Assembly: GCF_002159945.1 (NCBI RefSeq)
Contig: NZ_NFJQ01000011.1
Coordinates: 62,001-126,000, forward strand
Length of the DNA: 64,000 nucleotides
Reading direction: 5' to 3'
Source of the DNA: Cloacibacillus sp. An23
GTDB taxonomy: Bacteria > Synergistota > Synergistia > Synergistales > Synergistaceae
In this document: positions 1 through 64,000 of the stretch, in pieces
Layout: every line of letters starts with the position of its first letter
Numbering within the stretch: the first letter of the stretch is position 1
Position numbers and translations under genes: made by a program
The notes under the pieces: generated by a model
Databases searched by the model: none
Told to the model about the DNA's origin: nothing
What the model saw: only the letters and a program-made list of their open reading frames with translations

Positions 1-1379
1 TACTGAAGGGGCTCCGGGACAGATATGAGGAACACCACAGAGTGCGCATAACCGACGCTGCGCTGGAGGCTGCGGCTTCTTTATCGAAACGCTACATTAC
101 AGACAGGTTCCTTCCGGATAAAGCGATAGACCTGATCGACGAAGCGTCCGCGCGCGCGCGTATAAAGACGCTCGAAGCTCCCGACGAGCTAAAGGCCCTC
201 GAGAGAAGCATAGACGACCTTAGAAAGGAAAAAGAGGAGGCCGCGGCGGCGCAGGAGTTTGAGAAAGCCGCATATCTGCGCGACGAGGAGCGTAAGGCCA
301 AGGAGCAGAGCGAGCAGTGGCGCAGGGAATGGACTGAAAAGCAGAACAAGCTGAAGCCGGAGATAAAGGCCGAGGATATAGCGGAAATAGTCGCGGAAAG
401 CACGGGCATCCCCGTGACGCAGCTTACGGAAGAAGAGAGCCGCCGCCTGCTCCGCATGGAGGACGAGCTCAGAAAACGCGTCATTGGGCAGGACGAGGCG
501 CTTCACGCCGTAGCCAGAGCCGTGCGCCGCGCCAGAAGCGGAATGAAAGACCCGAAACGCCCCGTAGGCAGCTTCCTATTTCTGGGACCCACCGGGGTCG
601 GCAAAACGGAGCTGGCGCGGTCGCTTGCGGAGTTTCTCTTCGGCAGCGAGGACGCCATGATACGTGTAGACATGAGCGAATACATGGAGCGCCACGAGGC
701 GGCCAAGCTGATAGGAGCGCCGCCTGGGTACGTCGGATTCGAGGAGGGCGGCAAGCTTACCGAGGCTGTGCGCCGCCGCCCGTACTCCGTGGTGCTGTTC
801 GACGAGATAGAGAAAGCGCATCCGGACGTATTCAACATTTTGCTCCAGCTGCTCGAGGACGGACGGCTGACCGACGGCAAGGGCCACGTCAGCGACTTCA
901 GAAACTGCGTCGTCATCATGACGAGCAACGTCGGCGTGACGGAGAACATGAAGACGCGGGCTCTCGGCTTCGGCGGCACGGAGAGTGCGGAGGCCGCCGG
1001 CAGACGGCAGATGCGCGAGACCGTTATGGAGGCGGCGCGCAAAGCGTTCCGCCCCGAATTCCTGAACAGGATAGACGAAATACTCGTATTCGAGCCGCTC
1101 GGACGCGAAACACTTCTGAAAATAGTAGACGTCATGCTGGACGAAGTCGTCAAACGCGCGCGCAGCAACGGCGTCGAGATAGAGGCGGACGAAAGCGCGA
1201 AAAAATACATCCTCGACAAGGGCTACGACCCCAAATATGGAGCCAGGCCGCTTCGCCGTACAATTCAGCGGATGGTGGAGGACGAAATATCAAACCGCCT
1301 GCTCGAAGGCGCGGTAAGCTCAGGCGACAGGATAAAGGTCACGTCGGATGGCGAACGCCTCGATTTTGAGAAAATATAG
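1..1379 (+). CDS. clpC: ATP-dependent Clp protease ATP-binding subunit ClpC (5' end outside window)
   Basis: This is the C-terminal part of a class I Clp/Hsp100 AAA+ unfoldase that feeds proteins to ClpP in the cytoplasm. The reading frame is open from base 3, and the residues before the first GTG (42) still match the family, so the gene begins upstream of the window. About 458 residues are present. They hold the end of the first AAA module, a linker with a UVR motif (about 230-310), and the whole second AAA module with Walker A GPTGVGKT (585-608), Walker B around VVLFDEIEKAH, and the C-terminal D2-small domain. The UVR linker and the absence of a long ClpB-type coiled coil make it ClpC rather than ClpB. 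No mcsA/mcsB/ctsR genes are visible here. A strong terminator follows. Confidence 0.93.
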   Translation, partial: LKGLRDRYEEHHRVRITDAALEAAASLSKRYITDRFLPDKAIDLIDEASARARIKTLEAPDELKALERSIDDLRKEKEEAAAAQEFEKAAYLRDEERKAKEQSEQWRREWTEKQNKLKPEIKAEDIAEIVAESTGIPVTQLTEEESRRLLRMEDELRKRVIGQDEALHAVARAVRRARSGMKDPKRPVGSFLFLGPTGVGKTELARSLAEFLFGSEDAMIRVDMSEYMERHEAAKLIGAPPGYVGFEEGGKLTEAVRRRPYSVVLFDEIEKAHPDVFNILLQLLEDGRLTDGKGHVSDFRNCVVIMTSNVGVTENMKTRALGFGGTESAEAAGRRQMRETVMEAARKAFRPEFLNRIDEILVFEPLGRETLLKIVDVMLDEVVKRARSNGVEIEADESAKKYILDKGYDPKYGARPLRRTIQRMVEDEISNRLLEGAVSSGDRIKVTSDGERLDFEKI

Positions 1380-1400
1380 CGCGTAAAGCGCACGTCATGG

Positions 1401-1439
1401 CGAATCCGGGAAGGCCATCCTTCTCGGATTCGTTTTTTT
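1401..1439 (+). terminator. Intrinsic terminator after clpC
   Basis: The arms CGAATCCG (1401-1408) and CGGATTCG (1425-1432) pair perfectly. An inner GGAAGG/CCTTC pairing extends the stem, and seven T follow directly (1433-1439). It separates clpC from the next gene. Confidence 0.9.
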
Positions 1440-1490
1440 ATGCTAGCATATCCGGGACGAAAGCCTAACGTATTCAAGGGGGAGACCAGT

Positions 1491-2468
1491 ATGTCAGTAA
1501 AGAAGAAAGTTCTCGCGGGTATTTTGACCGCGTTATGCGCCGCGGCGTTCGCCTCCGCCGGCTTCGCCGAAGAAAAGAGCGCGCCAGCCGAGTCGCCGAA
1601 GCCTGTCGTGACGGCGGGACAAGAAACTCTGACCGACAGGGAAATGCTGCAGCTGCTTCAGAGCTCCGCCGGCGGCAACGTGATGATGGTGGGGCTTATG
1701 CTCACCCAATCGACGCTCGCCGACAGAGTGGAAATGGCGAATCAGATGGCGGACACTCTGCTCTTTGCGGAAGGCGCGCGGCTCGAGGGCCTGGCCGAGC
1801 GCGATGACATCGCCTTCAGATTGAAATGGCAGCGCGTACAACTATTGGTCGAGGCGTACATACAGGAACGCAGCGCCAAATGGGACATGAGTGAAAAGGC
1901 TTTGAAGAATTACTACAACGCGCATAAGGACGAATTCGTCCAGGCCGCAGGCGCGCACGTGCGTCACATCCTTACCTCGTCGGAAAGCTCGGCGACCAAC
2001 GCCATACTCGACATCTACAAAGACAAGGACTTCGCCAAGACGGCTGAAAAATTCAGCCGCGACACAACCACGGCGGCGCGCGGAGGAGACCTCGGCTGGG
2101 TCGAAAAAGGCATGATGCCGGAGCCGCTCGCCTCCGAGATAGAGAAAGCGCAGCTCAAATCGCTTTCCGCCCCTGTCAAGACAGACCTAGGCTGGCATGT
2201 ATTCGAAGTGCTTGAGCGCCGTCCCGAGAAACAACTGACATTTGACGAGGCGCGCAAAGAGGTCGAACAGCGCATGCAGATGTACTACATCGACGAGGAC
2301 TTGAAAGCGCTTCGTGAAAAACTCGGCGTCAAAGTTGACGAAGCGGCGCTCGAAAACCTCGCCGGCATTCCCGCGGCGCCGGAAGTCGAACCGGCCCTGG
2401 AGCTCCCGGAGGAAAACGCCGCTCCGGCGTCAGGCGACGTAACGCCGCCGGAAGCCGAAAAGCAGTAG
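1491..2468 (+). CDS. Secreted parvulin-type peptidyl-prolyl cis-trans isomerase (SurA/PrsA-like)
   Basis: This 325-residue protein probably helps fold exported proteins outside the cytoplasmic membrane. The ATG at 1491 is chosen because AAGGGGGGAG lies just upstream and the first 26 residues then form a clean signal peptide (lysines, a hydrophobic core, cleavage after AGFA). An in-frame ATG at 1440 would bury this signal. A parvulin rotamase domain sits at about residues 155-245, with the conserved VRHIL start and GGDLGW motif. The N-terminal chaperone-like helices are shorter than in SurA. The tail is rich in Ala, Pro and Glu. There is no lipobox, so a soluble periplasmic protein is likelier than a PrsA lipoprotein. 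The gene stands between two terminators and is probably monocistronic. Confidence 0.88.
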   Translation: MSVKKKVLAGILTALCAAAFASAGFAEEKSAPAESPKPVVTAGQETLTDREMLQLLQSSAGGNVMMVGLMLTQSTLADRVEMANQMADTLLFAEGARLEGLAERDDIAFRLKWQRVQLLVEAYIQERSAKWDMSEKALKNYYNAHKDEFVQAAGAHVRHILTSSESSATNAILDIYKDKDFAKTAEKFSRDTTTAARGGDLGWVEKGMMPEPLASEIEKAQLKSLSAPVKTDLGWHVFEVLERRPEKQLTFDEARKEVEQRMQMYYIDEDLKALREKLGVKVDEAALENLAGIPAAPEVEPALELPEENAAPASGDVTPPEAEKQ

Positions 2469-2502
2469 CGGATCACGTTACGAATCTTCAGATTCAGATA
2501 TT

Positions 2503-2540
2503 ATGAAGCCCGGCCCTAAAACGCCGGGCTTCATGCTTTT
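2503..2540 (+). terminator. Intrinsic terminator after the parvulin gene
   Basis: The arms ATGAAGCCCGGC (2503-2514) and GCCGGGCTTCAT (2523-2534) are perfect complements around an 8-base loop. GCTTTT follows. Confidence 0.85.
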
Positions 2541-2615
2541 ATATGGTGTCGCGCGGCGGCGCGGCGCTTGGTATAATAGACGGCGGCACCGCAGACAAAT
2601 ACAGAGGAGGCGTGA

Positions 2616-3587
2616 GTGTTGTCGGTTTTTGAGGAAGTAATGAGCCGTCTGCCGCTCGCGAGCGGAGAGGCGTTCGCTGAATTCATCCTGAAAAACATGG
2701 CGACGATAGTGCTCGTCGTCTTTACGCTTGTGCTATGGATATTTCTGGACAGGGCCGCCTGCCGCGTCATCCGCCGTCTTTTCCGCATAGCGGAGGACCG
2801 CGCCAAACTGTCGATGCGCGGCGCGGAAGAGGGCAGAGTCGACATAGTCATATACAGGATGGCGACGCTGCGCCAGCTCACGACGCAGCTCGCCCGCGCG
2901 ATGCTGGGGCTCGCCATGTGCTTCGCCATACTCGCCGCGATAGGGATCAACATCCGCCCCGTGCTCGCCGGTATCGGGATAGCCGGACTCGGCATTTCAC
3001 TGGCGGCCCAGAGCCTCATTAAGGACGTAATCAACGGCGTGCTGATAGTCGTCGAGGACCAGTACAACGTCAACGACTGGGTGCGCATCGGAAGCTACGA
3101 GGGCACGGTCGAACTCTTCACACTGCGCCTTACCCGTCTCCGCAGCCTGGAGGGAAACCTTATCATGATTCCGAACAGCACGATACAGGACGTCATAAAC
3201 TACACCAAGGATTGGTCGTATGCAGCGATATATGTGACGATACCATACGAGGACGACTACGCCAAGGCGAAGGAGATAATGACGGCGCTCGCTGAAGAAA
3301 CTATAAACTCAGGCGACCCGCAGATTTACAGTCAGTACGCTTTCAGCGGCATCACCGACTATCTGCCGGACGGCGTGAAATTCCGCTGTCTTATAAAAAC
3401 CGCGCCTGGGTATCAGTGGAAGGTAGGATACAAGTTCAGGGAGACGCTGCGCGCCCGTTTTTCCGATGCGGGCATACGCTTCGCCTATCCCGCGGCCAGC
3501 AACTACATAAACAGACCCGTTCAAAGCTCCGCTTCGGAAGCGGCGCGGTGCGAACGGACGGACGCAGGATCAGTGGGAAAAGATTAA
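2616..3587 (+). CDS. mscS: Small-conductance mechanosensitive channel, MscS family
   Basis: This 323-residue inner-membrane protein should open under membrane tension to release solutes during osmotic downshock. Hydrophobic segments lie near residues 25-45 and 85-105, followed by the pore-lining TM3 rich in Gly and Ala (AGIGIAGLGISLAAQ region). The beta domain has the typical VEDQYNVNDWVRIG stretch and the NSTI motif, and the C-terminal alpha/beta domain follows. The start is GTG at 2616, five bases after GAGGAGG. A TATAAT hexamer at 2572-2577 could be a -10 box, but I see no good -35. The gene is flanked by terminators. Confidence 0.92.
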   Translation: MLSVFEEVMSRLPLASGEAFAEFILKNMATIVLVVFTLVLWIFLDRAACRVIRRLFRIAEDRAKLSMRGAEEGRVDIVIYRMATLRQLTTQLARAMLGLAMCFAILAAIGINIRPVLAGIGIAGLGISLAAQSLIKDVINGVLIVVEDQYNVNDWVRIGSYEGTVELFTLRLTRLRSLEGNLIMIPNSTIQDVINYTKDWSYAAIYVTIPYEDDYAKAKEIMTALAEETINSGDPQIYSQYAFSGITDYLPDGVKFRCLIKTAPGYQWKVGYKFRETLRARFSDAGIRFAYPAASNYINRPVQSSASEAARCERTDAGSVGKD

Positions 3588-3621
3588 TTTACCGCATACA
3601 GCCTTCACAATATAACACCGG

Positions 3622-3646
3622 GCGCGGCGCAGCCGCGCTCTTTTTT
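3622..3646 (+). terminator. Intrinsic terminator after mscS
   Basis: GCGCGGC (3622-3628) pairs with GCCGCGC (3632-3638) over a 3-base loop. TC and six T follow. Confidence 0.8.
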
Positions 3647-3649
3647 GTC

Positions 3650-3934
3650 CGCCTTCTCTTTTATGCCGCCTATTTGCTTTCGTACGTAAACGGCTTCCCG
3701 CCAAGAGTTTTTTACGCACATATTTTTAATGTATATTTAAGCTTCGCTTAAAGAATAAAAAATTACAAAAAACTTTTGTATGCATACTTTTAGACAACAT
3801 TAAGTGACTGAAATATAGAAAACCGCACTATGACTGAGAAAATTCATGCTTCTAAAATAATAGTACTACAGACTTAATTTTGTTTATTGCTTTATATTTC
3901 AAAGCGTTGCGGTTTGACCCCCTAGGGGGTAATG
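3650..3934. other. AT-rich intergenic region before the dcw cluster
   Basis: The interval from mscS to mraZ is the longest gene-free stretch in the first half of the window. After the mscS terminator the base composition turns clearly AT-rich compared with the GC-rich genes on both sides. It contains a short hairpin TTTAAGC-TTC-GCTTAAA (3736-3752) and the palindrome GTATGCATAC (3778-3787). I see no coding potential or RNA family in it. It probably serves as promoter-upstream DNA for the division cluster. Confidence 0.5.
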
Positions 3935-3942
3935 TGTAGCGT
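3914..3942 (+). promoter_or_regulatory. Candidate promoter of the dcw cluster with embedded palindrome
   Basis: TTGACC (3914-3919) and TAGCGT (3937-3942) are 17 bases apart and could be the -35 and -10 boxes; the -10 is weak. The perfect 14-base palindrome ACCCCCTAGGGGGT (3917-3930) overlaps the -35 and fills most of the spacer, which is a repressor-like position. Its C-tract/G-tract form resembles the CsoR-type site in front of copA in this window (30180-30196), but the central spacing differs. Confidence 0.35.
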
Positions 3943-3969
3943 AGTGGGATAAAGTGGTGGAAAGTGGGT
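3935..3969 (+). promoter_or_regulatory. MraZ-binding boxes
   Basis: TGGGA (3945-3949), TGGTG (3955-3959) and TGGGT (3965-3969) recur at exactly 10 bases. A weaker TGTAG (3935-3939) stands one more step upstream. MraZ is known to bind direct TGGGN repeats separated by five bases in front of its own operon. The last box lies ten bases before the mraZ start codon, so bound MraZ could block both promoter escape and ribosome access. Confidence 0.75.
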
Positions 3970-3978
3970 GCATTATTG

Positions 3979-4404
3979 ATGCTGGTGGGAAGCTACAACC
4001 ACAAGATCGACGGAAAGGGCAGGACTGTGCTGCCCTCCAAGTTCCGCGGCGAGCTTGGTTCGTCGGTCGTAGCGACCATCGGTATCGACCGCTGCATAGC
4101 GCTTTACCCAGTGCAGCGCTGGGAAGAGCTTCTTGAAAAGCTGAAAGATCTCTCGTCGTTTAAGAAAAAAGCCCGCGATTTTCGACGCGTCCTGCTTTCT
4201 ATGGCGACGGAGCAGGAAATAGACGGCGCCGGAAGGATACTCGTACCCCAGATACTGCGCGATTATGCCGGAGCCTGCACGGAGGTTACTCTGATAGGAG
4301 CCGAGGACCATCTAGAGATTTGGGATACGGCTAAGTGGGAGGAACACCGCGCCGAGGTTCTGGCTGATTTCAGCGATATGGCCGAGGAGCTTGAAGAGAT
4401 ATGA
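3979..4404 (+). CDS. mraZ: Transcriptional regulator MraZ
   Basis: This 141-residue protein has two SpoVT/AbrB-like half-barrels. The first shows the family start GSYNHKIDGKGR and the second shows EIDGAGRILVPQILRDYAG. MraZ forms a ring that binds DNA repeats ahead of the division and cell-wall cluster and usually represses it. I choose the ATG at 3979 because MLVGSYNHKID matches the usual family start; an in-frame GTG at 3964 would add five residues and lies inside an MraZ box. It is the first gene of the cluster, and its stop overlaps the rsmH start by four bases (ATGA). Confidence 0.95.
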   Translation: MLVGSYNHKIDGKGRTVLPSKFRGELGSSVVATIGIDRCIALYPVQRWEELLEKLKDLSSFKKKARDFRRVLLSMATEQEIDGAGRILVPQILRDYAGACTEVTLIGAEDHLEIWDTAKWEEHRAEVLADFSDMAEELEEI

Positions 4405-5351
4405 AAGAGCATACGCCTGTCATGCTGAACGAAGTTTTGGCCGCCGTCGCGGAGCTTGAGCGGATGGACGTGTTTGTAGACGCGACGCTCGGCCTCGCGG
4501 GGCACAGCTCGCGCGTGCTTGAAGAGCATGCCGGCGCGAAGCTTTACGGCTTCGACCAGGACGCTGAAGCGCGGGCGATCGCCGCCGAACGCCTGGCTCC
4601 GTTTGCGGGACGTTGGAAGATAATCGCGGATAACTTCCGCCGCATAGGCGGACTCGCGGACGAAGGGGACTTCGAAGGCGCCGACGCCGTGCTCTTTGAC
4701 CTCGGCGTATCAAACCTTCAGCTCACCGAAGCCGGACGCGGCTTTTCGTTCCAGAACGACGGCCCGCTCGATATGAGAATGAATTCTGGCGACGGGTCTG
4801 ATGGGCGGACTGCGGCCGATATTCTTGAAAGTTCCGACATAGCCTCGCTGACCGCGATATTCAGAGACTACGGGGAAGAACGCTACGCCTTTCAGATAGC
4901 GAAGGGGATAGTCAGAAACCGTGAGCGCGGCGGCGTGCTGCGCACAACGGGCGAGCTTGTCGAGCTCATCAGAAAGATACTTCCCGCCCCGGTTCAGCGG
5001 AGGATGGGAGGACATCCGGCGCGGCGTGTCTTTCAGGCGCTGCGCATAGCGGTAAACGACGAAATGGGCGCGCTCGACGAAGCGCTGGACGGCGCTCTCT
5101 CCATTCTGCGTCCAGGCGGAAAGATCATCGTCATCTCGTATCATTCGCTGGAGGACAGGATGGTCAAGCACAGGTTCAGAAAATGGAAGGAAGAGGGCGA
5201 AGGGGAGCCTAATCCCAGAAAAGCCGTTCTTCCGGCCGGAGAAGAGACTGAAGCGAACCACAAATCGCGCAGCGCCAAAATGAGGGTATTTCAAAAATTT
5301 GACGAAGAAGACGAGAGGGGAGGGGCCGAGGATGCGCCGAAACGGGCATAA
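4401..5351 (+). CDS. rsmH: 16S rRNA (cytosine(1402)-N4)-methyltransferase RsmH
   Basis: This 316-residue SAM-dependent enzyme methylates N4 of C1402 in the ribosomal decoding centre. It has the family start HTPVML, the SAM loop DATLGLAGHS, FDLGVSNLQL, and the C-terminal ISYHSLEDRMVKHRF signature. The length is normal. It overlaps mraZ by four bases, and its 3' end overlaps the next gene by about 20 bases, so the genes are probably translationally coupled. Confidence 0.97.
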   Translation: MKEHTPVMLNEVLAAVAELERMDVFVDATLGLAGHSSRVLEEHAGAKLYGFDQDAEARAIAAERLAPFAGRWKIIADNFRRIGGLADEGDFEGADAVLFDLGVSNLQLTEAGRGFSFQNDGPLDMRMNSGDGSDGRTAADILESSDIASLTAIFRDYGEERYAFQIAKGIVRNRERGGVLRTTGELVELIRKILPAPVQRRMGGHPARRVFQALRIAVNDEMGALDEALDGALSILRPGGKIIVISYHSLEDRMVKHRFRKWKEEGEGEPNPRKAVLPAGEETEANHKSRSAKMRVFQKFDEEDERGGAEDAPKRA

Positions 5352-5739
5352 GCACGAATGTGAGACCAACAGGCATTCTTCGTTGTTCGTATTAAGCTTT
5401 CTGTGCGTCTTTTTATGCGCGGCGGCTCTCGGAACGCTCCGTCTCTACGGGCTATACCTTGAGCACCGCATATCTGAAACGTCCGGGCGCATAGAGGCCT
5501 GCCGTGAAGAGAACCTCGCGCTGTCGCGCCGGTACGCGCAGCTTCTTTCGCCGGCGAGGATATACAGCTACGCGCGAACCAATCTTGGAATGAACAACGC
5601 CGAAAATATAAGAGTGGTAAAAATAGAGCAGAAGGCCGTCTTGATGGCTAACGCCGGACTCATGACGGCGTCGGCGGAAAAAGGCGGTCTCATAGAAAAC
5701 CTGAACCCGTTCGTGAACAGGGCTCATGCCAAGGATTAA
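5332..5739 (+). CDS. ftsL: FtsL/DivIC-type septum protein
   Basis: This small bitopic membrane protein (135 residues) sits where ftsL normally stands, between rsmH and ftsI. It has a short basic N-terminus, one membrane segment (about residues 17-37), then a predicted coiled coil (about 40-80) and a hydrophilic tail. FtsL joins FtsQ and FtsB/DivIC and activates FtsW-FtsI at the septum. The ATG at 5332 is chosen because GAGGGGAGGGG precedes it; an in-frame TTG at 5299 lacks such a site. Sequence similarity in this family is poor, so the call rests mainly on position and topology. Confidence 0.8.
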   Translation: MRRNGHKHECETNRHSSLFVLSFLCVFLCAAALGTLRLYGLYLEHRISETSGRIEACREENLALSRRYAQLLSPARIYSYARTNLGMNNAENIRVVKIEQKAVLMANAGLMTASAEKGGLIENLNPFVNRAHAKD

Positions 5740-7417
5740 ACGTCCTCAGGATGACGGGCCGAGACGTTCGCATTCTATATGGTTCGCGGCTCTCGCCGCG
5801 CTGTGCGTACTTGCGGCCGGCACCGCGAAGGTTCAGCTCTGGCCCGACCGCCGTGTAGTACAGCAGTCTCAGAAACAGTACTGGGCCAACGTCGCCGTAA
5901 GCGCGTCGCGAGGACGCATCGAAGACAGGCACGGCATACCGCTCGCCATATCGATTCCAACTAAAAGCTTTTTTATAGACCCTAAATACTGGGATACAGA
6001 GAACGCCAAGGAGCTGGGGCCGTTCTTCGGCGCCGCGGCGGTAAAAAAGTTCTCAAAAAATCTTCCCGGCCGTTTCCACTGGGTAGGGCGCAATCTGCCG
6101 AACGATAAGGCGGAGGCGCTCGAAGCCAAAAAGATTCCAGGCCTTTATACTCTTTCCGAAAAGCAGCGCAACTATCCCCACGAATCCCTCGCGTTTCACG
6201 TCCTCGGCTTCTGTGACATCGACGAGTACGGACAGGCTGGGATAGAGCTCGCCTGGAACCATATACTCTATTCGCCTCCGCGCACCCGCTTCATGACGCG
6301 CGACTCCAAAGGCAGCACTATGGACATAATGGGCGGCAAATCCGGCATCGTCAAAGATACCGCCGGTTCCATAAAGCTTACGATAGACTCGCGTATACAA
6401 CAGATACTCGAGTGGCGTCTCAGCGACGGGGCCAAGGCCGTCGAGGCCGGGTGGGCAGCCGGAGTATGCGTCGATCCGTATACTGGAGAAATAGTCGCGC
6501 TCGCGAGCTATCCCACGCTGAATCCAAACGACAGGAAAAATTTAGCGAATACCGACGCAGTGCGCAACAACGCGCTCGGGCGCGTATTCGAGCCTGGATC
6601 CATATTCAAGCCCGTAACGATGGCGATAGCGCTGGAGACAGGAGCGGCCTCGCGCTCCAGCACATACAATTGCAGGGGGACGATGAAGCTTTTCGACAAA
6701 ACGATGAGCGACGCCAACAAGAGGGCGCACGGCGTGCAGAACCTCGAGCAGGTGCTGATGAATTCGTGCAACATCGGCATGTCGCTGATGTCGATGAACG
6801 TGCCTAAGTATCAGGCCTACGGCATGCTCCGGCAGTTCGGTTTCGGAGAGAAGAGCGAGGTTGAGATGTCAGGCGAGGAATCGGGTCTGATAAAGGAGCC
6901 CGAGGAATGGATAGGCACCGTCCCCGCCAACATTTTTATAGGACAGGGGATAGCGGTCACACCGCTTCAGCAGGTCATGGCCATTTCATGTATAGCCAAC
7001 GGCGGCAAACTGCTGAAGCCCTACGTCGTGTCAGAGGTGCGCGACAGCACGGGCAAGATAATCCATAAGGGGGAGCGCAGGGTGCGCTATCAGGTTATTT
7101 CGAAGGAAACTGCTGATTTTATAAGGCACGCGATGCGCCGCGTCGTGTCGGAAGGCGGAGGAAAGCTGGCGAATACAGATAAGACCGAAATAGCCGGCAA
7201 AACGGGAACGGCGCAGATAGCCCAGTCGGGCAAATATACCAAAGGGCAGTACGTCGCCTCGTTCGTTGGCTTCTGGCCGGTCGAAAAGCCGCGCTACGTA
7301 ATGCTGGTAAGCATAGGCGAGCCTAAGGGCAAAAAATACTACGGAAGCCAGATCGCCGCGCCTGTGTTCAAATCCATAGTTGAAGACATAGTGCAGATTT
7401 CGCCTGAAAATATGTAG
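5726..7417 (+). CDS. ftsI: Peptidoglycan transpeptidase FtsI (class B PBP3)
   Basis: This 563-residue septal D,D-transpeptidase crosslinks peptidoglycan together with FtsW. It has one N-terminal membrane anchor (about 15-37), a PBP dimerisation domain (GRIEDRHGIPLA start), and a transpeptidase domain with all three motifs: SIFK in EPGSIFKP, SCN in NSCNIG, and KTGT in IAGKTGTAQ. There is no PASTA domain, unlike SpoVD or PBP2x. It starts inside the end of ftsL with a 14-base overlap. Confidence 0.96.
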   Translation: MPRIKRPQDDGPRRSHSIWFAALAALCVLAAGTAKVQLWPDRRVVQQSQKQYWANVAVSASRGRIEDRHGIPLAISIPTKSFFIDPKYWDTENAKELGPFFGAAAVKKFSKNLPGRFHWVGRNLPNDKAEALEAKKIPGLYTLSEKQRNYPHESLAFHVLGFCDIDEYGQAGIELAWNHILYSPPRTRFMTRDSKGSTMDIMGGKSGIVKDTAGSIKLTIDSRIQQILEWRLSDGAKAVEAGWAAGVCVDPYTGEIVALASYPTLNPNDRKNLANTDAVRNNALGRVFEPGSIFKPVTMAIALETGAASRSSTYNCRGTMKLFDKTMSDANKRAHGVQNLEQVLMNSCNIGMSLMSMNVPKYQAYGMLRQFGFGEKSEVEMSGEESGLIKEPEEWIGTVPANIFIGQGIAVTPLQQVMAISCIANGGKLLKPYVVSEVRDSTGKIIHKGERRVRYQVISKETADFIRHAMRRVVSEGGGKLANTDKTEIAGKTGTAQIAQSGKYTKGQYVASFVGFWPVEKPRYVMLVSIGEPKGKKYYGSQIAAPVFKSIVEDIVQISPENM

Positions 7418-7446
7418 AGAAAAGCAGAACAAAAGGAGATGTTGTC

Positions 7447-8949
7447 ATGAATTTCAGAAAGCTCGTCCATATTCTGGATAAAAGCCCGCTCCGCAAGCAC
7501 GTACATATACCGGAGGGCTGCGACATAGATTCCGTTGAAATAGAAGGCATGGTCTGCGACAGCAGGAAGGCTGCGCCGGGGCTTATGTTTGCCGCCGCGA
7601 AGGGAGACCATTCCGACGGCTACGATTTTATAGAGCAGGCTGCCGCGAAAGGAGCGCCCGCGGTCCTGTGCGAGCGCGAGAGCGCGGCGGCGGTTCCGCA
7701 GATAATAACGCCCGACGTGCGCTCCGCAATGGGATGCGTATGTTCGCTTCTCCACGGCGAACCGTCGAAAAAAATGACGATGATAGCCGTCACGGGTACG
7801 AACGGGAAGACTACTTCATCCTTCATGACGCAGGCCATCCTCGGACACGCCGGGATTAAAACGGGACTTGCCGGCACGGTCGTCTACGATGACGGAAGCA
7901 GGATAGAAGAGGCTGAACACACGACGCCGGAAGGAGCCGACCTCCAGAACTTGCTGGCGCGCATGGAGGCCAACGGCTGCAAGGCGTGCGTCATGGAGGT
8001 CTCGTCGCATTCGCTCGTGCAGGGGCGCATCAGCGGCACGGCCTACGACAGGGCGGGATTTACAAACCTTACGATAGACCATCTCGATTTTCACGGCACG
8101 ATGGAGGATTACTTCGCCGCGAAAAAAATACTTTTCGACAGGTATATGAGAAACAACTGGCAGGCCGCCGTCAATATAGACGACGAGTACGGCCGCAGGC
8201 TGGCGAAAGAGCTTGGCAAGCGTGCGATAACTTACGGAATGCTCGACGAAAGCGCGGATTTCTCCGCTTCTATAAAGAACTTTTCACTCGACGGCCTTGA
8301 GATAGAGGTGAAGGCTCCAGGCAATAACGGCGGACGCGGGCTGAAGCTTCCGCTGCTCGGCGCGTACAACGTGCTGAACGCGCTTCAGGCGCTTTCGCTC
8401 GCCTGGTCTGTCGGGGTATCCGTGCACAGCGCGCTCGAGGCTTTAGAGAAAATGCCGCAGGTGCCGGGGAGGCTAGAACGTTATAAGATCGACGGCGGCG
8501 GCACCTGCGTGATAGATTTCGCGCACAGCTCGGACGGGCTCGAAAAGGTGCTCACCGCCGTGCGCCCTATATGCAAGGGCAGACTTATCGTAGTCTTCGG
8601 CGCTGGCGGCGACCGCGACAGGACGAAGCGCCCGATAATGGGCGAGATAGCCTCGCGCCTCGCCGACTACGTCGTCGTGACCTCAGACAATCCGCGCAGC
8701 GAGGAGCCTATGGCGATAATTTCGGAGATACTCTCCGGCGTCCAGAAACACGACGCTCCGTACAGCGTCACGCCCGACCGCCGCGAGGCGATATATGAGG
8801 GACTCGATATGACAGGCGCGGACGACGTGGTCGTGATAGCGGGGCGCGGGCCGGAAACGAAGCAGATACTCAAGGACGGCCCGATACACCTCGTCGATAA
8901 GGAAGTGGTCGAAGACTGGTGCCGGCTTCGCGGAAGGAGGCTGCTGTAA
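7447..8949 (+). CDS. murE: UDP-MurNAc-L-Ala-D-Glu:meso-diaminopimelate ligase MurE
   Basis: This 500-residue cytoplasmic Mur ligase adds the third stem-peptide residue. It shows the ATP loop VTGTNGKTT, the HTTPEG substrate motif, and DNPR in TSDNPRSEEP. DNPR is the motif of meso-diaminopimelate-adding MurE enzymes; lysine-adding enzymes differ there. This predicts A2pm-type peptidoglycan in the organism. The ATG at 7447 follows AAAAGGAG at good spacing. The stop shares one base with the murF start. Confidence 0.96.
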   Translation: MNFRKLVHILDKSPLRKHVHIPEGCDIDSVEIEGMVCDSRKAAPGLMFAAAKGDHSDGYDFIEQAAAKGAPAVLCERESAAAVPQIITPDVRSAMGCVCSLLHGEPSKKMTMIAVTGTNGKTTSSFMTQAILGHAGIKTGLAGTVVYDDGSRIEEAEHTTPEGADLQNLLARMEANGCKACVMEVSSHSLVQGRISGTAYDRAGFTNLTIDHLDFHGTMEDYFAAKKILFDRYMRNNWQAAVNIDDEYGRRLAKELGKRAITYGMLDESADFSASIKNFSLDGLEIEVKAPGNNGGRGLKLPLLGAYNVLNALQALSLAWSVGVSVHSALEALEKMPQVPGRLERYKIDGGGTCVIDFAHSSDGLEKVLTAVRPICKGRLIVVFGAGGDRDRTKRPIMGEIASRLADYVVVTSDNPRSEEPMAIISEILSGVQKHDAPYSVTPDRREAIYEGLDMTGADDVVVIAGRGPETKQILKDGPIHLVDKEVVEDWCRLRGRRLL

Positions 8950-10340
8950 TGGCCTTTACGGCGGCCGAAGCGGCGGCGGCGTGCGGCGGCGTCCATTACG
9001 GTCCTGATACGGACGCCGCGCGTCAGTGGAGATGCGACAGCCGCGAGGTACGCGGCGGCGACGGCTTCGCAGCCATACGCGGGGCCAAAACCGACGGGCA
9101 CCTATATATAAAGCAGGCGGCGGAGCAGGGGGCGGCGGTGATTCTCGCCGAGCGCGAAGGGCTCGAACGCGCAGGGGTAAACCCGAACGATTTCCCGGCG
9201 GTGTCGCTCATAGTAACGGAACGCCGCACGGAGGAAGCCCTGGCACTTATAGCCGCGGAGTATCTTCGCCGTGTCACGCCCAAAACCATAGCGATAACGG
9301 GCAGCGTAGGGAAGACCACCACGCGCGAGCTGACGACGGCAGCGATCGCGTCGAAGCGCAGGGTGCACGGGGCGGTAAGGAGCTTCAACACGATCATAGG
9401 CTGCGCGCTGACGGCGCTTTCGATGCCTGAGGATACGGAAGTGCTCGTACTTGAGCTCGGGACGAACCACTTCGGCGAGATAGCCGAGATGGTAAAATAT
9501 TTCCCGCCTGAAACGGTCGTGATCACGGAGGTCGTCCCGGCGCATCTTGAAGGCTTCGGCAGCGTAGAGGGCGTTCTGCGCGCGAAGCTCGAAATATGCG
9601 GAAGCTCAAAACTCAGCAAAATCATCTACAATTACGACAACTCGCTGCTGCGCGATGTTATGTCCCATAATTATGATAACGTTATAAAAACAGGCGTCGG
9701 ATACGGCGGCGGGGCTGATCTGTCGATTGAAAGCTGCGCCGTCGCCCTCGGCGAAGGCGGTCCAGCGACGTCCGTCTCATGCCGCTTCGAAGGGACGGAA
9801 TACGCCTTCACCGCGCCGCTCTTCGGCAGGCAGCATGCGTATAATATATGCTTCGCCATCGCCGCGGCGATGGACTGCGGCGTAAGCGCCGAGGACGCGG
9901 CGGCGGGCTTCGCCTCGATGAAGCAGCTCGGCGGACGCGGCCTTTGCAGGCGCGCGGCAGGAGGCTGGGTGATAGACGAGGCATACAACGCCAACCCCGC
10001 ATCTATGAAGGCCGCGGTGCAGAACGCGGAGGAGGCGGCGCACAGCCTCGGCCTAAAGAAAACGGCGGCGCTGGCCGGAATGCGCGAGCTCGGCGAAAGC
10101 GCGGCGAAGTATCACCGCGACATACTTTCGATGCTTTCCGGCTTCGATTCGGTGTTTCTTCTCGGCGCGGAATGGGCCGAGTGCGGCGCTCCGCTCGCCC
10201 CGAATATGCGGCTCTGCGGATCGCTCGACGAGATGACCGGCCTCGTCGTGAAAGACGGGCTTGACGGACGGCTCGTCCTCGTCAAGGGGTCGAATTCCTA
10301 CGGTCTGAAGAAAGTTGTTTCCGCGCTGACTGAGCGCTAA
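8949..10340 (+). CDS. murF: UDP-MurNAc-tripeptide:D-Ala-D-Ala ligase MurF
   Basis: This 463-residue Mur ligase adds D-Ala-D-Ala to complete the UDP-MurNAc-pentapeptide. It has the nucleotide loop ITGSVGKTTTRE, the ELGTNHFGEI motif, and the DEAYNANPASM motif typical of MurF. The ATG at 8949 has AAGGAGG at 8934-8940; an upstream in-frame start (8919) would lie inside murE without a comparable site. No ddl gene is present in this cluster. Confidence 0.95.
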   Translation: MAFTAAEAAAACGGVHYGPDTDAARQWRCDSREVRGGDGFAAIRGAKTDGHLYIKQAAEQGAAVILAEREGLERAGVNPNDFPAVSLIVTERRTEEALALIAAEYLRRVTPKTIAITGSVGKTTTRELTTAAIASKRRVHGAVRSFNTIIGCALTALSMPEDTEVLVLELGTNHFGEIAEMVKYFPPETVVITEVVPAHLEGFGSVEGVLRAKLEICGSSKLSKIIYNYDNSLLRDVMSHNYDNVIKTGVGYGGGADLSIESCAVALGEGGPATSVSCRFEGTEYAFTAPLFGRQHAYNICFAIAAAMDCGVSAEDAAAGFASMKQLGGRGLCRRAAGGWVIDEAYNANPASMKAAVQNAEEAAHSLGLKKTAALAGMRELGESAAKYHRDILSMLSGFDSVFLLGAEWAECGAPLAPNMRLCGSLDEMTGLVVKDGLDGRLVLVKGSNSYGLKKVVSALTER

Positions 10341-10381
10341 GCGGCCTCTGCAGGGCGGCTTTTGACTACGGAGGCACGACG

Positions 10382-11395
10382 ATGGTTCTTATTGTTGCTT
10401 TTATGTTGTTCGTATTTTTCGCTGAGATATTCCTCCAGAAATGGTGGATAAAGGTGATGCACAAAGAAAAAATAGAGCAGGTGACGAAGCTATACGGCCC
10501 GGCGTGGCACGAAAAGACGAAGCTCGGGACTCCCACGATGGGCGGCGTCGTTTTTGTTGCGGTCGCGTTGCTATGCGTGCCCGTGCTTATGTACCTCACC
10601 AACGACATGTTTTTCGGCTTCAGCGATATGGAAACGTCTTTTTGGGGCAGATACGGGGAATTCGTCACGCGCTCCGCAGCGATACTTTCCTATCCGATAC
10701 TTTCCGCCGCCGTCGGCTTCGCCGACGAATGGCTGAAATACCGCCGCCATTCGAGCGACGGATTCACGAGTTTGCAGAAGCTGGCGCTGCAGATCGCCGT
10801 GACTCTGCCGTGGGCTGCGTGGATGTTCTTCTATACGGATTATGCCGGGATCGGCGTCATACGCTCGTTCCCGGTCTTCGTCGCCATAGTGACGTTCATC
10901 GGCGTCGGCCTTCAGAACGCCGTCAACGTGACAGACGGTCTTGACGGGCTCGCCGCCGGATGCTCTTTTATCACCTTTACCGCGCTTCTGCCCGTTACGG
11001 CGCTTTTCGGCAACCCTGCCGCCGGAATGTTCAACGCGATGGCGATAGCGCTCTGTCTGGGATTCCTGTGGCACAACTGCAACCCCGCCTCGGTCTTTAT
11101 GGGCGACGTCGGCGCGCATTTTCTTGCGGGGCTTATGCTGTCGCTCTGTGTGTGCTCAGGCGTCGTATTTTATATTATTCCGGTCTGCTTCTTCTTCGGC
11201 GTGGAAATTTTCTCCGTCGCCGTACAAATAATAGCGATTCGCCGCTTTCACAGGAAGGTATTCAAGATGAGCCCGATACACCATCATTTTGAGATGTCGG
11301 GCTGGACGGAGACGCAGATAGTTACGCGCTTCTGGATAATCCACCTTATAGGCGTCGTGATTTTGTGCACGGTCTATATTGTGCTTCTCGTCTGA
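10382..11395 (+). CDS. mraY: Phospho-N-acetylmuramoyl-pentapeptide transferase MraY
   Basis: This 337-residue polytopic membrane enzyme transfers phospho-MurNAc-pentapeptide to undecaprenyl phosphate and makes lipid I. It has about ten hydrophobic segments, the early TPTMGG motif, the catalytic NVTDGLDGLAAG loop, and the cytoplasmic HHHFE motif. GGAGG precedes the ATG by a normal distance. The 41-base gap after murF holds no clear terminator. Confidence 0.97.
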   Translation: MVLIVAFMLFVFFAEIFLQKWWIKVMHKEKIEQVTKLYGPAWHEKTKLGTPTMGGVVFVAVALLCVPVLMYLTNDMFFGFSDMETSFWGRYGEFVTRSAAILSYPILSAAVGFADEWLKYRRHSSDGFTSLQKLALQIAVTLPWAAWMFFYTDYAGIGVIRSFPVFVAIVTFIGVGLQNAVNVTDGLDGLAAGCSFITFTALLPVTALFGNPAAGMFNAMAIALCLGFLWHNCNPASVFMGDVGAHFLAGLMLSLCVCSGVVFYIIPVCFFFGVEIFSVAVQIIAIRRFHRKVFKMSPIHHHFEMSGWTETQIVTRFWIIHLIGVVILCTVYIVLLV

Positions 11396-11452
11396 TTTGA
11401 GCTATCATTATAAATTGGTGTTCTGAATAAAGAAAGCTGCTGGTGATGTCAG

Positions 11453-12826
11453 ATGTATGAGGAATCGCAGGTTAAAGGCAAAAAAATAACGGTCGTCGGG
11501 GCGGGCGTGAGCGGGCGCGCCCTCGCGGAGCTCGCGGCGAAACTCGGCGCTGCAGTATTCGTATCTGAGGCTAAGGAACTTTCCGAAGAAACGCGGAAAG
11601 CTTTTGAAAGCGCAGGGATTTCCTGCGAATGCGGCGGGAACACGGAGCGCGCGCTCGACGCCGACGAGATCGTCGTCAGCTCTGGAATTTCGCCGAAGGC
11701 GCCGATCGTTGCCGAGGCTTTAAGGCGCGGTATGAAAGTGACGGGCGAGCTGGACTTCGTAAATCCTTATCTCTCCGGCATAGTCATCGGCGTGACTGGA
11801 AGCAACGGGAAGACGACCACGACCTCTATGATAGGCTATTTCCTCGAAAAACTCGGATATTCCGTTATGACGGGCGGCAACATCGGCAACGCCGTCGCGC
11901 ACGCGGCGGGACGCGATTACGACTTCATCGTGCTGGAGCTTTCGAGCTTCCAGCTTTACTGGGCGCGCGAATTCATGTGCGACCTCGCGATAGTCACCAA
12001 TCTCGCGCCCGACCATATAGACTGGCACGGTTCATACGAAAATTACGTGGCATCTAAGGCCAATCTCATAAACTGCCTCGCGCCAGGCGGCGCGGCGATT
12101 TACCAGAAGCGCGACGAAGATGCGCTTCATATAAAAGAAGGCGTGGAGCGCTTCCCGCTTTCGTGGCACGAGGACGACCCGCACGAGCGGGGAATATATC
12201 TCGACGAAGGGGTCGGGGCGGCGTGGATAAACGGCGGAGGCTGCCGCATGAAGCGCAGGCTCTTCCTGTTCGGCGACGTAAAACTGCTGGGGAAGCACAA
12301 CCTTGAGAACGCAGCGATGGCCGCCGGTGCTCTCGCCATATTCAACACGCGCGAGCTGACGCCGGAGCTGATCGGCTCGTTCGTGCCGCCGAAGCATCGC
12401 TGCGCCTTCGCCGGAAAACTGCGCGGCGTGACTTTCGTGGACGACTCTAAGGGAACGAACGTCGCCGCCTCGGTCACTGCGATGACGTCGCTGCCGGGCA
12501 CGAAGGTGATGATCCTCGGCGGGCAGGGCAAGGGCGAGGAATACGGGCCGCTCGCCGAAGCGGTGAAACAGAACGCGCGCGCCGCGGTCATATTGGGTAC
12601 CGAAAAGGAAAAAATCGCCTCGGCGCTCTCCGTCGCAGGGTTTGAAAACTACAGACTAGTCCGCAGCATGGAGGAGGCCGTACGCAGCGCGTGGAAGCTC
12701 GCCCAGGAAGGCGATACGGTGCTGCTTTCGCCGGCCTGCACGAGCTGGGACATGTATACAAGCTACAAGGCGCGCGGCGAGGACTTCTGCCGCGTCGTGG
12801 AAGATATAATAAAGACGGAAGGTTAG
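11453..12826 (+). CDS. murD: UDP-MurNAc-L-Ala:D-Glu ligase MurD
   Basis: This 457-residue Mur ligase adds D-glutamate to UDP-MurNAc-L-Ala. It has an N-terminal Rossmann domain (VVGAGVSGRALAEL), the ATP loop VTGSNGKTTTTSM, the ELSSFQL motif, a His-containing central motif (APDHIDWHGS), and a C-terminal domain with LSPACTSWDMY. Length and motif order are normal. The ribosome site before the ATG is weak. ftsW starts three bases after its stop. Confidence 0.96.
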   Translation: MYEESQVKGKKITVVGAGVSGRALAELAAKLGAAVFVSEAKELSEETRKAFESAGISCECGGNTERALDADEIVVSSGISPKAPIVAEALRRGMKVTGELDFVNPYLSGIVIGVTGSNGKTTTTSMIGYFLEKLGYSVMTGGNIGNAVAHAAGRDYDFIVLELSSFQLYWAREFMCDLAIVTNLAPDHIDWHGSYENYVASKANLINCLAPGGAAIYQKRDEDALHIKEGVERFPLSWHEDDPHERGIYLDEGVGAAWINGGGCRMKRRLFLFGDVKLLGKHNLENAAMAAGALAIFNTRELTPELIGSFVPPKHRCAFAGKLRGVTFVDDSKGTNVAASVTAMTSLPGTKVMILGGQGKGEEYGPLAEAVKQNARAAVILGTEKEKIASALSVAGFENYRLVRSMEEAVRSAWKLAQEGDTVLLSPACTSWDMYTSYKARGEDFCRVVEDIIKTEG

Positions 12827-12829
12827 GCA

Positions 12830-13990
12830 ATGGCGCTTCGCGGGCCGGATGAGCCGTCCGAACACAGATACAGGGCGAACCCGTTCATATGGGTGATACC
12901 GCTGATACTCAGCGGCATCGGCATCCTCATGATTACGTCCACGACGAGCCCCAATTCGTTCGTGCTGACTGGGACGCCGTTTCAGACGGGGCTGCGCCAG
13001 CTTCGCTGGCTCGCCATCGCTATGTGCGGCATGTTCTTCGTATATTCCGTGCCCGTGCGCGTGTGGCGCAGGCTTTCCGCGCCGCTCTATCTGCTCATGT
13101 GGCTGCTTTCGTGGCTGCCGCTCATCCCGGGAATCGGCGACGCGGCGGGCGGCGCCAGCCGGTGGATAAGGCTTCCAGGGCTCGGCGTCTCGCTGCAGCC
13201 CGGCGAGCTTCTAGCGCTCGCGCTCGCGCTTCACGTAGCGAAGCTCCTGACGCGCGACGGCGACAGAGACCCGATGAAGATTTTCTGCCGCATACTCGTC
13301 CTCATAATTTTTACGGCTCTGCCGCTCCTGGCACAACCCGACCTCGGAACGACTATACTCGTATTCGTCGTCGCCATGGGCATGTTCGTTGAGCGCATAG
13401 GCTGGCGCTATCCTCTGATCGCCGGCGGCCTTGTCGGCGGCGTAGCATTTCCTCTTTTGATACTGCTCGAGCCATACCGCATGAGGCGCGTATTCGCCTT
13501 CCTCGACCCGTGGGAGGACCCGCTCAACAAAGGGTTCCAAGCCATTCAGGGGCTCATAGCATTCGCCAACGGCGGAGTGTGGGGGGCGGGGCTCGGTCAC
13601 GGTTTCCAGAAGCTGAACTATCTTCCTGCGGCTTACACCGACTTTATATACGCCGCGATAGGCGAGGAGCTCGGCTTCGTAGGTACCATGTGCGTTCTAG
13701 CGCTCTTCGGATTCTGGCTTTTGCAGACGCGCGCGGCATACTTCCGCACGCAGGACGATTTCAAGGCATCTCTGATATGGGGCATAACTCTAACCGTACT
13801 CCTGCCGTTTGTAATAAACATCGCCGGCGTCACGAAGATGATGCCGCTCAAAGGGATGGCGCTGCCGTTTATCAGCTACGGCGGAACCTCGCTTGTGACT
13901 ATGTGGGCCAGAATAGGGCTGATACTGCGGCTCGAGAAGGACAGCTACTTGGAGGATGAGGACGATGACCGCGCAAGAACGGCGGCCTAA
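12830..13990 (+). CDS. ftsW: Peptidoglycan glycosyltransferase FtsW (SEDS family)
   Basis: This 386-residue SEDS protein polymerises septal glycan strands from lipid II as the partner of FtsI. About ten membrane segments are visible. Family motifs include the large extracellular loop with PWEDPLNKGFQ, the GLIAFANGGVWGAGLG stretch, AAYTDFIYAAIGEELGF, and MALPFISYGGTSL near the C-terminus. It stands between murD and murG and overlaps murG by about 26 bases. RodA is the close alternative, but the dcw position favours FtsW. Confidence 0.95.
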   Translation: MALRGPDEPSEHRYRANPFIWVIPLILSGIGILMITSTTSPNSFVLTGTPFQTGLRQLRWLAIAMCGMFFVYSVPVRVWRRLSAPLYLLMWLLSWLPLIPGIGDAAGGASRWIRLPGLGVSLQPGELLALALALHVAKLLTRDGDRDPMKIFCRILVLIIFTALPLLAQPDLGTTILVFVVAMGMFVERIGWRYPLIAGGLVGGVAFPLLILLEPYRMRRVFAFLDPWEDPLNKGFQAIQGLIAFANGGVWGAGLGHGFQKLNYLPAAYTDFIYAAIGEELGFVGTMCVLALFGFWLLQTRAAYFRTQDDFKASLIWGITLTVLLPFVINIAGVTKMMPLKGMALPFISYGGTSLVTMWARIGLILRLEKDSYLEDEDDDRARTAA

Positions 13991-15053
13991 GAGGCTTATT
14001 CTCGCCGCGGGAGGCACGGGCGGACATATATGGCCCGCGCTCTCCTTCGGCGCGTGGATAAATAAAAAACATCCGGAGTGCGATGTGCGCTATATCTGCG
14101 GCTCCCGTCCGCTCGAACGCGAGATATACGCGGCGGCGGGAGCGGAACCGTCCGTGCTGCCGCTCGACGGTTCGCCGCTCGCGGGACGAGGACCGGCGCA
14201 GAAGGCGGCGAGGCTTCGCGCCCTTTCCACGTCGTACGGAATGGCGTCGTCGCTGGTGAGGGACTTCGCGCCGGACGCCGCTCTGGTATTCGGCGGCTAT
14301 CTTTCGCTGCCGGTCATAGCGGCATGCCGCCGCGCCGGAGTGAGATGCGCGCTTCACGAACAGAATGCGCGCGCCGGCAAGGCGACGCGCCTCGCGGCGA
14401 AGCTCGGGATGGAGATATACAGCGGGTGGAGCGAGTGCGATCCGCTTCCGAAAAAGAAATTTATCCGCGCGGGAGTGCCCGTGCGCGATTTTGCGCTCCC
14501 CGCGCGCGGCGAAGCGTGGATAAATTTAGGGCTGGACGGCGAAGCGCCGGACGGCCCAGTCGTCGTTGCGATGACCGGCTCGCTCGGCAGCCGCAGCGTG
14601 AAGGACGAGCTGTGCCGGGCCGCGCAGGAAGAAGCCTTCGCGCGGTGGACGTTTTTATTCGCCGCGGTCTCGGAGAAAATCGAAAGCCCGTCGCCCAACG
14701 TGCGGCTTCTGCCGAAGGTTTGGGACGCGGCGCAGCTCTACGGGCTTGCTGATATGCTTGTGACGCGCGCAGGAGGCTCGACTCTGACCGAGGCGGCGGT
14801 GCTCGGCATCCCGGCCCTAGTAGTGCCGTGGATGAAGGCCGCCGACAACCACCAGTACTTCAACGCGCTCGCTTTCGCGGGGGAGAACGACGGAATGATA
14901 TGGACTGAGGACGATGGATATGAAGCGCTTGTTTCAGCGCTTATTAAGCTGAAGGGCATACATGACGGGAAAAAGAAAATCGCGGGAGGTTCCGGCGGGC
15001 GCGGCGGCGCGATCTGCGAAAATCTGTGGAGCCTGCTCTTTCCCGCGTTTTGA
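13965..15053 (+). CDS. murG: UDP-GlcNAc:lipid I N-acetylglucosaminyltransferase MurG
   Basis: This 362-residue GT28 enzyme works on the inner face of the membrane and turns lipid I into lipid II. It has the first glycine loop AAGGTGGHIWPALSF, HEQNARAGKATRL, a GSLGSRS loop, and the RAGGSTLTEA donor-site motif. Two ATGs are possible: at 13956 the GGAGG directly touches the codon, while at 13965 it lies nine bases upstream, so 13965 is preferred. Confidence 0.94.
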   Translation: MTAQERRPKRLILAAGGTGGHIWPALSFGAWINKKHPECDVRYICGSRPLEREIYAAAGAEPSVLPLDGSPLAGRGPAQKAARLRALSTSYGMASSLVRDFAPDAALVFGGYLSLPVIAACRRAGVRCALHEQNARAGKATRLAAKLGMEIYSGWSECDPLPKKKFIRAGVPVRDFALPARGEAWINLGLDGEAPDGPVVVAMTGSLGSRSVKDELCRAAQEEAFARWTFLFAAVSEKIESPSPNVRLLPKVWDAAQLYGLADMLVTRAGGSTLTEAAVLGIPALVVPWMKAADNHQYFNALAFAGENDGMIWTEDDGYEALVSALIKLKGIHDGKKKIAGGSGGRGGAICENLWSLLFPAF

Positions 15054-15077
15054 GGGCGAAGGGAGAAAAACGCTGAG

Positions 15078-16490
15078 ATGGAAAACAGGGACGTGAACCT
15101 TAAAAATAAAAGCATCCACCTTATGGGGATCGGCGGCGCCGGCATGAGCGGCCTTGCGCTGCTGCTCGACCAGATCGGCTGCAAAGTCTCGGGCTGCGAC
15201 ACTGTGCGCACTTCGTACATAAAGCACCTCGAGGAACGTAATATTCCCGTAATTATAGGACATGAAGCCAAGCACATCGACGAATTCATGCCGAACATTT
15301 TAGTCTATTCAAGCGCGATACCGAACGACCATCCAGAGATACTCAAGGCGTGGCAGCAGGGCATCCAGGTCGCGCGCCGCGCTGAAATACTGAGCCGGAT
15401 ATTCAACGTCAGGCGCGGAGTCGGAGTCGCCGGCACGCACGGGAAGACGACGACTTCATCGATGATATCGCTTGTGGCCGAAGAGGCCGGGCTCGACCCG
15501 ACGATAGCGATTGGCGGCGACGTCCTGCAGATAGGGACGAACGCTAAACTCGGACAGAGCGACTACATGATAGCCGAGCTCGACGAGAGCGACCGCTCGT
15601 TCGTATATTTCCATCCAGAGATTTCCGTTGTGACTAACATAGACTGGGACCACCGCGACCATTATATGACATTTAAATCCGTGACCGACGCCTTCGCGGA
15701 ATTTCTCTCCAACTCGAAAAAAGAGGGAAAGATAATCGTGTGCATGGAGGACGGCGGCATCCGCCGGCTGCGCGAGGAATATTCCATCGGCGGCGAGATA
15801 GAGACCTACGGCTGGGGGCGCTCGTGGAACTGGGGCGCGGCGGAAGTGCGCCACCATGCCGGCGGCGGCGTGGCGTACCGCCTTTTTCACGACGGTGAAG
15901 ATCTCGGCGTCGTGGAGCTTTCGGTCTCCGGCGAGCACAACGTGCTCAACTCGCTCGCTGCCTACGCAGCGGCGCACGAGATGGGGATACCTCACGACGC
16001 CGTACTCAAAGGGCTCAAGGTGTTCAAGGGGGCGAAGCGCCGCCTCCAGAAGACCGGAGAGGTCAACGGCATCATGATTTACGACGACTATGGACACCAC
16101 CCTAACGAAATATCCGCTACGCTCGGCACTGTGCGCAAAATATTTCCGGACAGGCGCATCGTCGCCGTCTTCCAGCCGCACCGCTTCAGCCGTACCGCCG
16201 CGCTCTACAAAGAATTCGCCGAGGCTCTTTCGCTTGCCGACAGGGCCTTCATACTGCCCATATACGGCTCGGACGAACGCCCGATGGAGGGCGTGTCGTC
16301 CCAGCTCATATTCGACGCCGCCTCCGACGACATGCGCTCGCACTACGAGCTTTCGGGAAATTTCGACGACCTCATCACCTCTGTATGCAAGGCGGCCCGC
16401 TCCGGCGATATTATACTCACGATAGGGGCCGGCTCAGTCGGAACGCTCGGACAGAAGATAGCCGCAAAACTCGGGGAGATATCGGCCTGA
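15078..16490 (+). CDS. murC: UDP-MurNAc:L-Ala ligase MurC
   Basis: This 470-residue Mur ligase attaches the first stem residue, L-alanine, to UDP-MurNAc. It shows the N-terminal GIGGAGMSGLA loop, the ATP loop VAGTHGKTTTSSM, AELDESDRSF, and DDYGHHPNEISATL, all typical of MurC. Length is normal. The stop codon overlaps the murB start (TGATG). Confidence 0.96.
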   Translation: MENRDVNLKNKSIHLMGIGGAGMSGLALLLDQIGCKVSGCDTVRTSYIKHLEERNIPVIIGHEAKHIDEFMPNILVYSSAIPNDHPEILKAWQQGIQVARRAEILSRIFNVRRGVGVAGTHGKTTTSSMISLVAEEAGLDPTIAIGGDVLQIGTNAKLGQSDYMIAELDESDRSFVYFHPEISVVTNIDWDHRDHYMTFKSVTDAFAEFLSNSKKEGKIIVCMEDGGIRRLREEYSIGGEIETYGWGRSWNWGAAEVRHHAGGGVAYRLFHDGEDLGVVELSVSGEHNVLNSLAAYAAAHEMGIPHDAVLKGLKVFKGAKRRLQKTGEVNGIMIYDDYGHHPNEISATLGTVRKIFPDRRIVAVFQPHRFSRTAALYKEFAEALSLADRAFILPIYGSDERPMEGVSSQLIFDAASDDMRSHYELSGNFDDLITSVCKAARSGDIILTIGAGSVGTLGQKIAAKLGEISA

Positions 16491-17374
16491 TGGCGGCATG
16501 CGAGATACGCAAGAACTGCCCTCTGCGCGGGCTCAACACGTGGGGAAGCGGAGGAAGCTGCCTCTGGCTCGCCGCGCCGCGCTCGTCTGAGGAAGCCGTA
16601 TCGTTCGTGCGTTCCGGCGCGGCCTCTGAGGGCGATGTCTACGTGCTTGGCGGCGGCTCGAACGTGCTCGTGCAGGACGGCCTGCTCGCGGCCGGCGTCG
16701 TATCGTGCTCCGGCATGACGGCGGCGTCGTTCGCCGGCGCCGGCGGCTTCGTCAGCGCATGGATAGAGGCCGGATTTCCCGTTAAAAAGCTGCTCGCGCT
16801 CGCGGTAGAAAAAAATCTCGGCGGGCTGGAATTTCTCGCCGGAATCCCAGGCACGGTCGGGGGCGCGCTATGCGGCAACGCCGGGGCGGGCGGCGTCAGC
16901 TTCGCTCCGCTCGTCGAGCGAATAGAGACTGTATCCAGAAACGGCGAACTGCGCGTATGGGAGGCCGGCGAGCTAAAATGGAGCTATCGCGCTTCGCCGT
17001 GGGGAAGCGCCGCGCCGTTTCTGATAACACGCGCGTTCCTGCGCATTCCTTATTCAACCAAAGATAACATTATCAGAAATATAAGACATTATTCTTCTCT
17101 CAAGAAAGGGCAGCCCATAGGAGCGAAAACGGCGGGTTGCGTATTCAAGAATCCGCCGGAGGGCGCGGCCGGCATGCTGCTCGACAGGTGCGGATGCAAG
17201 GGGCTGTCGGTCGGAGGCGCATTCGTCTCCGAGCGCCACGCCAATTTCATAGAGAACCGCGGAGGCGCTTCGTCGTCCGACATCTTCGCGCTCGCGGAAA
17301 AATGCCGCGCGCGAGTGCGTGCGGTGTTCGGGGTAAAGCTGGAATATGAAATCAAATTCTTTGGGGCGTTTTAG
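16490..17374 (+). CDS. murB: UDP-N-acetylenolpyruvoylglucosamine reductase MurB
   Basis: This 294-residue FAD enzyme reduces UDP-GlcNAc-enolpyruvate to UDP-MurNAc. It has the FAD motif LGGGSNVLVQDG, the flavin-site stretch LAGIPGTVGGALCGNAGAGG, and the GCVFKNP segment with the catalytic region near residue 215. The length fits type II enzymes that lack the extra loop of E. coli MurB. The ATG at 16490 touches the murC stop; earlier in-frame starts would lie deep inside murC. Confidence 0.94.
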   Translation: MAACEIRKNCPLRGLNTWGSGGSCLWLAAPRSSEEAVSFVRSGAASEGDVYVLGGGSNVLVQDGLLAAGVVSCSGMTAASFAGAGGFVSAWIEAGFPVKKLLALAVEKNLGGLEFLAGIPGTVGGALCGNAGAGGVSFAPLVERIETVSRNGELRVWEAGELKWSYRASPWGSAAPFLITRAFLRIPYSTKDNIIRNIRHYSSLKKGQPIGAKTAGCVFKNPPEGAAGMLLDRCGCKGLSVGGAFVSERHANFIENRGGASSSDIFALAEKCRARVRAVFGVKLEYEIKFFGAF

Positions 17375-18209
17375 GCGCAGGCGGAGGCTAAAAAAATTTC
17401 TGATAATCCTGTGCGCGCTCGCCGCCGGGCTGTTGGCGGCGGCTGAGGCGCGCTTCGCCGTCTCGCGTGTCAGTCTCATTGAACAGGACCCGCTGGACGC
17501 CCTCCCTCAGTACGTCGTGTGGGGGACGATACCGTCCGAGCGAGAGCGCTTCTGGCCTTCTTTCTGGCTCCACAGAAGGGAGTACAAGGAGCTCATCGAA
17601 GCTTATTACCCGGTGGAGATAGACGTCTCGCTCAAAGGCTGGGGCAAATTTCTCGTCGGCGTCCGTCCGCTCGTCCCGGTCTACAGGGTCTATTGGGGCG
17701 GGCGCTTCTGGTATCTTTCGGCCGAGGGCAAGCTGTGGCTCGCATCGCTGGCCGAAAACAGGCTTATCGACAGGGGAGGCGCGGACAAGCTTCCTGTGCT
17801 GGCGTGGAGCTCGGACCGCGCGACTCCCATAGACATGGCCGGCTCAGAAGGGAACGTCTTCCACTCGAGCCTTCCGATCGCGCTCATTTCGCGATGGTAC
17901 TCTCAGCTCGGCGCGCTGAAGCTCACGCCGTACGTCAGATACGTCCAGGCAGGAGTGAAGGAAGGGACGCCAGTCGTGCGCCTCATATTATACCGCCCCG
18001 GAACCAAGGACAACGGCGCGCAAGTGCTGCTTCCGGACGACGCAGGGCGCTGGGCTGAATCTGTCCTCGCCGTGCGGAAGCTGTACGGCGCGCCTGAAAA
18101 CATGCCGCCGGATATTTTTATCGACTGCACTTACAAGGACAAGATACTGCTCCGCAACACCGGAACGGACAAGAAGGAGGAGAAAAAGGCCGAAAGCGGG
18201 AAAAAATGA
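17346..18209 (+). CDS. ftsQ: FtsQ/DivIB-position division protein (divergent)
   Basis: This 287-residue protein stands between murB and ftsA, the usual place of ftsQ. It has an Arg/Lys-rich cytoplasmic start, one membrane segment (about 18-38), and an extracytoplasmic region of about 245 residues with aromatic-rich beta-like stretches. The tail is very basic and acidic (KKEEKKAESGKK). FtsQ links the divisome through a POTRA domain and a beta domain. I can align the topology and size, but I see no strong POTRA signature, so the function rests on position. It starts 29 bases inside murB. Confidence 0.72.
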   Translation: MKSNSLGRFRRRRRLKKFLIILCALAAGLLAAAEARFAVSRVSLIEQDPLDALPQYVVWGTIPSERERFWPSFWLHRREYKELIEAYYPVEIDVSLKGWGKFLVGVRPLVPVYRVYWGGRFWYLSAEGKLWLASLAENRLIDRGGADKLPVLAWSSDRATPIDMAGSEGNVFHSSLPIALISRWYSQLGALKLTPYVRYVQAGVKEGTPVVRLILYRPGTKDNGAQVLLPDDAGRWAESVLAVRKLYGAPENMPPDIFIDCTYKDKILLRNTGTDKKEEKKAESGKK

Positions 18210-18316
18210 CAAATTGCAGCTCGTCACGCCGCGCAATGCCGCGAATGTGTTTATACAAAAAGAGTTATAATGTAAAATAATAGAGAGAGTTCATCCCTAG
18301 AGAGAGGGGTTTTAAT

Positions 18317-19666
18317 TTGTTTAAGAAAACATCAAGCTACCGTCAGAATATAGAGCCCGATCTTCTCGTCGGCCTCGACCTCGGCACGAGCAAGGTCACG
18401 GTCGTCGTCGCGGAGCGCGGCGCGGAGGGGGACGAAGCTCAGATAATCGGCGTCGGACAGGCTCCGTCGAACGGCATAAGGAAGGGGCTCATCGTCAATC
18501 TCGACCAAGCCGTCAAGTCCGTGCGCCAGGCCGTCAGCGACGCGCAGAACATGGTAGGGCAGGATATAAACGAGGTCACGGTCTCCTTCGGCGGCGGCGA
18601 TGTCACGAGCGTCCGCTCGAAAGGTATGGTTTCGCTCGGGCGCACTCCGCGCCCAGTCATGCGGCTCGACATCGAGCGCGTCATCGACGCGGCGCAGGCC
18701 GACGTCGTAGTTCCCGCCAATCAGAGCATACTCCACACGATTCCCGTCGAATATTCGCTCGACGGCAACGTCGGCATAGACGACCCGCTCGGGATGAACG
18801 CGATGCGCCTCGACATCGAGGTCCAGTCGATAATAGTGCCGACAGCCACGATACAGAACGTCATGAACTGCGTCAGCCGCGCCGGCCTCGACGTAAACGG
18901 CCTCGTCATAAAGCCGCTCGCCTCAGCTCTCGGCGTCCTCACTCCAGAGGACGCGCTCGCCGGGGCCGCAGTCGTAGATATCGGCGGAGGCACGACGGGC
19001 GTAGCCGTCTTCGCCGACGGACGTCCGAAGCATCTCGGCCTTCTGCCGGTAGGAGGCGACCATATAACGAACGACCTCGGCAGCGTACTGCGCCTGCCGC
19101 TCAACAAGGCTGAGGAGCTCAAACGCACCGTGTCGCTGCGCCGCGACTTCGACCCGGACGAGACGATAAGCTTCACGCACAGCTCGCGCGACTTCGACAT
19201 ATCGAAGTCCGACCTGTACGAGATAGTCAGATGCAGGCTCGAGGAGCTGGCCAACGATCTTATAAAGCCGCAGATAAAAGCGTCGCGCGTCGCGCTGCTT
19301 CCAAGCGGGATACTGCTGACGGGCGGCGTCTCGAAAACCGAGGGGATAGACGAGTTCATGCTCGATATGATGGACCTCCCGGCGAGGGTGGCGATGCCTG
19401 TGGACGCGAACCGTATGCCTCCGGGACGCAACACGCAGGAATATTCGTCGGCGGCCGGCATCATCAAGTACATCCTGACGAGAGAGCGCGACCCGTTCCG
19501 CTATCTCGACAACCCGGCGATAGGCGGCGGCAAGGCCGAAGCGCCCAAGATGCCGGCCTACGCGCCTCCGTCGGGCGAAAGCTCGGCACCGGGGCCGAAG
19601 GAACGTAGAGAGGGCGGCTTCAACCCTCTGAAGTCTATCGGCGATATGTTCAAGGATCTCTTTTAG
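18317..19666 (+). CDS. ftsA: Cell division protein FtsA
   Basis: This 449-residue actin-like ATPase tethers FtsZ to the membrane. It has the phosphate-1 motif VGLDLGTSKVTVVVAE, the ADIGGGTT-like phosphate-2 motif (VVDIGGGTTGVAVF), and the C-terminal amphipathic helix FNPLKSIGDMFKDLF that binds membranes. The start is TTG at 18317 after GAGAGGGG. The 107 bases before it include a TATAAT hexamer (18266-18271), so ftsA-ftsZ may have an extra promoter, though no -35 is evident. ftsZ follows after 27 bases. Confidence 0.96.
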   Translation: MFKKTSSYRQNIEPDLLVGLDLGTSKVTVVVAERGAEGDEAQIIGVGQAPSNGIRKGLIVNLDQAVKSVRQAVSDAQNMVGQDINEVTVSFGGGDVTSVRSKGMVSLGRTPRPVMRLDIERVIDAAQADVVVPANQSILHTIPVEYSLDGNVGIDDPLGMNAMRLDIEVQSIIVPTATIQNVMNCVSRAGLDVNGLVIKPLASALGVLTPEDALAGAAVVDIGGGTTGVAVFADGRPKHLGLLPVGGDHITNDLGSVLRLPLNKAEELKRTVSLRRDFDPDETISFTHSSRDFDISKSDLYEIVRCRLEELANDLIKPQIKASRVALLPSGILLTGGVSKTEGIDEFMLDMMDLPARVAMPVDANRMPPGRNTQEYSSAAGIIKYILTRERDPFRYLDNPAIGGGKAEAPKMPAYAPPSGESSAPGPKERREGGFNPLKSIGDMFKDLF

Positions 19667-19693
19667 AGGCTTTTTTGTGCGGAGGTTTTAGCC

Positions 19694-21007
19694 ATGGATT
19701 CAATGTCCGAAATTTTTCAGCTTGATAAATCGAATTTCCCGGCGCGCGAGGTAATCAAAGTCGTAGGCGTCGGCGGGGCGGGAAACAACGCCCTCAACCA
19801 CATAATACGCGGCGGAGTGACAGGAGTGGAATTCATCGCCGCCAACACAGACATAGCGCATCTAGAGCTGTCTGAGGCGTCGTGCCGCATCATCCTCGGC
19901 AAGGAGCTTACGAAGGGGCTCGGAGCAGGCTCTGACCCAGAAATCGGATGCAAGTCCGCGATGGAGTCTCGCGAGGAGCTTCGCTCAGTCGTCGAAGGGG
20001 CCGACATGGTCTTCGTCGCGGCGGGGATGGGCGGCGGCACCGGCACGGGAGCCGCGCCGGTCATCGCCGGGATAGCCAAAGAAGCCGGCGCTCTCGTAGT
20101 CGCCGTCGTGACTCTGCCCTTCACCTTCGAGGGACGGCGCAGGATACGTCAGGCCAACATGGGCATCGAGCAGCTCCGCGACAAAGTAGACGCGCTCATC
20201 ATCATACCGAACGACAGACTGCTCAACGTCACCGACAAGAAGACCTCGGTCAACGACGCCTTCAAAATGGCTGACGGCGTGCTCCACCAGGCAGTGCAGG
20301 GCGTTACGGACCTCATCAAGCGTCCCGGCCTGGTCAACGTGGACTTCGCCGACGTCAAGACTATAATGTCGAACGCCGGAACCGCGATAATGGGCATAGG
20401 CGAGGGCTACGGCGAGAAACGCGCGGCTACCGCAGCCTATAACGCTATAAACAGCCCGCTTATGGACTGCAAGATGAGCGGCGCCAAGGGCATACTCTTC
20501 AACATCACTGGAGGCGCGAGCGTCGGCATCCACGAGATAAACGAGGCGATAAGCATAATCACAGAGGCCGCGGACGAGGACGCCTTCATCATCTGGGGCC
20601 ACGTCTTCGATCCGGAAATGGAAGACGCCATACAGATCACCGTCATCGCGACTGGCTTCGACGGCGACAGGGACGAAAAACCGGCGCCGGAACCTCAGCC
20701 GCAGGCCAGAACTGCCTTCCCGCACAGGCAGGCGGCGCAGCAGCGTCCGGCTTCGACCGGCGTCACAACGCAGGGGCTGGACATCGCGGCAGTGAAGAAC
20801 CTTAACAACTATACCGCCGCCAGAATGTCTCCGCAGCAGCCGAAGGCGCAGGAAGCGGAGAAGCAGCCCGAGCCGCAGCCCAGAAAAGCAGAGCCGGTCA
20901 AGACGATTACGGTCCAGCAGGGCGACGACGACCTCTTCAAAAAAAGCGGCGCGCCGGTCGATCAGTACGACACGCCGTCTTTCCTGAGACGGAGGCGCGA
21001 ATCCTGA
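19694..21007 (+). CDS. ftsZ: Cell division protein FtsZ
   Basis: This 437-residue tubulin-like GTPase forms the Z-ring. It has [12 protein letters not shown] at the N-terminus, the tubulin signature [13 protein letters not shown], the T7 loop with [11 protein letters not shown], a Pro/Gln-rich variable linker (about 325-415), and a C-terminal peptide [10 protein letters not shown] that should bind FtsA. GGAGG precedes the ATG at 19694. It ends the classical dcw cluster. Confidence 0.98.
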
Positions 21008-21042
21008 AAAAAACGCGTCCGTCCGTCGCCCGTCCAGCCAGA

Positions 21043-22536
21043 GTGACCGCCTGGCAGAGCTGGGAAGAGTACCGAAGAGACGAGGAATGGATAAAAGAAC
21101 TGCCCAAGGGAGGAGATTTGCCTTGGGCTCTCTTTTATCCGGCGGACTATTCCATAGGCGCGGCGAGCCTCGGCTATCAGTACGTCTTTCAGACGCTGCG
21201 CGAGCTCGGCGCGGCGGCGGAGCGTTTCTTCGCTTCGCCGGTTCCTTACCGTTCCGCCGACGCCGATACGATGCTCGAGCGCTTTCCAGTAATAACGGCC
21301 AGCATCGCCTACGAGTGCGACGTGCCGGTATTCTTCAGATGGCTGAAAGGCGCCGGCGTCCCACTCAGGCCGGAGGAGCGCGAAAAGGGCGGTTTCCCCG
21401 TCGTCGGCATGGGCGGCGCGCTGACCTACATCAACCCTCTCGTCGCGTCTGGCGTCTGCGACTTCGTAGTGCTCGGCGACGGCATGGACGTTATGGGCGA
21501 GATAGCCGGAGTCCTGCGCCGTTACGGCGGCGGAAGCCGGGAGAAGCTGTGGCGCGAGCTCGCAGCCGTTCCGACCGTCTTCGTCCCTCCGGTACATGTC
21601 AGGGAAGGACTTGGAAATTCAAAGCTGCGCATCGCGCGTGAGCTCTCTCTCGACGGTCCATATCCGATGCACAGCGTATGGACGACCCCGCGCGGAACAT
21701 TCGGCAAGACGCTTTTGATCGAACTTCAGCGCGGATGCGCGCGTTCGTGCGCCTACTGTACTCTGCCTCGATGCTTCGGGAGAATGCGCTTCCGCAAATT
21801 CGAGGCGGTCGGGAAGGCGCTTGACGACGTGACGGCGCGCTTCGACGTTCCGCAGGTCGGGCTGGTCACGCCCGAAGCGGGGGACTATCCGTTCATCACG
21901 CCGCTTCTCGCCAAGCTCAGGGAAAAGGGGGCGGGCGTCTCCTTCGCCTCGCTTCGTCTCGACAGGCTCACGGAGGATATGATAACGGCGATGTCCGAGA
22001 GCGGACGGCGCAGCGTGACGGTGGCCCCGGAGACAGGAAGCGACCGCCTGCGCTTCGCGTGCGGTAAGAAATTCACCAACGACCTCGTCGTCGAAAAACT
22101 CGCCATGGCCCGTTCGCTCGGCATCGACAAGGCGAAGCTCTACCTTATGACGGGGCTCCCGGGCGAGACCGACTGCGATATAGAGGCCGTCGCTTCAATG
22201 TGCCGCCGCATAATCGGCGAAACGGGGCTCGCCCTCACACTTTCGGTCAATCCTTTCGTCCCGAAGCCGCGGACTCCGTGGAGCGGGGAAAATTTTGCCG
22301 GGAGCCGCACAATTAAAGCAAAGTATGAGAAAATAAAGAAGGAGGTGCGGAGCATAACGAAGAAGACTCCGCAGCTTCGTCTCACAGGAATCAAGGAAGC
22401 CGAGGCTGAGTTCCGCCTCGCATGGTACGGATATAAAGAGAGCGCGGCCCTCGCCGCCGCCGTAGAAAACGGCGGCGCCCGCCTGCCCGAAGCGAACAGG
22501 GAAGAGGCGGCGGAGGAAATCGCGAAGTTCATCTAG
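21043..22536 (+). CDS. Radical SAM protein of unknown function
   Basis: This 497-residue protein has a central radical SAM domain with the cluster motif CARSCAYC (about residues 230-237). The preceding 200 residues resemble the cobalamin-binding-like N-terminal region found in several uncharacterised radical SAM families, but no DxHxxG B12 motif is evident. The start is GTG at 21043, with a poor ribosome site and no better in-frame codon nearby, so the start is uncertain. It follows ftsZ by 35 bases and may be cotranscribed. The substrate cannot be told from sequence; RNA or ribosomal-protein modification are possibilities only. Confidence 0.75.
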   Translation: MTAWQSWEEYRRDEEWIKELPKGGDLPWALFYPADYSIGAASLGYQYVFQTLRELGAAAERFFASPVPYRSADADTMLERFPVITASIAYECDVPVFFRWLKGAGVPLRPEEREKGGFPVVGMGGALTYINPLVASGVCDFVVLGDGMDVMGEIAGVLRRYGGGSREKLWRELAAVPTVFVPPVHVREGLGNSKLRIARELSLDGPYPMHSVWTTPRGTFGKTLLIELQRGCARSCAYCTLPRCFGRMRFRKFEAVGKALDDVTARFDVPQVGLVTPEAGDYPFITPLLAKLREKGAGVSFASLRLDRLTEDMITAMSESGRRSVTVAPETGSDRLRFACGKKFTNDLVVEKLAMARSLGIDKAKLYLMTGLPGETDCDIEAVASMCRRIIGETGLALTLSVNPFVPKPRTPWSGENFAGSRTIKAKYEKIKKEVRSITKKTPQLRLTGIKEAEAEFRLAWYGYKESAALAAAVENGGARLPEANREEAAEEIAKFI

Positions 22537-22578
22537 CGGACGCGGCGCGTCCTGAATCGCTACGGAGGTATTCTCTTC

Positions 22579-23226
22579 ATGGTTACTCGCAGGTCTCGAA
22601 ATTTCAAAGAAAAGAGCACGGCCTCGAACATCCTCGGGCGTCTTATAATGCCGGTCGCCGTCATTATGGCTCTGGCGCTCTTTTATTTCAGCATAAAGCT
22701 TTTCTTCTTCTCGCCGCCGCGCGAGGGAGGCCGGCTTCCGAGCGTGCCGGAAACGCCGTCCGTCGCGGAGCCGTATGTCCCCGACGACGACTACGGCGAC
22801 GAGCTCCCGCCGGTTGACATGGACGAGCCTGTTACGATAACGCCTGACGCGCCGCAGCGGCCGAAGCCGGAACCGGCGCAGCCCGAGGCGCCCGCCGAAA
22901 AACCGAAGCCGGTCGTGTCGAAGCCGGTTCAAAAGCCTGCGGATAAGCCGAAGCCTGCCGTAACGCAGCAGCCGAAGCCGGCGCAGAGCTCCGGCCCGAG
23001 GTGGGATGTGCAGATAGGCGGCTTCCGTGCGCGTTCCGGCGCGGAACTCACGGTGAAACAGGCGCGCGAAAAGGGCTATTCCGCCTACGTTGTAGACGAG
23101 AAGCTCGACGGGCAGCCCTTCTATAAAGTGAGGGTGCGCGGACACAAGGACAAGAAGGACGCGCAGGCGCTTTCGCAGAAGCTCGCCGCCGCCGGATTCC
23201 CCGTCTATGTAGTATCGGTAAAATAA
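22579..23226 (+). CDS. SPOR-domain membrane protein
   Basis: This 215-residue protein has a basic N-terminus, one membrane segment (about 24-44), a long Pro/Lys/Glu-rich linker (about 48-140) and a C-terminal SPOR domain (about 143-215). SPOR domains bind glycan strands stripped of stem peptides at the division site. Its place two genes after ftsZ fits a septal role like FtsN or DedD, but no FtsN-specific region can be recognised. GGAGG stands upstream of the ATG, and a terminator follows directly. Confidence 0.88.
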   Translation: MVTRRSRNFKEKSTASNILGRLIMPVAVIMALALFYFSIKLFFFSPPREGGRLPSVPETPSVAEPYVPDDDYGDELPPVDMDEPVTITPDAPQRPKPEPAQPEAPAEKPKPVVSKPVQKPADKPKPAVTQQPKPAQSSGPRWDVQIGGFRARSGAELTVKQAREKGYSAYVVDEKLDGQPFYKVRVRGHKDKKDAQALSQKLAAAGFPVYVVSVK

Positions 23227-23232
23227 ACGGAG

Positions 23233-23279
23233 ACGCCGGCCTCTTTCCGATCAACGGGAGAGAAGCCGGCGTTCTTTAT
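23233..23279 (+). terminator. Intrinsic terminator after the SPOR gene
   Basis: ACGCCGGC (23233-23240) pairs with GCCGGCGT (23265-23272), with an inner CTCT/AGAG pairing. TCTTTAT follows. It marks the end of the division region and the start of the molybdenum cofactor genes. Confidence 0.75.
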
Positions 23280-23310
23280 GCTAAAACGCATACGAAAGGT
23301 CGCTGATCCT

Positions 23311-24549
23311 ATGGCGGGTTTTGTAAAAGAGGTCGCGCCGCGCGAAGCGGCGCTCGACGAAATAGAAAAACGCCTCGCTTTCCCGTGGAACTGTAAGAAA
23401 ACGGAAGTAGCGCTCCGCGGAGCCGCCGGACGCCGCTGCGCGGAGGCTGTGACGAGCCCAGCGCCGTATCCGCCGTTCCGCCGCAGCCTGCGCGACGGCT
23501 ACGCCGTGAACCACATGGACGCGGCAGGCGCTACGCCGGGGACCCCGCTTTTTTTATCGAAGAAAGGCGAAGTGAAGATGGGAGAAGCGCCCGGCTTCAC
23601 GCTCTCGCTCGGCGAAGCGTGCCCCATCCCGACCGGCGGAATGCTGCCCGACGGGGCCGACGCCGTAGTGATGCTCGAGGATACATCAGAAGCCGGAGGC
23701 TGGGTCGAGATACGGCGCGGCGTACAGGGCGGAGAAAACGTCATAGGCAAAGGCGAAGAGGTCGCCGAAGGCGAGGAGCTGCTCCCAGCCGGAAGCCTCG
23801 TAGATTTTCGGACGGTAAGCGTGCTCGCCGCGATAGGGGCGGCAAAACTGCCCGTACATGATATAAAGATTTCTATTCTCTCGACCGGAGACGAGATAGT
23901 CCCGGCTGAGGAACAGAATCCGCCGCTCGGAGCGGTGCGCGACGTGAACGGATGGAGCGTCGGGGCCCTGCTGTCCCGCTTCGGATTTCCCGCCGAATAC
24001 AGAGGCATAGTCTCGGACGACGGCGCTGAATTCGAGCGCCGCTTCCGCTGCGAGCTAGCCGCATGCGACGTGCTGATACTGAGCGGAGGCTCGTCGGTCG
24101 GCGTGCGCGACCATTGCTCGCGGCTTTTTGAATCCTTGCCGGAGCCAGGGCTGCTCGTGCGCGGAATCAACATCGCGCCTGGCAAGCCTACGCTGATAGC
24201 GGCGGACGCTGCCGCGCGCAAGCTCGCCGTCAGTCTGCCGGGGCATCCGCTTTCCTGCTTTACCGTCGGTTTCACCGTGCTTCTGCCGCTGCTCCTGCGC
24301 CTTATCGGCGCTGATGAACGCGAGTGCTGGACCAGGACTCTGATGCCTCTGGCCTGCGACCTCGCGGCGCGCACGGGGCCGGAAGAGTTCTTTCCATGCT
24401 CGCTGAACGCGGACGGGACAGTCTCTCCGTTGGCGGCGAAATCTGGGTATATATCGATACTGTCAGGCGCGTGCGGCTTCATAAGGATACCGGAAGACCG
24501 CGAGACCGCGCGCGCGGGAGAATATGCGGAGGTGTGGCTATGGCGCTGA
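23311..24549 (+). CDS. moeA: Molybdopterin molybdotransferase MoeA
   Basis: This 412-residue protein inserts molybdate (or tungstate) into adenylylated molybdopterin. It has the MoeA N-terminal domains, then the MPT-binding core (STGDEIV, LSGGSSVG, APGKPT, SLPGHPLSC) and a C-terminal beta domain. The ATG at 23311 is preferred because an earlier in-frame ATG (23278) overlaps the preceding terminator. It is the first of two different moeA genes in a row and overlaps the second by ten bases. Confidence 0.92.
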   Translation: MAGFVKEVAPREAALDEIEKRLAFPWNCKKTEVALRGAAGRRCAEAVTSPAPYPPFRRSLRDGYAVNHMDAAGATPGTPLFLSKKGEVKMGEAPGFTLSLGEACPIPTGGMLPDGADAVVMLEDTSEAGGWVEIRRGVQGGENVIGKGEEVAEGEELLPAGSLVDFRTVSVLAAIGAAKLPVHDIKISILSTGDEIVPAEEQNPPLGAVRDVNGWSVGALLSRFGFPAEYRGIVSDDGAEFERRFRCELAACDVLILSGGSSVGVRDHCSRLFESLPEPGLLVRGINIAPGKPTLIAADAAARKLAVSLPGHPLSCFTVGFTVLLPLLLRLIGADERECWTRTLMPLACDLAARTGPEEFFPCSLNADGTVSPLAAKSGYISILSGACGFIRIPEDRETARAGEYAEVWLWR

Positions 24550-26453
24550 ATTTTCCGGAACATATAACGCTGGAAGAAGCGTGGAAGATTTTAGAAAACA
24601 GATTCGGGAAAGACGCGGATAAATTCAAAACGAAGATGGAGATAACGGAGGCGCTCGACCGGGCGCTGGCCGGAGACGTCCTAGCCGGGCGCAACGTGCC
24701 TCATTACGCGGCGTCGGCGGTAGACGGCTATGCTCTGCGTTCGTCTGACACCGCCGGCGCGTCGGCCGCGACGCCGGCGAAAGTCGCGGAGGGGAACTGG
24801 CAGTGGATGAACACAGGCGCGGCTCTGCCGGAATGGGCTGACTGCGTCCTCATGGTGGAAGACTCTTCGACGGATGGCGGCACCATCTCCGTCTTCAAGC
24901 CTCTTACCCCGTCCGCGAACGTGCGGCCGCTCGGCGAAGACGTCATGGCCGGGCAGATAATCGCGCGCGAGGGCGAGATCGTCTCTCCCGCGCTGATTTC
25001 CCTTTTTCTCTGCGCGGGGATAGACGAAGTCCCCGTCTACCGTTCGCCGAAGACGCTCTTCATCCCGACCGGTGACGAGATAATACCGCGCGGAGAATGG
25101 CTCGCGCGCGAGCAGCAGCGCTCTGGGACGGTCGCCGAGAGCAATTCGCTCTTTATCTCCGCCTCCTTCCGCCGCTGGGGATATTCGATAGACGTTTCCC
25201 CAGTACTCCCGGACAATCTTGAAATTCTGAAAGAATACGTTGAACGTGGCGCGAAAGATTACGATATAGTCCTCGTCGGAGCGGGCTCCGCAAAAGGAAG
25301 GCGTGATCACACGATTGAAGTTTTTGAATCGCTCGGAGAAGTGCTCTTCCGGGGCGTGCGCGTCAAGCCGGGCCGTCCTGCCATGGCCGCCGCAATAAAC
25401 GGCAGACCCGTGATATGCCTGCCGGGATTCCCAATGTCCACGGCCGTAACGCTCTGGTCGCTCGTCTATCCGCTGCTCCGCCTGCTCACTGGACGCGCCG
25501 CCGAATATACGGAGATGATGAAGGAAGCCGTAGGAACTCTCGGAAGCCGAGCGGCGAAGCTGCTCGTGCAGCATTCGTCCCCTGCCGGAATAGAGGAATG
25601 GCTGCGAGTGAAAACGGCGCGCGTCGGCGAAAAGCTCTACGCGTGGGCGCTCACATCCGGCGCAAGCGTGCTCTGGGCGCTCGCCGAGTCCGACGCGATA
25701 GCGATGCTTCCGCCGTCGGCTCTCGAATGCGAGAAAGAAACTGAAATAAACCTCTGGATGACGCGCAGAGTGGACTACGACAGGCGCGCGCTCTTCCAGG
25801 GCTCGGACGACCCCGCGATACAGCTTCTCGTGACGCCTGTGCGGAGGCGCGGAGCGGACTTCGCCTCGCGCACCGTCGGGAGCATGGGCGGCCTTGCGGC
25901 GCTTTCGCGCGGCGAATGCCACTTCGCGGCGGCGCATCTGCTCGACGAGGAAACGGGCGGATACAACGACGTTTTCATAGAGCGCTTCTCCGGCGGCAGA
26001 AAATGGAACCGCGTGCTCGTCTTCTACCGCACGCAGGGAATCATCGTAGCGCGCGGAAATCCGAAAGGAATCCATGACTTCGCCTCCCTCTGCGAAAAAG
26101 ACATAGTTTTCTCGAACCGCCAGCCGGGAGCCGGCACGCGCGTCCTGTTCGACCATCTGCTGAAAAAGCACGGAGTGACGCCGGATAAAATAAAAGGCTA
26201 CTCGCAGATATGCACGACGCACATGGAGGCGGCGAACCGCGTCTACACCGGGCTCGCCGACGCGACGCTCGGCATAAAATCCGCCGCCGACGCTCTGGGG
26301 CTCGACTTCATCCCGCTGACCGAAGAACCATACGAGCTCGTGATCCCGGAGGAATACATGAACCATCCCGGCATCGCGGCCGTGCTCGACAGCCTGAACG
26401 ACGCGGAATGGCGCTCGAAAGTGGAGGAAATGGGCGGATACAGATGGCCTTAA
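24540..26453 (+). CDS. moeA2: MoeA fused to a periplasmic-binding-protein-like domain
   Basis: This 637-residue protein is a second MoeA (about 1-405) joined to a C-terminal domain (about 420-637) of the PBP-like family often attached to MoeA (PF12727 type). The MoeA part has the usual FIPTGDEI, VGAGSAKGRRDH and LPGFPMS motifs. The ATG at 24540 has GGAGG at 24528-24532. The C-terminal domain resembles molybdate-type solute-binding folds, but there is no signal peptide, so it must act in the cytoplasm, perhaps by holding oxyanion for insertion. Tandem moeA genes often serve Mo and W separately, but that is inference here. It overlaps moaA by ten bases. Confidence 0.9.
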   Translation: MALNFPEHITLEEAWKILENRFGKDADKFKTKMEITEALDRALAGDVLAGRNVPHYAASAVDGYALRSSDTAGASAATPAKVAEGNWQWMNTGAALPEWADCVLMVEDSSTDGGTISVFKPLTPSANVRPLGEDVMAGQIIAREGEIVSPALISLFLCAGIDEVPVYRSPKTLFIPTGDEIIPRGEWLAREQQRSGTVAESNSLFISASFRRWGYSIDVSPVLPDNLEILKEYVERGAKDYDIVLVGAGSAKGRRDHTIEVFESLGEVLFRGVRVKPGRPAMAAAINGRPVICLPGFPMSTAVTLWSLVYPLLRLLTGRAAEYTEMMKEAVGTLGSRAAKLLVQHSSPAGIEEWLRVKTARVGEKLYAWALTSGASVLWALAESDAIAMLPPSALECEKETEINLWMTRRVDYDRRALFQGSDDPAIQLLVTPVRRRGADFASRTVGSMGGLAALSRGECHFAAAHLLDEETGGYNDVFIERFSGGRKWNRVLVFYRTQGIIVARGNPKGIHDFASLCEKDIVFSNRQPGAGTRVLFDHLLKKHGVTPDKIKGYSQICTTHMEAANRVYTGLADATLGIKSAADALGLDFIPLTEEPYELVIPEEYMNHPGIAAVLDSLNDAEWRSKVEEMGGYRWP

Positions 26454-27424
26454 ACGAGCTTGTAGACGGCTTCGGACGCAGGCTTAACTACGTCCGCATA
26501 TCCGTGACCGACCGCTGCAACTTCCGATGCACCTACTGTATGCCGGAAGAGGGTGTCAAGTGCCTCAGCCACAGGGACATACTTCGCTACGAAGATATAG
26601 CGTTTCTGTGCGCCGCGTTCGCGGAGCTCGGCGTAAGGAAATTCCGCTTTACCGGCGGCGAACCGCTTGTAAGAAAGGGACTGGTGCCTTTTTTGAAGGA
26701 CTTTCACGCGGCTATGCCGCAGGCAAAAACTGCCCTTACGACCAACGGTTCGCTGCTTGAGGAATACGCGGACGGTCTTGCCGAAGCGGGGCTCGGCTCC
26801 CTCAACATAAGCCTAGACACGCTCGAGCCGGAGAAATTCCGCAGCATAACTAGGATCGGCGACATCGGGCGCGTATTCGCCGGAATCAGAGCCGCGCGGC
26901 GCGCCGGGCTGACGAACATAAAGCTCAACACGGTGCTGATACGCGGCTTCAACGACGGGGAAGTGGGGCGGCTGCTGGAGTTCGCCGAAGAAAACAGCCT
27001 CCTGCTCCGGCTGATAGAATTCATGCCGCTAGAGGACGACGTGTGGTCCAAGGACGCCTTCATAAGCGGAGAGGAAATCCTGTCGATGCTCCCCGGAGGA
27101 CGCTGGATCAAAGAAGAAAACGGCGGCTCGAAAGAGGACGGCCCGGCGCAGTATTTCATGAATGAGGCGACCGGGCGCAGAATAGGCGTCATCGACGCAG
27201 TGACGAATCACTTCTGCCGGAGCTGCAACCGCCTGCGAGTTTCTGCTGAAGGCGGGCTTCGGACGTGCCTTTTCAGCGAGAACGAGACGCCGCTTAAAGC
27301 TATAATAGAAAGCAGAGACGCCGCGACGCTCCGCGAAGCGCTGCTCAATGCGGCAAGAGAGAAGCCGCGCTGCTGGAGCGACGTAAAGACCGGGACGCTC
27401 CACATGTCGGGAATCGGAGGTTGA
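26444..27424 (+). CDS. moaA: GTP 3',8-cyclase MoaA
   Basis: This 326-residue radical SAM enzyme performs the first step of molybdenum cofactor synthesis from GTP. It has the SAM cluster motif CNFRCTYC, the C-terminal second cluster (CRSCNRLRVS and a later Cys in RTCLF), and the C-terminal Gly-Gly tail (GIGG) needed for activity. The ATG at 26444 overlaps the upstream moeA end. moaC follows after four bases. Confidence 0.97.
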   Translation: MALNELVDGFGRRLNYVRISVTDRCNFRCTYCMPEEGVKCLSHRDILRYEDIAFLCAAFAELGVRKFRFTGGEPLVRKGLVPFLKDFHAAMPQAKTALTTNGSLLEEYADGLAEAGLGSLNISLDTLEPEKFRSITRIGDIGRVFAGIRAARRAGLTNIKLNTVLIRGFNDGEVGRLLEFAEENSLLLRLIEFMPLEDDVWSKDAFISGEEILSMLPGGRWIKEENGGSKEDGPAQYFMNEATGRRIGVIDAVTNHFCRSCNRLRVSAEGGLRTCLFSENETPLKAIIESRDAATLREALLNAAREKPRCWSDVKTGTLHMSGIGG

Positions 27425-27428
27425 AATC

Positions 27429-27920
27429 ATGGGCGAATATACTCATTTCGACGCGGAAGGCCGGCCCACGCTCGTAGACGTGAGCGGTAAAGCCGTCACA
27501 AAACGCACCGCGTGGGCGGAGGGCTGGCTGTACCTCCCTGACTCGATATACGAGACCGTCTCCAATGGAGCCGTCAAGAAAGGCGACCCGTTCTCCATAG
27601 CCGAGCTCGGCGGCATAATGGGGGCGAAACGCACGCCCGACCTTATACCGCTCTGCCACACGATACGGCTTGACAACGTAAGGGTACGCTGCGAGCTTGA
27701 TCACGAAAAGAAAGCGCTCAAAATCACCTGCGAGGCATCGGCATCCGAAGTCACGGGCGTAGAGATGGAGGCTCTTACTGGGGTTTCCGTAGCGGCGCTG
27801 ACCTTCTACGACATGTGCAAGGGGATAGACAAGGGAATGATAATCAAGGACATCCGCCTGCTCCGCAAAACCGGAGGCAAGAGCGGCGAATGGAACGCCG
27901 GAAGGGGCTACGGGGAATGA
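27429..27920 (+). CDS. moaC: Cyclic pyranopterin monophosphate synthase MoaC
   Basis: This 163-residue enzyme turns the MoaA product into cyclic pyranopterin monophosphate. It has the conserved MVDVS-like start (LVDVSGKAVTKRTA), the LIPLCHTI motif, and the EMEALTGVSVAALTFYDMCK helix. The length is normal. GGAGG for this ATG lies in the last codons of moaA, and its stop overlaps the next start (ATGA). Confidence 0.97.
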   Translation: MGEYTHFDAEGRPTLVDVSGKAVTKRTAWAEGWLYLPDSIYETVSNGAVKKGDPFSIAELGGIMGAKRTPDLIPLCHTIRLDNVRVRCELDHEKKALKITCEASASEVTGVEMEALTGVSVAALTFYDMCKGIDKGMIIKDIRLLRKTGGKSGEWNAGRGYGE

Positions 27921-28732
27921 TGAGAATACTCAGGCTGTACGCGCCGTCGCTGATAGGCGACCACACTCTCTGCTACGTCAGCACAAACAGGGACGGAAAC
28001 GTATGTATCAACGACGTAGAGATACAGGTGCTCTGGGCCCGCGCGGGAGATCCGCTTGACGGCGAAGAACGCGCCGGAGCGATGACCGTCGTGCTTCCGC
28101 GCGAAGCCGAACTGAAAGAAGGGGACTTCCTCTCGGTAGGCAAGGACGGAGACACCCTTCTGCGCTGGCAGGACGGGCGCTTCCGCGTATGCCGGGCCGG
28201 ATTCCTCGGCGTATCAGAGAAGGCCGAGATATGGCCCGCGATAAGGACTGCCGTGCTCACGGTCAGCGACAAGGGCAGCAGGGGGGAGCGAGAGGACACC
28301 GCAGGGCCGGAGCTCGAGCATCTCGCCTTCATGCAGGGATGCGTGACGGAGGACAAGAAAATCGTCCCAGACGACCCGGAAGAGATATGCGCCGCTGTCA
28401 TGGCGTGGGCCGAGGCCGGCATAAGCCTCGTTCTTACGACAGGCGGCACAGGGCTTTCGCAGCGCGACAACACGCCCGAGGCGCTGCTTTCGATAGCGGA
28501 CAAGACCGTCCCGGGCTTCGGAGAAATGATGCGCATAGAGACGCTGAAATACACGGAGCGCTCATTCCTCACGCGTTCCGTCGCCATAATCACCGGACGC
28601 ACGCTCGCCGTCGCTTTCCCGGGGAGCCGCCGCGGAGTGGAGCAGTGCTTCGGCGCGATAGCGGGAGGGCTGCGCCACGCGGTCGAGACGCTCACAGGCA
28701 AAGCCTCCGAATGCGGCGGACATAAGCACTGA
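27917..28732 (+). CDS. mog: MogA/MoaB-type molybdopterin adenylyltransferase with extra N-terminal domain
   Basis: The 271 residues form two parts. From about residue 110 on it is a MogA/MoaB domain with TVSDKGSRGEREDTAGP, TTGGTGLSQRDNTPEA and AFPGSRRGVEQCF; this adenylylates molybdopterin before MoeA acts. The first 95-100 residues form a beta-rich domain that I cannot identify with certainty. In other organisms MOSC domains are fused at this place, but the usual MOSC cysteine motif is not clear. The first ATG (27917) overlaps the moaC stop; a second ATG follows at once. It is the last recognisable gene of the cofactor run. moaD, moaE and mobA are not in the window. Confidence 0.88.
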   Translation: MMRILRLYAPSLIGDHTLCYVSTNRDGNVCINDVEIQVLWARAGDPLDGEERAGAMTVVLPREAELKEGDFLSVGKDGDTLLRWQDGRFRVCRAGFLGVSEKAEIWPAIRTAVLTVSDKGSRGEREDTAGPELEHLAFMQGCVTEDKKIVPDDPEEICAAVMAWAEAGISLVLTTGGTGLSQRDNTPEALLSIADKTVPGFGEMMRIETLKYTERSFLTRSVAIITGRTLAVAFPGSRRGVEQCFGAIAGGLRHAVETLTGKASECGGHKH

Positions 28733-28738
28733 AAAATA

Positions 28739-28782
28739 CGGAGAACAGCCGCGCGTCAGCTTAATAGCGCGGCTGTTCCCCG
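28739..28782 (-). terminator. Terminator, best oriented for the minus strand
   Basis: CGGAGAACAGCCGCGC (28739-28754) pairs with GCGCGGCTGTTCCCCG (28767-28782) with a single mismatch. On the minus strand the stem is followed at once by TATTTTT; on the plus strand no T-run follows. It may end transcripts from the lipase gene (29046-30020) after passing antisense through the small gene at 28801. Confidence 0.6.
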
Positions 28783-28800
28783 TCTGAATATTTATCGGTA

Positions 28801-29016
28801 ATGCCGGCGAGTTATCCGCTTTCCGAAGCCTTTCACGAAGAATACCGGCGTCTTTACGACCGCTGCGTCAAAGTATTCACGAGAGACGGCGGCGCAGTGG
28901 AAGGCGTTTTCTGCGATGAATTTTTCGAGGACGAATCAGTTTTGGTAAGCGGCAGGGAAGTTATGATAATCAGGATAACGGACGTCGAACGCATGGAAGC
29001 GGCGAAAAATGATTGA
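28801..29016 (+). CDS. Hypothetical 71-residue protein, possibly an Sm-like barrel
   Basis: This small acidic protein is not recognised. After about 18 residues it shows alternating hydrophobic strands with a DGG turn (VKVFTRDGGAVEGVF), an acidic loop (DEFFEDES) and a closing strand pair ending in ITDVERME. This order recalls small Sm/Lsm-like or Hfq-like barrels, but no family motif is firm. The ribosome site is weak, and it faces the convergent lipase gene. Its position right after the molybdenum cofactor genes could mean a link, or chance. Confidence 0.5.
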   Translation: MPASYPLSEAFHEEYRRLYDRCVKVFTRDGGAVEGVFCDEFFEDESVLVSGREVMIIRITDVERMEAAKND

Positions 29017-29045
29017 CGCTCAGGCTTGTCCGCAGCCGGCGCAGA

Positions 29046-30020
29046 TTACTTTTCTTTTCCGCGCGTTCCGTAATATCTCGCGATTATATCGTATATACGC
29101 CGCTTCGCCGCACCTTTGCGCAAAAGCTGTTTTTCCAGAGCTTTCATGCAGCGCCTGATACGGCGCCTGCGTTTCAGCGTCCTTTTCCTGCGGGCGGAGA
29201 ACGCCGAGCGGACATTACGGGCGACGCCGCTTTGTCCGAGCCATTCGCCGCAGCGCCGCAGCAGGCAGTTCCGCGCGTCGGACTCGTCGGCCCATCTGTT
29301 TTCGCTGAGATTTTCCAGCGTTTTCGCCACTGTGTGCTTGTCTGCTATGCTCAGCCAGTTGCCTGGCGCGTCCTTCAGGTAATGGACGCTGCCGACGTGG
29401 TGCGACGCAGTCGCGGAGGTCAGCAGCCCCGCGACGAAATCCTGCTCGAACATGCCGATGTTGACGAAGCTGTGTATATTCTCGCGGCTCTTTTTCACCG
29501 TAACGCCGAGCTTCTTCATAAACTCCGCTATATTTCCGCCGCAGTCCGCCGAACGGGTCAGTCTGCCTATTCCGTATGGATTGAAGGCGTACGCCTCGAA
29601 GCCGAAGACGTAGGCCGTCATAGCTGCGAGCGTCCCGCCGAGGCTGTGGCCTGTGCAGACCGCGCTGTGTCCGGAAAATCCGAATTTCTTCTCCATTTCT
29701 GCCGCGAACGCGAGCGCGTCGTACATCTGCCGCGGCGGGCCGATGAGCATCATGCGCGCGTCGGTGAGTATAGTGTCCTTGAACGGCTCGCGTATGAACT
29801 CCGTGCCTCTGAAGGCGAACACATAACCGCCGTCCGAGAGGTCACGCAGAAGATAACACTGAAAGCCGCTTGCCTCCTCGTCGCGGTAGCCGGCCAACGT
29901 GTACTTCATGCCAGTCGGGTCCGACGCGAGAAATTCTTTCATCTCTGAGGGATCTTTATACGACGCTCTGGAGAGCCTTGCGTATTCCATTATTTTTTCA
30001 GTTTCACGCATGCGCGGCAT
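29046..30020 (-). CDS. Lipase-like alpha/beta hydrolase (class 3 type)
   Basis: This 324-residue protein has the nucleophile elbow GHSLGG (about residues 120-125) and an upstream AFRGTE strand typical of lipase class 3 and DUF2974-like hydrolases. Candidate acid and histidine residues follow at a normal distance (DKHTV near 225). No signal peptide or membrane segment is visible, so it should be cytoplasmic unless exported otherwise. The C-terminal 70 residues are rich in Arg and Lys. GGAAGGA precedes the ATG. It is divergent from copA across a 210-base gap. The substrate is unknown. Confidence 0.8.
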   Translation of the reverse strand: MPRMRETEKIMEYARLSRASYKDPSEMKEFLASDPTGMKYTLAGYRDEEASGFQCYLLRDLSDGGYVFAFRGTEFIREPFKDTILTDARMMLIGPPRQMYDALAFAAEMEKKFGFSGHSAVCTGHSLGGTLAAMTAYVFGFEAYAFNPYGIGRLTRSADCGGNIAEFMKKLGVTVKKSRENIHSFVNIGMFEQDFVAGLLTSATASHHVGSVHYLKDAPGNWLSIADKHTVAKTLENLSENRWADESDARNCLLRRCGEWLGQSGVARNVRSAFSARRKRTLKRRRRIRRCMKALEKQLLRKGAAKRRIYDIIARYYGTRGKEK

Positions 30021-30168
30021 TGAATCCTTCCGTCATATTGTTAATATACGCGAGGCCCGTCCGCGTTCCCGCACGCGGACAGCGCTGAAATTATAGATTT
30101 CTGTGCCGCTTTGGGTCAAGTTTCCAAAAGCCGGCTGCTCGGGGCTATGCAAAAGAGCGTTAGCGAAG

Positions 30169-30196
30169 TATAATCCATATACCCCCACTAGGGGTA
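30169..30196 (+). promoter_or_regulatory. copA promoter -10 and CsoR-type operator
   Basis: A perfect TATAAT (30169-30174) is followed by TACCCC-CACTA-GGGGTA (30180-30196), a palindrome of the form bound by copper-sensing CsoR repressors. A CsoR gene ends this operon, so copper-relieved autoregulation is likely. No good -35 box is seen. The rest of the gap towards the lipase gene shows nothing clear. Confidence 0.72.
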
Positions 30197-30230
30197 GGTA
30201 TTAGAGCTATGATGAAAAGAGGCATAGAAT

Positions 30231-32852
30231 ATGAAAAAGGATTATTTCGACGTTACCGGCATGAGCTGTGCGGCATGTTCCGCGCGCGTGGAAAAGAGCG
30301 TCGCGAAGCTTCCTGGTGTGAAGGAGGTTTCCGTGAATCTCCTGAAGAACAGTATGACTGTCGAGTACGACGAGAACGCGCTTAGCCCGGACGGAATCGT
30401 AGACGCCGTCGTGAAGGCAGGGTACGGAGCTTCGCTGCGCGCCGCCGGAGGGAAGGCCGCGAAGGCTGCTTCAAAATCCGCGCCCGCACCGGTGGACGCG
30501 GCGATGAAGGAGTACGAGGGGATGAAACGGCGGCTTGTCGCGTCGGCGGTTTTCGCCGCGCCGCTTTTCTATATTTCTATGGGGCACATGATGGGCTGGC
30601 CGCTCCCGGCTTTTTTCCACGGTGCGGAGAACGCTATGGTTTTCGCTCTGACGCTGTTTATTCTGACCGTCCCGATTTTGTTTATCAATTTCAAGTTTTT
30701 CCGCGTGGGTTTTGCGTCGCTCGCTCACGGGGCGCCGAATATGGATTCGCTTATCGCGCTCGGCGCCGGCGCGGCGCTCGTCTACGGTGTGTACGCGCTG
30801 TATAAGATAGCTTTCGCGCTCGGGCGCGGCGATTTCACGACGGCGTCGCATTTCTCGATGGATCTGTATTTCGAGTCGGCGGGAATGATTCTGACGCTGA
30901 TAACCCTCGGCAAGTTCTTCGAGGCGCGCGCTAAGGGGCGTACGTCGGACGCGGTGAACAAACTTATCAACCTTGCGCCCAAGACCGCCGTCGTCGTGCG
31001 CGGCGGCGAGGAGACGGAGATTCCCGCCGAAGAGGTGGAGAAGGGGGACGTCCTCGTCGTGCGCGCGGGGCAGGCGGTCCCGGCGGACGGCGTTCTGACG
31101 GAAGGGCACGCCGCCGTGGACGAGTCGGCCATCACCGGCGAGAGCATCCCGGTTGAGAAGCAGCCCGGCGACAAGCTGATAGGCGCGACGACTGTCAAGT
31201 CCGGCTACCTCAGGATGCGCGCGACGGAAGTCGGAGACGAGACGGCGCTGGCGCGTATCGTGAAGCTTGTGGATGAGGCGACGAGCTCCAAGGCTCCTAT
31301 CGCCAAGCTCGCGGATAAGGTGAGCGGCGTTTTCGTCCCAGCGGTCATCGCGGTCGCGCTGGTCACGGCCGCAGTGTGGCTCGCTCTGGGTTACGGCGTT
31401 GAGTTCGCGCTTTCGCGTGCAATCGCGGTGCTCGTGATTTCCTGCCCGTGCGCGCTCGGCCTTGCCACTCCGACGGCTATTATGGTTGGGACGGGACGCG
31501 GCGCCACGAACGGGATTCTTATAAAATCGGCGGAGGCGCTTGAAACGGCGCACGACATAAAGACCGTGGTGCTGGATAAGACCGGGACCATCACGAAGGG
31601 CGAGCCGGAGGTGACGGACGTGATCCACCGCTCCGATATGAGCGCGGATGAATTCATGACGTTCGCCGCGTCGCTTGAAAAGTATTCTGAGCATCCGCTT
31701 GGCGTCGCGATCGTTTCGAAAGCCGCCTGTGATAAACTGCCCTTAAAACCGGTCGAGGGTTTCAGACAGGAGCCGGGCAAGGGCGTCGGAGGTTATATAG
31801 AAGGAACTGAGTGGCGCGGCGGCAACAGAAAGCTGATGGAGGAGTACGGGCTGTACGGCGACAAGGAGCGCAAGCTTGAGCAAAAGCTTGCCGACGAAGG
31901 CAAGACGCCGCTCTTCTTCGTTTACGGCGGGAGATTCGCCGGGGTGATAGCGCTCGCCGACGTCGTGAAGCCGACGAGCCGCCGCGCGGTGGAAGAGCTT
32001 CACGCGATGGGGATAAGGGTCGTCATGCTGACTGGCGACAACGAGCGCACGGCTCGGGCCATACAGCGCGAGGTCGGAGCCGACGAGGTTATAGCCGAGG
32101 TGCTGCCGCAGGATAAGGAGAAGGAGGTGCGCCGCATCCAGGAGTCGGGTGTGAAGGCTGCGATGGTGGGCGACGGTATAAACGACGCTCCGGCGCTCGC
32201 GCGCGCCGACGTAGGCATAGCGATAGGCGCCGGCACGGACGTGGCGATCGAGTCCGCCGGCATCGTGCTCATGCGCAGCGACCTGCTGGACGCGGCGGGC
32301 GCGATACAGCTCGGCAGGGCGGTCATACGCAATATAAAAGAAAACCTGTTTTGGGCTCTCTTTTACAATACGCTGTGCATTCCGGTCGCGGCCGGAGTTT
32401 TTTATCCGTCGTTCGGCCTGAAGCTGAGCCCGATGATAGGCGCGCTCGCTATGAGTTTCAGCTCCGTCTTCGTCGTGTCGAACGCTTTGCGGCTGCGGCT
32501 GTTCAAGCCGAAGTTCCAAGCCGCCTCCGGGGACGGCGGAGAAGCGCGAAATTCCGCAAAAGAGTGCCGCGTCGAGGCGATAGCCGTAGAAGACGGCGCT
32601 GAAGTCAATAAAGAGACGAAGGGAGAAGATGCGAAAATGAAAAAGGTTCTGCATGTGGAGGGCATGATGTGCCAGATGTGCGTGAAGCACGTAACGCAGG
32701 CTCTGAAGAATGTGGCGGGCGTAGAGGACGTTGACGTATCTTTGGAGACAAAGACTGCAACGGTCACGTTGAGTACGGACGTTGACGGCTCGGTTCTCGC
32801 GAAGGCCGTCAAGGAGGCCGGATACGAAGTCACAGGCGTGGAGACGGAATGA
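30231..32852 (+). CDS. copA: Copper-exporting P1B-type ATPase CopA
   Basis: This 873-residue inner-membrane pump drives Cu(I) out of the cytoplasm. The order is: an N-terminal metal-binding domain with MSCAAC (about 10-15), eight membrane segments, the actuator TGES, the ion-site SCPCALGLATPTA, the phosphorylation motif DKTGT, GDGINDAPAL, and a second metal-binding domain at the C-terminus (about 805-873) with MMCQMC. Most CopA proteins carry such domains only at the N-terminus. A charged, low-complexity linker (about 765-802) precedes the last domain. It overlaps csoR by four bases. Confidence 0.96.
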   Translation: MKKDYFDVTGMSCAACSARVEKSVAKLPGVKEVSVNLLKNSMTVEYDENALSPDGIVDAVVKAGYGASLRAAGGKAAKAASKSAPAPVDAAMKEYEGMKRRLVASAVFAAPLFYISMGHMMGWPLPAFFHGAENAMVFALTLFILTVPILFINFKFFRVGFASLAHGAPNMDSLIALGAGAALVYGVYALYKIAFALGRGDFTTASHFSMDLYFESAGMILTLITLGKFFEARAKGRTSDAVNKLINLAPKTAVVVRGGEETEIPAEEVEKGDVLVVRAGQAVPADGVLTEGHAAVDESAITGESIPVEKQPGDKLIGATTVKSGYLRMRATEVGDETALARIVKLVDEATSSKAPIAKLADKVSGVFVPAVIAVALVTAAVWLALGYGVEFALSRAIAVLVISCPCALGLATPTAIMVGTGRGATNGILIKSAEALETAHDIKTVVLDKTGTITKGEPEVTDVIHRSDMSADEFMTFAASLEKYSEHPLGVAIVSKAACDKLPLKPVEGFRQEPGKGVGGYIEGTEWRGGNRKLMEEYGLYGDKERKLEQKLADEGKTPLFFVYGGRFAGVIALADVVKPTSRRAVEELHAMGIRVVMLTGDNERTARAIQREVGADEVIAEVLPQDKEKEVRRIQESGVKAAMVGDGINDAPALARADVGIAIGAGTDVAIESAGIVLMRSDLLDAAGAIQLGRAVIRNIKENLFWALFYNTLCIPVAAGVFYPSFGLKLSPMIGALAMSFSSVFVVSNALRLRLFKPKFQAASGDGGEARNSAKECRVEAIAVEDGAEVNKETKGEDAKMKKVLHVEGMMCQMCVKHVTQALKNVAGVEDVDVSLETKTATVTLSTDVDGSVLAKAVKEAGYEVTGVETE
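32637..32852 (+). other. Possible internal start giving a free CopZ-like chaperone
   Basis: An in-frame ATG at codon 803 of copA is preceded by AAGGGAG (32619-32625). It would give a 71-residue protein that begins MKKVLHVEGMMCQMC, which looks like a complete stand-alone copper chaperone with its own natural start. Spacing of 11 bases is a little long. Whether this start is used cannot be told from sequence. Confidence 0.3.
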
Positions 32853-33112
32853 AGGCCGACAAAGCCGAGGTAAGCCGCAAAATAAAGATAGCGCGCGGAC
32901 AGCTCGACGGTATTCTGCGAATGATAGAGGAGGACCGCTACTGCGTCGACATTTCGTATCAGCTTCTAGCGACGCAGGCCCTCCTTAAGCGCGCGAATCA
33001 GGATATATTGCAGGCGCATATCAGGCATTGCGTGAAGGAGGCGCTTCAGACAGACGAGCCGAATCCGAAGCTGGAAGAGGCTTTGACGCTGCTCGAAAAA
33101 ATGGCGCAGTAA
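32849..33112 (+). CDS. csoR: Copper-sensing transcriptional repressor CsoR
   Basis: This 87-residue all-helical regulator leaves DNA when it binds Cu(I). The copper ligands Cys32, His57 and Cys61 have the same spacing as Cys36-His61-Cys65 of M. tuberculosis CsoR. This separates it from nickel (RcnR), formaldehyde (FrmR) and persulfide (CstR) relatives. It starts in the ATGA overlap at the end of copA, and the likely operator lies at 30180-30196, so it controls its own operon. Confidence 0.95.
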   Translation: MKADKAEVSRKIKIARGQLDGILRMIEEDRYCVDISYQLLATQALLKRANQDILQAHIRHCVKEALQTDEPNPKLEEALTLLEKMAQ

Positions 33113-33121
33113 CAGGACGCG

Positions 33122-33164
33122 GCCCCTGCCGTTTCGCGCCGCGCGCCGTAACGGCGGGGCTTTT
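33122..33164 (+). terminator. Intrinsic terminator after csoR
   Basis: GCCCCTGCCGTT pairs with AACGGCGGGGC (33150-33160) with one bulged T. TTTT follows (33161-33164). It closes the copper operon. Confidence 0.7.
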
Positions 33165-33206
33165 GCCGGCGCTCGGTTTCGTCGGCTTTTTATTATAAAT
33201 TTCCTG

Positions 33207-33235
33207 TTGACAACAAAGTTTTGCGGTGCTAGGAT
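33207..33235 (+). promoter_or_regulatory. Promoter of the aromatic operon
   Basis: TTGACA (33207-33212) and TAGGAT (33230-33235) are separated by exactly 17 bases. This is a near-consensus sigma-70 promoter. It lies about 45 bases after the csoR terminator and starts the leader described below. Confidence 0.88.
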
Positions 33236-33280
33236 TTTCACCGTCGGGTCAATCCCGTACAAAAGGAGAGTTTATTGATA

Positions 33281-33346
33281 ATGAAGCAGTTCGCAGCTTA
33301 CCAGTTTTATTTTGGATACTTTTACTTTTTTAGCCCCCAAAGCTGA
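33281..33346 (+). CDS. Phe/Tyr-rich attenuator leader peptide
   Basis: This 21-residue reading frame is preceded by AAAAGGAG and starts with ATG (33281); an in-frame TTG at 33275 is also possible and is better spaced. The peptide has Phe at positions 4, 9, 11, 14, 16, 17 and Tyr at 7, 10, 13, 15, so ten of 21 codons are aromatic. It stands between a strong promoter and a strong terminator in front of DAHP synthase. The expected role is that of pheL or trpL: ribosome stalling on scarce Phe- or Tyr-tRNA prevents terminator folding. Confidence 0.87.
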   Translation: MKQFAAYQFYFGYFYFFSPQS

Positions 33347-33410
33347 ATAAGTGAAGGTGTCTTTTGCTGCGAAACGCTTTTCTCAAGACAAACGAAATCA
33401 GAGAAATCAA

Positions 33411-33450
33411 AGCCTGCGGTGAATGAACAACTTCACCGCAGGCTTTTTTT
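33411..33450 (+). terminator. Attenuator terminator before aroF
   Basis: AGCCTGCGGTGAA (33411-33423) and TTCACCGCAGGCT (33432-33444) form a perfect 13-base stem with an 8-base loop. The T-run reaches 33450. It starts 64 bases after the leader-peptide stop and ends 44 bases before aroF. A possible competing helix is GCTTTTCTC (around 33376-33384) with GAGAAATCAAAGC (around 33401-33413), which would take the first bases of the 5' arm; it looks weak by eye. Confidence 0.9.
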
Positions 33451-33494
33451 ATTGGCCGCGCAAGGCGCGGAGATTTTTCAGGAGGGATATTGAA

Positions 33495-34511
33495 ATGATA
33501 ATCATAGTCAAACCGGAGGCAAAAGAGGAAAGGGTGCGCGACCTTGTGCAGTGGATAGAGGCGCAGGGGCTGCGCACGCATATCTCAAAGGGCGACTACA
33601 CGACAGTCATCGGCGTGATAGGCGACATCAGCAAGCTGGACGACGAGCTGCTTTCCGGCCTCGACATAGTGGAGAGCGTGAAGCACGTCTCCGAGCCGTT
33701 CAAGAACGCGAACAGGAAGTTCCACCCGCTCGATTCAGTGATAAAGGTCGGGAAGGATCAGATTCCCGTCGGGCACGGCAATTTCGCGATAATCGCCGGC
33801 CCGTGCTCGGTGGAGAGCGAGGAACAGATAATCTCCGTCGCGAAGAGCGTCAAGGCATCCGGCGCGACGATGCTCCGCGGAGGCGCCTTCAAGCCGCGCA
33901 CGTCGCCCTACGACTTCCAGGGGCTGAAGGCCGACGGCATCAACCTTCTGCTGGAAGCCAAAAAGGAGACCGGGCTGCCGATCGTCACCGAAATCATGAA
34001 CGCGAACCACCTTCCGCTTTTCGAGGACGTGGACGTGATACAGGTCGGCGCGCGCAATATGCAGAACTTCGAGCTTCTTAAGGAGCTCGGCAAGACGCGC
34101 AAGCCTATTCTCATAAAGCGCGGCCTCGCGAACACAATCAAGGAACTGCTGATGAGCGCGGAGTACATTATGTCGAACGGCAATGAGAACATAATACTCT
34201 GCGAGCGAGGCATACGCACCTTCGAGACGGCGACGCGCAACACTCTCGACCTGAGCGCCGTCTGCGTTCTGCACGAGCTTTCGCACCTTCCCGTGATAGT
34301 GGACCCGAGCCATGCTACCGGCGTCGCGCGCTATGTCAAGAGCATGTCGATGGCGGCTGCGGCCTGCGGAGCTGACGGCCTTATCATCGAGGTACACAAC
34401 GACCCGCAGCACGCGCTCTGCGACGGCGCGCAGTCGCTTCGCCCAGAGCAGTTCGACGACGTCGTGAAGGCCGTGCGCCGCGTGCGTGCGGCCGCTCTCG
34501 CGGAAGACTAG
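33495..34511 (+). CDS. aroF: 3-deoxy-7-phosphoheptulonate synthase (DAHP synthase, type I-beta with regulatory N-domain)
   Basis: This 338-residue enzyme condenses PEP and erythrose-4-phosphate, the first step of the shikimate pathway. Residues 1-75 form a ferredoxin/ACT-like regulatory domain like that of the Thermotoga enzyme, where it mediates feedback by Tyr and Phe. The catalytic barrel follows with AGPCSVES, RGGAFKPRTSPY, KRG and DPSHATG. GGAGGGA at 33481 precedes the ATG at 33495. Control is thus probably double: attenuation of the transcript and allostery of the enzyme. It is the first gene of an eight-gene operon. Confidence 0.96.
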   Translation: MIIIVKPEAKEERVRDLVQWIEAQGLRTHISKGDYTTVIGVIGDISKLDDELLSGLDIVESVKHVSEPFKNANRKFHPLDSVIKVGKDQIPVGHGNFAIIAGPCSVESEEQIISVAKSVKASGATMLRGGAFKPRTSPYDFQGLKADGINLLLEAKKETGLPIVTEIMNANHLPLFEDVDVIQVGARNMQNFELLKELGKTRKPILIKRGLANTIKELLMSAEYIMSNGNENIILCERGIRTFETATRNTLDLSAVCVLHELSHLPVIVDPSHATGVARYVKSMSMAAAACGADGLIIEVHNDPQHALCDGAQSLRPEQFDDVVKAVRRVRAAALAED

Positions 34512-34514
34512 ACC

Positions 34515-35363
34515 ATGCCGGGTAAAGAGCGGCTTACCGTAGGGATAACGGGGCTCGGGCTGATAGGCGGCTCATTCGCGCGCGCCTATGCGGCTGGCGG
34601 CGCGCGCGTGCTCGGCTGCGACGCCGACGCTGATACCATGAAAGCGGCGGCGGAAGCTGGAGCGATTTCTGGCGTGCTGACGCCGGAAAAAGCCAGGGAA
34701 TGCGATCTGCTGCTGATCGCATTGTATCCGGCCGCAGCGGTGCGGTATCTGACCGAGACCGCGCCTTATCTCAGCGGCTGCGGCCTCGTGATGGACTGCT
34801 GCGGCGTGAAGAGGGACGTATGCAGGGCCGGTTTCGCGCTTGCCGGCGAGCACGGCTTCGACTTTCTCGGCGGTCATCCGATGGCTGGGATACAATTTTC
34901 CGGTTTCGCAAACAGCAGGGCCGATATGTTCAGGGGCGCGTCCATGATAATTGTCCCGCCGGAAGGCGGGGACTACAGGCTTACGGAAAAGGCGGAGCGG
35001 CTGCTCGCGCCGGCGGGCTTCGGCAGGTTCACTATAACGACCGCCGAACACCACGACGAGATGATAGCCTTCACTTCGCAGATGTGCCACGTAGTCTCCA
35101 ACGCCTACGTCAAGAGCCCTCGCGCGCAGGAGCACGCCGGATATTCGGCCGGGAGCTACGCAGACCTGACACGAGTCGCGAAGCTCAATCCCTCTATGTG
35201 GACTGAGCTTTTTATAGACAACAGGGATTTTCTTATGAACGAGATAGACTTGATGATAAAACATTTGTCGGAATATCGCGAAGCGCTCGAAGCGTCTGAC
35301 GGGCGGCGTCTTGCATCGCTTCTCGCGAAGGGCGTCGAGTGCGAAGAGAGGGCCGGAAGATGA
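34515..35363 (+). CDS. tyrA: Prephenate dehydrogenase TyrA
   Basis: This 282-residue enzyme oxidatively decarboxylates prephenate to 4-hydroxyphenylpyruvate for tyrosine. It has the Rossmann loop GLGLIGGSFA, the GGHPMAG motif and the helical C-terminal dimer domain. It has neither a chorismate mutase nor an ACT domain. It begins two bases after aroF and overlaps aroB by four bases (ATGA). Confidence 0.93.
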   Translation: MPGKERLTVGITGLGLIGGSFARAYAAGGARVLGCDADADTMKAAAEAGAISGVLTPEKARECDLLLIALYPAAAVRYLTETAPYLSGCGLVMDCCGVKRDVCRAGFALAGEHGFDFLGGHPMAGIQFSGFANSRADMFRGASMIIVPPEGGDYRLTEKAERLLAPAGFGRFTITTAEHHDEMIAFTSQMCHVVSNAYVKSPRAQEHAGYSAGSYADLTRVAKLNPSMWTELFIDNRDFLMNEIDLMIKHLSEYREALEASDGRRLASLLAKGVECEERAGR

Positions 35364-36451
35364 AGGGGAGGACGCTGAGGGTCGCGCTCCCGGGCAGGGA
35401 GTACGACATAGAGATAAGGCGCGGAGCCCTAGACGCTCTGCCGTCGAAGTGCGCGGAGCTTATGCCGAAGGCGCGGCGCGTGTTCGTGGCGACGGATACT
35501 ACTGTCGGCGGAATTTACGGCGAGCGCGCCGTCGCCTCGCTTGAAAACGCGGGATACAAGGTGCGCCTGCACGCGGTCCCGGCCGGCGAGGAATCGAAGT
35601 CGCCGGAAATGCTGCGCGAGCTGTGGGAGGATATGATGTCCTTCGGCTTCACGCGGAGCGACGCCGTAGTCGCGCTCGGAGGCGGAGTGGTGGGCGACCT
35701 TGCCGGCTTCGCGGCGGCCACCGCGCTGCGCGGCGTGGATTTCATACAAGTTCCTACGACGCTGCTGGCGCAGGTCGATTCATCTGTCGGCGGCAAGGTC
35801 GGAATAGACCTGAAGGCCGGGAAGAACCTCGCCGGGGCGTTCTGGCAGCCGAAGGCAGTGCTGATAGATCCGGAGTGCCTCGAGACGCTGAACGATAAGA
35901 TTTTCTCAGACGGCATGGCGGAGGTAATAAAATACGGCTGCATCAGGGACGCGGGGCTTTTCGGCCGGCTCGCGGCCCTAGGCGGCAGGGCCGGCGTGAT
36001 GGATGAAATAGAAGAGATAATCTACACGTGCTGCGACATCAAGCGCGCGCTCGTCATGGAAGACGAGCGCGACACGGGAGCGCGCATGGTACTGAATTTC
36101 GGACATACGCTGGGGCACGCCTACGAACTCGCGGGAGGCTATAAAAAATGGACGCACGGCCAGGCCGTCGCGGCGGGCATGGTATCGGCGTCGCGCGTCG
36201 GAGCCGCGCTTGGAGTTACGCCGTGTGATATAGAAACACAAATACGTTCGATTTTAAAAGAGTATAAACTGCCCGAAGTTATAGAGTGCCCGCCTGAGAT
36301 CATGCGCGAGGCTGTGTCTGTGGACAAGAAATCCTCCGGCGCCGCCGTGAAGCTCATTCTGCTGAAGAAGCTCGGCGAAGCCGAAATCTTCCCGATAGAT
36401 CGCGAGCGCTTTCTATCTCTCGCCTCCGCGGCGCAGGGGGGCGCAGAATGA
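35360..36451 (+). CDS. aroB: 3-dehydroquinate synthase AroB
   Basis: This 363-residue NAD- and metal-dependent enzyme performs step two of the shikimate pathway. It shows GGGVVGDLAGF, QVPTTLLAQVDSSVGGK and the metal-binding NFGHTLGHAYE. The ATG at 35360 overlaps the tyrA stop; a start seven codons earlier has no advantage. The 3' end overlaps aroA by four bases. Confidence 0.96.
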   Translation: MKGRTLRVALPGREYDIEIRRGALDALPSKCAELMPKARRVFVATDTTVGGIYGERAVASLENAGYKVRLHAVPAGEESKSPEMLRELWEDMMSFGFTRSDAVVALGGGVVGDLAGFAAATALRGVDFIQVPTTLLAQVDSSVGGKVGIDLKAGKNLAGAFWQPKAVLIDPECLETLNDKIFSDGMAEVIKYGCIRDAGLFGRLAALGGRAGVMDEIEEIIYTCCDIKRALVMEDERDTGARMVLNFGHTLGHAYELAGGYKKWTHGQAVAAGMVSASRVGAALGVTPCDIETQIRSILKEYKLPEVIECPPEIMREAVSVDKKSSGAAVKLILLKKLGEAEIFPIDRERFLSLASAAQGGAE

Positions 36452-37683
36452 AGCTTAAAATAGCGCCGCGCTCGCTGTGCGGGCGGGTGACGCCGCCGCC
36501 GAGCAAGAGCGCCGCGCACAGGATGCTTATATGCGCCGCACTCGCGGACGGCCGTTCGGTCATATCGAACCTTACTTTTTCAGACGACATCAATGCTACG
36601 CTCAAATGCCTAGAGTGCATAGGTGCGGAATGGAAACACACGGACGAGGGGACTATCGAAGTGACAGGCACGGCCGGACGCGGGGGTGACGGCGGACGGA
36701 TGTTCGAATGCGGCGAAAGCGGCTCGACTCTGCGTTTCTTCATCCCGATAGCGCTCGCTCTCTACGGACGCGGACGCTTCACCGGAAGGGGCCGGCTTAT
36801 GAAACGCCCGCAGGGACCGTACTTCGACCTGTTCTTTGAAAAAGGTATATCGTTCTCTTACGACACGAAGTCGCTCGAAGTATCAGGCAGGCTTGAGCCG
36901 GGCGGATATTCGCTGCGCGGCGACGTGTCGAGTCAGTTTTTCAGCGGACTGCTCTTCGCCCTGCCGCTTTTGCCGGGAGATTCGTCTCTGCGCGCATCGA
37001 CTGCGCTCGAATCGGCTCCGTACGTCGAGATGACCGTCGATTCACAGTCTAAGGCCGGAATAGCGATAAAGGAAAAGGACGGCGGGTATTTCGCCGGCGG
37101 CGGGCAGCATTACATTCCTTTCAGCGCGTCGGTCGAGGCCGACTGGTCGCAGGCGGCGTTCTGGAACGCAGCGGATCTGCTCGGCTCGTCAGTCGAGCTT
37201 TGCGGCATGGACATGGATTCGGCTCAGGGCGACAGGGCGCACGGCCTGGCTATGGCGGAACGGCTGTCCGGCGACGGGCTTTCAGACATTGAATTCGACA
37301 TTTCCGACTGTCCCGACCTCCTGCCCCCGATGGCGGCAGCCGCGGCGGCGCGCGGACGCGGCGCGGTGACGGTGTTCCGCAACGCGGCGCGCCTGCGCAT
37401 GAAAGAGAGCGACAGGCTCGCGTCGGTGACGGCGGTCATAAACGCGCTTGGCGGCCGCGCCGTCGAGGAGGAGAGCGGCGTCGCGATATACGGCTCCGAT
37501 TCACTTGCCGGCGGCGCGGAGGTGTCATGCTTCGGCGACCACCGCATAGCGATGATGGCGGCGGTCGCAGCGACGAGATGCGAGAAGCCGGTCGTTCTCG
37601 ACGGCGCTGAGTGCGTGAACAAATCGTATCCGAGCTTCTGGGATGAGTACAAACGTCTCGGCGGCTCAATAGAGGAGATATAG
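36448..37683 (+). CDS. aroA: 3-phosphoshikimate 1-carboxyvinyltransferase AroA (EPSP synthase)
   Basis: This 411-residue enzyme joins PEP to shikimate-3-phosphate, step six. It has PPSKSAAHR near the N-terminus, the phosphate-binding GESGSTLRFFIPI, DWSQAAFW and the late KESDRL motif. It is slightly shorter than the 427 residues of E. coli AroA. The next start codon follows its stop without a gap. Confidence 0.96.
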   Translation: MKLKIAPRSLCGRVTPPPSKSAAHRMLICAALADGRSVISNLTFSDDINATLKCLECIGAEWKHTDEGTIEVTGTAGRGGDGGRMFECGESGSTLRFFIPIALALYGRGRFTGRGRLMKRPQGPYFDLFFEKGISFSYDTKSLEVSGRLEPGGYSLRGDVSSQFFSGLLFALPLLPGDSSLRASTALESAPYVEMTVDSQSKAGIAIKEKDGGYFAGGGQHYIPFSASVEADWSQAAFWNAADLLGSSVELCGMDMDSAQGDRAHGLAMAERLSGDGLSDIEFDISDCPDLLPPMAAAAAARGRGAVTVFRNAARLRMKESDRLASVTAVINALGGRAVEEESGVAIYGSDSLAGGAEVSCFGDHRIAMMAAVAATRCEKPVVLDGAECVNKSYPSFWDEYKRLGGSIEEI

Positions 37684-38778
37684 ATGAGCTCATATTTCGG
37701 TAAAGAGATACACGTAACTATATTCGGACAATCGCACGCGGAGTGCGTTGGAGTAACGATAGACGGACTGCCCGCGGGCGAGGCGGTGGACGAGGAGGCG
37801 CTGCGCGTTTTCATGGAACGCCGCGCGCCGGGACGCGGAGCCGAAACGACCGCGCGCCGCGAGGCCGACAGGGTCGAGATACTCTGCGGCGTGAACGAAG
37901 GAGTCACATGCGGAGCGCCGCTGGCAGCCGTCATAAGAAACGGCGACACCCGCTCCAAAGATTACGACAAGCTGCGCGACCTTCCGCGCCCAGGGCACGC
38001 CGACCTGACGGCGCAGATAAAATACGGAGGCTTCCAGGACGTACGCGGGGGAGGGCATTTCTCGGGACGGCTGACGGCTCCGCTCTGCATAGCTGGCGGG
38101 ATCTGCGCGCAGATATTGTCGCGGCGCGGCGTTGAGATAGGCGCTCACATACTCTCGATTGCCGGCATAGAGGACGCGCGCTTCGACCCTATGGGCGAAT
38201 CGAAAGAAGTCCTCGGCCGAGTCAAATCCGCGCAGTTTCCCACGCTCGACGGGGAAGCGGGGATGAGGATGCGCGACGCGATACTTAAAGCCAAAAGAGA
38301 GGGCGATTCCGTAGGCGGAGTGGTAGAATGCATCGTGACGGGGATGCCCGCAGGCGTCGGCTCGCCGATATTCGGCGGACTTGAGAGCAGGCTCGCGGCG
38401 GCGCTTTTCGCCATTCCGGCGGTAAAGGGCGTGGAGTTCGGCTCTGGCTTCGGCGCGGCGCTTATGCGCGGATCAGAGCACAACGACGAGATAGCGGCCG
38501 AAGACGGCAAAATAGTCACGCGGACGAACAACGCCGGGGGCATCCTCGGCGGCATAAGCGACGGAATGCCGGTGATATTCCGCGTCGCCTTCAAGCCTAC
38601 TGCTTCGATACTGAAAAAGCAGAAAACTGTCTCGCTTTCCAGGATGGAGCAGGAAGAGCTTCAAATCACCGGACGTCACGACCCGTGCGTCGTGACGCGC
38701 GCCGTCCCGGTAGTCGAGGCCGCCGCAGCCGTGGTAGCGCTGGACGCGCTGCTTGAACGCAACGCGGATAAATTATAA
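37684..38778 (+). CDS. aroC: Chorismate synthase AroC
   Basis: This 364-residue FMN-dependent enzyme makes chorismate from EPSP, step seven. It has the family signatures GQSHAECVGVTIDGLPAGE and GHADLTAQIKYGGFQDVRGG with the catalytic His, and a C-terminal RHDPCVVTRAVPVVEA. It starts directly after the aroA stop. A 31-base gap with a strong ribosome site leads to pheA. Confidence 0.97.
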   Translation: MSSYFGKEIHVTIFGQSHAECVGVTIDGLPAGEAVDEEALRVFMERRAPGRGAETTARREADRVEILCGVNEGVTCGAPLAAVIRNGDTRSKDYDKLRDLPRPGHADLTAQIKYGGFQDVRGGGHFSGRLTAPLCIAGGICAQILSRRGVEIGAHILSIAGIEDARFDPMGESKEVLGRVKSAQFPTLDGEAGMRMRDAILKAKREGDSVGGVVECIVTGMPAGVGSPIFGGLESRLAAALFAIPAVKGVEFGSGFGAALMRGSEHNDEIAAEDGKIVTRTNNAGGILGGISDGMPVIFRVAFKPTASILKKQKTVSLSRMEQEELQITGRHDPCVVTRAVPVVEAAAAVVALDALLERNADKL

Positions 38779-38809
38779 AAAATGGAAACTTTCAAGGAGG
38801 AAATACAAA

Positions 38810-39961
38810 ATGTCAAAGAAACTGGAAGAACTGCGTGAGAAAATCGACGGAATCGACGAAAAGATAGTCAAGCTCTACCGTGAAAGAATGGGAGTGACGA
38901 AAGACATCGCCGCGTATAAGAAGGAAAAGGGCCTCCCAGTACTCGACGCTGGACGCGAGCGCGCCGTCCTCGCGAAGATCGGACAGCAGGCCGGAGACGA
39001 CCTCGCCGACTACGCGCAGTCCGTCTACCGCACAATCATGGCGACCACGCGCTCCTACCAGAATTTCTGCAACGGCGTGCCGTCGAGCACATACGAAAGC
39101 ATCCGCAAGACGCTCGACATGACGCCGAAGCTCTTTCCGCAGCGTCCGACAGTCGCCTGCCAAGGCATAGAGGGGGCGAACTCCCAGATAGCCTGCGACA
39201 GCCTCTTCAAGGCGCCTACGATCCTCTATTTCAACACTTTCGAACATGTCTTCAAAGCCGTTGAAAGCGGGATGTGCCAGTATGGAATACTGCCCATAGA
39301 AAACAGCACCGCAGGTTCCGTCAACGCGATATACGACCTTATGACGCGCCACAACTTCTACATAGTTCGCTCCGTCAGGCTGAAGGTCAGCCATAACCTG
39401 CTCGCGAAGCACGGAGTCAGGCTCGAGGACGTCCGCGAGGTGCTCTCGCACAGCCAGGCTCTGAGCCAGTGCGAAAACTTCCTAGCCGGACTGAAGAACG
39501 TCAAAGCTACGGTCGCCGAGAACACCGCAGTCGCTGCGCGCACGGTAGCCGAATCCGACCGCTCCGACCTCGCGGCGCTGTCGTCGCGCTTCTGCGCCGA
39601 GGAGTACGGCCTCAACGTGCTGAAGGCCAACGTGCAGGATCAGGATAACAATTACACGCGCTTCATCTGCATCTCAAAAAATCTTGAAGTATATCCCGGC
39701 GCTGACCGCACGTCGCTCATGATGACACTGCCGCACAAGCCAGGATCGCTCTACAACGTGCTGTCGAAGTTCTACGCGCTCGGCATCAACCTCCGCAAAC
39801 TCGAAAGCCGCCCGCTTCCAGACCGCGAGTCCGAATTCATGTTCTATTTCGACCTTGAATGCTCGGTCTACGCGCCCGAGATGGAGAAGCTTTTCCGCGA
39901 CCTCGAGAGCGAGAACGAGTATCTGCGCTATCTCGGCACCTATAACGAGGTCCTCTGCTGA
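38810..39961 (+). CDS. pheA: Bifunctional chorismate mutase / prephenate dehydratase (P-protein)
   Basis: The 383 residues contain an AroQ-type chorismate mutase (about 1-90), a prephenate dehydratase (about 100-285, with PIENSTAGSVN and the catalytic NYTRF motif) and a C-terminal ACT domain (about 295-383) with an ESRP motif that binds Phe for feedback. AAGGAGG precedes the ATG. Since TyrA here lacks a mutase domain, this protein probably supplies prephenate to both branches. Its stop shares one base with the next start (TGATG). Confidence 0.96.
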   Translation: MSKKLEELREKIDGIDEKIVKLYRERMGVTKDIAAYKKEKGLPVLDAGRERAVLAKIGQQAGDDLADYAQSVYRTIMATTRSYQNFCNGVPSSTYESIRKTLDMTPKLFPQRPTVACQGIEGANSQIACDSLFKAPTILYFNTFEHVFKAVESGMCQYGILPIENSTAGSVNAIYDLMTRHNFYIVRSVRLKVSHNLLAKHGVRLEDVREVLSHSQALSQCENFLAGLKNVKATVAENTAVAARTVAESDRSDLAALSSRFCAEEYGLNVLKANVQDQDNNYTRFICISKNLEVYPGADRTSLMMTLPHKPGSLYNVLSKFYALGINLRKLESRPLPDRESEFMFYFDLECSVYAPEMEKLFRDLESENEYLRYLGTYNEVLC

Positions 39962-41190
39962 TGGCGGAAGCCGGATACGGCCTTATCGGGGAGAAGCTCG
40001 GACACAGCTTTTCCCCTTATATCCACGGCGAGCTGGGGAACTACGATTACCGCCTGATAGAGCTTAAGCGCGGCGAACTCGCCGGTTTCCTCAAACGCGG
40101 CGCGTTCAAGGGGCTGAACGTCACCGTCCCGTACAAAAAGGATGTCATGCCGTACTGCGCCTGGCTCTCCCCTGAGGCCGCGCGCATCGGAAGCGTGAAC
40201 ACGATAGTTAACACTGGCGGGCTGCTGCGCGGCTACAATACGGACTACTACGGATTCGTCCACATGCTGCGCACTGCGGGAATCGACGTCAAGGACAAGA
40301 AGACGCTCGTACTCGGCAGCGGCGGCGCGTCGCTCACTGTCAGGACGGCGCTCGGCGACCTCGGCGCGCGAAGCGTGACGGTAGTCTCACGCGGCGGCGA
40401 AGACAATTACGGCAATCTCGAGCGCCACGCCGGCGCCCGGGTTATAGTGAACACGACTCCTGTCGGCATGTACCCGAATGTGGAGGCGGCTCCGCTTTCG
40501 CTCGACCCGTTCCCGCACCTTGAGGCAGTCGCCGACATCATATACAATCCGTCGAAGACGCGGCTTCTGCTCGACGCGGAGAAGCGCGGACTGTGCTTCG
40601 CGAACGGACTGGCTATGCTCGTCGCTCAGGCGAAGGCGGCGGCGGAGCTTTTTCTCGGACGAAGCATACCGGACGAAAAAGTTGACGAGATCACTTCTCT
40701 GATAGAGAAGCGAACTAAGAACATTCTGCTGATAGGAATGCCTGGCTGCGGCAAGACGACGGTGGGGAAGCTGCTCGCACGCGCCCTCGGGCGCGGCTTC
40801 GCCGACACTGACGAGCTGATAGTAAAGGAGAGCGGGCGCGCCATACCCGATATATTCGCGTCTGACGGCGAAGAGGCCTTCCGCGAACTCGAACACTCTG
40901 TCATAGCCCGCGAGGCCAAGAAGTCCTCGCTCGTTATAGCGACAGGCGGCGGCTCCGTGCTTCGTGAAGACAACCGCGACGCGATGCGTCAGAATTCCTT
41001 CATCGTATATATCCGCCGCGACATAGGTGAACTTCCCTCGGCGGGCCGGCCGGTCTCTCAATCGACTCCGATCGAGGAGCTGTACGGCAGACGCGCGCCG
41101 ATATACGAAGCGCTGGCCGACGCCGCCGTAGACAATGAGACGAGCGCTCAGGCGGCCGCCGGCGAAATCATAAGGAGGCTCGGATTATGA
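39961..41190 (+). CDS. aroEK: Fused shikimate dehydrogenase / shikimate kinase
   Basis: The 409 residues join two pathway steps in one chain. Residues 1 to about 245 are AroE, with the shikimate site SFSPYIHGEL, the NVTVPYK motif, NTDYYGF, and the NADPH loop LGSGGASL. From about residue 255 it is shikimate kinase, with Walker A GMPGCGKTTVGK, the DTDELI motif and ATGGGSV. Both active sites look intact. The order of the fusion matches consecutive reactions: dehydroshikimate to shikimate to shikimate-3-phosphate. Confidence 0.95.
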   Translation: MAEAGYGLIGEKLGHSFSPYIHGELGNYDYRLIELKRGELAGFLKRGAFKGLNVTVPYKKDVMPYCAWLSPEAARIGSVNTIVNTGGLLRGYNTDYYGFVHMLRTAGIDVKDKKTLVLGSGGASLTVRTALGDLGARSVTVVSRGGEDNYGNLERHAGARVIVNTTPVGMYPNVEAAPLSLDPFPHLEAVADIIYNPSKTRLLLDAEKRGLCFANGLAMLVAQAKAAAELFLGRSIPDEKVDEITSLIEKRTKNILLIGMPGCGKTTVGKLLARALGRGFADTDELIVKESGRAIPDIFASDGEEAFRELEHSVIAREAKKSSLVIATGGGSVLREDNRDAMRQNSFIVYIRRDIGELPSAGRPVSQSTPIEELYGRRAPIYEALADAAVDNETSAQAAAGEIIRRLGL

Positions 41191-41624
41191 GAATACTCGT
41201 TGTAAACGGGCCGAACATCAACATGCTCGGCATAAGGGAGCCCGACATTTACGGCAAAAATACCTTCGCCGACCTCGAGCGGTTCATCCGTGAGAGCGCC
41301 GCAGAGTTCGGCGTCGAAGCGGAGCTCTTCCAGTCGAACCACGAGGGCGCGATAGTCGATAAGATACAGGCGGCCTTCGGCAAAACGGACGGAATCGTCA
41401 TCAATCCGGCCGCCTATACGCACACGAGCGTGGCGATACTCGACGCGCTCAAGGCCGTCGCTCTTCCTGCGGTCGAAGTGCATATATCGGACGTAGACTC
41501 GCGCGAGCCGTTCCGCCAAATATCGTACGCCGGCATGGCATGCGAGAAAAGATTCAGCGGCATGGGGTTTGAGGGCTACCGCGCCGCGATAAAATATCTT
41601 GCGGAGAGACACGGCGGGAAATAA
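41187..41624 (+). CDS. aroQ: Type II 3-dehydroquinate dehydratase AroQ
   Basis: This 145-residue enzyme forms dodecamers and dehydrates 3-dehydroquinate, step three. It has NGPNINMLGIREPDIYG at the start with the active-site Tyr, INPAAYTHTS, and VHISDVDSREPFR. It overlaps aroEK by four bases. With it, all seven chorismate steps are encoded in one operon. Its stop codon lies in the loop of the terminator. Confidence 0.97.
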   Translation: MRILVVNGPNINMLGIREPDIYGKNTFADLERFIRESAAEFGVEAELFQSNHEGAIVDKIQAAFGKTDGIVINPAAYTHTSVAILDALKAVALPAVEVHISDVDSREPFRQISYAGMACEKRFSGMGFEGYRAAIKYLAERHGGK

Positions 41625-41639
41625 TTCCCGCCGCGTTTT
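41612..41639 (+). terminator. Terminator spanning the aroQ stop codon
   Basis: CGGCGGGAA (41612-41620) pairs with TTCCCGCCG (41625-41633) over the loop ATAA, which contains the aroQ stop. CG and TTTT follow. It ends the aromatic operon. Confidence 0.75.
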
Positions 41640-41781
41640 GCGCGCGTACGCCGCGCAGTAAAGCGCCGTAAATTTTCCGCGTTCGACGAGCGGCCCGTAA
41701 AACGCCGCTGCGGAGGCGTGCGCAAAAAAAACCTCGCGCATCCGCGACACGCTTTCGTAGATGAGCTCCGTGCATCGAATA

Positions 41782-41810
41782 TTGACAGCCGGCGTTTTTA
41801 TCCCTATAAT
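41782..41810 (+). promoter_or_regulatory. Consensus promoter of rplU-rpmA
   Basis: TTGACA (41782-41787) and TATAAT (41805-41810) are both perfect and are 17 bases apart. This strength suits ribosomal protein genes. The transcribed leader to rplU is about 77 bases; I do not recognise an autoregulatory L21 leader in it with confidence. Confidence 0.92.
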
Positions 41811-41893
41811 TTTCTAGTTTTAGAATACGCTTGGTGCGGGCTTCAAAAGTCCAAAGGGCTGCCTGACACACAGCGGAGGAGGTAAACAGATAA

Positions 41894-42205
41894 ATGTACG
41901 CAGTTATTGAGCAGGGCGGAAAGCAGTACAGAGTTTCCGAGGGCGACAAGTTCAAGGTAGAAAAGATTCACGCCGAGGACGGCTCTGTCGTAACCTTCGA
42001 CAAGGTCATCCTTCTCGGAAAGGACGAAGGCGCGGTCATCGGGGCTCCCTACGTCGAGGGCGCTTCCGTCAGCGCGAAGATCGTCGAGAGCGGCAAGAAC
42101 GACAAGGTCATAGTCTTCAAGTACCGCAGAAAGAAAAACTACCGCAAATTCCGCGGACACCGCCAGCAGTACACGCTCGTTCAGATCGAGTCTATCAACG
42201 GTTAG
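41894..42205 (+). CDS. rplU: 50S ribosomal protein L21
   Basis: This 103-residue protein binds 23S rRNA in the large subunit. It has the typical start YAVIEQGGKQYRV and the basic C-terminal KYRRKKNYRKFRGHRQ stretch. GGAGGAGG stands before the ATG. No Prp-type protease gene lies between rplU and rpmA, which agrees with the uncleaved L27 form encoded next. Confidence 0.98.
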   Translation: MYAVIEQGGKQYRVSEGDKFKVEKIHAEDGSVVTFDKVILLGKDEGAVIGAPYVEGASVSAKIVESGKNDKVIVFKYRRKKNYRKFRGHRQQYTLVQIESING

Positions 42206-42231
42206 TTTCTACGTAAAGGGGATATTGAATT

Positions 42232-42492
42232 ATGGCTCATAAAAAAGGTCAGGGAAGCTCAACCAACGGCCGCGACAGTCAGCCGAAATACCTCGGCATC
42301 AAGCGCGGAGACGGCTCGTTCGTCAACGCCGGAACGATAATCCTCCGTCAGAGGGGGACGAAGTACCACCCCGGGCGCAATACTGGGCTGGGACGCGACT
42401 TCACGATATTTGCGCTCGTGCCGGGCACGGTACGCTTCCAGACGAAGGCCGACCGCAAGTACGTGACGATCGAGCAGCAGGAAACGCTCTAA
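42232..42492 (+). CDS. rpmA: 50S ribosomal protein L27
   Basis: This 86-residue protein reaches the peptidyl-transferase centre with its N-terminus. It starts directly with [16 protein letters not shown] and lacks the cleavable extension of Firmicutes L27. It also has the [11 protein letters not shown]-type central motif ([13 protein letters not shown]). AAAGGGG precedes the ATG. It follows rplU after 26 bases. Confidence 0.98.
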
Positions 42493-42518
42493 TATTATCC
42501 ATCGTTTGATTTTGTAGT

Positions 42519-42549
42519 GGGGGCCCTCGCTGGAGCAGGCCCCCTTTTC
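42519..42549 (+). terminator. Terminator between rpmA and obg
   Basis: GGGGGCC (42519-42525) pairs with GGCCCCC (42538-42544), followed by TTTTC. It lies only about 25 bases before the obg start, so it may attenuate rather than fully stop transcription into obg. Confidence 0.65.
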
Positions 42550-42571
42550 TGGTATTATAAGAGGTGAACAG

Positions 42572-43963
42572 ATGAAATTCGTTGACTCTCTGATTATGTC
42601 CGTCAAGGCCGGACGCGGCGGCAACGGCTGTATGAGCTTCCTGCGCGAGCGCTTCAAGCCCAACGGCGGCCCGGACGGCGGCAACGGCGGACGCGGAGGC
42701 AGCGTTATATTCGAGGCGACGTCGAACCTTCAGACACTCGCCGACCTCGAATACATGCACCACATCAAGGGTGAGAACGGCGACCACGGCAAAGGCGCCG
42801 CGAGGAACGGGCGAGCCGGAGAAGACAAGATAATATACGTCCCGTGCGGAACGCTCATTTACGACGCAGAGACGGGCGAAGGCTGCGCCGACCTCGTCGA
42901 GCCCCACGACCGTTTCGTCGCCGCGCGCGGCGGCAGGGGAGGGCGCGGCAACCGTTATTTCGCAAGCTCGTCGCGGAAGGCTCCGCGCTTCTGCGAGCAA
43001 GGCGAGATGGGCGAAGAGGTCAAGCTGCGTCTCGAGCTGAGGCTTATCGCGGACGTAGGCCTCGTAGGACTGCCCAACGTAGGCAAGTCGAGCATACTCG
43101 CCGCGATATCCAACGCACAGCCGAAGATAGCCGATTATCCGTTTACGACGCTGTCTCCGAACCTAGGCGTCATCAACACTGGAGACGAGAGAATAGTTAT
43201 CGCGGACATACCGGGGCTTATCGAAGGAGCGCACGAGAACAAGGGGCTTGGACTCGAGTTCCTCCGCCACGTCGACAGAGCCAGGCTGCTGGTTCACGTG
43301 CTGAGCCTAGAAAGCGGCGACCTTGACACAATAATCGGAGATTTCGAAGTGGTGCGCGGCGAGATGAAGAAATACGACCCCGAGCTTGAAAAACGTCCGT
43401 ATTTCGTAGCCGGCAACAAGCTCGACGAAGTGCCTGAGGAGTTCATTCCCGAATTGACTAAAGGTCTTTCGGAATATTTTGAGAAAAAAGGCGTCGCCTT
43501 CATAACGCTGAGCGCCCTCACTGAAGAAGGTATTCCGGAGCTCGTAAAAAGAATCACTAAGTTCACCGCCGAGCATCCGAGACCGGAAAGCAACGTAAGG
43601 CTCTTTGCGCTGGAAGAACGAGCGCCTGAAAAACTGCCAAACCGCAAGCGCATGAAAATACAGATAATAGCGATGCACGGAGGCGGCTACCGAGTCCTTC
43701 ACTACAGGCTGGAAAAGGCCGTGGAGCGCTACGATTTCAGCCAGGAGGAGAACGTAGCACGCTTCACCAAGCTTCTGCGCCGCTATAAGGTCGAGGAACT
43801 TCTCGAGGCGGCGGGAGCCCAGCCGGGAGACCTCGTGAGCATCGGATATAAGGAATTCAACTTTTACCCCGATTACTATCCTGAGGACGAAGCCGGAAGC
43901 ACAGTTCAGGACGAGGCCTGCGACGACGGTTTCGACCCCGCTGAAGAAGACGCAGATGAATAA
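42572..43963 (+). CDS. obg: GTPase Obg (CgtA), with C-terminal OCT domain
   Basis: This 463-residue GTPase takes part in late 50S assembly and stress control. Residues 1-158 are the glycine-rich Obg fold, then a G domain with GLPNVGKSS, DIPGLIEGAH and NKLD, and a C-terminal OCT domain (about 345-425) ending in an acidic tail. The ribosome site GAGGTGAAC precedes the ATG. The rplU-rpmA-obg order is very common. It overlaps nadD by eight bases. Confidence 0.97.
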   Translation: MKFVDSLIMSVKAGRGGNGCMSFLRERFKPNGGPDGGNGGRGGSVIFEATSNLQTLADLEYMHHIKGENGDHGKGAARNGRAGEDKIIYVPCGTLIYDAETGEGCADLVEPHDRFVAARGGRGGRGNRYFASSSRKAPRFCEQGEMGEEVKLRLELRLIADVGLVGLPNVGKSSILAAISNAQPKIADYPFTTLSPNLGVINTGDERIVIADIPGLIEGAHENKGLGLEFLRHVDRARLLVHVLSLESGDLDTIIGDFEVVRGEMKKYDPELEKRPYFVAGNKLDEVPEEFIPELTKGLSEYFEKKGVAFITLSALTEEGIPELVKRITKFTAEHPRPESNVRLFALEERAPEKLPNRKRMKIQIIAMHGGGYRVLHYRLEKAVERYDFSQEENVARFTKLLRRYKVEELLEAAGAQPGDLVSIGYKEFNFYPDYYPEDEAGSTVQDEACDDGFDPAEEDADE

Positions 43964-44594
43964 TATTCCGGAAAATACAGAGGCCAGGAAAATCGGCATA
44001 ATGGGCGGCACATTCGACCCGATACACTACGGGCACCTCCTGGCGGCCGACGAGGCGCACGCGGCCTTCGGCCTGTCCGAGGTGGTGTTTATCCCGACGG
44101 GCCGCCCGCCGCACAAGGCCAATAAAAAGGTCACGTCGCCGGAGGACCGTTACCTGATGACACAGCTCGCTACAGTGAGCTGCCCTTATTTCAGCGTGTC
44201 GCGCGTCGAGATCGACAGGGAAGGCAGCAGCTATACCATCGATACGCTGCGCACGCTCAAGGCGATGCCTGAATACGCCGGGACTCAGTTCTATTTCATA
44301 ACGGGGCTGGACGCGGTGCTCGACATCGTGTCGTGGAAAAACCCTGAAGAAATAATGGCGATGTGCAAATTCGTCGCCGTAAGCCGCTACGGATACACAC
44401 ATAAGAGAATGGAAGAGATACCGCCGGAGCTCAGAGAAAAGATAATACCTCTCGAGATACCGCTGCTCGCCATTTCGAGCACGGAGCTTAGGGAGCGCGT
44501 GCGGCGCAGCAGGAGCATACGCTTCATGGTGCCGCAGCCGGTGGAGCAGTTCATAAGAAAAAAATCACTCTATCGGGATAATACGGGGGAATAG
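43956..44594 (+). CDS. nadD: Nicotinate-nucleotide adenylyltransferase NadD
   Basis: This 212-residue enzyme makes deamido-NAD from nicotinate mononucleotide and ATP. It has the nucleotidyltransferase motif GGTFDPIHYGHL and the C-terminal ISSTELR motif. It overlaps obg and is followed after three bases by the LCP gene, as in the common obg-nadD-(lytR)-rsfS arrangement. Confidence 0.95.
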   Translation: MNNIPENTEARKIGIMGGTFDPIHYGHLLAADEAHAAFGLSEVVFIPTGRPPHKANKKVTSPEDRYLMTQLATVSCPYFSVSRVEIDREGSSYTIDTLRTLKAMPEYAGTQFYFITGLDAVLDIVSWKNPEEIMAMCKFVAVSRYGYTHKRMEEIPPELREKIIPLEIPLLAISSTELRERVRRSRSIRFMVPQPVEQFIRKKSLYRDNTGE

Positions 44595-44597
44595 GTT

Positions 44598-45974
44598 TTG
44601 AGGCGTTCTGCGGCAAAAACTGTAATACTGGCCATCCTGCTCGGAGCCGTCGCGCTCGCGGCGGGAGTCGGCGCGCGCCTTTACACGGCGTGGAATTCAA
44701 AGGGAGAGACGCTGATCGACGAAGCGAAGAAATCGGCGGAGAACAGCGCGTCCTACGACGCCCTCGAAACACAGGGCAAATTCAACATACTGCTGATGGG
44801 CGAGGACAACGTGGAGGGCTCAAGGCGGTCCGACACAATACTTTTCATAACCGTCGATATAGACGACAAAGACATTCGCATCCTCTCGCTCCCGCGAGAC
44901 ACACGCGTCATGATACCGGGCCACGGCACGCAGAAGCTCAACCACGCCTTCGCCTACGGCGGGCAGGACTTGATGCGCGCGACAGTGTCCAACTATCTCG
45001 GAGAGCCTATACTTTACTACGTAATAGTGGACTACGACAGCTTCCCGGCTTTCGTCGATATGCTCGGCGGGGTAGAGGTAGACGTTCCGAAACGCATGCG
45101 CTACGTAGACAGGGCCGGTAAACTCGATATAAATATACAGCCCGGGCTCCAGACGCTCAACGGAGAAACTGCCCTGCAATTCGTGCGGTTCAGAAAAGAC
45201 GCGCTCGGCGACATCGGACGCATACAACGCCAGCAGCAGTTCCTCAAGGCGATGCTTAAAAAGGCTTACGACCCGCGTGTAATAATTAGGCTTCCCGAGC
45301 TCGCGGCGCAGGCGATGAAAATATTCAGGACCGACATGACGACGTCTTTCGCTCTCCAGCTCGCCGGCTTCATTCAGAACGAGGTCGGGCGGGACAAGAT
45401 GCTCTTCTCGACGCTGCGCGGAACTCCCGCCACCATAGACGGACTCAGCTACTGGATAGGCGACGTGCGCGACGCGAAGCGCTTCCTTAACGCGCCGCTG
45501 GCAGAGCTGACGGGCGAACAGACCGAAGCCGAGTCAGGCGACCGCGTTCCGGCTGAAGAGAGCGAATCCGCTCAGACCGCCGGCGGAGCGAAAGCGGCGG
45601 AGAATATGATGACAGCCGAGCAGCTCGCCGAGATAGTCAAGTCTATGCCGGAATCCGTAGCGGTGCTAAACGGGACCGGCAAGAGCGGGGTGGCGGGCGA
45701 GCTCTCTACGCGTCTGCAAAAAATAGGCGTGGACGTAGTGCATACAGGAAACGCCAAACATTTCGACTACCGGTACAGCAACATAGTCTATCCGTCGGAC
45801 GCGCCGGAAAGCGTCAAAGAGACGGCGAAGCTCATGGGCAGGCTGCTTGAGATACCGAGCGGCCTAGTGAGGCCCGGACAGCAGGCTTTCTATGCCTCTC
45901 TTATAGCTGGACACGATTACGGCCGCATAGTAAAACTACTTGACGAGCTGGTAAAAATCAGCGGCGGGCAATAA
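44598..45974 (+). CDS. LytR-CpsA-Psr (LCP) family protein with LytR C-terminal domain
   Basis: This 458-residue membrane-anchored protein has one N-terminal membrane segment (about 8-26), an LCP domain (about 60-270) with SDTILF, SLPRDTRVMIPG and FVRFRKDALGDIGRIQRQQ, and a LytR_C domain (about 350-440, starting VAVLNGTGKSG). LCP enzymes transfer undecaprenyl-linked glycopolymers to peptidoglycan. The polymer is unknown here. The start is TTG at 44598 after GGGGGAA. Confidence 0.92.
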   Translation: MRRSAAKTVILAILLGAVALAAGVGARLYTAWNSKGETLIDEAKKSAENSASYDALETQGKFNILLMGEDNVEGSRRSDTILFITVDIDDKDIRILSLPRDTRVMIPGHGTQKLNHAFAYGGQDLMRATVSNYLGEPILYYVIVDYDSFPAFVDMLGGVEVDVPKRMRYVDRAGKLDINIQPGLQTLNGETALQFVRFRKDALGDIGRIQRQQQFLKAMLKKAYDPRVIIRLPELAAQAMKIFRTDMTTSFALQLAGFIQNEVGRDKMLFSTLRGTPATIDGLSYWIGDVRDAKRFLNAPLAELTGEQTEAESGDRVPAEESESAQTAGGAKAAENMMTAEQLAEIVKSMPESVAVLNGTGKSGVAGELSTRLQKIGVDVVHTGNAKHFDYRYSNIVYPSDAPESVKETAKLMGRLLEIPSGLVRPGQQAFYASLIAGHDYGRIVKLLDELVKISGGQ

Positions 45975-46011
45975 TTCAATGGAACGACAGAAAAAGGAGA
46001 TGAAGCCAGCT

Positions 46012-46374
46012 ATGGCGGAGACGAAAAATTTTTGCGCACCATATATGCAGCTTATAAAAGCGCTGACCGACAAGCACGCGCTTGAAGTCACGGCGCACGA
46101 CCTGAGCGAGGTCTCAGGCTTCGCGGATATATTCATCGTCGCGATAGCGCGTTCCGAACTTCACGGAAGGACGCTGAAGGACACGGCGATGGAGGCTCTG
46201 GACGAGATGGGGCTTTCGTACAGAGTGGAAGGGGAGAGCAGCACGAAATGGACGCTGCTTGACGCCGGCGCACTGATCGTGAACATACTGAGCCGCGAAG
46301 GGCGCGACTTTTACAGGCTCGATTCTCTTTGGGGCGACGCGCCGACCGAAAGATTCTTCGACGAGGACGAATAA
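46012..46374 (+). CDS. rsfS: Ribosomal silencing factor RsfS
   Basis: This protein (about 120 residues) binds L14 and blocks subunit joining when nutrients are short. It has DIFIVAIARSELHGRTLKD, the EG-SS-KW-LLDAG signature and the late FYRLDSLWGDA motif. The start is ambiguous: ATG at 46012 has AAGGAG 12 bases upstream, while ATGs at 46000 and 45979 are also in frame. It ends two bases before the next gene, in the usual nadD neighbourhood. Confidence 0.93.
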   Translation: MAETKNFCAPYMQLIKALTDKHALEVTAHDLSEVSGFADIFIVAIARSELHGRTLKDTAMEALDEMGLSYRVEGESSTKWTLLDAGALIVNILSREGRDFYRLDSLWGDAPTERFFDEDE

Positions 46375-46376
46375 TC

Positions 46377-46754
46377 ATGGACTGCATATTCTGCAAATTA
46401 AAAGACTTAAAGGACCACGTGCTGGAAAACGAACTCGCGTACGCCGTGTTCGACGTTATGCCGGTCAATCCAGGGCACATGCTCATCATACCGAAGCGGC
46501 ATGTTCAGAACTACTTCGACATAACGCCGGAAGAAGAACTCGCGATGCACGACCTGCTTCACAAGGGCAAGAAGCTGCTTGACAAGAAATATTCTCCGGA
46601 CGGATACAACTTCGGCGTAAACTGCAACGAATGCGCTGGGCAGTCAGTCATGCACGTCCACATGCATCTAATTCCGCGCTACAAGGGCGACACGAAATCG
46701 CCTCTCGGCGGAGTGCGCGGCGTAATCCCGGAAAAAATGCCCCACATCGAATAG
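46377..46754 (+). CDS. HIT-family nucleotide hydrolase/transferase
   Basis: This 125-residue protein belongs to the histidine-triad family. The triad is HVHMH in QSVMHVHMHLIPR, and the N-terminal CIFCK with later cysteines may bind zinc. Most relatives hydrolyse AMP-linked or dinucleoside substrates; the exact one cannot be read from sequence. It begins two bases after rsfS and seems to be the last gene of the obg operon. Confidence 0.9.
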   Translation: MDCIFCKLKDLKDHVLENELAYAVFDVMPVNPGHMLIIPKRHVQNYFDITPEEELAMHDLLHKGKKLLDKKYSPDGYNFGVNCNECAGQSVMHVHMHLIPRYKGDTKSPLGGVRGVIPEKMPHIE

Positions 46755-46788
46755 AAAAATACCTAACGTTATCAGAATTATCGGACAT

Positions 46789-46822
46789 GATAAATCCGGC
46801 GATAAATTTCGCCGGATTTATC
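46789..46822. repeat. Perfect 14-base inverted repeat
   Basis: GATAAATCCGGCGA (46789-46802) and TCGCCGGATTTATC (46809-46822) pair fully around the loop TAAATT. No T-run follows on either strand, so it is not a standard intrinsic terminator. It lies between the HIT gene and the kinase pseudogene. Confidence 0.6.
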
Positions 46823-46852
46823 GTAAGAACAAAATGAAAAGCGGTGAAATGT

Positions 46853-47454
46853 ATGAACGACGGACGCATCGTCATCATCACGGGAGCGCCGGGGACGGGA
46901 AAAACAACGGTGGATTCGATCGTTGCTGATGAATCGGAGCTCGCAGAATCTATATGATGTATGCACAGCGACGATTTCTACCACTACATGCGCAAGGGGG
47001 CTGTACCGCGCACTTACCGGAATCCAACGGACAGAACCTTGTGGTAACGGAGGCTCTTTTAGAATCTGCGAAACGCTTCGCGCGCGGAGGATATGACGTA
47101 ATAGTGGATGGTATAATCGGACCGTGGTTTTCAGCCCCGTGGACACAGGCCGACGCACTCGGATACGAAGTACACTACGTCGTGCTGATGGCCGGCAGGA
47201 TAGAAACTATGAAGCGCGCCGTCGGCCGTTCCAAACTGAATAAAAAGACCAATGCCGAGCTTGTGGAAATAATGTGGAAACAGTTCTGCCGTCTGGGAGA
47301 TTATGAGAGATTCGTAATCGACACGACAAATCGTTCCATAGACGAGACCGTTTCATTAATCAAAGAAAGAATAGATAAAAAGACGCATCTGCAAAAGCTG
47401 GAAAAGCTTGCGGCGTTTCTCAACGGCGCTGGCATCATGACGGCGCTGACTTGA
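46853..47454 (+). pseudogene. Decayed P-loop kinase (AAA_33/KTI12-like)
   Basis: The frame opens at ATG 46853 with a good P-loop (GAPGTGKTT) but meets TGA at 46955-46957. The same frame then goes on with a family-like HSDDFYHYMRKGAVP stretch up to about 47010. After that, the homologous sequence (HLPESNGQN onward, then GGYDVIVDGIIGPW) continues in the next frame to 47454. A single-base deletion near 47009-47015 would explain the shift. Two separate lesions make a broken gene likely, although a sequencing error could account for either. The intact product would be about 200 residues, a small-molecule kinase of unknown substrate. Confidence 0.72.
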
Positions 47455-47802
47455 CGACATCGTTTTTGAAAGCTGGCGTAAATTCTGTTAATGTGCGGAA
47501 ACAGCGCTGTATTCTGCTATTACGGCGGCCCGGCCAGAAAGGTGCGCGGACACATGGGCTATAAAGACAGGGACCTAAGCTCCGGAAAACCTCTTTTGAA
47601 ACAACCAATTCTTTTAAGCGCAGGCAAATGGGGAGCGCGTTATAATAATGTCCTATAATTTATGTTATGTTACACAGAACCCCTTTCGGTATTTCCGAGA
47701 GGGGTTCTGTGTTGATTATTACAGTATTTTAAAGTAAAGTATTGTATTTTATGATTTTGAAGTCATATAATATTACACATGTTATGTTTTTATCTCGCGC
47801 CG
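47455..47802. other. Intergenic region between pseudogene and tpiA, with long hairpin
   Basis: These 348 bases separate convergent genes. The main feature is an 18-base-pair stem (47672-47689 with 47695-47712, one G-T pair, loop TATTT). It contains ACACAGAACCCC and its complement. There is no clear T-run on either side, but its position fits a bidirectional transcription end. A 55-codon frame (47491-47658) is present; it has no ribosome site or family and I do not call it a gene. Confidence 0.55.
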
Positions 47803-48588
47803 TTATAAAGCGTTCTTTATGATCTGCATGAAGCTGTCCGCCTTTAGCGACGCGCCGCCTACCAGAACTCCGTCGATGTCTGGCTGCGAGATTATGCCTC
47901 TCGTGTTGTCTGCTTTGACGCTGCCTCCGTAGAGGATTATCAGCTCATCTGCAGTATTCTCGCAGAAGCTCTCCTTAGCCAGTCTGCGTATAAAGCCGCA
48001 TACTTCTTCGGCGTCTGCGTCGCTCGCCGTCTTTCCTGTGCCGATCGCCCACACAGGCTCGTAAGCTATTATCATTTTGCGTGCGAGCGTATCCCCGTCT
48101 ATTCCCTTGAGCCCTTCGGCGAACTGTTTCTTTATAACGTTGAAGGCCTTGCCGCCCTCTCGCTCCTCAAGCGTCTCTCCTACGCAGAGCACTGCGACTA
48201 GGCCGCATTCTATTGCCGCGTGTACCTTTTTATTGAGTTCTTCGTCGGTCTCTCGGAATATATGGCGCCTCTCGCTGTGTCCTATGAGCACGTGCGTAGC
48301 GCCTATCTCGGTTATCATAGGGCCGGAGGTTTCGCCGGTGAAGGCCCCGCTCTTTTCCCAGTGCATATTTTCTGCGCCTATTATTACGGGCGTTCCCTTG
48401 GCGGCGTTTACCGCCGTAAGGAGGGACACGGCAGGGACGAACAGAGCTATTTCTTCCGTTCCTTTTGCGGCGGCTTCCAGAACGTCGCCGGCCTCCTTCA
48501 GCTCGGCTGTGAATTTATTAAAAAATTCACTTGTCGCCGCCGGGCCGTGGTTCATCTTCCAGTTTCCGGCTATAAATTTCCTGCGCAT
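47803..48588 (-). CDS. tpiA: Triosephosphate isomerase
   Basis: This 261-residue glycolytic enzyme interconverts dihydroxyacetone phosphate and glyceraldehyde-3-phosphate. It has the start KFIAGNWKMN with the catalytic Lys, GHSERRH with the catalytic His, AYEPVWAIGTGK with the catalytic Glu and loop 6, and YGGSVKADN. The ATG at 48588 is chosen because GGAGG lies eight bases upstream; an ATG five codons earlier overlaps that site. It is separated from pgk by a terminator. Confidence 0.97.
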   Translation of the reverse strand: MRRKFIAGNWKMNHGPAATSEFFNKFTAELKEAGDVLEAAAKGTEEIALFVPAVSLLTAVNAAKGTPVIIGAENMHWEKSGAFTGETSGPMITEIGATHVLIGHSERRHIFRETDEELNKKVHAAIECGLVAVLCVGETLEEREGGKAFNVIKKQFAEGLKGIDGDTLARKMIIAYEPVWAIGTGKTASDADAEEVCGFIRRLAKESFCENTADELIILYGGSVKADNTRGIISQPDIDGVLVGGASLKADSFMQIIKNAL

Positions 48589-48671
48589 CTGAAATTCCTC
48601 CATTTAATCCAGTCAACATATTTACTGTCAGAAAAATGTTCCCGCTGCACTAAGTCTCTGGCGCGGAAAAG

Positions 48672-48716
48672 GAGACCTGTCCCACTGCCCTTTCCAGACC
48701 ATGAATTTCAGGTCTC
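48672..48716. repeat. Short inverted repeat between pgk and tpiA
   Basis: GAGACCTG (48672-48679) and CAGGTCTC (48709-48716) are perfect complements 29 bases apart. The 250-base interval between pgk and tpiA must also hold the tpiA promoter, but I could not identify it. Confidence 0.35.
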
Positions 48717-48788
48717 GTCTTTCTGCGCTCCGCAGCCGCTGCGTAATGTGTAACATTGTGCTTGTCATATAATTTTAATAACGTTAAA

Positions 48789-48827
48789 TATAAAATAAAC
48801 GCCCCCACTTGTGATGAAGGCGTTTAT
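48789..48827 (-). terminator. Terminator after pgk (minus strand)
   Basis: ATAAACGCC (48795-48803) pairs with GGCGTTTAT (48819-48827). Read on the minus strand the stem is followed by TTTATATTT. It lies just past the pgk stop. Confidence 0.7.
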
Positions 48828-48838
48828 GTTTGTTTACT

Positions 48839-50029
48839 TTACCCGATGACGTAAGGCTCGATACCGGGCAGGCTCTTACCCTCGAAGAATTCAAGACTTG
48901 CTCCCCCGCCAGTCGATACGTGGGAGACTTTGTCTTCCATTTTAAACAGGGCTATCGCCGCGGCGGAGTCTCCGCCTCCGACCACTGTAAGCGCGCCCTT
49001 CGCCGTCGCATCGGCAAGCGCTTTCGCAACCGCTTCTGTGCCCTTCGCGAACGCCGGCATCTCAAAGACGCCCATCGGGCCGTTCCACAGGACCGTTTTT
49101 GCTGAGAGTATCTCCTTCGTGAAGATTTCAGCCGTCTGCGGGCCGATGTCGAGCCCCATCTGGTCCTGCGGAATCGCGTCCGCCGGTACTACATTCGACG
49201 GGGCGTCAGCCTTGAATTCCGGGGCGACCACGGCGTCGGCCGGAAGTACGATTTTCACCCCTAGCGTCTTCGCTTCTTCAAGCATTTTGCCCGCGAAGTC
49301 GAGCTTCTCCGTTTCGCAGAGCGATTTGCCTATCTCGAGTCCCTGCGCTTTTAGGAAGGTGAAGGCCATTCCGCCGCCTATCAGTATAGTGTCTGCTTTT
49401 TTGAGCATATTCTCGACGACGGCTATTTTATCTGAAACTTTCGCGCCGCCGAGGATCAGTACGAACGGTTTTTTCGGGTTGTCGCGCGCCGCAGAAAGCA
49501 TCGTTATTTCCCGCTCGATAAGCTTTCCGCAGAACGACGGTATCAGCTCCGCCGCCGCGCGCGTCGAAGCGTGCGCCCTGTGCGCGGCGCTGAATGCGTC
49601 CATTACAAAAACGTCGAAGTCCTTCACGAGCTTCTTCGCGAAATCAGTGTCGTTCTTTTCCTCTTCAGGATGAAAGCGGACGTTTTCGAGCAGAAGCACT
49701 TCCCCGTCCTTCCATTCGGCTACGGCTTCGTCAACTTTCTCGCCGATGCAGTCCGGTACGAAACGCACAGTCCAGCCCGTCAGTTTCGCAAGTTCCTCGC
49801 CGACCGGCTCTAGGGTATATTTGAGGTTGACCGTTCCCTTGGGACGTCCGAGGTGCGAGACGAGCGCAATCTTCGCACCTGCTTCGCGCAGCGCCGTCAG
49901 AGTCGGAAGATGAGCCTTTATGCGCGTGTCGTCGCTGACTTTGCCGCCGGCCAGGGGGACGTTGAAGTCCACCCTGACCAGAACCTTTTTACCCGCAACG
50001 TCCGAGGGAGAAAAGGTCTTCAGGCGCAT
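48839..50029 (-). CDS. pgk: Phosphoglycerate kinase
   Basis: This 396-residue glycolytic kinase makes ATP from 1,3-bisphosphoglycerate. It shows VRVDFNVPL, SHLGRPKG, LLLENVRFH, LGGAKVSDKI, WNGPMGVFE and the C-terminal GGGDSAAA nucleotide loop. Length is normal. It starts three bases after the gap stop and is cotranscribed with it. Confidence 0.97.
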   Translation of the reverse strand: MRLKTFSPSDVAGKKVLVRVDFNVPLAGGKVSDDTRIKAHLPTLTALREAGAKIALVSHLGRPKGTVNLKYTLEPVGEELAKLTGWTVRFVPDCIGEKVDEAVAEWKDGEVLLLENVRFHPEEEKNDTDFAKKLVKDFDVFVMDAFSAAHRAHASTRAAAELIPSFCGKLIEREITMLSAARDNPKKPFVLILGGAKVSDKIAVVENMLKKADTILIGGGMAFTFLKAQGLEIGKSLCETEKLDFAGKMLEEAKTLGVKIVLPADAVVAPEFKADAPSNVVPADAIPQDQMGLDIGPQTAEIFTKEILSAKTVLWNGPMGVFEMPAFAKGTEAVAKALADATAKGALTVVGGGDSAAAIALFKMEDKVSHVSTGGGASLEFFEGKSLPGIEPYVIG

Positions 50030-50032
50030 GGG

Positions 50033-51052
50033 TTACAGTCCTTTTTTGAGGATGTAGTTCGCGAGGTCTATTACCCTGTTGCTGTATCCGCACTCGTTGT
50101 CGTACCACGAGAGCAGCTTTATCATCCTGTCTCCCATAGCCATGGTGTGGCGCGGCGCGAATATCGACGAGTGGGTGTCGCCTACGAAGTCCATAGACAC
50201 GAGGTCTTCTGGCTCGTACTCGAGAATCCCCTTGAGGTACGTTTCCGCGGCTTCCTTCATCGCGGCGTTCACGTCGTCTGCGGTGGCCGGCTTCTCAAGC
50301 ATTACTGTGAGGTCTACGACCGAAACGTCGGGCGTCGGAACGCGGAGCGCGAAGCCGTTGAGTCTGCCCTTGAGCTCGGGGATGACTTCGGAAATAGCCT
50401 TGGCGGCGCCGGTGCTCGTCGGGATGATTGAGAGGGCCGCCGCTCTTCCGCGCGAGAGGTTCTTGTGCGGGAAGTCGAGCGTCTTCTGGTCGTTGGTATA
50501 GGCGTGGACTGTGTTCATAAGTCCTTCTTTGATTCCGAACTTGTCCTGCAGGACCTTGCAGACCGGCGCGAGGCAGTTCGTAGTGCACGAGGCGTTGGAG
50601 ATTATGTTGTGCTTCGCGGGGTCGTAAATCTCTTCGTTGACGCCCATGACTATCGTCGCGTCGTGGTTCTTCGCGGGAGCGGAGATTATGACCTTTTTCG
50701 CTCCGGCGGCGATGTGTGCCGAAGCCTGGTTCGCGTCGGTGTAGCGTCCGGTCGATTCGATAACGAGATCCACCCCCATTTCCTTCCACGGGAGTTTCGA
50801 GGGATCGGGCTCAGCGAGCGCCTTGATACGGTGACCGTTTACTACAATGTAATCGCCGTCGACAGTCACTTCGCCCGGGAAACGGCGGAATACCGAGTCG
50901 TATTTAAGCAGATACGCGAGCGTAGAAGGCGGAGTAAGGTCGTTGACCGCGACTATCTCAAATTCGTTTTCCTTCCCGTTCGTGAAGAAAGCGCGTAGCG
51001 AGAGGCGTCCGATACGTCCAAAACCGTTGATTGCAACCTTATACTTGGCCAT
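50033..51052 (-). CDS. gap: Glyceraldehyde-3-phosphate dehydrogenase (NAD-type)
   Basis: This 339-residue enzyme oxidises glyceraldehyde-3-phosphate to 1,3-bisphosphoglycerate. It has the NAD loop [10 protein letters not shown], the catalytic Cys in [12 protein letters not shown], the HAYTNDQ motif with the catalytic His nearby, and [11 protein letters not shown] at the C-terminus. AAGGAGGG precedes the ATG. It leads the gap-pgk pair. Confidence 0.98.
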
Positions 51053-51090
51053 AACAAAATACCCTCCTTATAGGTATATCTTCGTTATAT

Positions 51091-51161
51091 TCACCGGGGA
51101 GGGACAAAAACGCTTTTATCCCTCCCTCGGTGATTTTGACGCTTTTTTCGCTGTCGGTCAA
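51091..51161 (-). promoter_or_regulatory. gap-pgk promoter and 5' hairpin
   Basis: On the minus strand TTGACC (51156-51161) and CAAAAT (51133-51138) are 17 bases apart and form a plausible promoter. The arms TCACCGGGGAGGGA (51091-51104) and TCCCTCCCTCGGTGA (51119-51133) form a long stem. If transcription starts near 51126, most of this stem would be at the very 5' end of the mRNA. It might alternatively help end transcripts from the upstream debranching gene. Confidence 0.5.
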
Positions 51162-51201
51162 ACCGCCGGAAGTGGTGTGAAGCCGAAGTTTTTCTTAAGC
51201 T

Positions 51202-53160
51202 TTACTCTTCCGTTTCAAGGTCTTCGTGGAGCACGCGCAGAAGCTCGCCTAGAGCCGCGGCGCTCAGCACGTCGCCGTGCGGGCGGTACGGCATCATTCC
51301 GTCGAAAAGCTGAGCCACGCCGCCGAGGCATCCGTGGCGCAGGTGCGACGTGAAGGGACGGATGAATATCCATCCGAGGTCTTTTCTTGTTGGATTATAT
51401 TTCAAATAGGCCGTGATAAACTGCCCGAGGAGCCATGGCCACGCCATTCCGCGATAGCAGGCTTTGATGCGCTGGTCGAGGCGGCCTTCGAAGCGCCCCT
51501 TGAATTTATCGTGGCGCGGATCGAGCGTGCGGAGCCCGTATGTGGTATACAGCTCGTTCCAGCATAGGCGGATCACCTTCTGCGCCGTCTCGGGCGAGAG
51601 CGGACTGTATGGCAGCGACGCCGCGAGTATCTGGTTCGGCCTGATGGAATTGTCCGTTTTGAAAGTCTCTGGGTCTACGCAGTCGTAGAGTCCGTTCATG
51701 TCGAAGCTCCAGAAAGTGTCGTTGAAGGACTTCGCGCACTTCTCCGCCGCGTCTCCGTACTGCTTGTCTCCGGTGAGCTGTTCCGCGGTCTTCAGCGCGT
51801 TGTACCAAAGCGCGTTGACCTCGACGAGGTAGCCCTTGCGGGTCACGACGGTTTCGCCGCCGGCGACTGCGCCCATCCAGTGGCGCGCGGTGTCGGATAC
51901 GGTCAGCTTCAGCAGCATGTTGGAATCGCAGACGATGTCAAGCTGCGGAACGCCGTTGAGATAACGGTCGACGATTTCCTGAACGCCCTTGGCGAGCGCG
52001 GCGGCTTCGCAGCCGGCGCCCTTGACGTGGGCGAGATATTTGCCCACGGCGTAGACGAACCAGAGCCCGTTGTCCGCTCCGCCGTTCTCGAACGAACAGC
52101 CGCACGCCGAAACGCGCTCCGGCATGACCCAGCCGTTTTTCTCGGCGGCTGTCAGCCAGTATTTGAGAGTCTTGAGCGCGGCTTCCTCGCGTCCGGTCGC
52201 CAGCAGAAGGCCCGGCAGCGCTATAAAGGTGTCGCGCGGTTTCGTATCTACTGACGGATAGCCGGTGTATATCGGCGCCACGCTGTCTTCACGGTCGTCG
52301 ACGAGGTGGTACGACGAGACTATCATGTCCTGCTCCGCGCTGTTGTTGGCGGGGATGTTCGCCTGTTCGAGGATATCCTCGAAGCGCGCCGCAGCCTCGC
52401 GCTCCATCTCTGCAAGCTGCTTCTCGGTGAAGCTTTGCGGCTCCTGCGAAAGAACCACGTAGAGGACGTCTCCTTCCGAAAGCTCGTTCGAGATTAGTCC
52501 GGGCGACCAGAGATGGTCTACGGACGGCGTGTCGATGCGGTCGTCCTGCTCGTAGATGAGGTTCTCGAACCAGAGCGGCTTCAGCGACCACGTGCCGGAA
52601 GTGGCGGATACGCGGCTCGTGTGCCCCTTGCCGGTGATGCTGATGCTGTGGGCGTTGTCCGAGGACACGCTGAAGTCGGCGCCCTTCGATTCTGCGCATA
52701 CCGAATCGCTGAGCCTGTGCGCCACGAGCGGGCGCAGGTCGAGGCGCACCTTGTCGGGAGCCGCGAGAAGTTCGTATTTAATTACCGTGCATTCTTTGCC
52801 GCGCGGCATAAAGATCGATTTTTTCAGGAGGATGCTGTGTATTACGAAGAGCATGCTCGGATATGGATTTCCCTGATATTCCTGAAGGTATCTGTAGCCG
52901 TCGGGATAAACCAGATCCTTGTATCTATTTGTCGAAAGCTGATATTTTTTGTTGCGGTCGAACAGAGTTTCTTCGATTTTGCTGACGAGGACGGAGTGCT
53001 GCTTTTCTTCTCCGTCCCTGACTACCAGAAGACCGTGTTCCCTTCTCGTGTTGGCACCTATGACCGTGGAGAAGCCGTAACTCCCGCGCCCGTTCGAAAT
53101 CAGGAACTCTCTCCCGGCGCCTTTGTCGTAGGTGTTAACGTCCGCTTTTCCTAAGTACAT
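51202..53160 (-). CDS. Glycogen debranching enzyme (amylo-alpha-1,6-glucosidase, GH133 type)
   Basis: This protein of about 652 residues has an N-terminal GDE_N-like beta domain (about 15-230, GREFLISNGRGSYGFSTVIGAN) and a C-terminal (alpha/alpha)6 domain (about 280-645). The latter has DTFIALPGLLL, NGGADNGLWFV, LVEVNALWYNAL, RPNQILAASL and ACYRGMAWPWLLG, the usual catalytic-domain landmarks. It should cut alpha-1,6 branches of glycogen. ATGs at 53169, 53166 and 53160 are all possible; the GGGGG site suits 53160 best. Its start overlaps the end of whiA. No other glycogen gene is in the window. Confidence 0.92.
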   Translation of the reverse strand: MYLGKADVNTYDKGAGREFLISNGRGSYGFSTVIGANTRREHGLLVVRDGEEKQHSVLVSKIEETLFDRNKKYQLSTNRYKDLVYPDGYRYLQEYQGNPYPSMLFVIHSILLKKSIFMPRGKECTVIKYELLAAPDKVRLDLRPLVAHRLSDSVCAESKGADFSVSSDNAHSISITGKGHTSRVSATSGTWSLKPLWFENLIYEQDDRIDTPSVDHLWSPGLISNELSEGDVLYVVLSQEPQSFTEKQLAEMEREAAARFEDILEQANIPANNSAEQDMIVSSYHLVDDREDSVAPIYTGYPSVDTKPRDTFIALPGLLLATGREEAALKTLKYWLTAAEKNGWVMPERVSACGCSFENGGADNGLWFVYAVGKYLAHVKGAGCEAAALAKGVQEIVDRYLNGVPQLDIVCDSNMLLKLTVSDTARHWMGAVAGGETVVTRKGYLVEVNALWYNALKTAEQLTGDKQYGDAAEKCAKSFNDTFWSFDMNGLYDCVDPETFKTDNSIRPNQILAASLPYSPLSPETAQKVIRLCWNELYTTYGLRTLDPRHDKFKGRFEGRLDQRIKACYRGMAWPWLLGQFITAYLKYNPTRKDLGWIFIRPFTSHLRHGCLGGVAQLFDGMMPYRPHGDVLSAAALGELLRVLHEDLETEE

Positions 53161-54049
53161 TGGCATCATCCCCCTTTAGTTGCGTCTGTAGTAAGTGTTC
53201 TAACTTTCGCCATCTATATTCTACCGTACTTTTGCTAATTGGTCTCGGTAAAGTTTGCCCAAGTTCTTTCAAAGATATGCTTGGATTTCGTTTTCTAGCC
53301 GCAATGAGTTCGAAAAGCGGTTCCGGAAGCGTCTCGGTTATGCCGAGCTCGTCCATGCGCCGTATCAGCTCCATCTGTCCGCGCGCCGCCTCTATGCTTT
53401 TGTTGATGTTCGCGGCGTCGCAGTTGACGAGCTTGTTCGCGTGGCTGCGCATCGAGCGGTATATCGCCGTCTCCTCAAGGCTCAGCGCCGTCTTTACGAG
53501 CCCCATGCGAGAGAGCAGCGTTACTATCTGCTGCTGGTCGCGCAGAGTGAGCTCCCGGTATGTGGCGCGCTTGCGCACTCCGACGGTGAAGCCGCAGGAC
53601 TTCAGTATCGCCTGCAGGCGCTCCGCGGAGCCGTTCGCCGCCTGCGGCCGCATGATGAGATAGTATCCCGCCTTCGGCATGTAGAGCGCGCCGCAGCTTC
53701 CGAAGAGCCCGCGCACCCAGCCCCAGTTGCGAGTCCGCTTCGCCGCCGAGCGAGTGGCGGACAGCAGCTCCGCAGCCTGTTTTTTGTCGGCGGCGAATAC
53801 TATTTTCCCCTTTCTCTGCGTATCGACGAGCCTTATGCCCTGCTGCCCTTCGGCGCGCCCCGCGAAGCATTCGCTCCACAGCCTCATAAGACGCCTCACG
53901 GCGAAAAGCCTCGGCGAGAGGAAGAAGAGCTCTTCCCCGCGCGCGCGGAAAGGAAGCCCGTCCATTATCCCTGCGGCTTCGTCGCGCCCCTGGCGTTCCG
54001 CCTGCGCCGCCCCCCATTCGTCCCATATCGTCCTGTTTAAGCTTTCCAT
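53135..54049 (-). CDS. whiA: WhiA family protein
   Basis: The 304 residues contain a degenerate LAGLIDADG-like N-terminal region and a C-terminal helix-turn-helix region (about 215-295) with CDAANINKSIEAA, ISLKELGQTLPRPISKSTVEYRWRKL. WhiA controls sporulation genes in Streptomyces and affects division and chromosome segregation in Bacillus. It is the third gene of rapZ-yvcK-whiA, the standard order in Gram-positive bacteria. The N-terminal half is divergent. Confidence 0.88.
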   Translation of the reverse strand: MESLNRTIWDEWGAAQAERQGRDEAAGIMDGLPFRARGEELFFLSPRLFAVRRLMRLWSECFAGRAEGQQGIRLVDTQRKGKIVFAADKKQAAELLSATRSAAKRTRNWGWVRGLFGSCGALYMPKAGYYLIMRPQAANGSAERLQAILKSCGFTVGVRKRATYRELTLRDQQQIVTLLSRMGLVKTALSLEETAIYRSMRSHANKLVNCDAANINKSIEAARGQMELIRRMDELGITETLPEPLFELIAARKRNPSISLKELGQTLPRPISKSTVEYRWRKLEHLLQTQLKGDDANVLRKSGR

Positions 54050-54058
54050 ACTAACGCC

Positions 54059-55177
54059 TCAGCTTCTTCTGTTGCCGCGCACGATTTCCATTATCGTCTC
54101 GGAAAGGTGCTTGGCGTTGTGACGCAGATATTTCCCGTTCTTTACCTCGCAGTAATCGCCGTATATTATCTCGCTGCCGAGCGACTCAAGGTAGTTCTCT
54201 TCCTTCGCGGAGAGGTAAAGCGGCTCCGCGCCGATCTTCGCATAGCGGCTGACGAACTCTTCCGGGATGGCCGACTGGTTGGCGAGTATATAGTCGGGCA
54301 CGGTTCCGAGGACGCCGGCGATCCAGTCTACGTGCGCGACGATGTTCATCCCCTCGGTCTCCTTGGGCTGAGTCATAAGGTTCGCTATATAGACTATCGG
54401 GACCTTCGCGTCGCGCAGCATGGCCGCCGTTTCAGAGAGGAGCAGATTCGGCATTACGCTTGTGAACAGGCTGCCTGGGCCGAGCACTATTATCTCCGCC
54501 TCAGAAAGCGCCCGCTTGACGGCGTCGAGCGGCTCCGCGTCTGATGGTTCTATCCAGAGTTTAGCCAGTTCCTTTCCGTGGTCCGATATTTCCAGTTCGC
54601 CGGAGAGAAGCTCGCCCTCTTTCGTCTCGCCCTTGAGCACGACGTTTTCCGTAGTGACGGGAAGCACCTGCCCGCGTATGGCTAGCAGCTTGTTGAGTTC
54701 TTCGACCGCGCGCTGAAAGTCCCCCATCATTTCGGTGGTCGCCAGCAGGATGAGGTTGCCGAGGCTGTGCCCTTTGAGCTCTCCCCTGTCGAAGCGGAAA
54801 TTCAGCAGACTGTTGAGCGAGCTGTCGTTCTCTGCGAGAGCGACGATGCAGTTGCGTATGTCGCCAGGCGGCAGCATTCCCCACTCCTGCCGGAGCCGGC
54901 CGGAGCTGCCGCCCTCGTCCGTGACGGCGACCACCGCAGTGATGTTGCGAGTGAAGCCTTTGAGCCCGCCAAGCAGCGTCGAAAGCCCGGTGCCTCCGCC
55001 GATCGCGACTACGCGCGGACCAAGCGAAAGACGGTATTCCATCGCGTTGGTGATTATGCGGCTTTTTGAATGCTTCGCGCGGCGCAGCCGCAGCCGCCGC
55101 GACGATGCGAGATACACCGCCGCCCCGCCCGCCGCGAAGGCGGCTATAAAGACGATGAAAAATAGGACTCCGTTCAC
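54059..55177 (-). CDS. yvcK: YvcK/CofD-like gluconeogenesis factor with N-terminal membrane anchor
   Basis: This 372-residue protein has a YvcK domain from about residue 50 (VVAIGGGTGLSTLLGGLK, AVVAVTDEGGSSGRLR, GPGSLFTSV). YvcK binds UDP-sugars and links carbon metabolism with cell-wall synthesis. The GTG at 55177 overlaps the rapZ stop; upstream frame in rapZ looks like shadow. With this start, residues 3-23 form one hydrophobic segment followed by a very basic stretch (SSRRLRLRRAK), so the protein should be membrane-tethered with the YvcK domain in the cytoplasm. Confidence 0.9.
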   Translation of the reverse strand: MNGVLFFIVFIAAFAAGGAAVYLASSRRLRLRRAKHSKSRIITNAMEYRLSLGPRVVAIGGGTGLSTLLGGLKGFTRNITAVVAVTDEGGSSGRLRQEWGMLPPGDIRNCIVALAENDSSLNSLLNFRFDRGELKGHSLGNLILLATTEMMGDFQRAVEELNKLLAIRGQVLPVTTENVVLKGETKEGELLSGELEISDHGKELAKLWIEPSDAEPLDAVKRALSEAEIIVLGPGSLFTSVMPNLLLSETAAMLRDAKVPIVYIANLMTQPKETEGMNIVAHVDWIAGVLGTVPDYILANQSAIPEEFVSRYAKIGAEPLYLSAKEENYLESLGSEIIYGDYCEVKNGKYLRHNAKHLSETIMEIVRGNRRS

Positions 55178-56058
55178 CGAACGCTGCCCTTGTCTATGTC
55201 GCGGTGGTTGACGACGACACGCTTGCCGGACGCCGCGACGGCGGCCCCGACTATTTCGGCGACCGCGACGGAGCGATGGCGTCCGCCCGTGCAGCCGAAG
55301 CATATATGGAGCTGCTTCTTGCCCGTTTCACAGTAGACCGACGCCACGTAGTCGAGCAGCGGAACCGCCATGTCGAGAAATTTTTTCAGAGACGGGAAGC
55401 CGTCGAGATACCTTCTGACGGCTTCGTCCTTGCCAGACAGCATATGCAGGTCGTCGACGTAATTCGGATTCGGAAGAAAGCGCACGTCGAAGATATAATC
55501 GGCGTCCTGCGGAGCGCCGTACTTGAAACCGAACGAGCTGACTATCACCGATGGCTCGGCCACCGACACTCCAGTGGCCTCGAGCACCCTGTTTTTAAAT
55601 TCGGGCAGTTTGAACTTGCTTGTGTCGATGACTATGTCGGCTTTTTCCATGATCGCCGACAGCATTTTTCGTTCCTCGCGGATGCCCTGAAGTATCGTGC
55701 TTTCGTCCGCGAGCGGATGGCGGCGGCGCGTCGTCTCGTAGCGGCGCACGAGCGCTTCGTCCGATGCGTTTACGAAAAGCACCTCGGCGTCGACTCCTTT
55801 GTCGCGCAGGCGCTCGACGACGCAGCTTAGGTCGTTGAGCAGCTCCTTGCCGCGGACGTCTACGACGGCGGCTACGCCGTAATTCACAGCCGCCGGATGA
55901 TTGCCGAGCACATCCATAAGCTGCGGCAGCAGCGCGGGCGGGAGGTTGTCTATCGCATAGAAGCCCTGGTCCTCAAATACGTTGAGCGCCGAGGACTTCC
56001 CCGCCCCCGACATTCCTGTGATTATGATGCAGCGCTTTATCTCCTTTTTCCCATCCAA
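55174..56058 (-). CDS. rapZ: RNase adapter RapZ (YvcJ) family P-loop protein
   Basis: This 294-residue protein has an N-terminal P-loop (TGMSGAGKSSALN), DVRGKELL, and the conserved C-terminal half with VSSFGFKYGAPQDADYIFDVRFLPNP and CTGGRHRSVAVAE. In E. coli RapZ steers RNase E to the GlmZ RNA, and so controls glucosamine-6-phosphate synthesis; in Bacillus YvcJ acts on competence. The start is TTG at 56058, because an in-frame stop lies shortly upstream and no ATG fits before the P-loop. Confidence 0.94.
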   Translation of the reverse strand: MDGKKEIKRCIIITGMSGAGKSSALNVFEDQGFYAIDNLPPALLPQLMDVLGNHPAAVNYGVAAVVDVRGKELLNDLSCVVERLRDKGVDAEVLFVNASDEALVRRYETTRRRHPLADESTILQGIREERKMLSAIMEKADIVIDTSKFKLPEFKNRVLEATGVSVAEPSVIVSSFGFKYGAPQDADYIFDVRFLPNPNYVDDLHMLSGKDEAVRRYLDGFPSLKKFLDMAVPLLDYVASVYCETGKKQLHICFGCTGGRHRSVAVAEIVGAAVAASGKRVVVNHRDIDKGSVR

Positions 56059-56148
56059 TTCGAATCATCTCACTTAATGCGGCGCAGCCGTAAATAAGAC
56101 CTGTCGCGGCCTTTAAGCGAATTATAACAAATCCTGCGAAGTTTCGCG

Positions 56149-56189
56149 AAAAAGCGGCGGCTCGGGGCCGTCGGGGCCTAAGCCGCCGC
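56149..56189 (-). terminator. Terminator between the immunity-like genes and rapZ (minus strand)
   Basis: GCGGCGGCT (56154-56162) and AGCCGCCGC (56181-56189) pair perfectly. On the minus strand TTTTTC follows. It ends the gene array 56204-60661 and isolates rapZ-yvcK-whiA. Confidence 0.82.
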
Positions 56190-56203
56190 CTCGGAACGCC
56201 GCC

Positions 56204-56530
56204 CTACCAGTCGCGTTCCCTGACGGCGTCTTCTGCGTCTATGTCTATGCCGAACCAGTCCAGTACGTACTTGACGGTTACGCCGATACTGTCGCGCGCC
56301 ACGGTCTCTATTTCGCTGCCGTTCTCGTCGAACTCTTCCTGCAAATCGTTGATGGCGAGCGTCATCTCGTCGAGCTTCGCCTGTATGACTTCTTTGTCCC
56401 TCTCTCCGCTTTCAAGCAGCGCGATGACGGGCGTGATGCAGTCCTTCACCTTGTCTACTAGGAAATTCGGATAATAGTCATCCTCGACCATATCTTTGAG
56501 CAGAATGTAGTTTTCGTCGAATTTTTTCAT
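56204..56530 (-). CDS. DUF5713-like protein
   Basis: This acidic, all-helical protein has 108 residues. DDYYPNFLVDKVKD near the start and LQEEFDENGSEIETVARD followed by a final RDW match the pattern I know for DUF5713. No function is established for that family. It has no signal peptide or membrane segment. It is the last gene of a six-gene minus-strand array with immunity-type proteins, which suggests a protective role, but this is inference. Confidence 0.78.
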   Translation of the reverse strand: MKKFDENYILLKDMVEDDYYPNFLVDKVKDCITPVIALLESGERDKEVIQAKLDEMTLAINDLQEEFDENGSEIETVARDSIGVTVKYVLDWFGIDIDAEDAVRERDW

Positions 56531-56544
56531 CGCTGTGTCCCTCC

Positions 56545-57627
56545 TTAATATTCTATCTTCAGCGTCACGCCTGGAAGCGCGACGCCTTCGCTGCGCGTTA
56601 TCGCGTGCTTGTCGTCCGCGGAGAAACCTATCGTCTCTCCGTCGTTAAGCGTAACGTCGTACTCGATGACGTAGGCCGCCATGCTTGAAAGGAAGTTCTG
56701 CACATCCGACGGCTCCGCGTCCGCGTCGAGCACCTCCATCTCCTCCTTGCCGAAACATCCCATGCCGTAGGTGTAGCCGCAGACTCCGTGCTTGCTTCGG
56801 TAGAGGCCGAACCATATTAGGTTGAATACCGGGAACATGCCGTCTTTCATCATGTCGGCGAATTTATAGAAGAAGCTCGGCTCAAAGACGGTGCCGCTCG
56901 TGTAGATGCCCGTCGCATATTTCTGGCGGCAGCAGCAGGCGGCCAGCTTGACGTAAAGCTCGCCGCGCTCGACGAGGCTCGCCTCTTTTCCAAGGACTGT
57001 AACCATTATGTGCGCCTTGTGGGCCTTCGCGGCATCGACGGCCTCTGGCCACATATAGTTGTTTTTCGCGTTTTCCTCGGCTTCGCAGTCGGGGACCGGC
57101 ACGGACATGAGGCTCGCGGCGGCTATCATGTCACCTAGCTGGAATACGAGCGCATCGCCGTGTATTTCATCGCCTTCGTCTTCCGCCGCGTCAATGTCCC
57201 ATTCTTCTTTTAAATCACGAATGAGCTTCGCTTTATCCCATTCAGCCTCGGAAAGAAGCACGAAACCTACAAAAGCCCCGGCCTTTTCCTTGCCTTCCTC
57301 GGCGATACGCGCCTGCTCCATCCAGTAGGAACGTATCATCTCGACCATCTTCGTCGCTTTTTCTACCGCCGTCGATTCGTCGTACTCTTCCATCTCGCTG
57401 TAGACGTGCCCGCAGTGTTCCAAGCCGCCGCCCTCGTAGCCGCCGCACACGCCGAGCAGCCAATCGCCGCCGGCTTCACGCCTGTACCTGAACATGTAAT
57501 AGATCATGCCGTGCAGCTCGAAAGTGCCGGCGCACTCTATTTCGGCCGGCGCCTGCCCAAGCTCGTGCGGGTGTTCGAGCCATTCGATCATGGACTCGCG
57601 CGCCGCCTGCATCTGTTTTTCGTTCAT
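56545..57627 (-). CDS. DUF4261 protein with an extra N-terminal domain
   Basis: The 360 residues have two parts. From about residue 155 on is a DUF4261 domain with NNYMWPEAVDAAKAHKAHI, ATGIYTSGTVFEPSFF, FGLYRSKHGVCGYTYG and TLNDGETIGFS. The first 135 residues form another globular domain (HGMIYYMFRYRREAGGDWLLGV) that I do not recognise. The ATG at 57627 has AAAGGAG upstream; an earlier ATG lacks this. DUF4261 has no proven function and often occurs near toxin-immunity genes. Confidence 0.8.
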   Translation of the reverse strand: MNEKQMQAARESMIEWLEHPHELGQAPAEIECAGTFELHGMIYYMFRYRREAGGDWLLGVCGGYEGGGLEHCGHVYSEMEEYDESTAVEKATKMVEMIRSYWMEQARIAEEGKEKAGAFVGFVLLSEAEWDKAKLIRDLKEEWDIDAAEDEGDEIHGDALVFQLGDMIAAASLMSVPVPDCEAEENAKNNYMWPEAVDAAKAHKAHIMVTVLGKEASLVERGELYVKLAACCCRQKYATGIYTSGTVFEPSFFYKFADMMKDGMFPVFNLIWFGLYRSKHGVCGYTYGMGCFGKEEMEVLDADAEPSDVQNFLSSMAAYVIEYDVTLNDGETIGFSADDKHAITRSEGVALPGVTLKIEY

Positions 57628-57658
57628 CGTTGCCTCTCCTTTCATATTTTGCCAAGTT

Positions 57659-57886
57659 TTAGGAATGGAATTCAATCATTACGCCGCAGACGACGAGAAG
57701 ACAGCCCGCTGCGAAAAAGAATATCCGCCGCCCGCTTCTGCCGAGAAGATGCGAACGCGGCTTACCAGCCGGGTCACAGAGCCGGCTCCAATTCAGCGCC
57801 GCGCCCACGGCGAAGAGCGCGCCCGCCGCCGCGCAGACAAAACCGAAGCATTCGCTTATGAATCCGGAAATAATATCCGCGTCCAT
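57659..57886 (-). CDS. Small membrane protein resembling immunity protein Imm17
   Basis: This 75-residue protein has two membrane segments (about 8-31 and 54-71) joined by a basic loop. The pattern of a tryptophan after helix one (LNWSRLC) and LLGRSGRRIFFFAAG before helix two recalls Imm17, a family of two-helix membrane immunity proteins. AGGAGAG stands before the ATG, and it fits exactly between its neighbours, so it is a real gene. The Imm17 match rests on a short pattern. Confidence 0.7.
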   Translation of the reverse strand: MDADIISGFISECFGFVCAAAGALFAVGAALNWSRLCDPAGKPRSHLLGRSGRRIFFFAAGCLLVVCGVMIEFHS

Positions 57887-57894
57887 GTACTCTC

Positions 57895-58617
57895 CTACTC
57901 TTCGTCCTCTTCCCCGCCGCCGTCAAGCTCGCGGAAATTCAGAGATTCTCCGTAAGGGAGCGTGAGGAATGGCATTATATCGGGGTCGTAGTTGCAGATT
58001 GTGTTCAAGTCGCTGACGCTAAAATTGTTCCAATCGTCGAGATACTCTTCGTCTTCGTCTCCGGCGAGGAACCACCAGCCGCTGTTCCAGCCCTCGTCGC
58101 AGCGCGGCGGCTTCACTCTCTCGCAGTACCCTATCTTGCAGCCGTCTGCTAAAATCCTGTCGCTCGCGCAGCATTCTATCGAGCCATCCCAGTCTTTGAG
58201 CAGCGGTTTTATATCCTCGGCTTTTATCGCGAAATTCTTATCCGGCCTCTGATTTTCGTCGAGCGCCTTCCACTGCGCGTAGCGCCTGTCGATTAGCGCC
58301 GCCATATCGCGGTAATAGTCCTCGCTCCACGGTGCGAAAAGATATGCCGCGCCGCCGAACTCGTCGCTCTTCGCGAGCTCCTCACCGAAGTGCGCCGCTG
58401 CATGAGCCTTCACGTCCTTGAGATAGGCGTAAGGCGTGGCGCGGCTTCCCCAACTGTACCACTTCGCGAACTCAGTCCCCTCATGGTTGAAGTAAATCAG
58501 CGAAAGTTTGCCGCCGACGTCCGCGTCGTCGCGCATGAAAGCGCGCAGGTCCGTCGCTTCGCCGCTCTTCACCGCAGCGATTATATCGCCGTGACGGCGT
58601 GTGAAGGGATTGCTCAT
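57895..58617 (-). CDS. DUF2185 (Imm33-like) protein
   Basis: The last 85 residues of this 240-residue protein match DUF2185, also named Imm33: CCASDRILADGCKIGYCER, GWNSGWWFLAGDEDEEYLDD and NYDPDIMPFLTLPYG. The first 145 residues form a separate alpha/beta domain without a name I can give. The C-terminus is a run of Glu and Asp. It ends eight bases before the Imm17-like gene. Immunity to a secreted toxin is the likeliest role. Confidence 0.82.
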   Translation of the reverse strand: MSNPFTRRHGDIIAAVKSGEATDLRAFMRDDADVGGKLSLIYFNHEGTEFAKWYSWGSRATPYAYLKDVKAHAAAHFGEELAKSDEFGGAAYLFAPWSEDYYRDMAALIDRRYAQWKALDENQRPDKNFAIKAEDIKPLLKDWDGSIECCASDRILADGCKIGYCERVKPPRCDEGWNSGWWFLAGDEDEEYLDDWNNFSVSDLNTICNYDPDIMPFLTLPYGESLNFRELDGGGEEDEE

Positions 58618-58725
58618 TAAATCGTGTTCTATACTCCAACGCAGGTATATCGCCAGATGATTATAGGCGGCGAATTCATCTACGGGCAGTTTCTTCTCTT
58701 TTATAATCTTGATATATTCTTCCGC

Positions 58726-59838
58726 CTATTCCATAAGCGCGTCGTCGTGAGCTATCTTGTCCGCGTCGGTTACGATGTTCAGCCGTTTCGGATCTATCAC
58801 CTCAAGCTGTTCGTCGGAGCATTTTTCCAGAAGTTCGTCGACGCCGTGTTCGAGCTTGTAATCTATCTCCTCTTTATAGAGCGGAATAAGCTGGTAAAAG
58901 TTCACCTCGCCGCCGTCGGCGAGTTTGCAGACGTAGGAATCCTCGCCGAACACGCCGGGCGAAAGCAGCATCGCGCCGCAGAGCTTCGTTTCCTCGTTGA
59001 AAGGCTTCGATTCGTCGCCGGAGTCTATCGTGTGCCCCCATCCGAGCCATGTGTCTCTATCTCTCAGCGGATAGCGCGCAGTCCACCTTAAGAGATGGAC
59101 GGGCCACATCCATTTGTCGTCGCGCATAGCCTCTTTCGTAAGTTTCCAGTCCGCGGGAAGATTTATCAGAAGCTCCACGCGTTCCAGCTTCTGGTCCGCA
59201 AGCTCCTGCGGGACGTTCATTTTGTGCGCGCCCATGCCGAGGGTGACGAGAGTGTAATAGTTATGCTCTTCGCGCGGCGGTATGACGCAGACATCGAGGT
59301 GTATGCCCTCCGACGCGACTTCGTGCATAACTTCGTCGTAATCGCCGAAGTATTTAGCAATGTGATCCTGCACCGCGTTCCAGTCCGCGTCGCCGTATGT
59401 CTCCAGTGCGGGCGCATCTTCTCCGTCATCGGCAAGGAATTCGCGTATGCTCTCTATGAGCTTCTTCGCGTTTTCGTCGCCGGGAGCGAGCTCCAGCCAC
59501 CGCTCGGCGTATTTCAGCGCTTCGGCCTCGCGTCCGTCCGACATCCACAGCGCGTAAGCCATGCGGGAGTTCCAGAACGGCTTGTCCTCGCCCTCCGCGC
59601 GAATAGACTCGAAGATGCCTATGGCTTTGTCCAGCAGTTCGCAGTCTACCTTGTCTGCGTCGCCGTCAGGACGCTCGCAGTGCGGGCCGAGGACGGCGAT
59701 GTTGCTGTAGGCGCGCCCGAGCAGGAGCGTCAGCTCGTACCCTCGCTCCGCCTCCGGTACCGCCTCTATCGCATCGACGCATTTTTCAAACTTGTTTTCG
59801 TCGTTCCATCTAGCTATCTGTTCCGCCAGTTTTTCCAT
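58726..59838 (-). CDS. TPR - suppressor-of-fused (SUFU) domain protein
   Basis: The 370 residues begin with TPR-like helices (about 1-140) and continue with a SUFU domain (about 150-360), seen in HIAKYFGDYDEVMHEVASEG, HLDVCVIPP, YYTLVTLGMGAHKMNVP and RVELLINLPADWKL. Bacterial SUFU proteins are counted among immunity proteins of polymorphic toxin systems. The ATG at 59838 has GGGAGG upstream; an ATG 15 codons earlier does not. The TPR extension may help it bind a toxin or a partner. Confidence 0.85.
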   Translation of the reverse strand: MEKLAEQIARWNDENKFEKCVDAIEAVPEAERGYELTLLLGRAYSNIAVLGPHCERPDGDADKVDCELLDKAIGIFESIRAEGEDKPFWNSRMAYALWMSDGREAEALKYAERWLELAPGDENAKKLIESIREFLADDGEDAPALETYGDADWNAVQDHIAKYFGDYDEVMHEVASEGIHLDVCVIPPREEHNYYTLVTLGMGAHKMNVPQELADQKLERVELLINLPADWKLTKEAMRDDKWMWPVHLLRWTARYPLRDRDTWLGWGHTIDSGDESKPFNEETKLCGAMLLSPGVFGEDSYVCKLADGGEVNFYQLIPLYKEEIDYKLEHGVDELLEKCSDEQLEVIDPKRLNIVTDADKIAHDDALME

Positions 59839-59932
59839 ATTTTTGCCTCCCAATTTGTGAAGGATGCTTCCGCCGTCGATCATCGGCCGTCAGGCAGATG
59901 GCCGCAAAACGCAGCGTATTCATGGTGTAGAA

Positions 59933-60661
59933 TTATTTCCCTGCCTCGCCAAATTGTACCCTTTTCCAAGGGCTTTCGGCGTCGCTCAAAAGGTTTTGAG
60001 CTTTTGTCATTATGCCTATCAGCGTCATCCCATAACCGGACCACATGGCCCTGCCTATAACGTAATCACTCGCCAGTTCTTCCCATGAAGAATAGAATTT
60101 CCGGCATTCTGCGAGCGCGCTGTTGATACAATGCCACGCCTCTTCTTCTGAAATATATCCGGCGTCGAAGCAGCAGCGTGTGACGAGCACGAAACGTCCC
60201 ATATCCCATGCCGTTATGGAATGTAAGGCTAGCTCTTCCCGGCTTGCTAAAAATTTCTCTTCTATGAGTTCATCTATTGAGCCTCGTAAATTTTCAAGAA
60301 ATTCGTCCGCCCGCTCACGTTCGTCGTCTTCCAGTTCGTCGCAGTTTATTATACCGGCTTTGCCTGAAGCGGCGTCCTTTATCGCATCGAAGAAGACGCG
60401 GTGTCCTCTGCCGAAAAGCCACTGCAGCGTTCCGACGGCGGATTCTCTGTCCTCTATTCCGTAATAGTCGGCTAAATTTTCTTTTATGCCGTCGACGTCG
60501 GAACCGGTAGTCAGGCTGTCGCAATAGTATCCGGTCTGTTCTGCGTTGATCGCGCCGACGTTGATCGCTGTAAATTGTTCCTTTGTGAGGTTTTGCGGCA
60601 CCGGGTTTTTCTTATAATGTTCGTTGTCGAAAAATCTCGAAAGTTTTCTAAAAAAGCTCAT
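59933..60661 (-). CDS. DUF1266 domain protein
   Basis: This 242-residue protein has a C-terminal DUF1266 region with ITAWDMGRFVLVTRCCFDAGYISEEEAWHCI and a later YVIGRAMWSG. The N-terminal 60 residues are variable. No membrane segment is present. AAGGAG precedes the ATG. A possible promoter, TTGAAC (60711-60716) and TATTTT (60687-60692) with an 18-base spacer, lies upstream on the minus strand, so it may be the first gene of the six-gene array. Confidence 0.8.
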   Translation of the reverse strand: MSFFRKLSRFFDNEHYKKNPVPQNLTKEQFTAINVGAINAEQTGYYCDSLTTGSDVDGIKENLADYYGIEDRESAVGTLQWLFGRGHRVFFDAIKDAASGKAGIINCDELEDDERERADEFLENLRGSIDELIEEKFLASREELALHSITAWDMGRFVLVTRCCFDAGYISEEEAWHCINSALAECRKFYSSWEELASDYVIGRAMWSGYGMTLIGIMTKAQNLLSDAESPWKRVQFGEAGK

Positions 60662-60848
60662 TGCAAATACTCCTTATGTTAGTTTAAAAATATTTTTAAG
60701 ACATTCATCTGTTCAAGGCACGTATGTATTTACGACGCATCAGCCGTAGCCGTCGTTTTGCGTGATTATTTCAAACAAACAGGCGCTTTCGCCCATTTGT
60801 TTTAATGATGAAACGAAAGCGCCTGTTGGATAAAAGACCGGTAAGACA
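60662..60848. other. Intergenic region upstream of the DUF1266 gene
   Basis: This region holds the possible promoter named for the DUF1266 gene. It also has a perfect 14-base inverted repeat, AACAGGCGCTTTCG (60778-60791) and CGAAAGCGCCTGTT (60814-60827). There is a smaller hairpin ACGACG/CGTCGT (60732-60756) too. No gene is seen. Confidence 0.5.
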
Positions 60849-60885
60849 CGAAAAAATCGCGGCGTTATACGCTCATTGCGCCGCG
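60849..60885 (-). terminator. Terminator of the nadK-recN transcript (minus strand)
   Basis: CGCGGCG (60858-60864) pairs with CGCCGCG (60879-60885). On the minus strand the stem is followed by ATTTTTTC. It ends the tlyA-nadK-recN transcript. Confidence 0.75.
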
Positions 60886-60911
60886 TTGGTTGGTTGGTTG
60901 GTTGGTTGGTT
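60886..60911. repeat. Tetranucleotide tandem repeat (TTGG)6.5
   Basis: 26 bases consist of TTGG repeated without a fault (CCAA on the minus strand). It lies between the recN stop (61023) and the recN terminator stem, outside any gene I accept. Such repeats change length by slipped-strand copying. Confidence 0.9.
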
Positions 60912-61022
60912 AAGGATTACGCGATTCATCGCTTTCGTCAATCCCCTTTGCCGGGCGATTTCGCCGATATTAAAGCAGAAATTTCAGCCGCGCGCAACGG
61001 CCTTATTAGAACGGCGGCGTTT

Positions 61023-62657
61023 TCAGTGTTCCAGCAGCGCTCGCGCGTGTTCCAGCGCTTCTTTGGATTCTTCGTCGCCTGAGAGCATCCGCGCTATCTC
61101 GCGCTCGCGAGCCTCGTTTTTGACTTCCGATATTTCCGTGTCGTCTCCGCTTCGCTTTACGACGAAGTGCTGGTCCGCCATCGCGGCTATCGTCGCCTGG
61201 TGGGTTATCAGTATCGTGCGGCAGCGCTTGGAGAGTTCTCGTAGTTTGTAGCCGGCGAGCAGCGCCGTTTTTCCGCCTAGGCCGGCCTCAACTTCGTCGA
61301 AGACGAGCGTCCCGGGCAGTTTGTCGTCGCCTGCCGAGAGCTGAACTGCAATTAGTATGCGGGACAGCTCTCCGCCGGAGGCGTTTTTGCCCACCGGCAG
61401 AGGCTTCTGATCCGGCAGGGCGAGGGTGAAGCAGACGTTTTCCGCGCCGTTCGAGCGTACGCGGTCGAGCGGCTCTATTTCTATGCCGAAGGCCGCGTAT
61501 TCCATGCCGAGCTCGCGGAGGTGTCCGTTGACGGACGAGGCGAGCGACGCGGCGGCCTCTTTGCGGCGCGCGCGAAGCTCCATCGCGAGGCGCGAGGTCT
61601 CGCGGCGCAGTTCCGCCGCTTCTTTCTCAAGCGCTTCCAGCTCTTCGCGGCTCTGTTTGAGCCATTCTAGCTCTTCCGCGGCGCTCCGCGCGTATTCGAG
61701 CACTGAGGCGGCGTCTGGTAGGGAGAGCGCGCGCTTTATCTTTCTGAGCGCGCCTATTTTTTTTTCGAGGGCTTCTTTCACGTCGCCGTCCCCGTCCTCC
61801 GCGTCCCGGCATTCAGAGGCCAGCATCGCTGAGAACTCCTGAGCGCCGGACAGCATCTTCTCTATGGCGGGACGCCATTTTTCCTCGTGCCCCTCCGCCG
61901 CCGCGTAAACGTTCTTCGCCGCGTTTTCGAGCCGGTCAAGCAGCCCGTGCTCCGGGTCGTTCATCTGTATCAGGGCCGCCCGCAGCTTTCTGGCCGCTGT
62001 TTCTTCCGCTTCGATTCTGGCAAGCTCCGCCTCCCACTGACGCTCGCTGTCTCCTTCCAGTTTCAGCGCCGCGACCTGCCTGATGACGGACGGAGCGTTC
62101 TCGCATCGTTTCTCGCCTTCGCGACGTCTTTTCTTTATCGAAACGATTTTTTTCTCAGCCGCGAGCGCGGCGGCGAAGGTTTCGTCAAGTTTTGTGAGAA
62201 GCGCCGCGGTTTCTGCACCGCCGCACGAGTCTACGAGCTCAAGCTGGCGTTCCGGCTCAAGCAGGCCGAGCTGTGCGAACTGGCTCTGTATCACTATGTT
62301 TTGTTCCATCGCTTTCACCAGAAGCGCGAGCGGGACGTTCTGCCCCTGCAGCGTGCAGCGCCCCTTGCCGCTTCGCGAGAAGGTGCGGCGCGCGATCAGC
62401 GACTTGTCCTGCGGCTGAAGCCTTTCGTCCAGCCCTTCTATGCGCTCGGAAGTGAGCACGGCCTCAGCCTCGCACGAATCATCGGCGCTCCTGATGTGGT
62501 TGGTCTGTGCGCGGCGTCCGGAGATAAATTCTAGGGCGCGGACGAGGCTGCTCTTGCCGGCTCCGCTTTCCCCCGTTATCACTATGAAGCCGCCGCCGAA
62601 CGCGAGCGACGCGCTTTTTATCCCGCCTATCCCGCGTATGGAAAGCTCTTCTATCAA
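61023..62657 (-). CDS. recN: DNA repair protein RecN
   Basis: This 544-residue SMC-like ATPase acts at DNA double-strand breaks. It has the N-terminal Walker A ITGESGAGKSS, a long coiled-coil middle (about 160-375), and a C-terminal head with ASGGELSR signature and the Walker B VFDEVEAGLGG. The start is TTG at 62657 after GGAGG; nadK ends one base before. The tlyA-nadK-recN order is common. Confidence 0.96.
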   Translation of the reverse strand: MIEELSIRGIGGIKSASLAFGGGFIVITGESGAGKSSLVRALEFISGRRAQTNHIRSADDSCEAEAVLTSERIEGLDERLQPQDKSLIARRTFSRSGKGRCTLQGQNVPLALLVKAMEQNIVIQSQFAQLGLLEPERQLELVDSCGGAETAALLTKLDETFAAALAAEKKIVSIKKRRREGEKRCENAPSVIRQVAALKLEGDSERQWEAELARIEAEETAARKLRAALIQMNDPEHGLLDRLENAAKNVYAAAEGHEEKWRPAIEKMLSGAQEFSAMLASECRDAEDGDGDVKEALEKKIGALRKIKRALSLPDAASVLEYARSAAEELEWLKQSREELEALEKEAAELRRETSRLAMELRARRKEAAASLASSVNGHLRELGMEYAAFGIEIEPLDRVRSNGAENVCFTLALPDQKPLPVGKNASGGELSRILIAVQLSAGDDKLPGTLVFDEVEAGLGGKTALLAGYKLRELSKRCRTILITHQATIAAMADQHFVVKRSGDDTEISEVKNEAREREIARMLSGDEESKEALEHARALLEH

Positions 62658-62658
62658 G

Positions 62659-63552
62659 CTAATCGCCTCCGCCGCTTATGCCGTTGAAGCCCCAGCGCAG
62701 TTTTTCGCGCAGCAGGTCGTAGTAGCTCCTCCCGTTGAGCTGGATGGTCTGGACGTGGACTTCGGGATCGAGCATCGCGTGCAGTTCGTCTCCAGGGAGC
62801 AGTTCGTAACCGAGCTGGCCGTCCTGCGTAAGCATAAGGCTGCGCGCGTCGCCCTTGGGTATAACGACCGCCCTGTCCTCTCCGCTCAGGATGACCGGAC
62901 GCGCGTAGAGCGTGTGCGCGCATATCGGCGCCACTATCATGCACGGCACGTGGGGCGGCACTATCGGGCCTCCCGCGGAAAGCGCGTAGGCCGTCGAGCC
63001 GGTCGGCGTGGATAGGATGAGTCCGTCCGCGAGGAAGAGCGTAAGCGTCTCGCCTCCGACCTTGACCTCGAGGTCTGTGACGCGCGCTATACTGCCCTTC
63101 GATATGACGAAGTCGTTGAGCGCGTGAAGCTCGTGGACGAGCCTGCCGGAGCGCCAAACCTGCCCCTTGAGCAGGTGGCGGCGCTGAAGCGTAAACCGCC
63201 CTGCGATTATCGACTTTATGTCGCTCTCGGCGGACTCCGGGCTTCCGATAGCGAGAAAGCCCAGCCGCCCGAGGTTGATTCCGTAGAGCGGTATCTCGTG
63301 CCCGAAGGTGTAGCGCGCGGCGCGCAGGAAGGTTCCGTCGCCGCCGAGGATAACGGCGAAGGAGGCTTCTTTGCGCCACGTCTCGTCGTCGAGCCCGGGG
63401 ATGGATATCGCCGACGACTCGTGAGGCGGGAAGAGGAATTGTATCCCCGCCTCACGTCCCCAGTTCCAAAGCCGCCACGCCATTTCTATGGCGGCCGGCT
63501 TCTGGGTGTTAAAGAGCAGTCCTATTTTAGTCATGTCCTTCATCGTTCGCAT
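62659..63552 (-). CDS. nadK: NAD kinase
   Basis: This 297-residue enzyme phosphorylates NAD to NADP. It has the ATP/polyphosphate-kinase motif GGDGTFLRAAR, GINLGRLGFLA, and the STPTGSTAYALSAGGPIV stretch. GGAGG lies just before the ATG at 63552; later in-frame ATGs are less well placed. It overlaps the tlyA end by 26 bases. Confidence 0.95.
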   Translation of the reverse strand: MRTMKDMTKIGLLFNTQKPAAIEMAWRLWNWGREAGIQFLFPPHESSAISIPGLDDETWRKEASFAVILGGDGTFLRAARYTFGHEIPLYGINLGRLGFLAIGSPESAESDIKSIIAGRFTLQRRHLLKGQVWRSGRLVHELHALNDFVISKGSIARVTDLEVKVGGETLTLFLADGLILSTPTGSTAYALSAGGPIVPPHVPCMIVAPICAHTLYARPVILSGEDRAVVIPKGDARSLMLTQDGQLGYELLPGDELHAMLDPEVHVQTIQLNGRSYYDLLREKLRWGFNGISGGGD

Positions 63553-64000
63553 TGCTCCTCCGATTCGGGTGCTGGGCGGCGCGGAGGTGCGCCTCCTCCA
63601 CTATTTTATGAAAATCCGGGCGAGGTGCGTTTCGTCCGGCGGTTTTATGCCGCAGGAAAAACAAAAACTCTATGTTGCCTTCCGGGCCGCGTATGGGCGA
63701 ATAGTCCGCCTCCTCGAGCGAAAGCCCGGTCTGACCGTCTATGAAGTCCGCCACTTCGTTAAGTATATCCTCGTGCAGTTTGGGGTCCGTTATAACGCCT
63801 TTGCCGACTCGCCCGCGTCCGGCCTCGAACTGCGGCTTCACGAGCACAGCTATAACGCCGTCATCATTCAGCAGATTTTCCATAACGCCGAAGAGCAGAG
63901 TCAGAGATATGAAGGAAGCGTCGGAGACTATAACGTCGGCTTTTTCTCCGTCTATCATCTCGAGCGTGAGATTTCGCGCGTTGGTGCGCTCCATGACCCG
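63527..64000 (-). CDS. tlyA: TlyA-family rRNA methyltransferase (5' end outside window)
   Basis: The 157 residues present are the C-terminal part of a Rossmann SAM-dependent methyltransferase, with VIVSDASFISLTL, LVKPQFEAGRG and the SPIRGPEGNIEFL end. TlyA proteins 2'-O-methylate rRNA and some act as hemolysins. The frame is open to the window edge, and family-like residues stand before the first ATG (63994), so the S4 domain and the SAM loop lie outside. The Asn/Arg-rich tail overlaps nadK. Confidence 0.9.
   Translation of the reverse strand, partial: RVMERTNARNLTLEMIDGEKADVIVSDASFISLTLLFGVMENLLNDDGVIAVLVKPQFEAGRGRVGKGVITDPKLHEDILNEVADFIDGQTGLSLEEADYSPIRGPEGNIEFLFFLRHKTAGRNAPRPDFHKIVEEAHLRAAQHPNRRSNANDEGHD

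Follow-up and report, generated by a model that had tools for sequence, protein, structure and literature searches.

A predicted Phe/Tyr leader-peptide attenuator upstream of the aromatic operon of Cloacibacillus sp. An23, and related elements before aroF in Clostridia

How might an operon that carries the complete path from DAHP through chorismate to the precursors of both Phe and Tyr be adjusted to the supply of these two amino acids? The locus that raises this question lies in a stretch of 64,000 nucleotides of Cloacibacillus sp. An23 (contig NZ_NFJQ01000011.1, positions 62,001 to 126,000 of the forward strand), hereafter the window, for which a preliminary description had proposed ribosome-mediated attenuation through a leader rich in Phe and Tyr codons. 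The completeness of the operon behind the leader, from aroF through aroQ, was borne out by Pfam assignments of the following genes:

33495..34511, + strand: aroF, DAHP synthase with a ferredoxin-like domain (PF00793, PF18152), predicted to be the first regulated gene
34515..35363, + strand: tyrA, prephenate dehydrogenase (Pfam)
35366..36451, + strand: aroB, 3-dehydroquinate synthase (Pfam; start picked by eye)
36448..37683, + strand: aroA, EPSP synthase (Pfam)
37684..38778, + strand: aroC, chorismate synthase (Pfam)
38813..39961, + strand: pheA, chorismate mutase-prephenate dehydratase (CM-PDT) (Pfam)
39961..41190, + strand: aroE-aroK fusion, shikimate dehydrogenase and shikimate kinase in one frame (Pfam)
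41187..41624, + strand: aroQ, type II dehydroquinase, the last gene, with rplU next (Pfam)

For aroF, the mechanically derived ORF start at 33423 was replaced by 33495. Upstream of the promoter, at 30231-33112, a gene for a copper-type P-type ATPase (copA) with an extra C-terminal HMA-like domain, identified by eye, overlaps a gene for a CsoR/RcnR-type metal-sensing repressor (PF02583).

The elements that precede aroF, including the strands of the alternative RNA helices, are:

33207..33235, + strand: sigma-70-type promoter, TTGACA-17-TAGGAT, with TG preceding the -10 element, predicted from a 10/12 consensus match
33263..33268, + strand: ribosome-binding site of the leader, AAGGAG, read from the sequence
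33281..33346, + strand: leader peptide MKQFAAYQFYFGYFYFFSPQS, 21 codons with RNA region 1 within; Phe/Tyr richness kept in relatives
33290..33297, + strand: outer strand of region 1, UUCGCAGC (codons Phe-Ala-Ala), partner 33366-33373; cognate-partner test of region 1 before the Phe/Tyr run against outer region 2, z -10.5
33314..33334, + strand: inner strand of region 1, the Phe/Tyr codon run, partner 33342-33362 (RNAalifold helix)
33342..33384, + strand: region 2, the 3' strand of the 1:2 hairpin and the 5' strand of the antiterminator, with the core UAARAGUGAUUUUGCUGC (motif and folds)
33363..33423, + strand: antiterminator (2:3), -12.6 kcal/mol (fold predictions and cognate-partner test)
33409..33450, + strand: intrinsic terminator (3:4), the attenuator, with a 15 bp stem and a T run

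Both the promoter and the 21-codon frame, in which six codons are Phe and four are Tyr, had been claimed in the preliminary description, and both were recovered here. The frame runs from the ATG at 33281 to the TGA ending at 33346, and an AGGAG-like site lies 5' of the leader in most relatives. An in-frame TTG at 33275, which is better spaced from the AAGGAG than the ATG, was rejected as the leader start because in the sister genome L082 the ATG alone stays in frame. The terminator that had been described ahead of DAHP synthase is present, with a perfect stem and a T run, and its stem is longer than claimed: 15 perfect pairs (33409-33423 with 33432-33446) instead of 13, followed by the T run up to 33450. 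Between the attenuator and the aroF ribosome-binding site there is a second GC-rich hairpin, CCGCGCAAGGCGCGG, at 33456-33470 of the window, and L082 has a similar sequence.

The whole leader folds far more stably than shuffled sequences (z -7.8), into a long 1:2 hairpin plus the terminator. Region 2 pairs with the leader codons (1:2) and also with region 3, so that three mutually exclusive helices result, as in trpL and pheL. In the absence of the 5' part, and before region 4 has been synthesized, 33401-33423 is predicted to pair with 33363-33371 and 33376-33384, through the helices 33363-33371 with 33415-33423, 33376-33380 with 33409-33413, and 33381-33384 with 33401-33404. This antiterminator occupies nearly all of the 5' arm of the terminator. 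The helix suggested earlier as a candidate antiterminator (33376-33384 with 33401-33413) corresponds to its inner part; the predicted structure is longer, as it adds 33363-33371. Folding with and without the 5' part of the leader masked, which had been proposed as a check, yielded two exclusive structures, namely 1:2 with 3:4 when unmasked and 2:3 when masked.

The effect of a ribosome was modeled by placing one at each codon and calculating the partition function at equilibrium. Without a ribosome, the probability of the 2:3 helix was 0.00, which suggests, within this model, that termination would be the default state. With a ribosome at any of the first five aromatic codons (Phe4, Tyr7, Phe9, Tyr10 or Phe11), this probability rose to 0.62-0.92. 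For codons 12-17, the 2:3 helix was favoured only if the upstream RNA was barred from re-pairing behind the ribosome.

Homologues of aroF were gathered from genome contigs and from the family and phylum of the window, and the helices were evaluated by a partner-swap test, in which pairing between cognate partners was compared to that between foreign partners across 53 deduplicated loci. Cognate partners paired better for 1:2 (z -11.2), 2:3 (z -3.1, p 0.001) and 3:4 (z -24), whereas the control pairings 2:4 (p 0.31) and 1:3 (p 0.15) were unsupported across the same 53 loci. When whole spacers were used in a duplex test, the 2:3 signal was weak (p 0.03), and it became clear once the test was restricted to the conserved core of region 2. 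That core, UAARAGUGAUUUUGCUGC, is common to the relatives and was found by a motif search blind to structure; a first motif search had returned the Phe/Tyr codon run alone. In an alignment of 33 sequences, 13 of the 15 terminator pairs show double changes, and RNAalifold identified the inner 1:2 helix as the Phe/Tyr codons paired to a GUAAAA-like strand. The antiterminator in this alignment is 75.6% paired, compared to 71.4% for shuffled and 25-57% for slid controls, and its pairing exceeds that of all 500 shuffles; the covariation of 2:3 is modest because the sequence of the region is conserved. The leader and stems of L082 differ from those of the window by silent changes, one Tyr-to-Phe replacement, a TGA to TAA stop codon change and loop or pair-keeping changes, and by nothing else. 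Conservation in related genomes, on which the preliminary description had staked its proposal, is thus found for the leader frame, both types of aromatic codons and the stems.

A Phe/Tyr leader followed by a terminator is present upstream of 49 of the 79 homologous aroF genes with enough sequence. The same arrangement occurs in none of 790 Markov-resampled upstream regions and at none of the 411 starts of other ORFs in these loci; in about a third of the aroF homologues, no leader could be detected. A covariance model of the element (R1), the search with which was the sole genome-wide control, has exactly one match in the genome of the window. Among 188 genomes of the phylum, 16 have a match, 13 of them before aroF, and all carriers of the gene belong to one order; inspection by eye revealed leaders in front of more divergent aroF genes in other families as well. 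A weak match in another genome, with neither leader nor operon, was discarded as a false positive. The element is not peculiar to the lineage of the window but belongs to a class common in Clostridia, with many carriers among Clostridia and relatives from gut and environmental sources: in an even sample of Clostridia, 44 of 391 genomes match R1. Of the best 29 clostridial loci that were read, with genes named by eye from protein starts, 28 have the element directly before aroF (mostly with tyrA next) or before tyrA itself, and in the remaining one it stands in front of a chorismate-mutase-type gene that has aroB next. Among the carriers known by name are Sporobacter termitidis, Angelakisella massiliensis, Emergencia and Aminicella. 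In a quick aroF tree, the phylum of the window is scattered among Clostridia; at least five changes are required by well supported branches, and the gene of the window adjoins the Clostridia-labelled MAGs L001 and L002. We infer that aroF and its attenuator have probably been transferred together repeatedly, within the limits set by MAG binning and a quick tree.

At least two Phe and at least two Tyr codons occur in 74 of 76 leaders, which suggests that dual sensing is conserved; a Trp codon is present in ten of the 76. Leaders of a related kind were seen before other genes. A Trp/Phe/Tyr leader, VWFVYYYYFYFTW, and a terminator precede aroE-aroD at two loci from a different family of the phylum (L140 and L141, minus strand, about 1500-1680). 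A similar aromatic leader with a terminator (L139, minus strand, about 1500-1670) stands before a gene for a sodium:solute symporter (PF00474), which may carry aromatic amino acids, and a Phe/Tyr leader, MFKFRFVFAYGFTYYFFRSCNSHLCCN, with a terminator (L191, 1501-1645) stands before the genes of an ABC transporter that, by eye, resembles the TrpXYZ type in its binding protein and permease. In Sporobacter termitidis, the second R1 match of the genome (L149, 1484-1672) contains an Ile/Leu/Val-rich leader set in a similar RNA frame, with ilvB (acetolactate synthase) at 1728, and judging by its sequence is a possible codon-swapped attenuator. In the genome of the window itself, neither a leader nor a T-box match was found in the 500 bases read at ilvB. 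There is about an even chance that these elements form an undescribed class of attenuators, built on a shared RNA frame with interchangeable sensor codons, that has spread with aroF among Clostridia and other phyla. Such a class would read Phe/Tyr before aroF-tyrA and before an ABC transporter of the aromatic type, whereas the codons would be Trp/Phe/Tyr before aroE-aroD and Ile/Leu/Val before ilvB.

The element in the window is very probably a ribosome-mediated transcription attenuator that senses the charging of tRNA-Phe and tRNA-Tyr. If both tRNAs are charged, the ribosome would complete the leader and depart, so that region 1 joins region 2; region 3 would then be free for region 4, and RNA polymerase would halt at 33450. 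If Phe or Tyr is short, a ribosome stalled on a leader codon would cover region 1, and region 2 would join region 3 ahead of the synthesis of region 4, allowing the polymerase to continue into aroF and the remaining operon. If the leader is not translated at all, 1:2 would form and termination would follow by default. It should be noted that, in this short version of the leader, a ribosome at the stop codon would by itself leave 33363-33371 uncovered, so that termination in replete cells would need release of the ribosome and refolding.

Other readings of the same parts have to be weighed against attenuation by uncharged-tRNA stalling. A peptide rich in Phe and Tyr could itself bind free Phe or Tyr and arrest the ribosome, as in tnaC, and the recurrence of FAA-like residues near leader starts fits such a role; yet the recurrent Phe-Ala-Ala codons are accounted for by the outer 1:2 helix, L082 has Phe in place of Tyr, and the peptides vary freely apart from their Phe/Tyr content, which fits codon reading better than an arrest peptide. 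This makes an arrest peptide very improbable. We assign an equally small likelihood to a riboswitch or protein-binding site that senses Phe, Tyr or a shikimate intermediate independently of the leader, with the Phe/Tyr frame incidental. The strong RNA structure would suit it, but Phe/Tyr enrichment kept in 74 of 76 leaders would not, and neither would the lack of an Rfam riboswitch match or codons that appear to track the regulated pathway, as with Ile/Leu/Val before ilvB in a similar RNA frame.

Least probable of all is that the hairpin 33409-33446 is merely a constitutive terminator, or the 3' end of the upstream transcript, preceded by a chance ORF. The hairpin is indeed a strong, bidirectional terminator; however, copA-csoR has a terminator-like hairpin of its own (33165-33186), the promoter sits in between, and the combination of leader and terminator is found again ahead of aroF in dozens of species, but not ahead of other genes.

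The mechanism of the attenuator is of an already known kind. The defining traits of trpL- and pheL-type attenuators are all found here: (i) a short leader ORF with a ribosome-binding site, to judge from sequence of a translated type, placed after the promoter and upstream of the operon; (ii) a leader rich in codons for the end products of the operon (10 of 21 being Phe or Tyr); (iii) an intrinsic terminator 5' of the first structural gene; and (iv) an antiterminator exclusive of both 1:2 and the terminator. The element shares with E. coli pheL and trpL the cognate-codon leader ORF, the 1:2/2:3/3:4 helices and the position of the terminator before biosynthetic genes. It differs in that its codons are mixed Phe and Tyr and there is no covariance-model homology: the match to the Rfam family Phe_leader (RF01859) is 18.7 bits, compared to a gathering threshold of 55. 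Moreover, E. coli pheL controls pheA alone, whereas here control of the whole chorismate trunk and both branches is predicted. Neither the window nor 20 related loci gave a match to any Rfam family that reached threshold, barring an unrelated lysine riboswitch in the locus of one relative; in particular, the T-box family (RF00230) has no match in the window before aroF. Multi-amino-acid leader attenuators are known from the Ile/Leu/Val uORF of Corynebacterium ilvB-II (PMC11109978, PMC10272879), which concerns other amino acids and another lineage. According to a 2010 report (PMC2965389), no regular leader peptides had been known beyond Proteobacteria and Actinobacteria until its hisS case.

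Two earlier surveys bear on the claim of the preliminary description that no case was described for this lineage. The legend of Fig. 6b in PMC6429828, a study of five genomes including Clostridium novyi and the Synergistetes member Thermovirga lienii, mentions two uORFs with Phe and Tyr codons that precede genes of the shikimate pathway and, as far as a figure legend allows comparison, may belong to the same class. The uORFC-13-1 motif (PMC8632094), with 24 sequences from Acholeplasma and environmental DNA only, also combines a uORF containing Phe codons with a terminator before aroF, and attenuation was proposed for it; by its description, it requires at least one Phe codon, and that description includes neither Tyr codons nor an antiterminator. 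Given these Phe/Tyr or Phe uORF candidates, the idea is not new and the claim has to be qualified. The class, which has no counterpart in Rfam, may overlap with those uORFs; its structure, its spread and the class as such nevertheless appear undescribed.

T-box leaders likewise sense tRNA charging, but by direct tRNA binding without translation, and one serves trpE in the same genome. The T-box before this trpE (contig C2, position 39789) lies at C2:39404-39642, and its specifier, according to the alignment, is UGG (Trp); in all, seven T-box matches occur in the genome outside the window. Phe, Tyr and the trunk would thus be read by a leader peptide and Trp by a T-box, i.e., by two sensors of tRNA charging in one pathway.

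The element offers an explanation of the way in which the supply of aromatic amino acids is probably adjusted in a large set of gut and anaerobic bacteria, whose lineages would be expected to use T-boxes and not leader peptides. Through one leader that reads two end products, the shared trunk and both branches would come under control, with Trp left to a T-box of the same genome. The class provides a covariance model as well as a defined test by mutation, and it is a natural set in which to study the passage of attenuators from genome to genome and their switch from one sensed amino acid to another.
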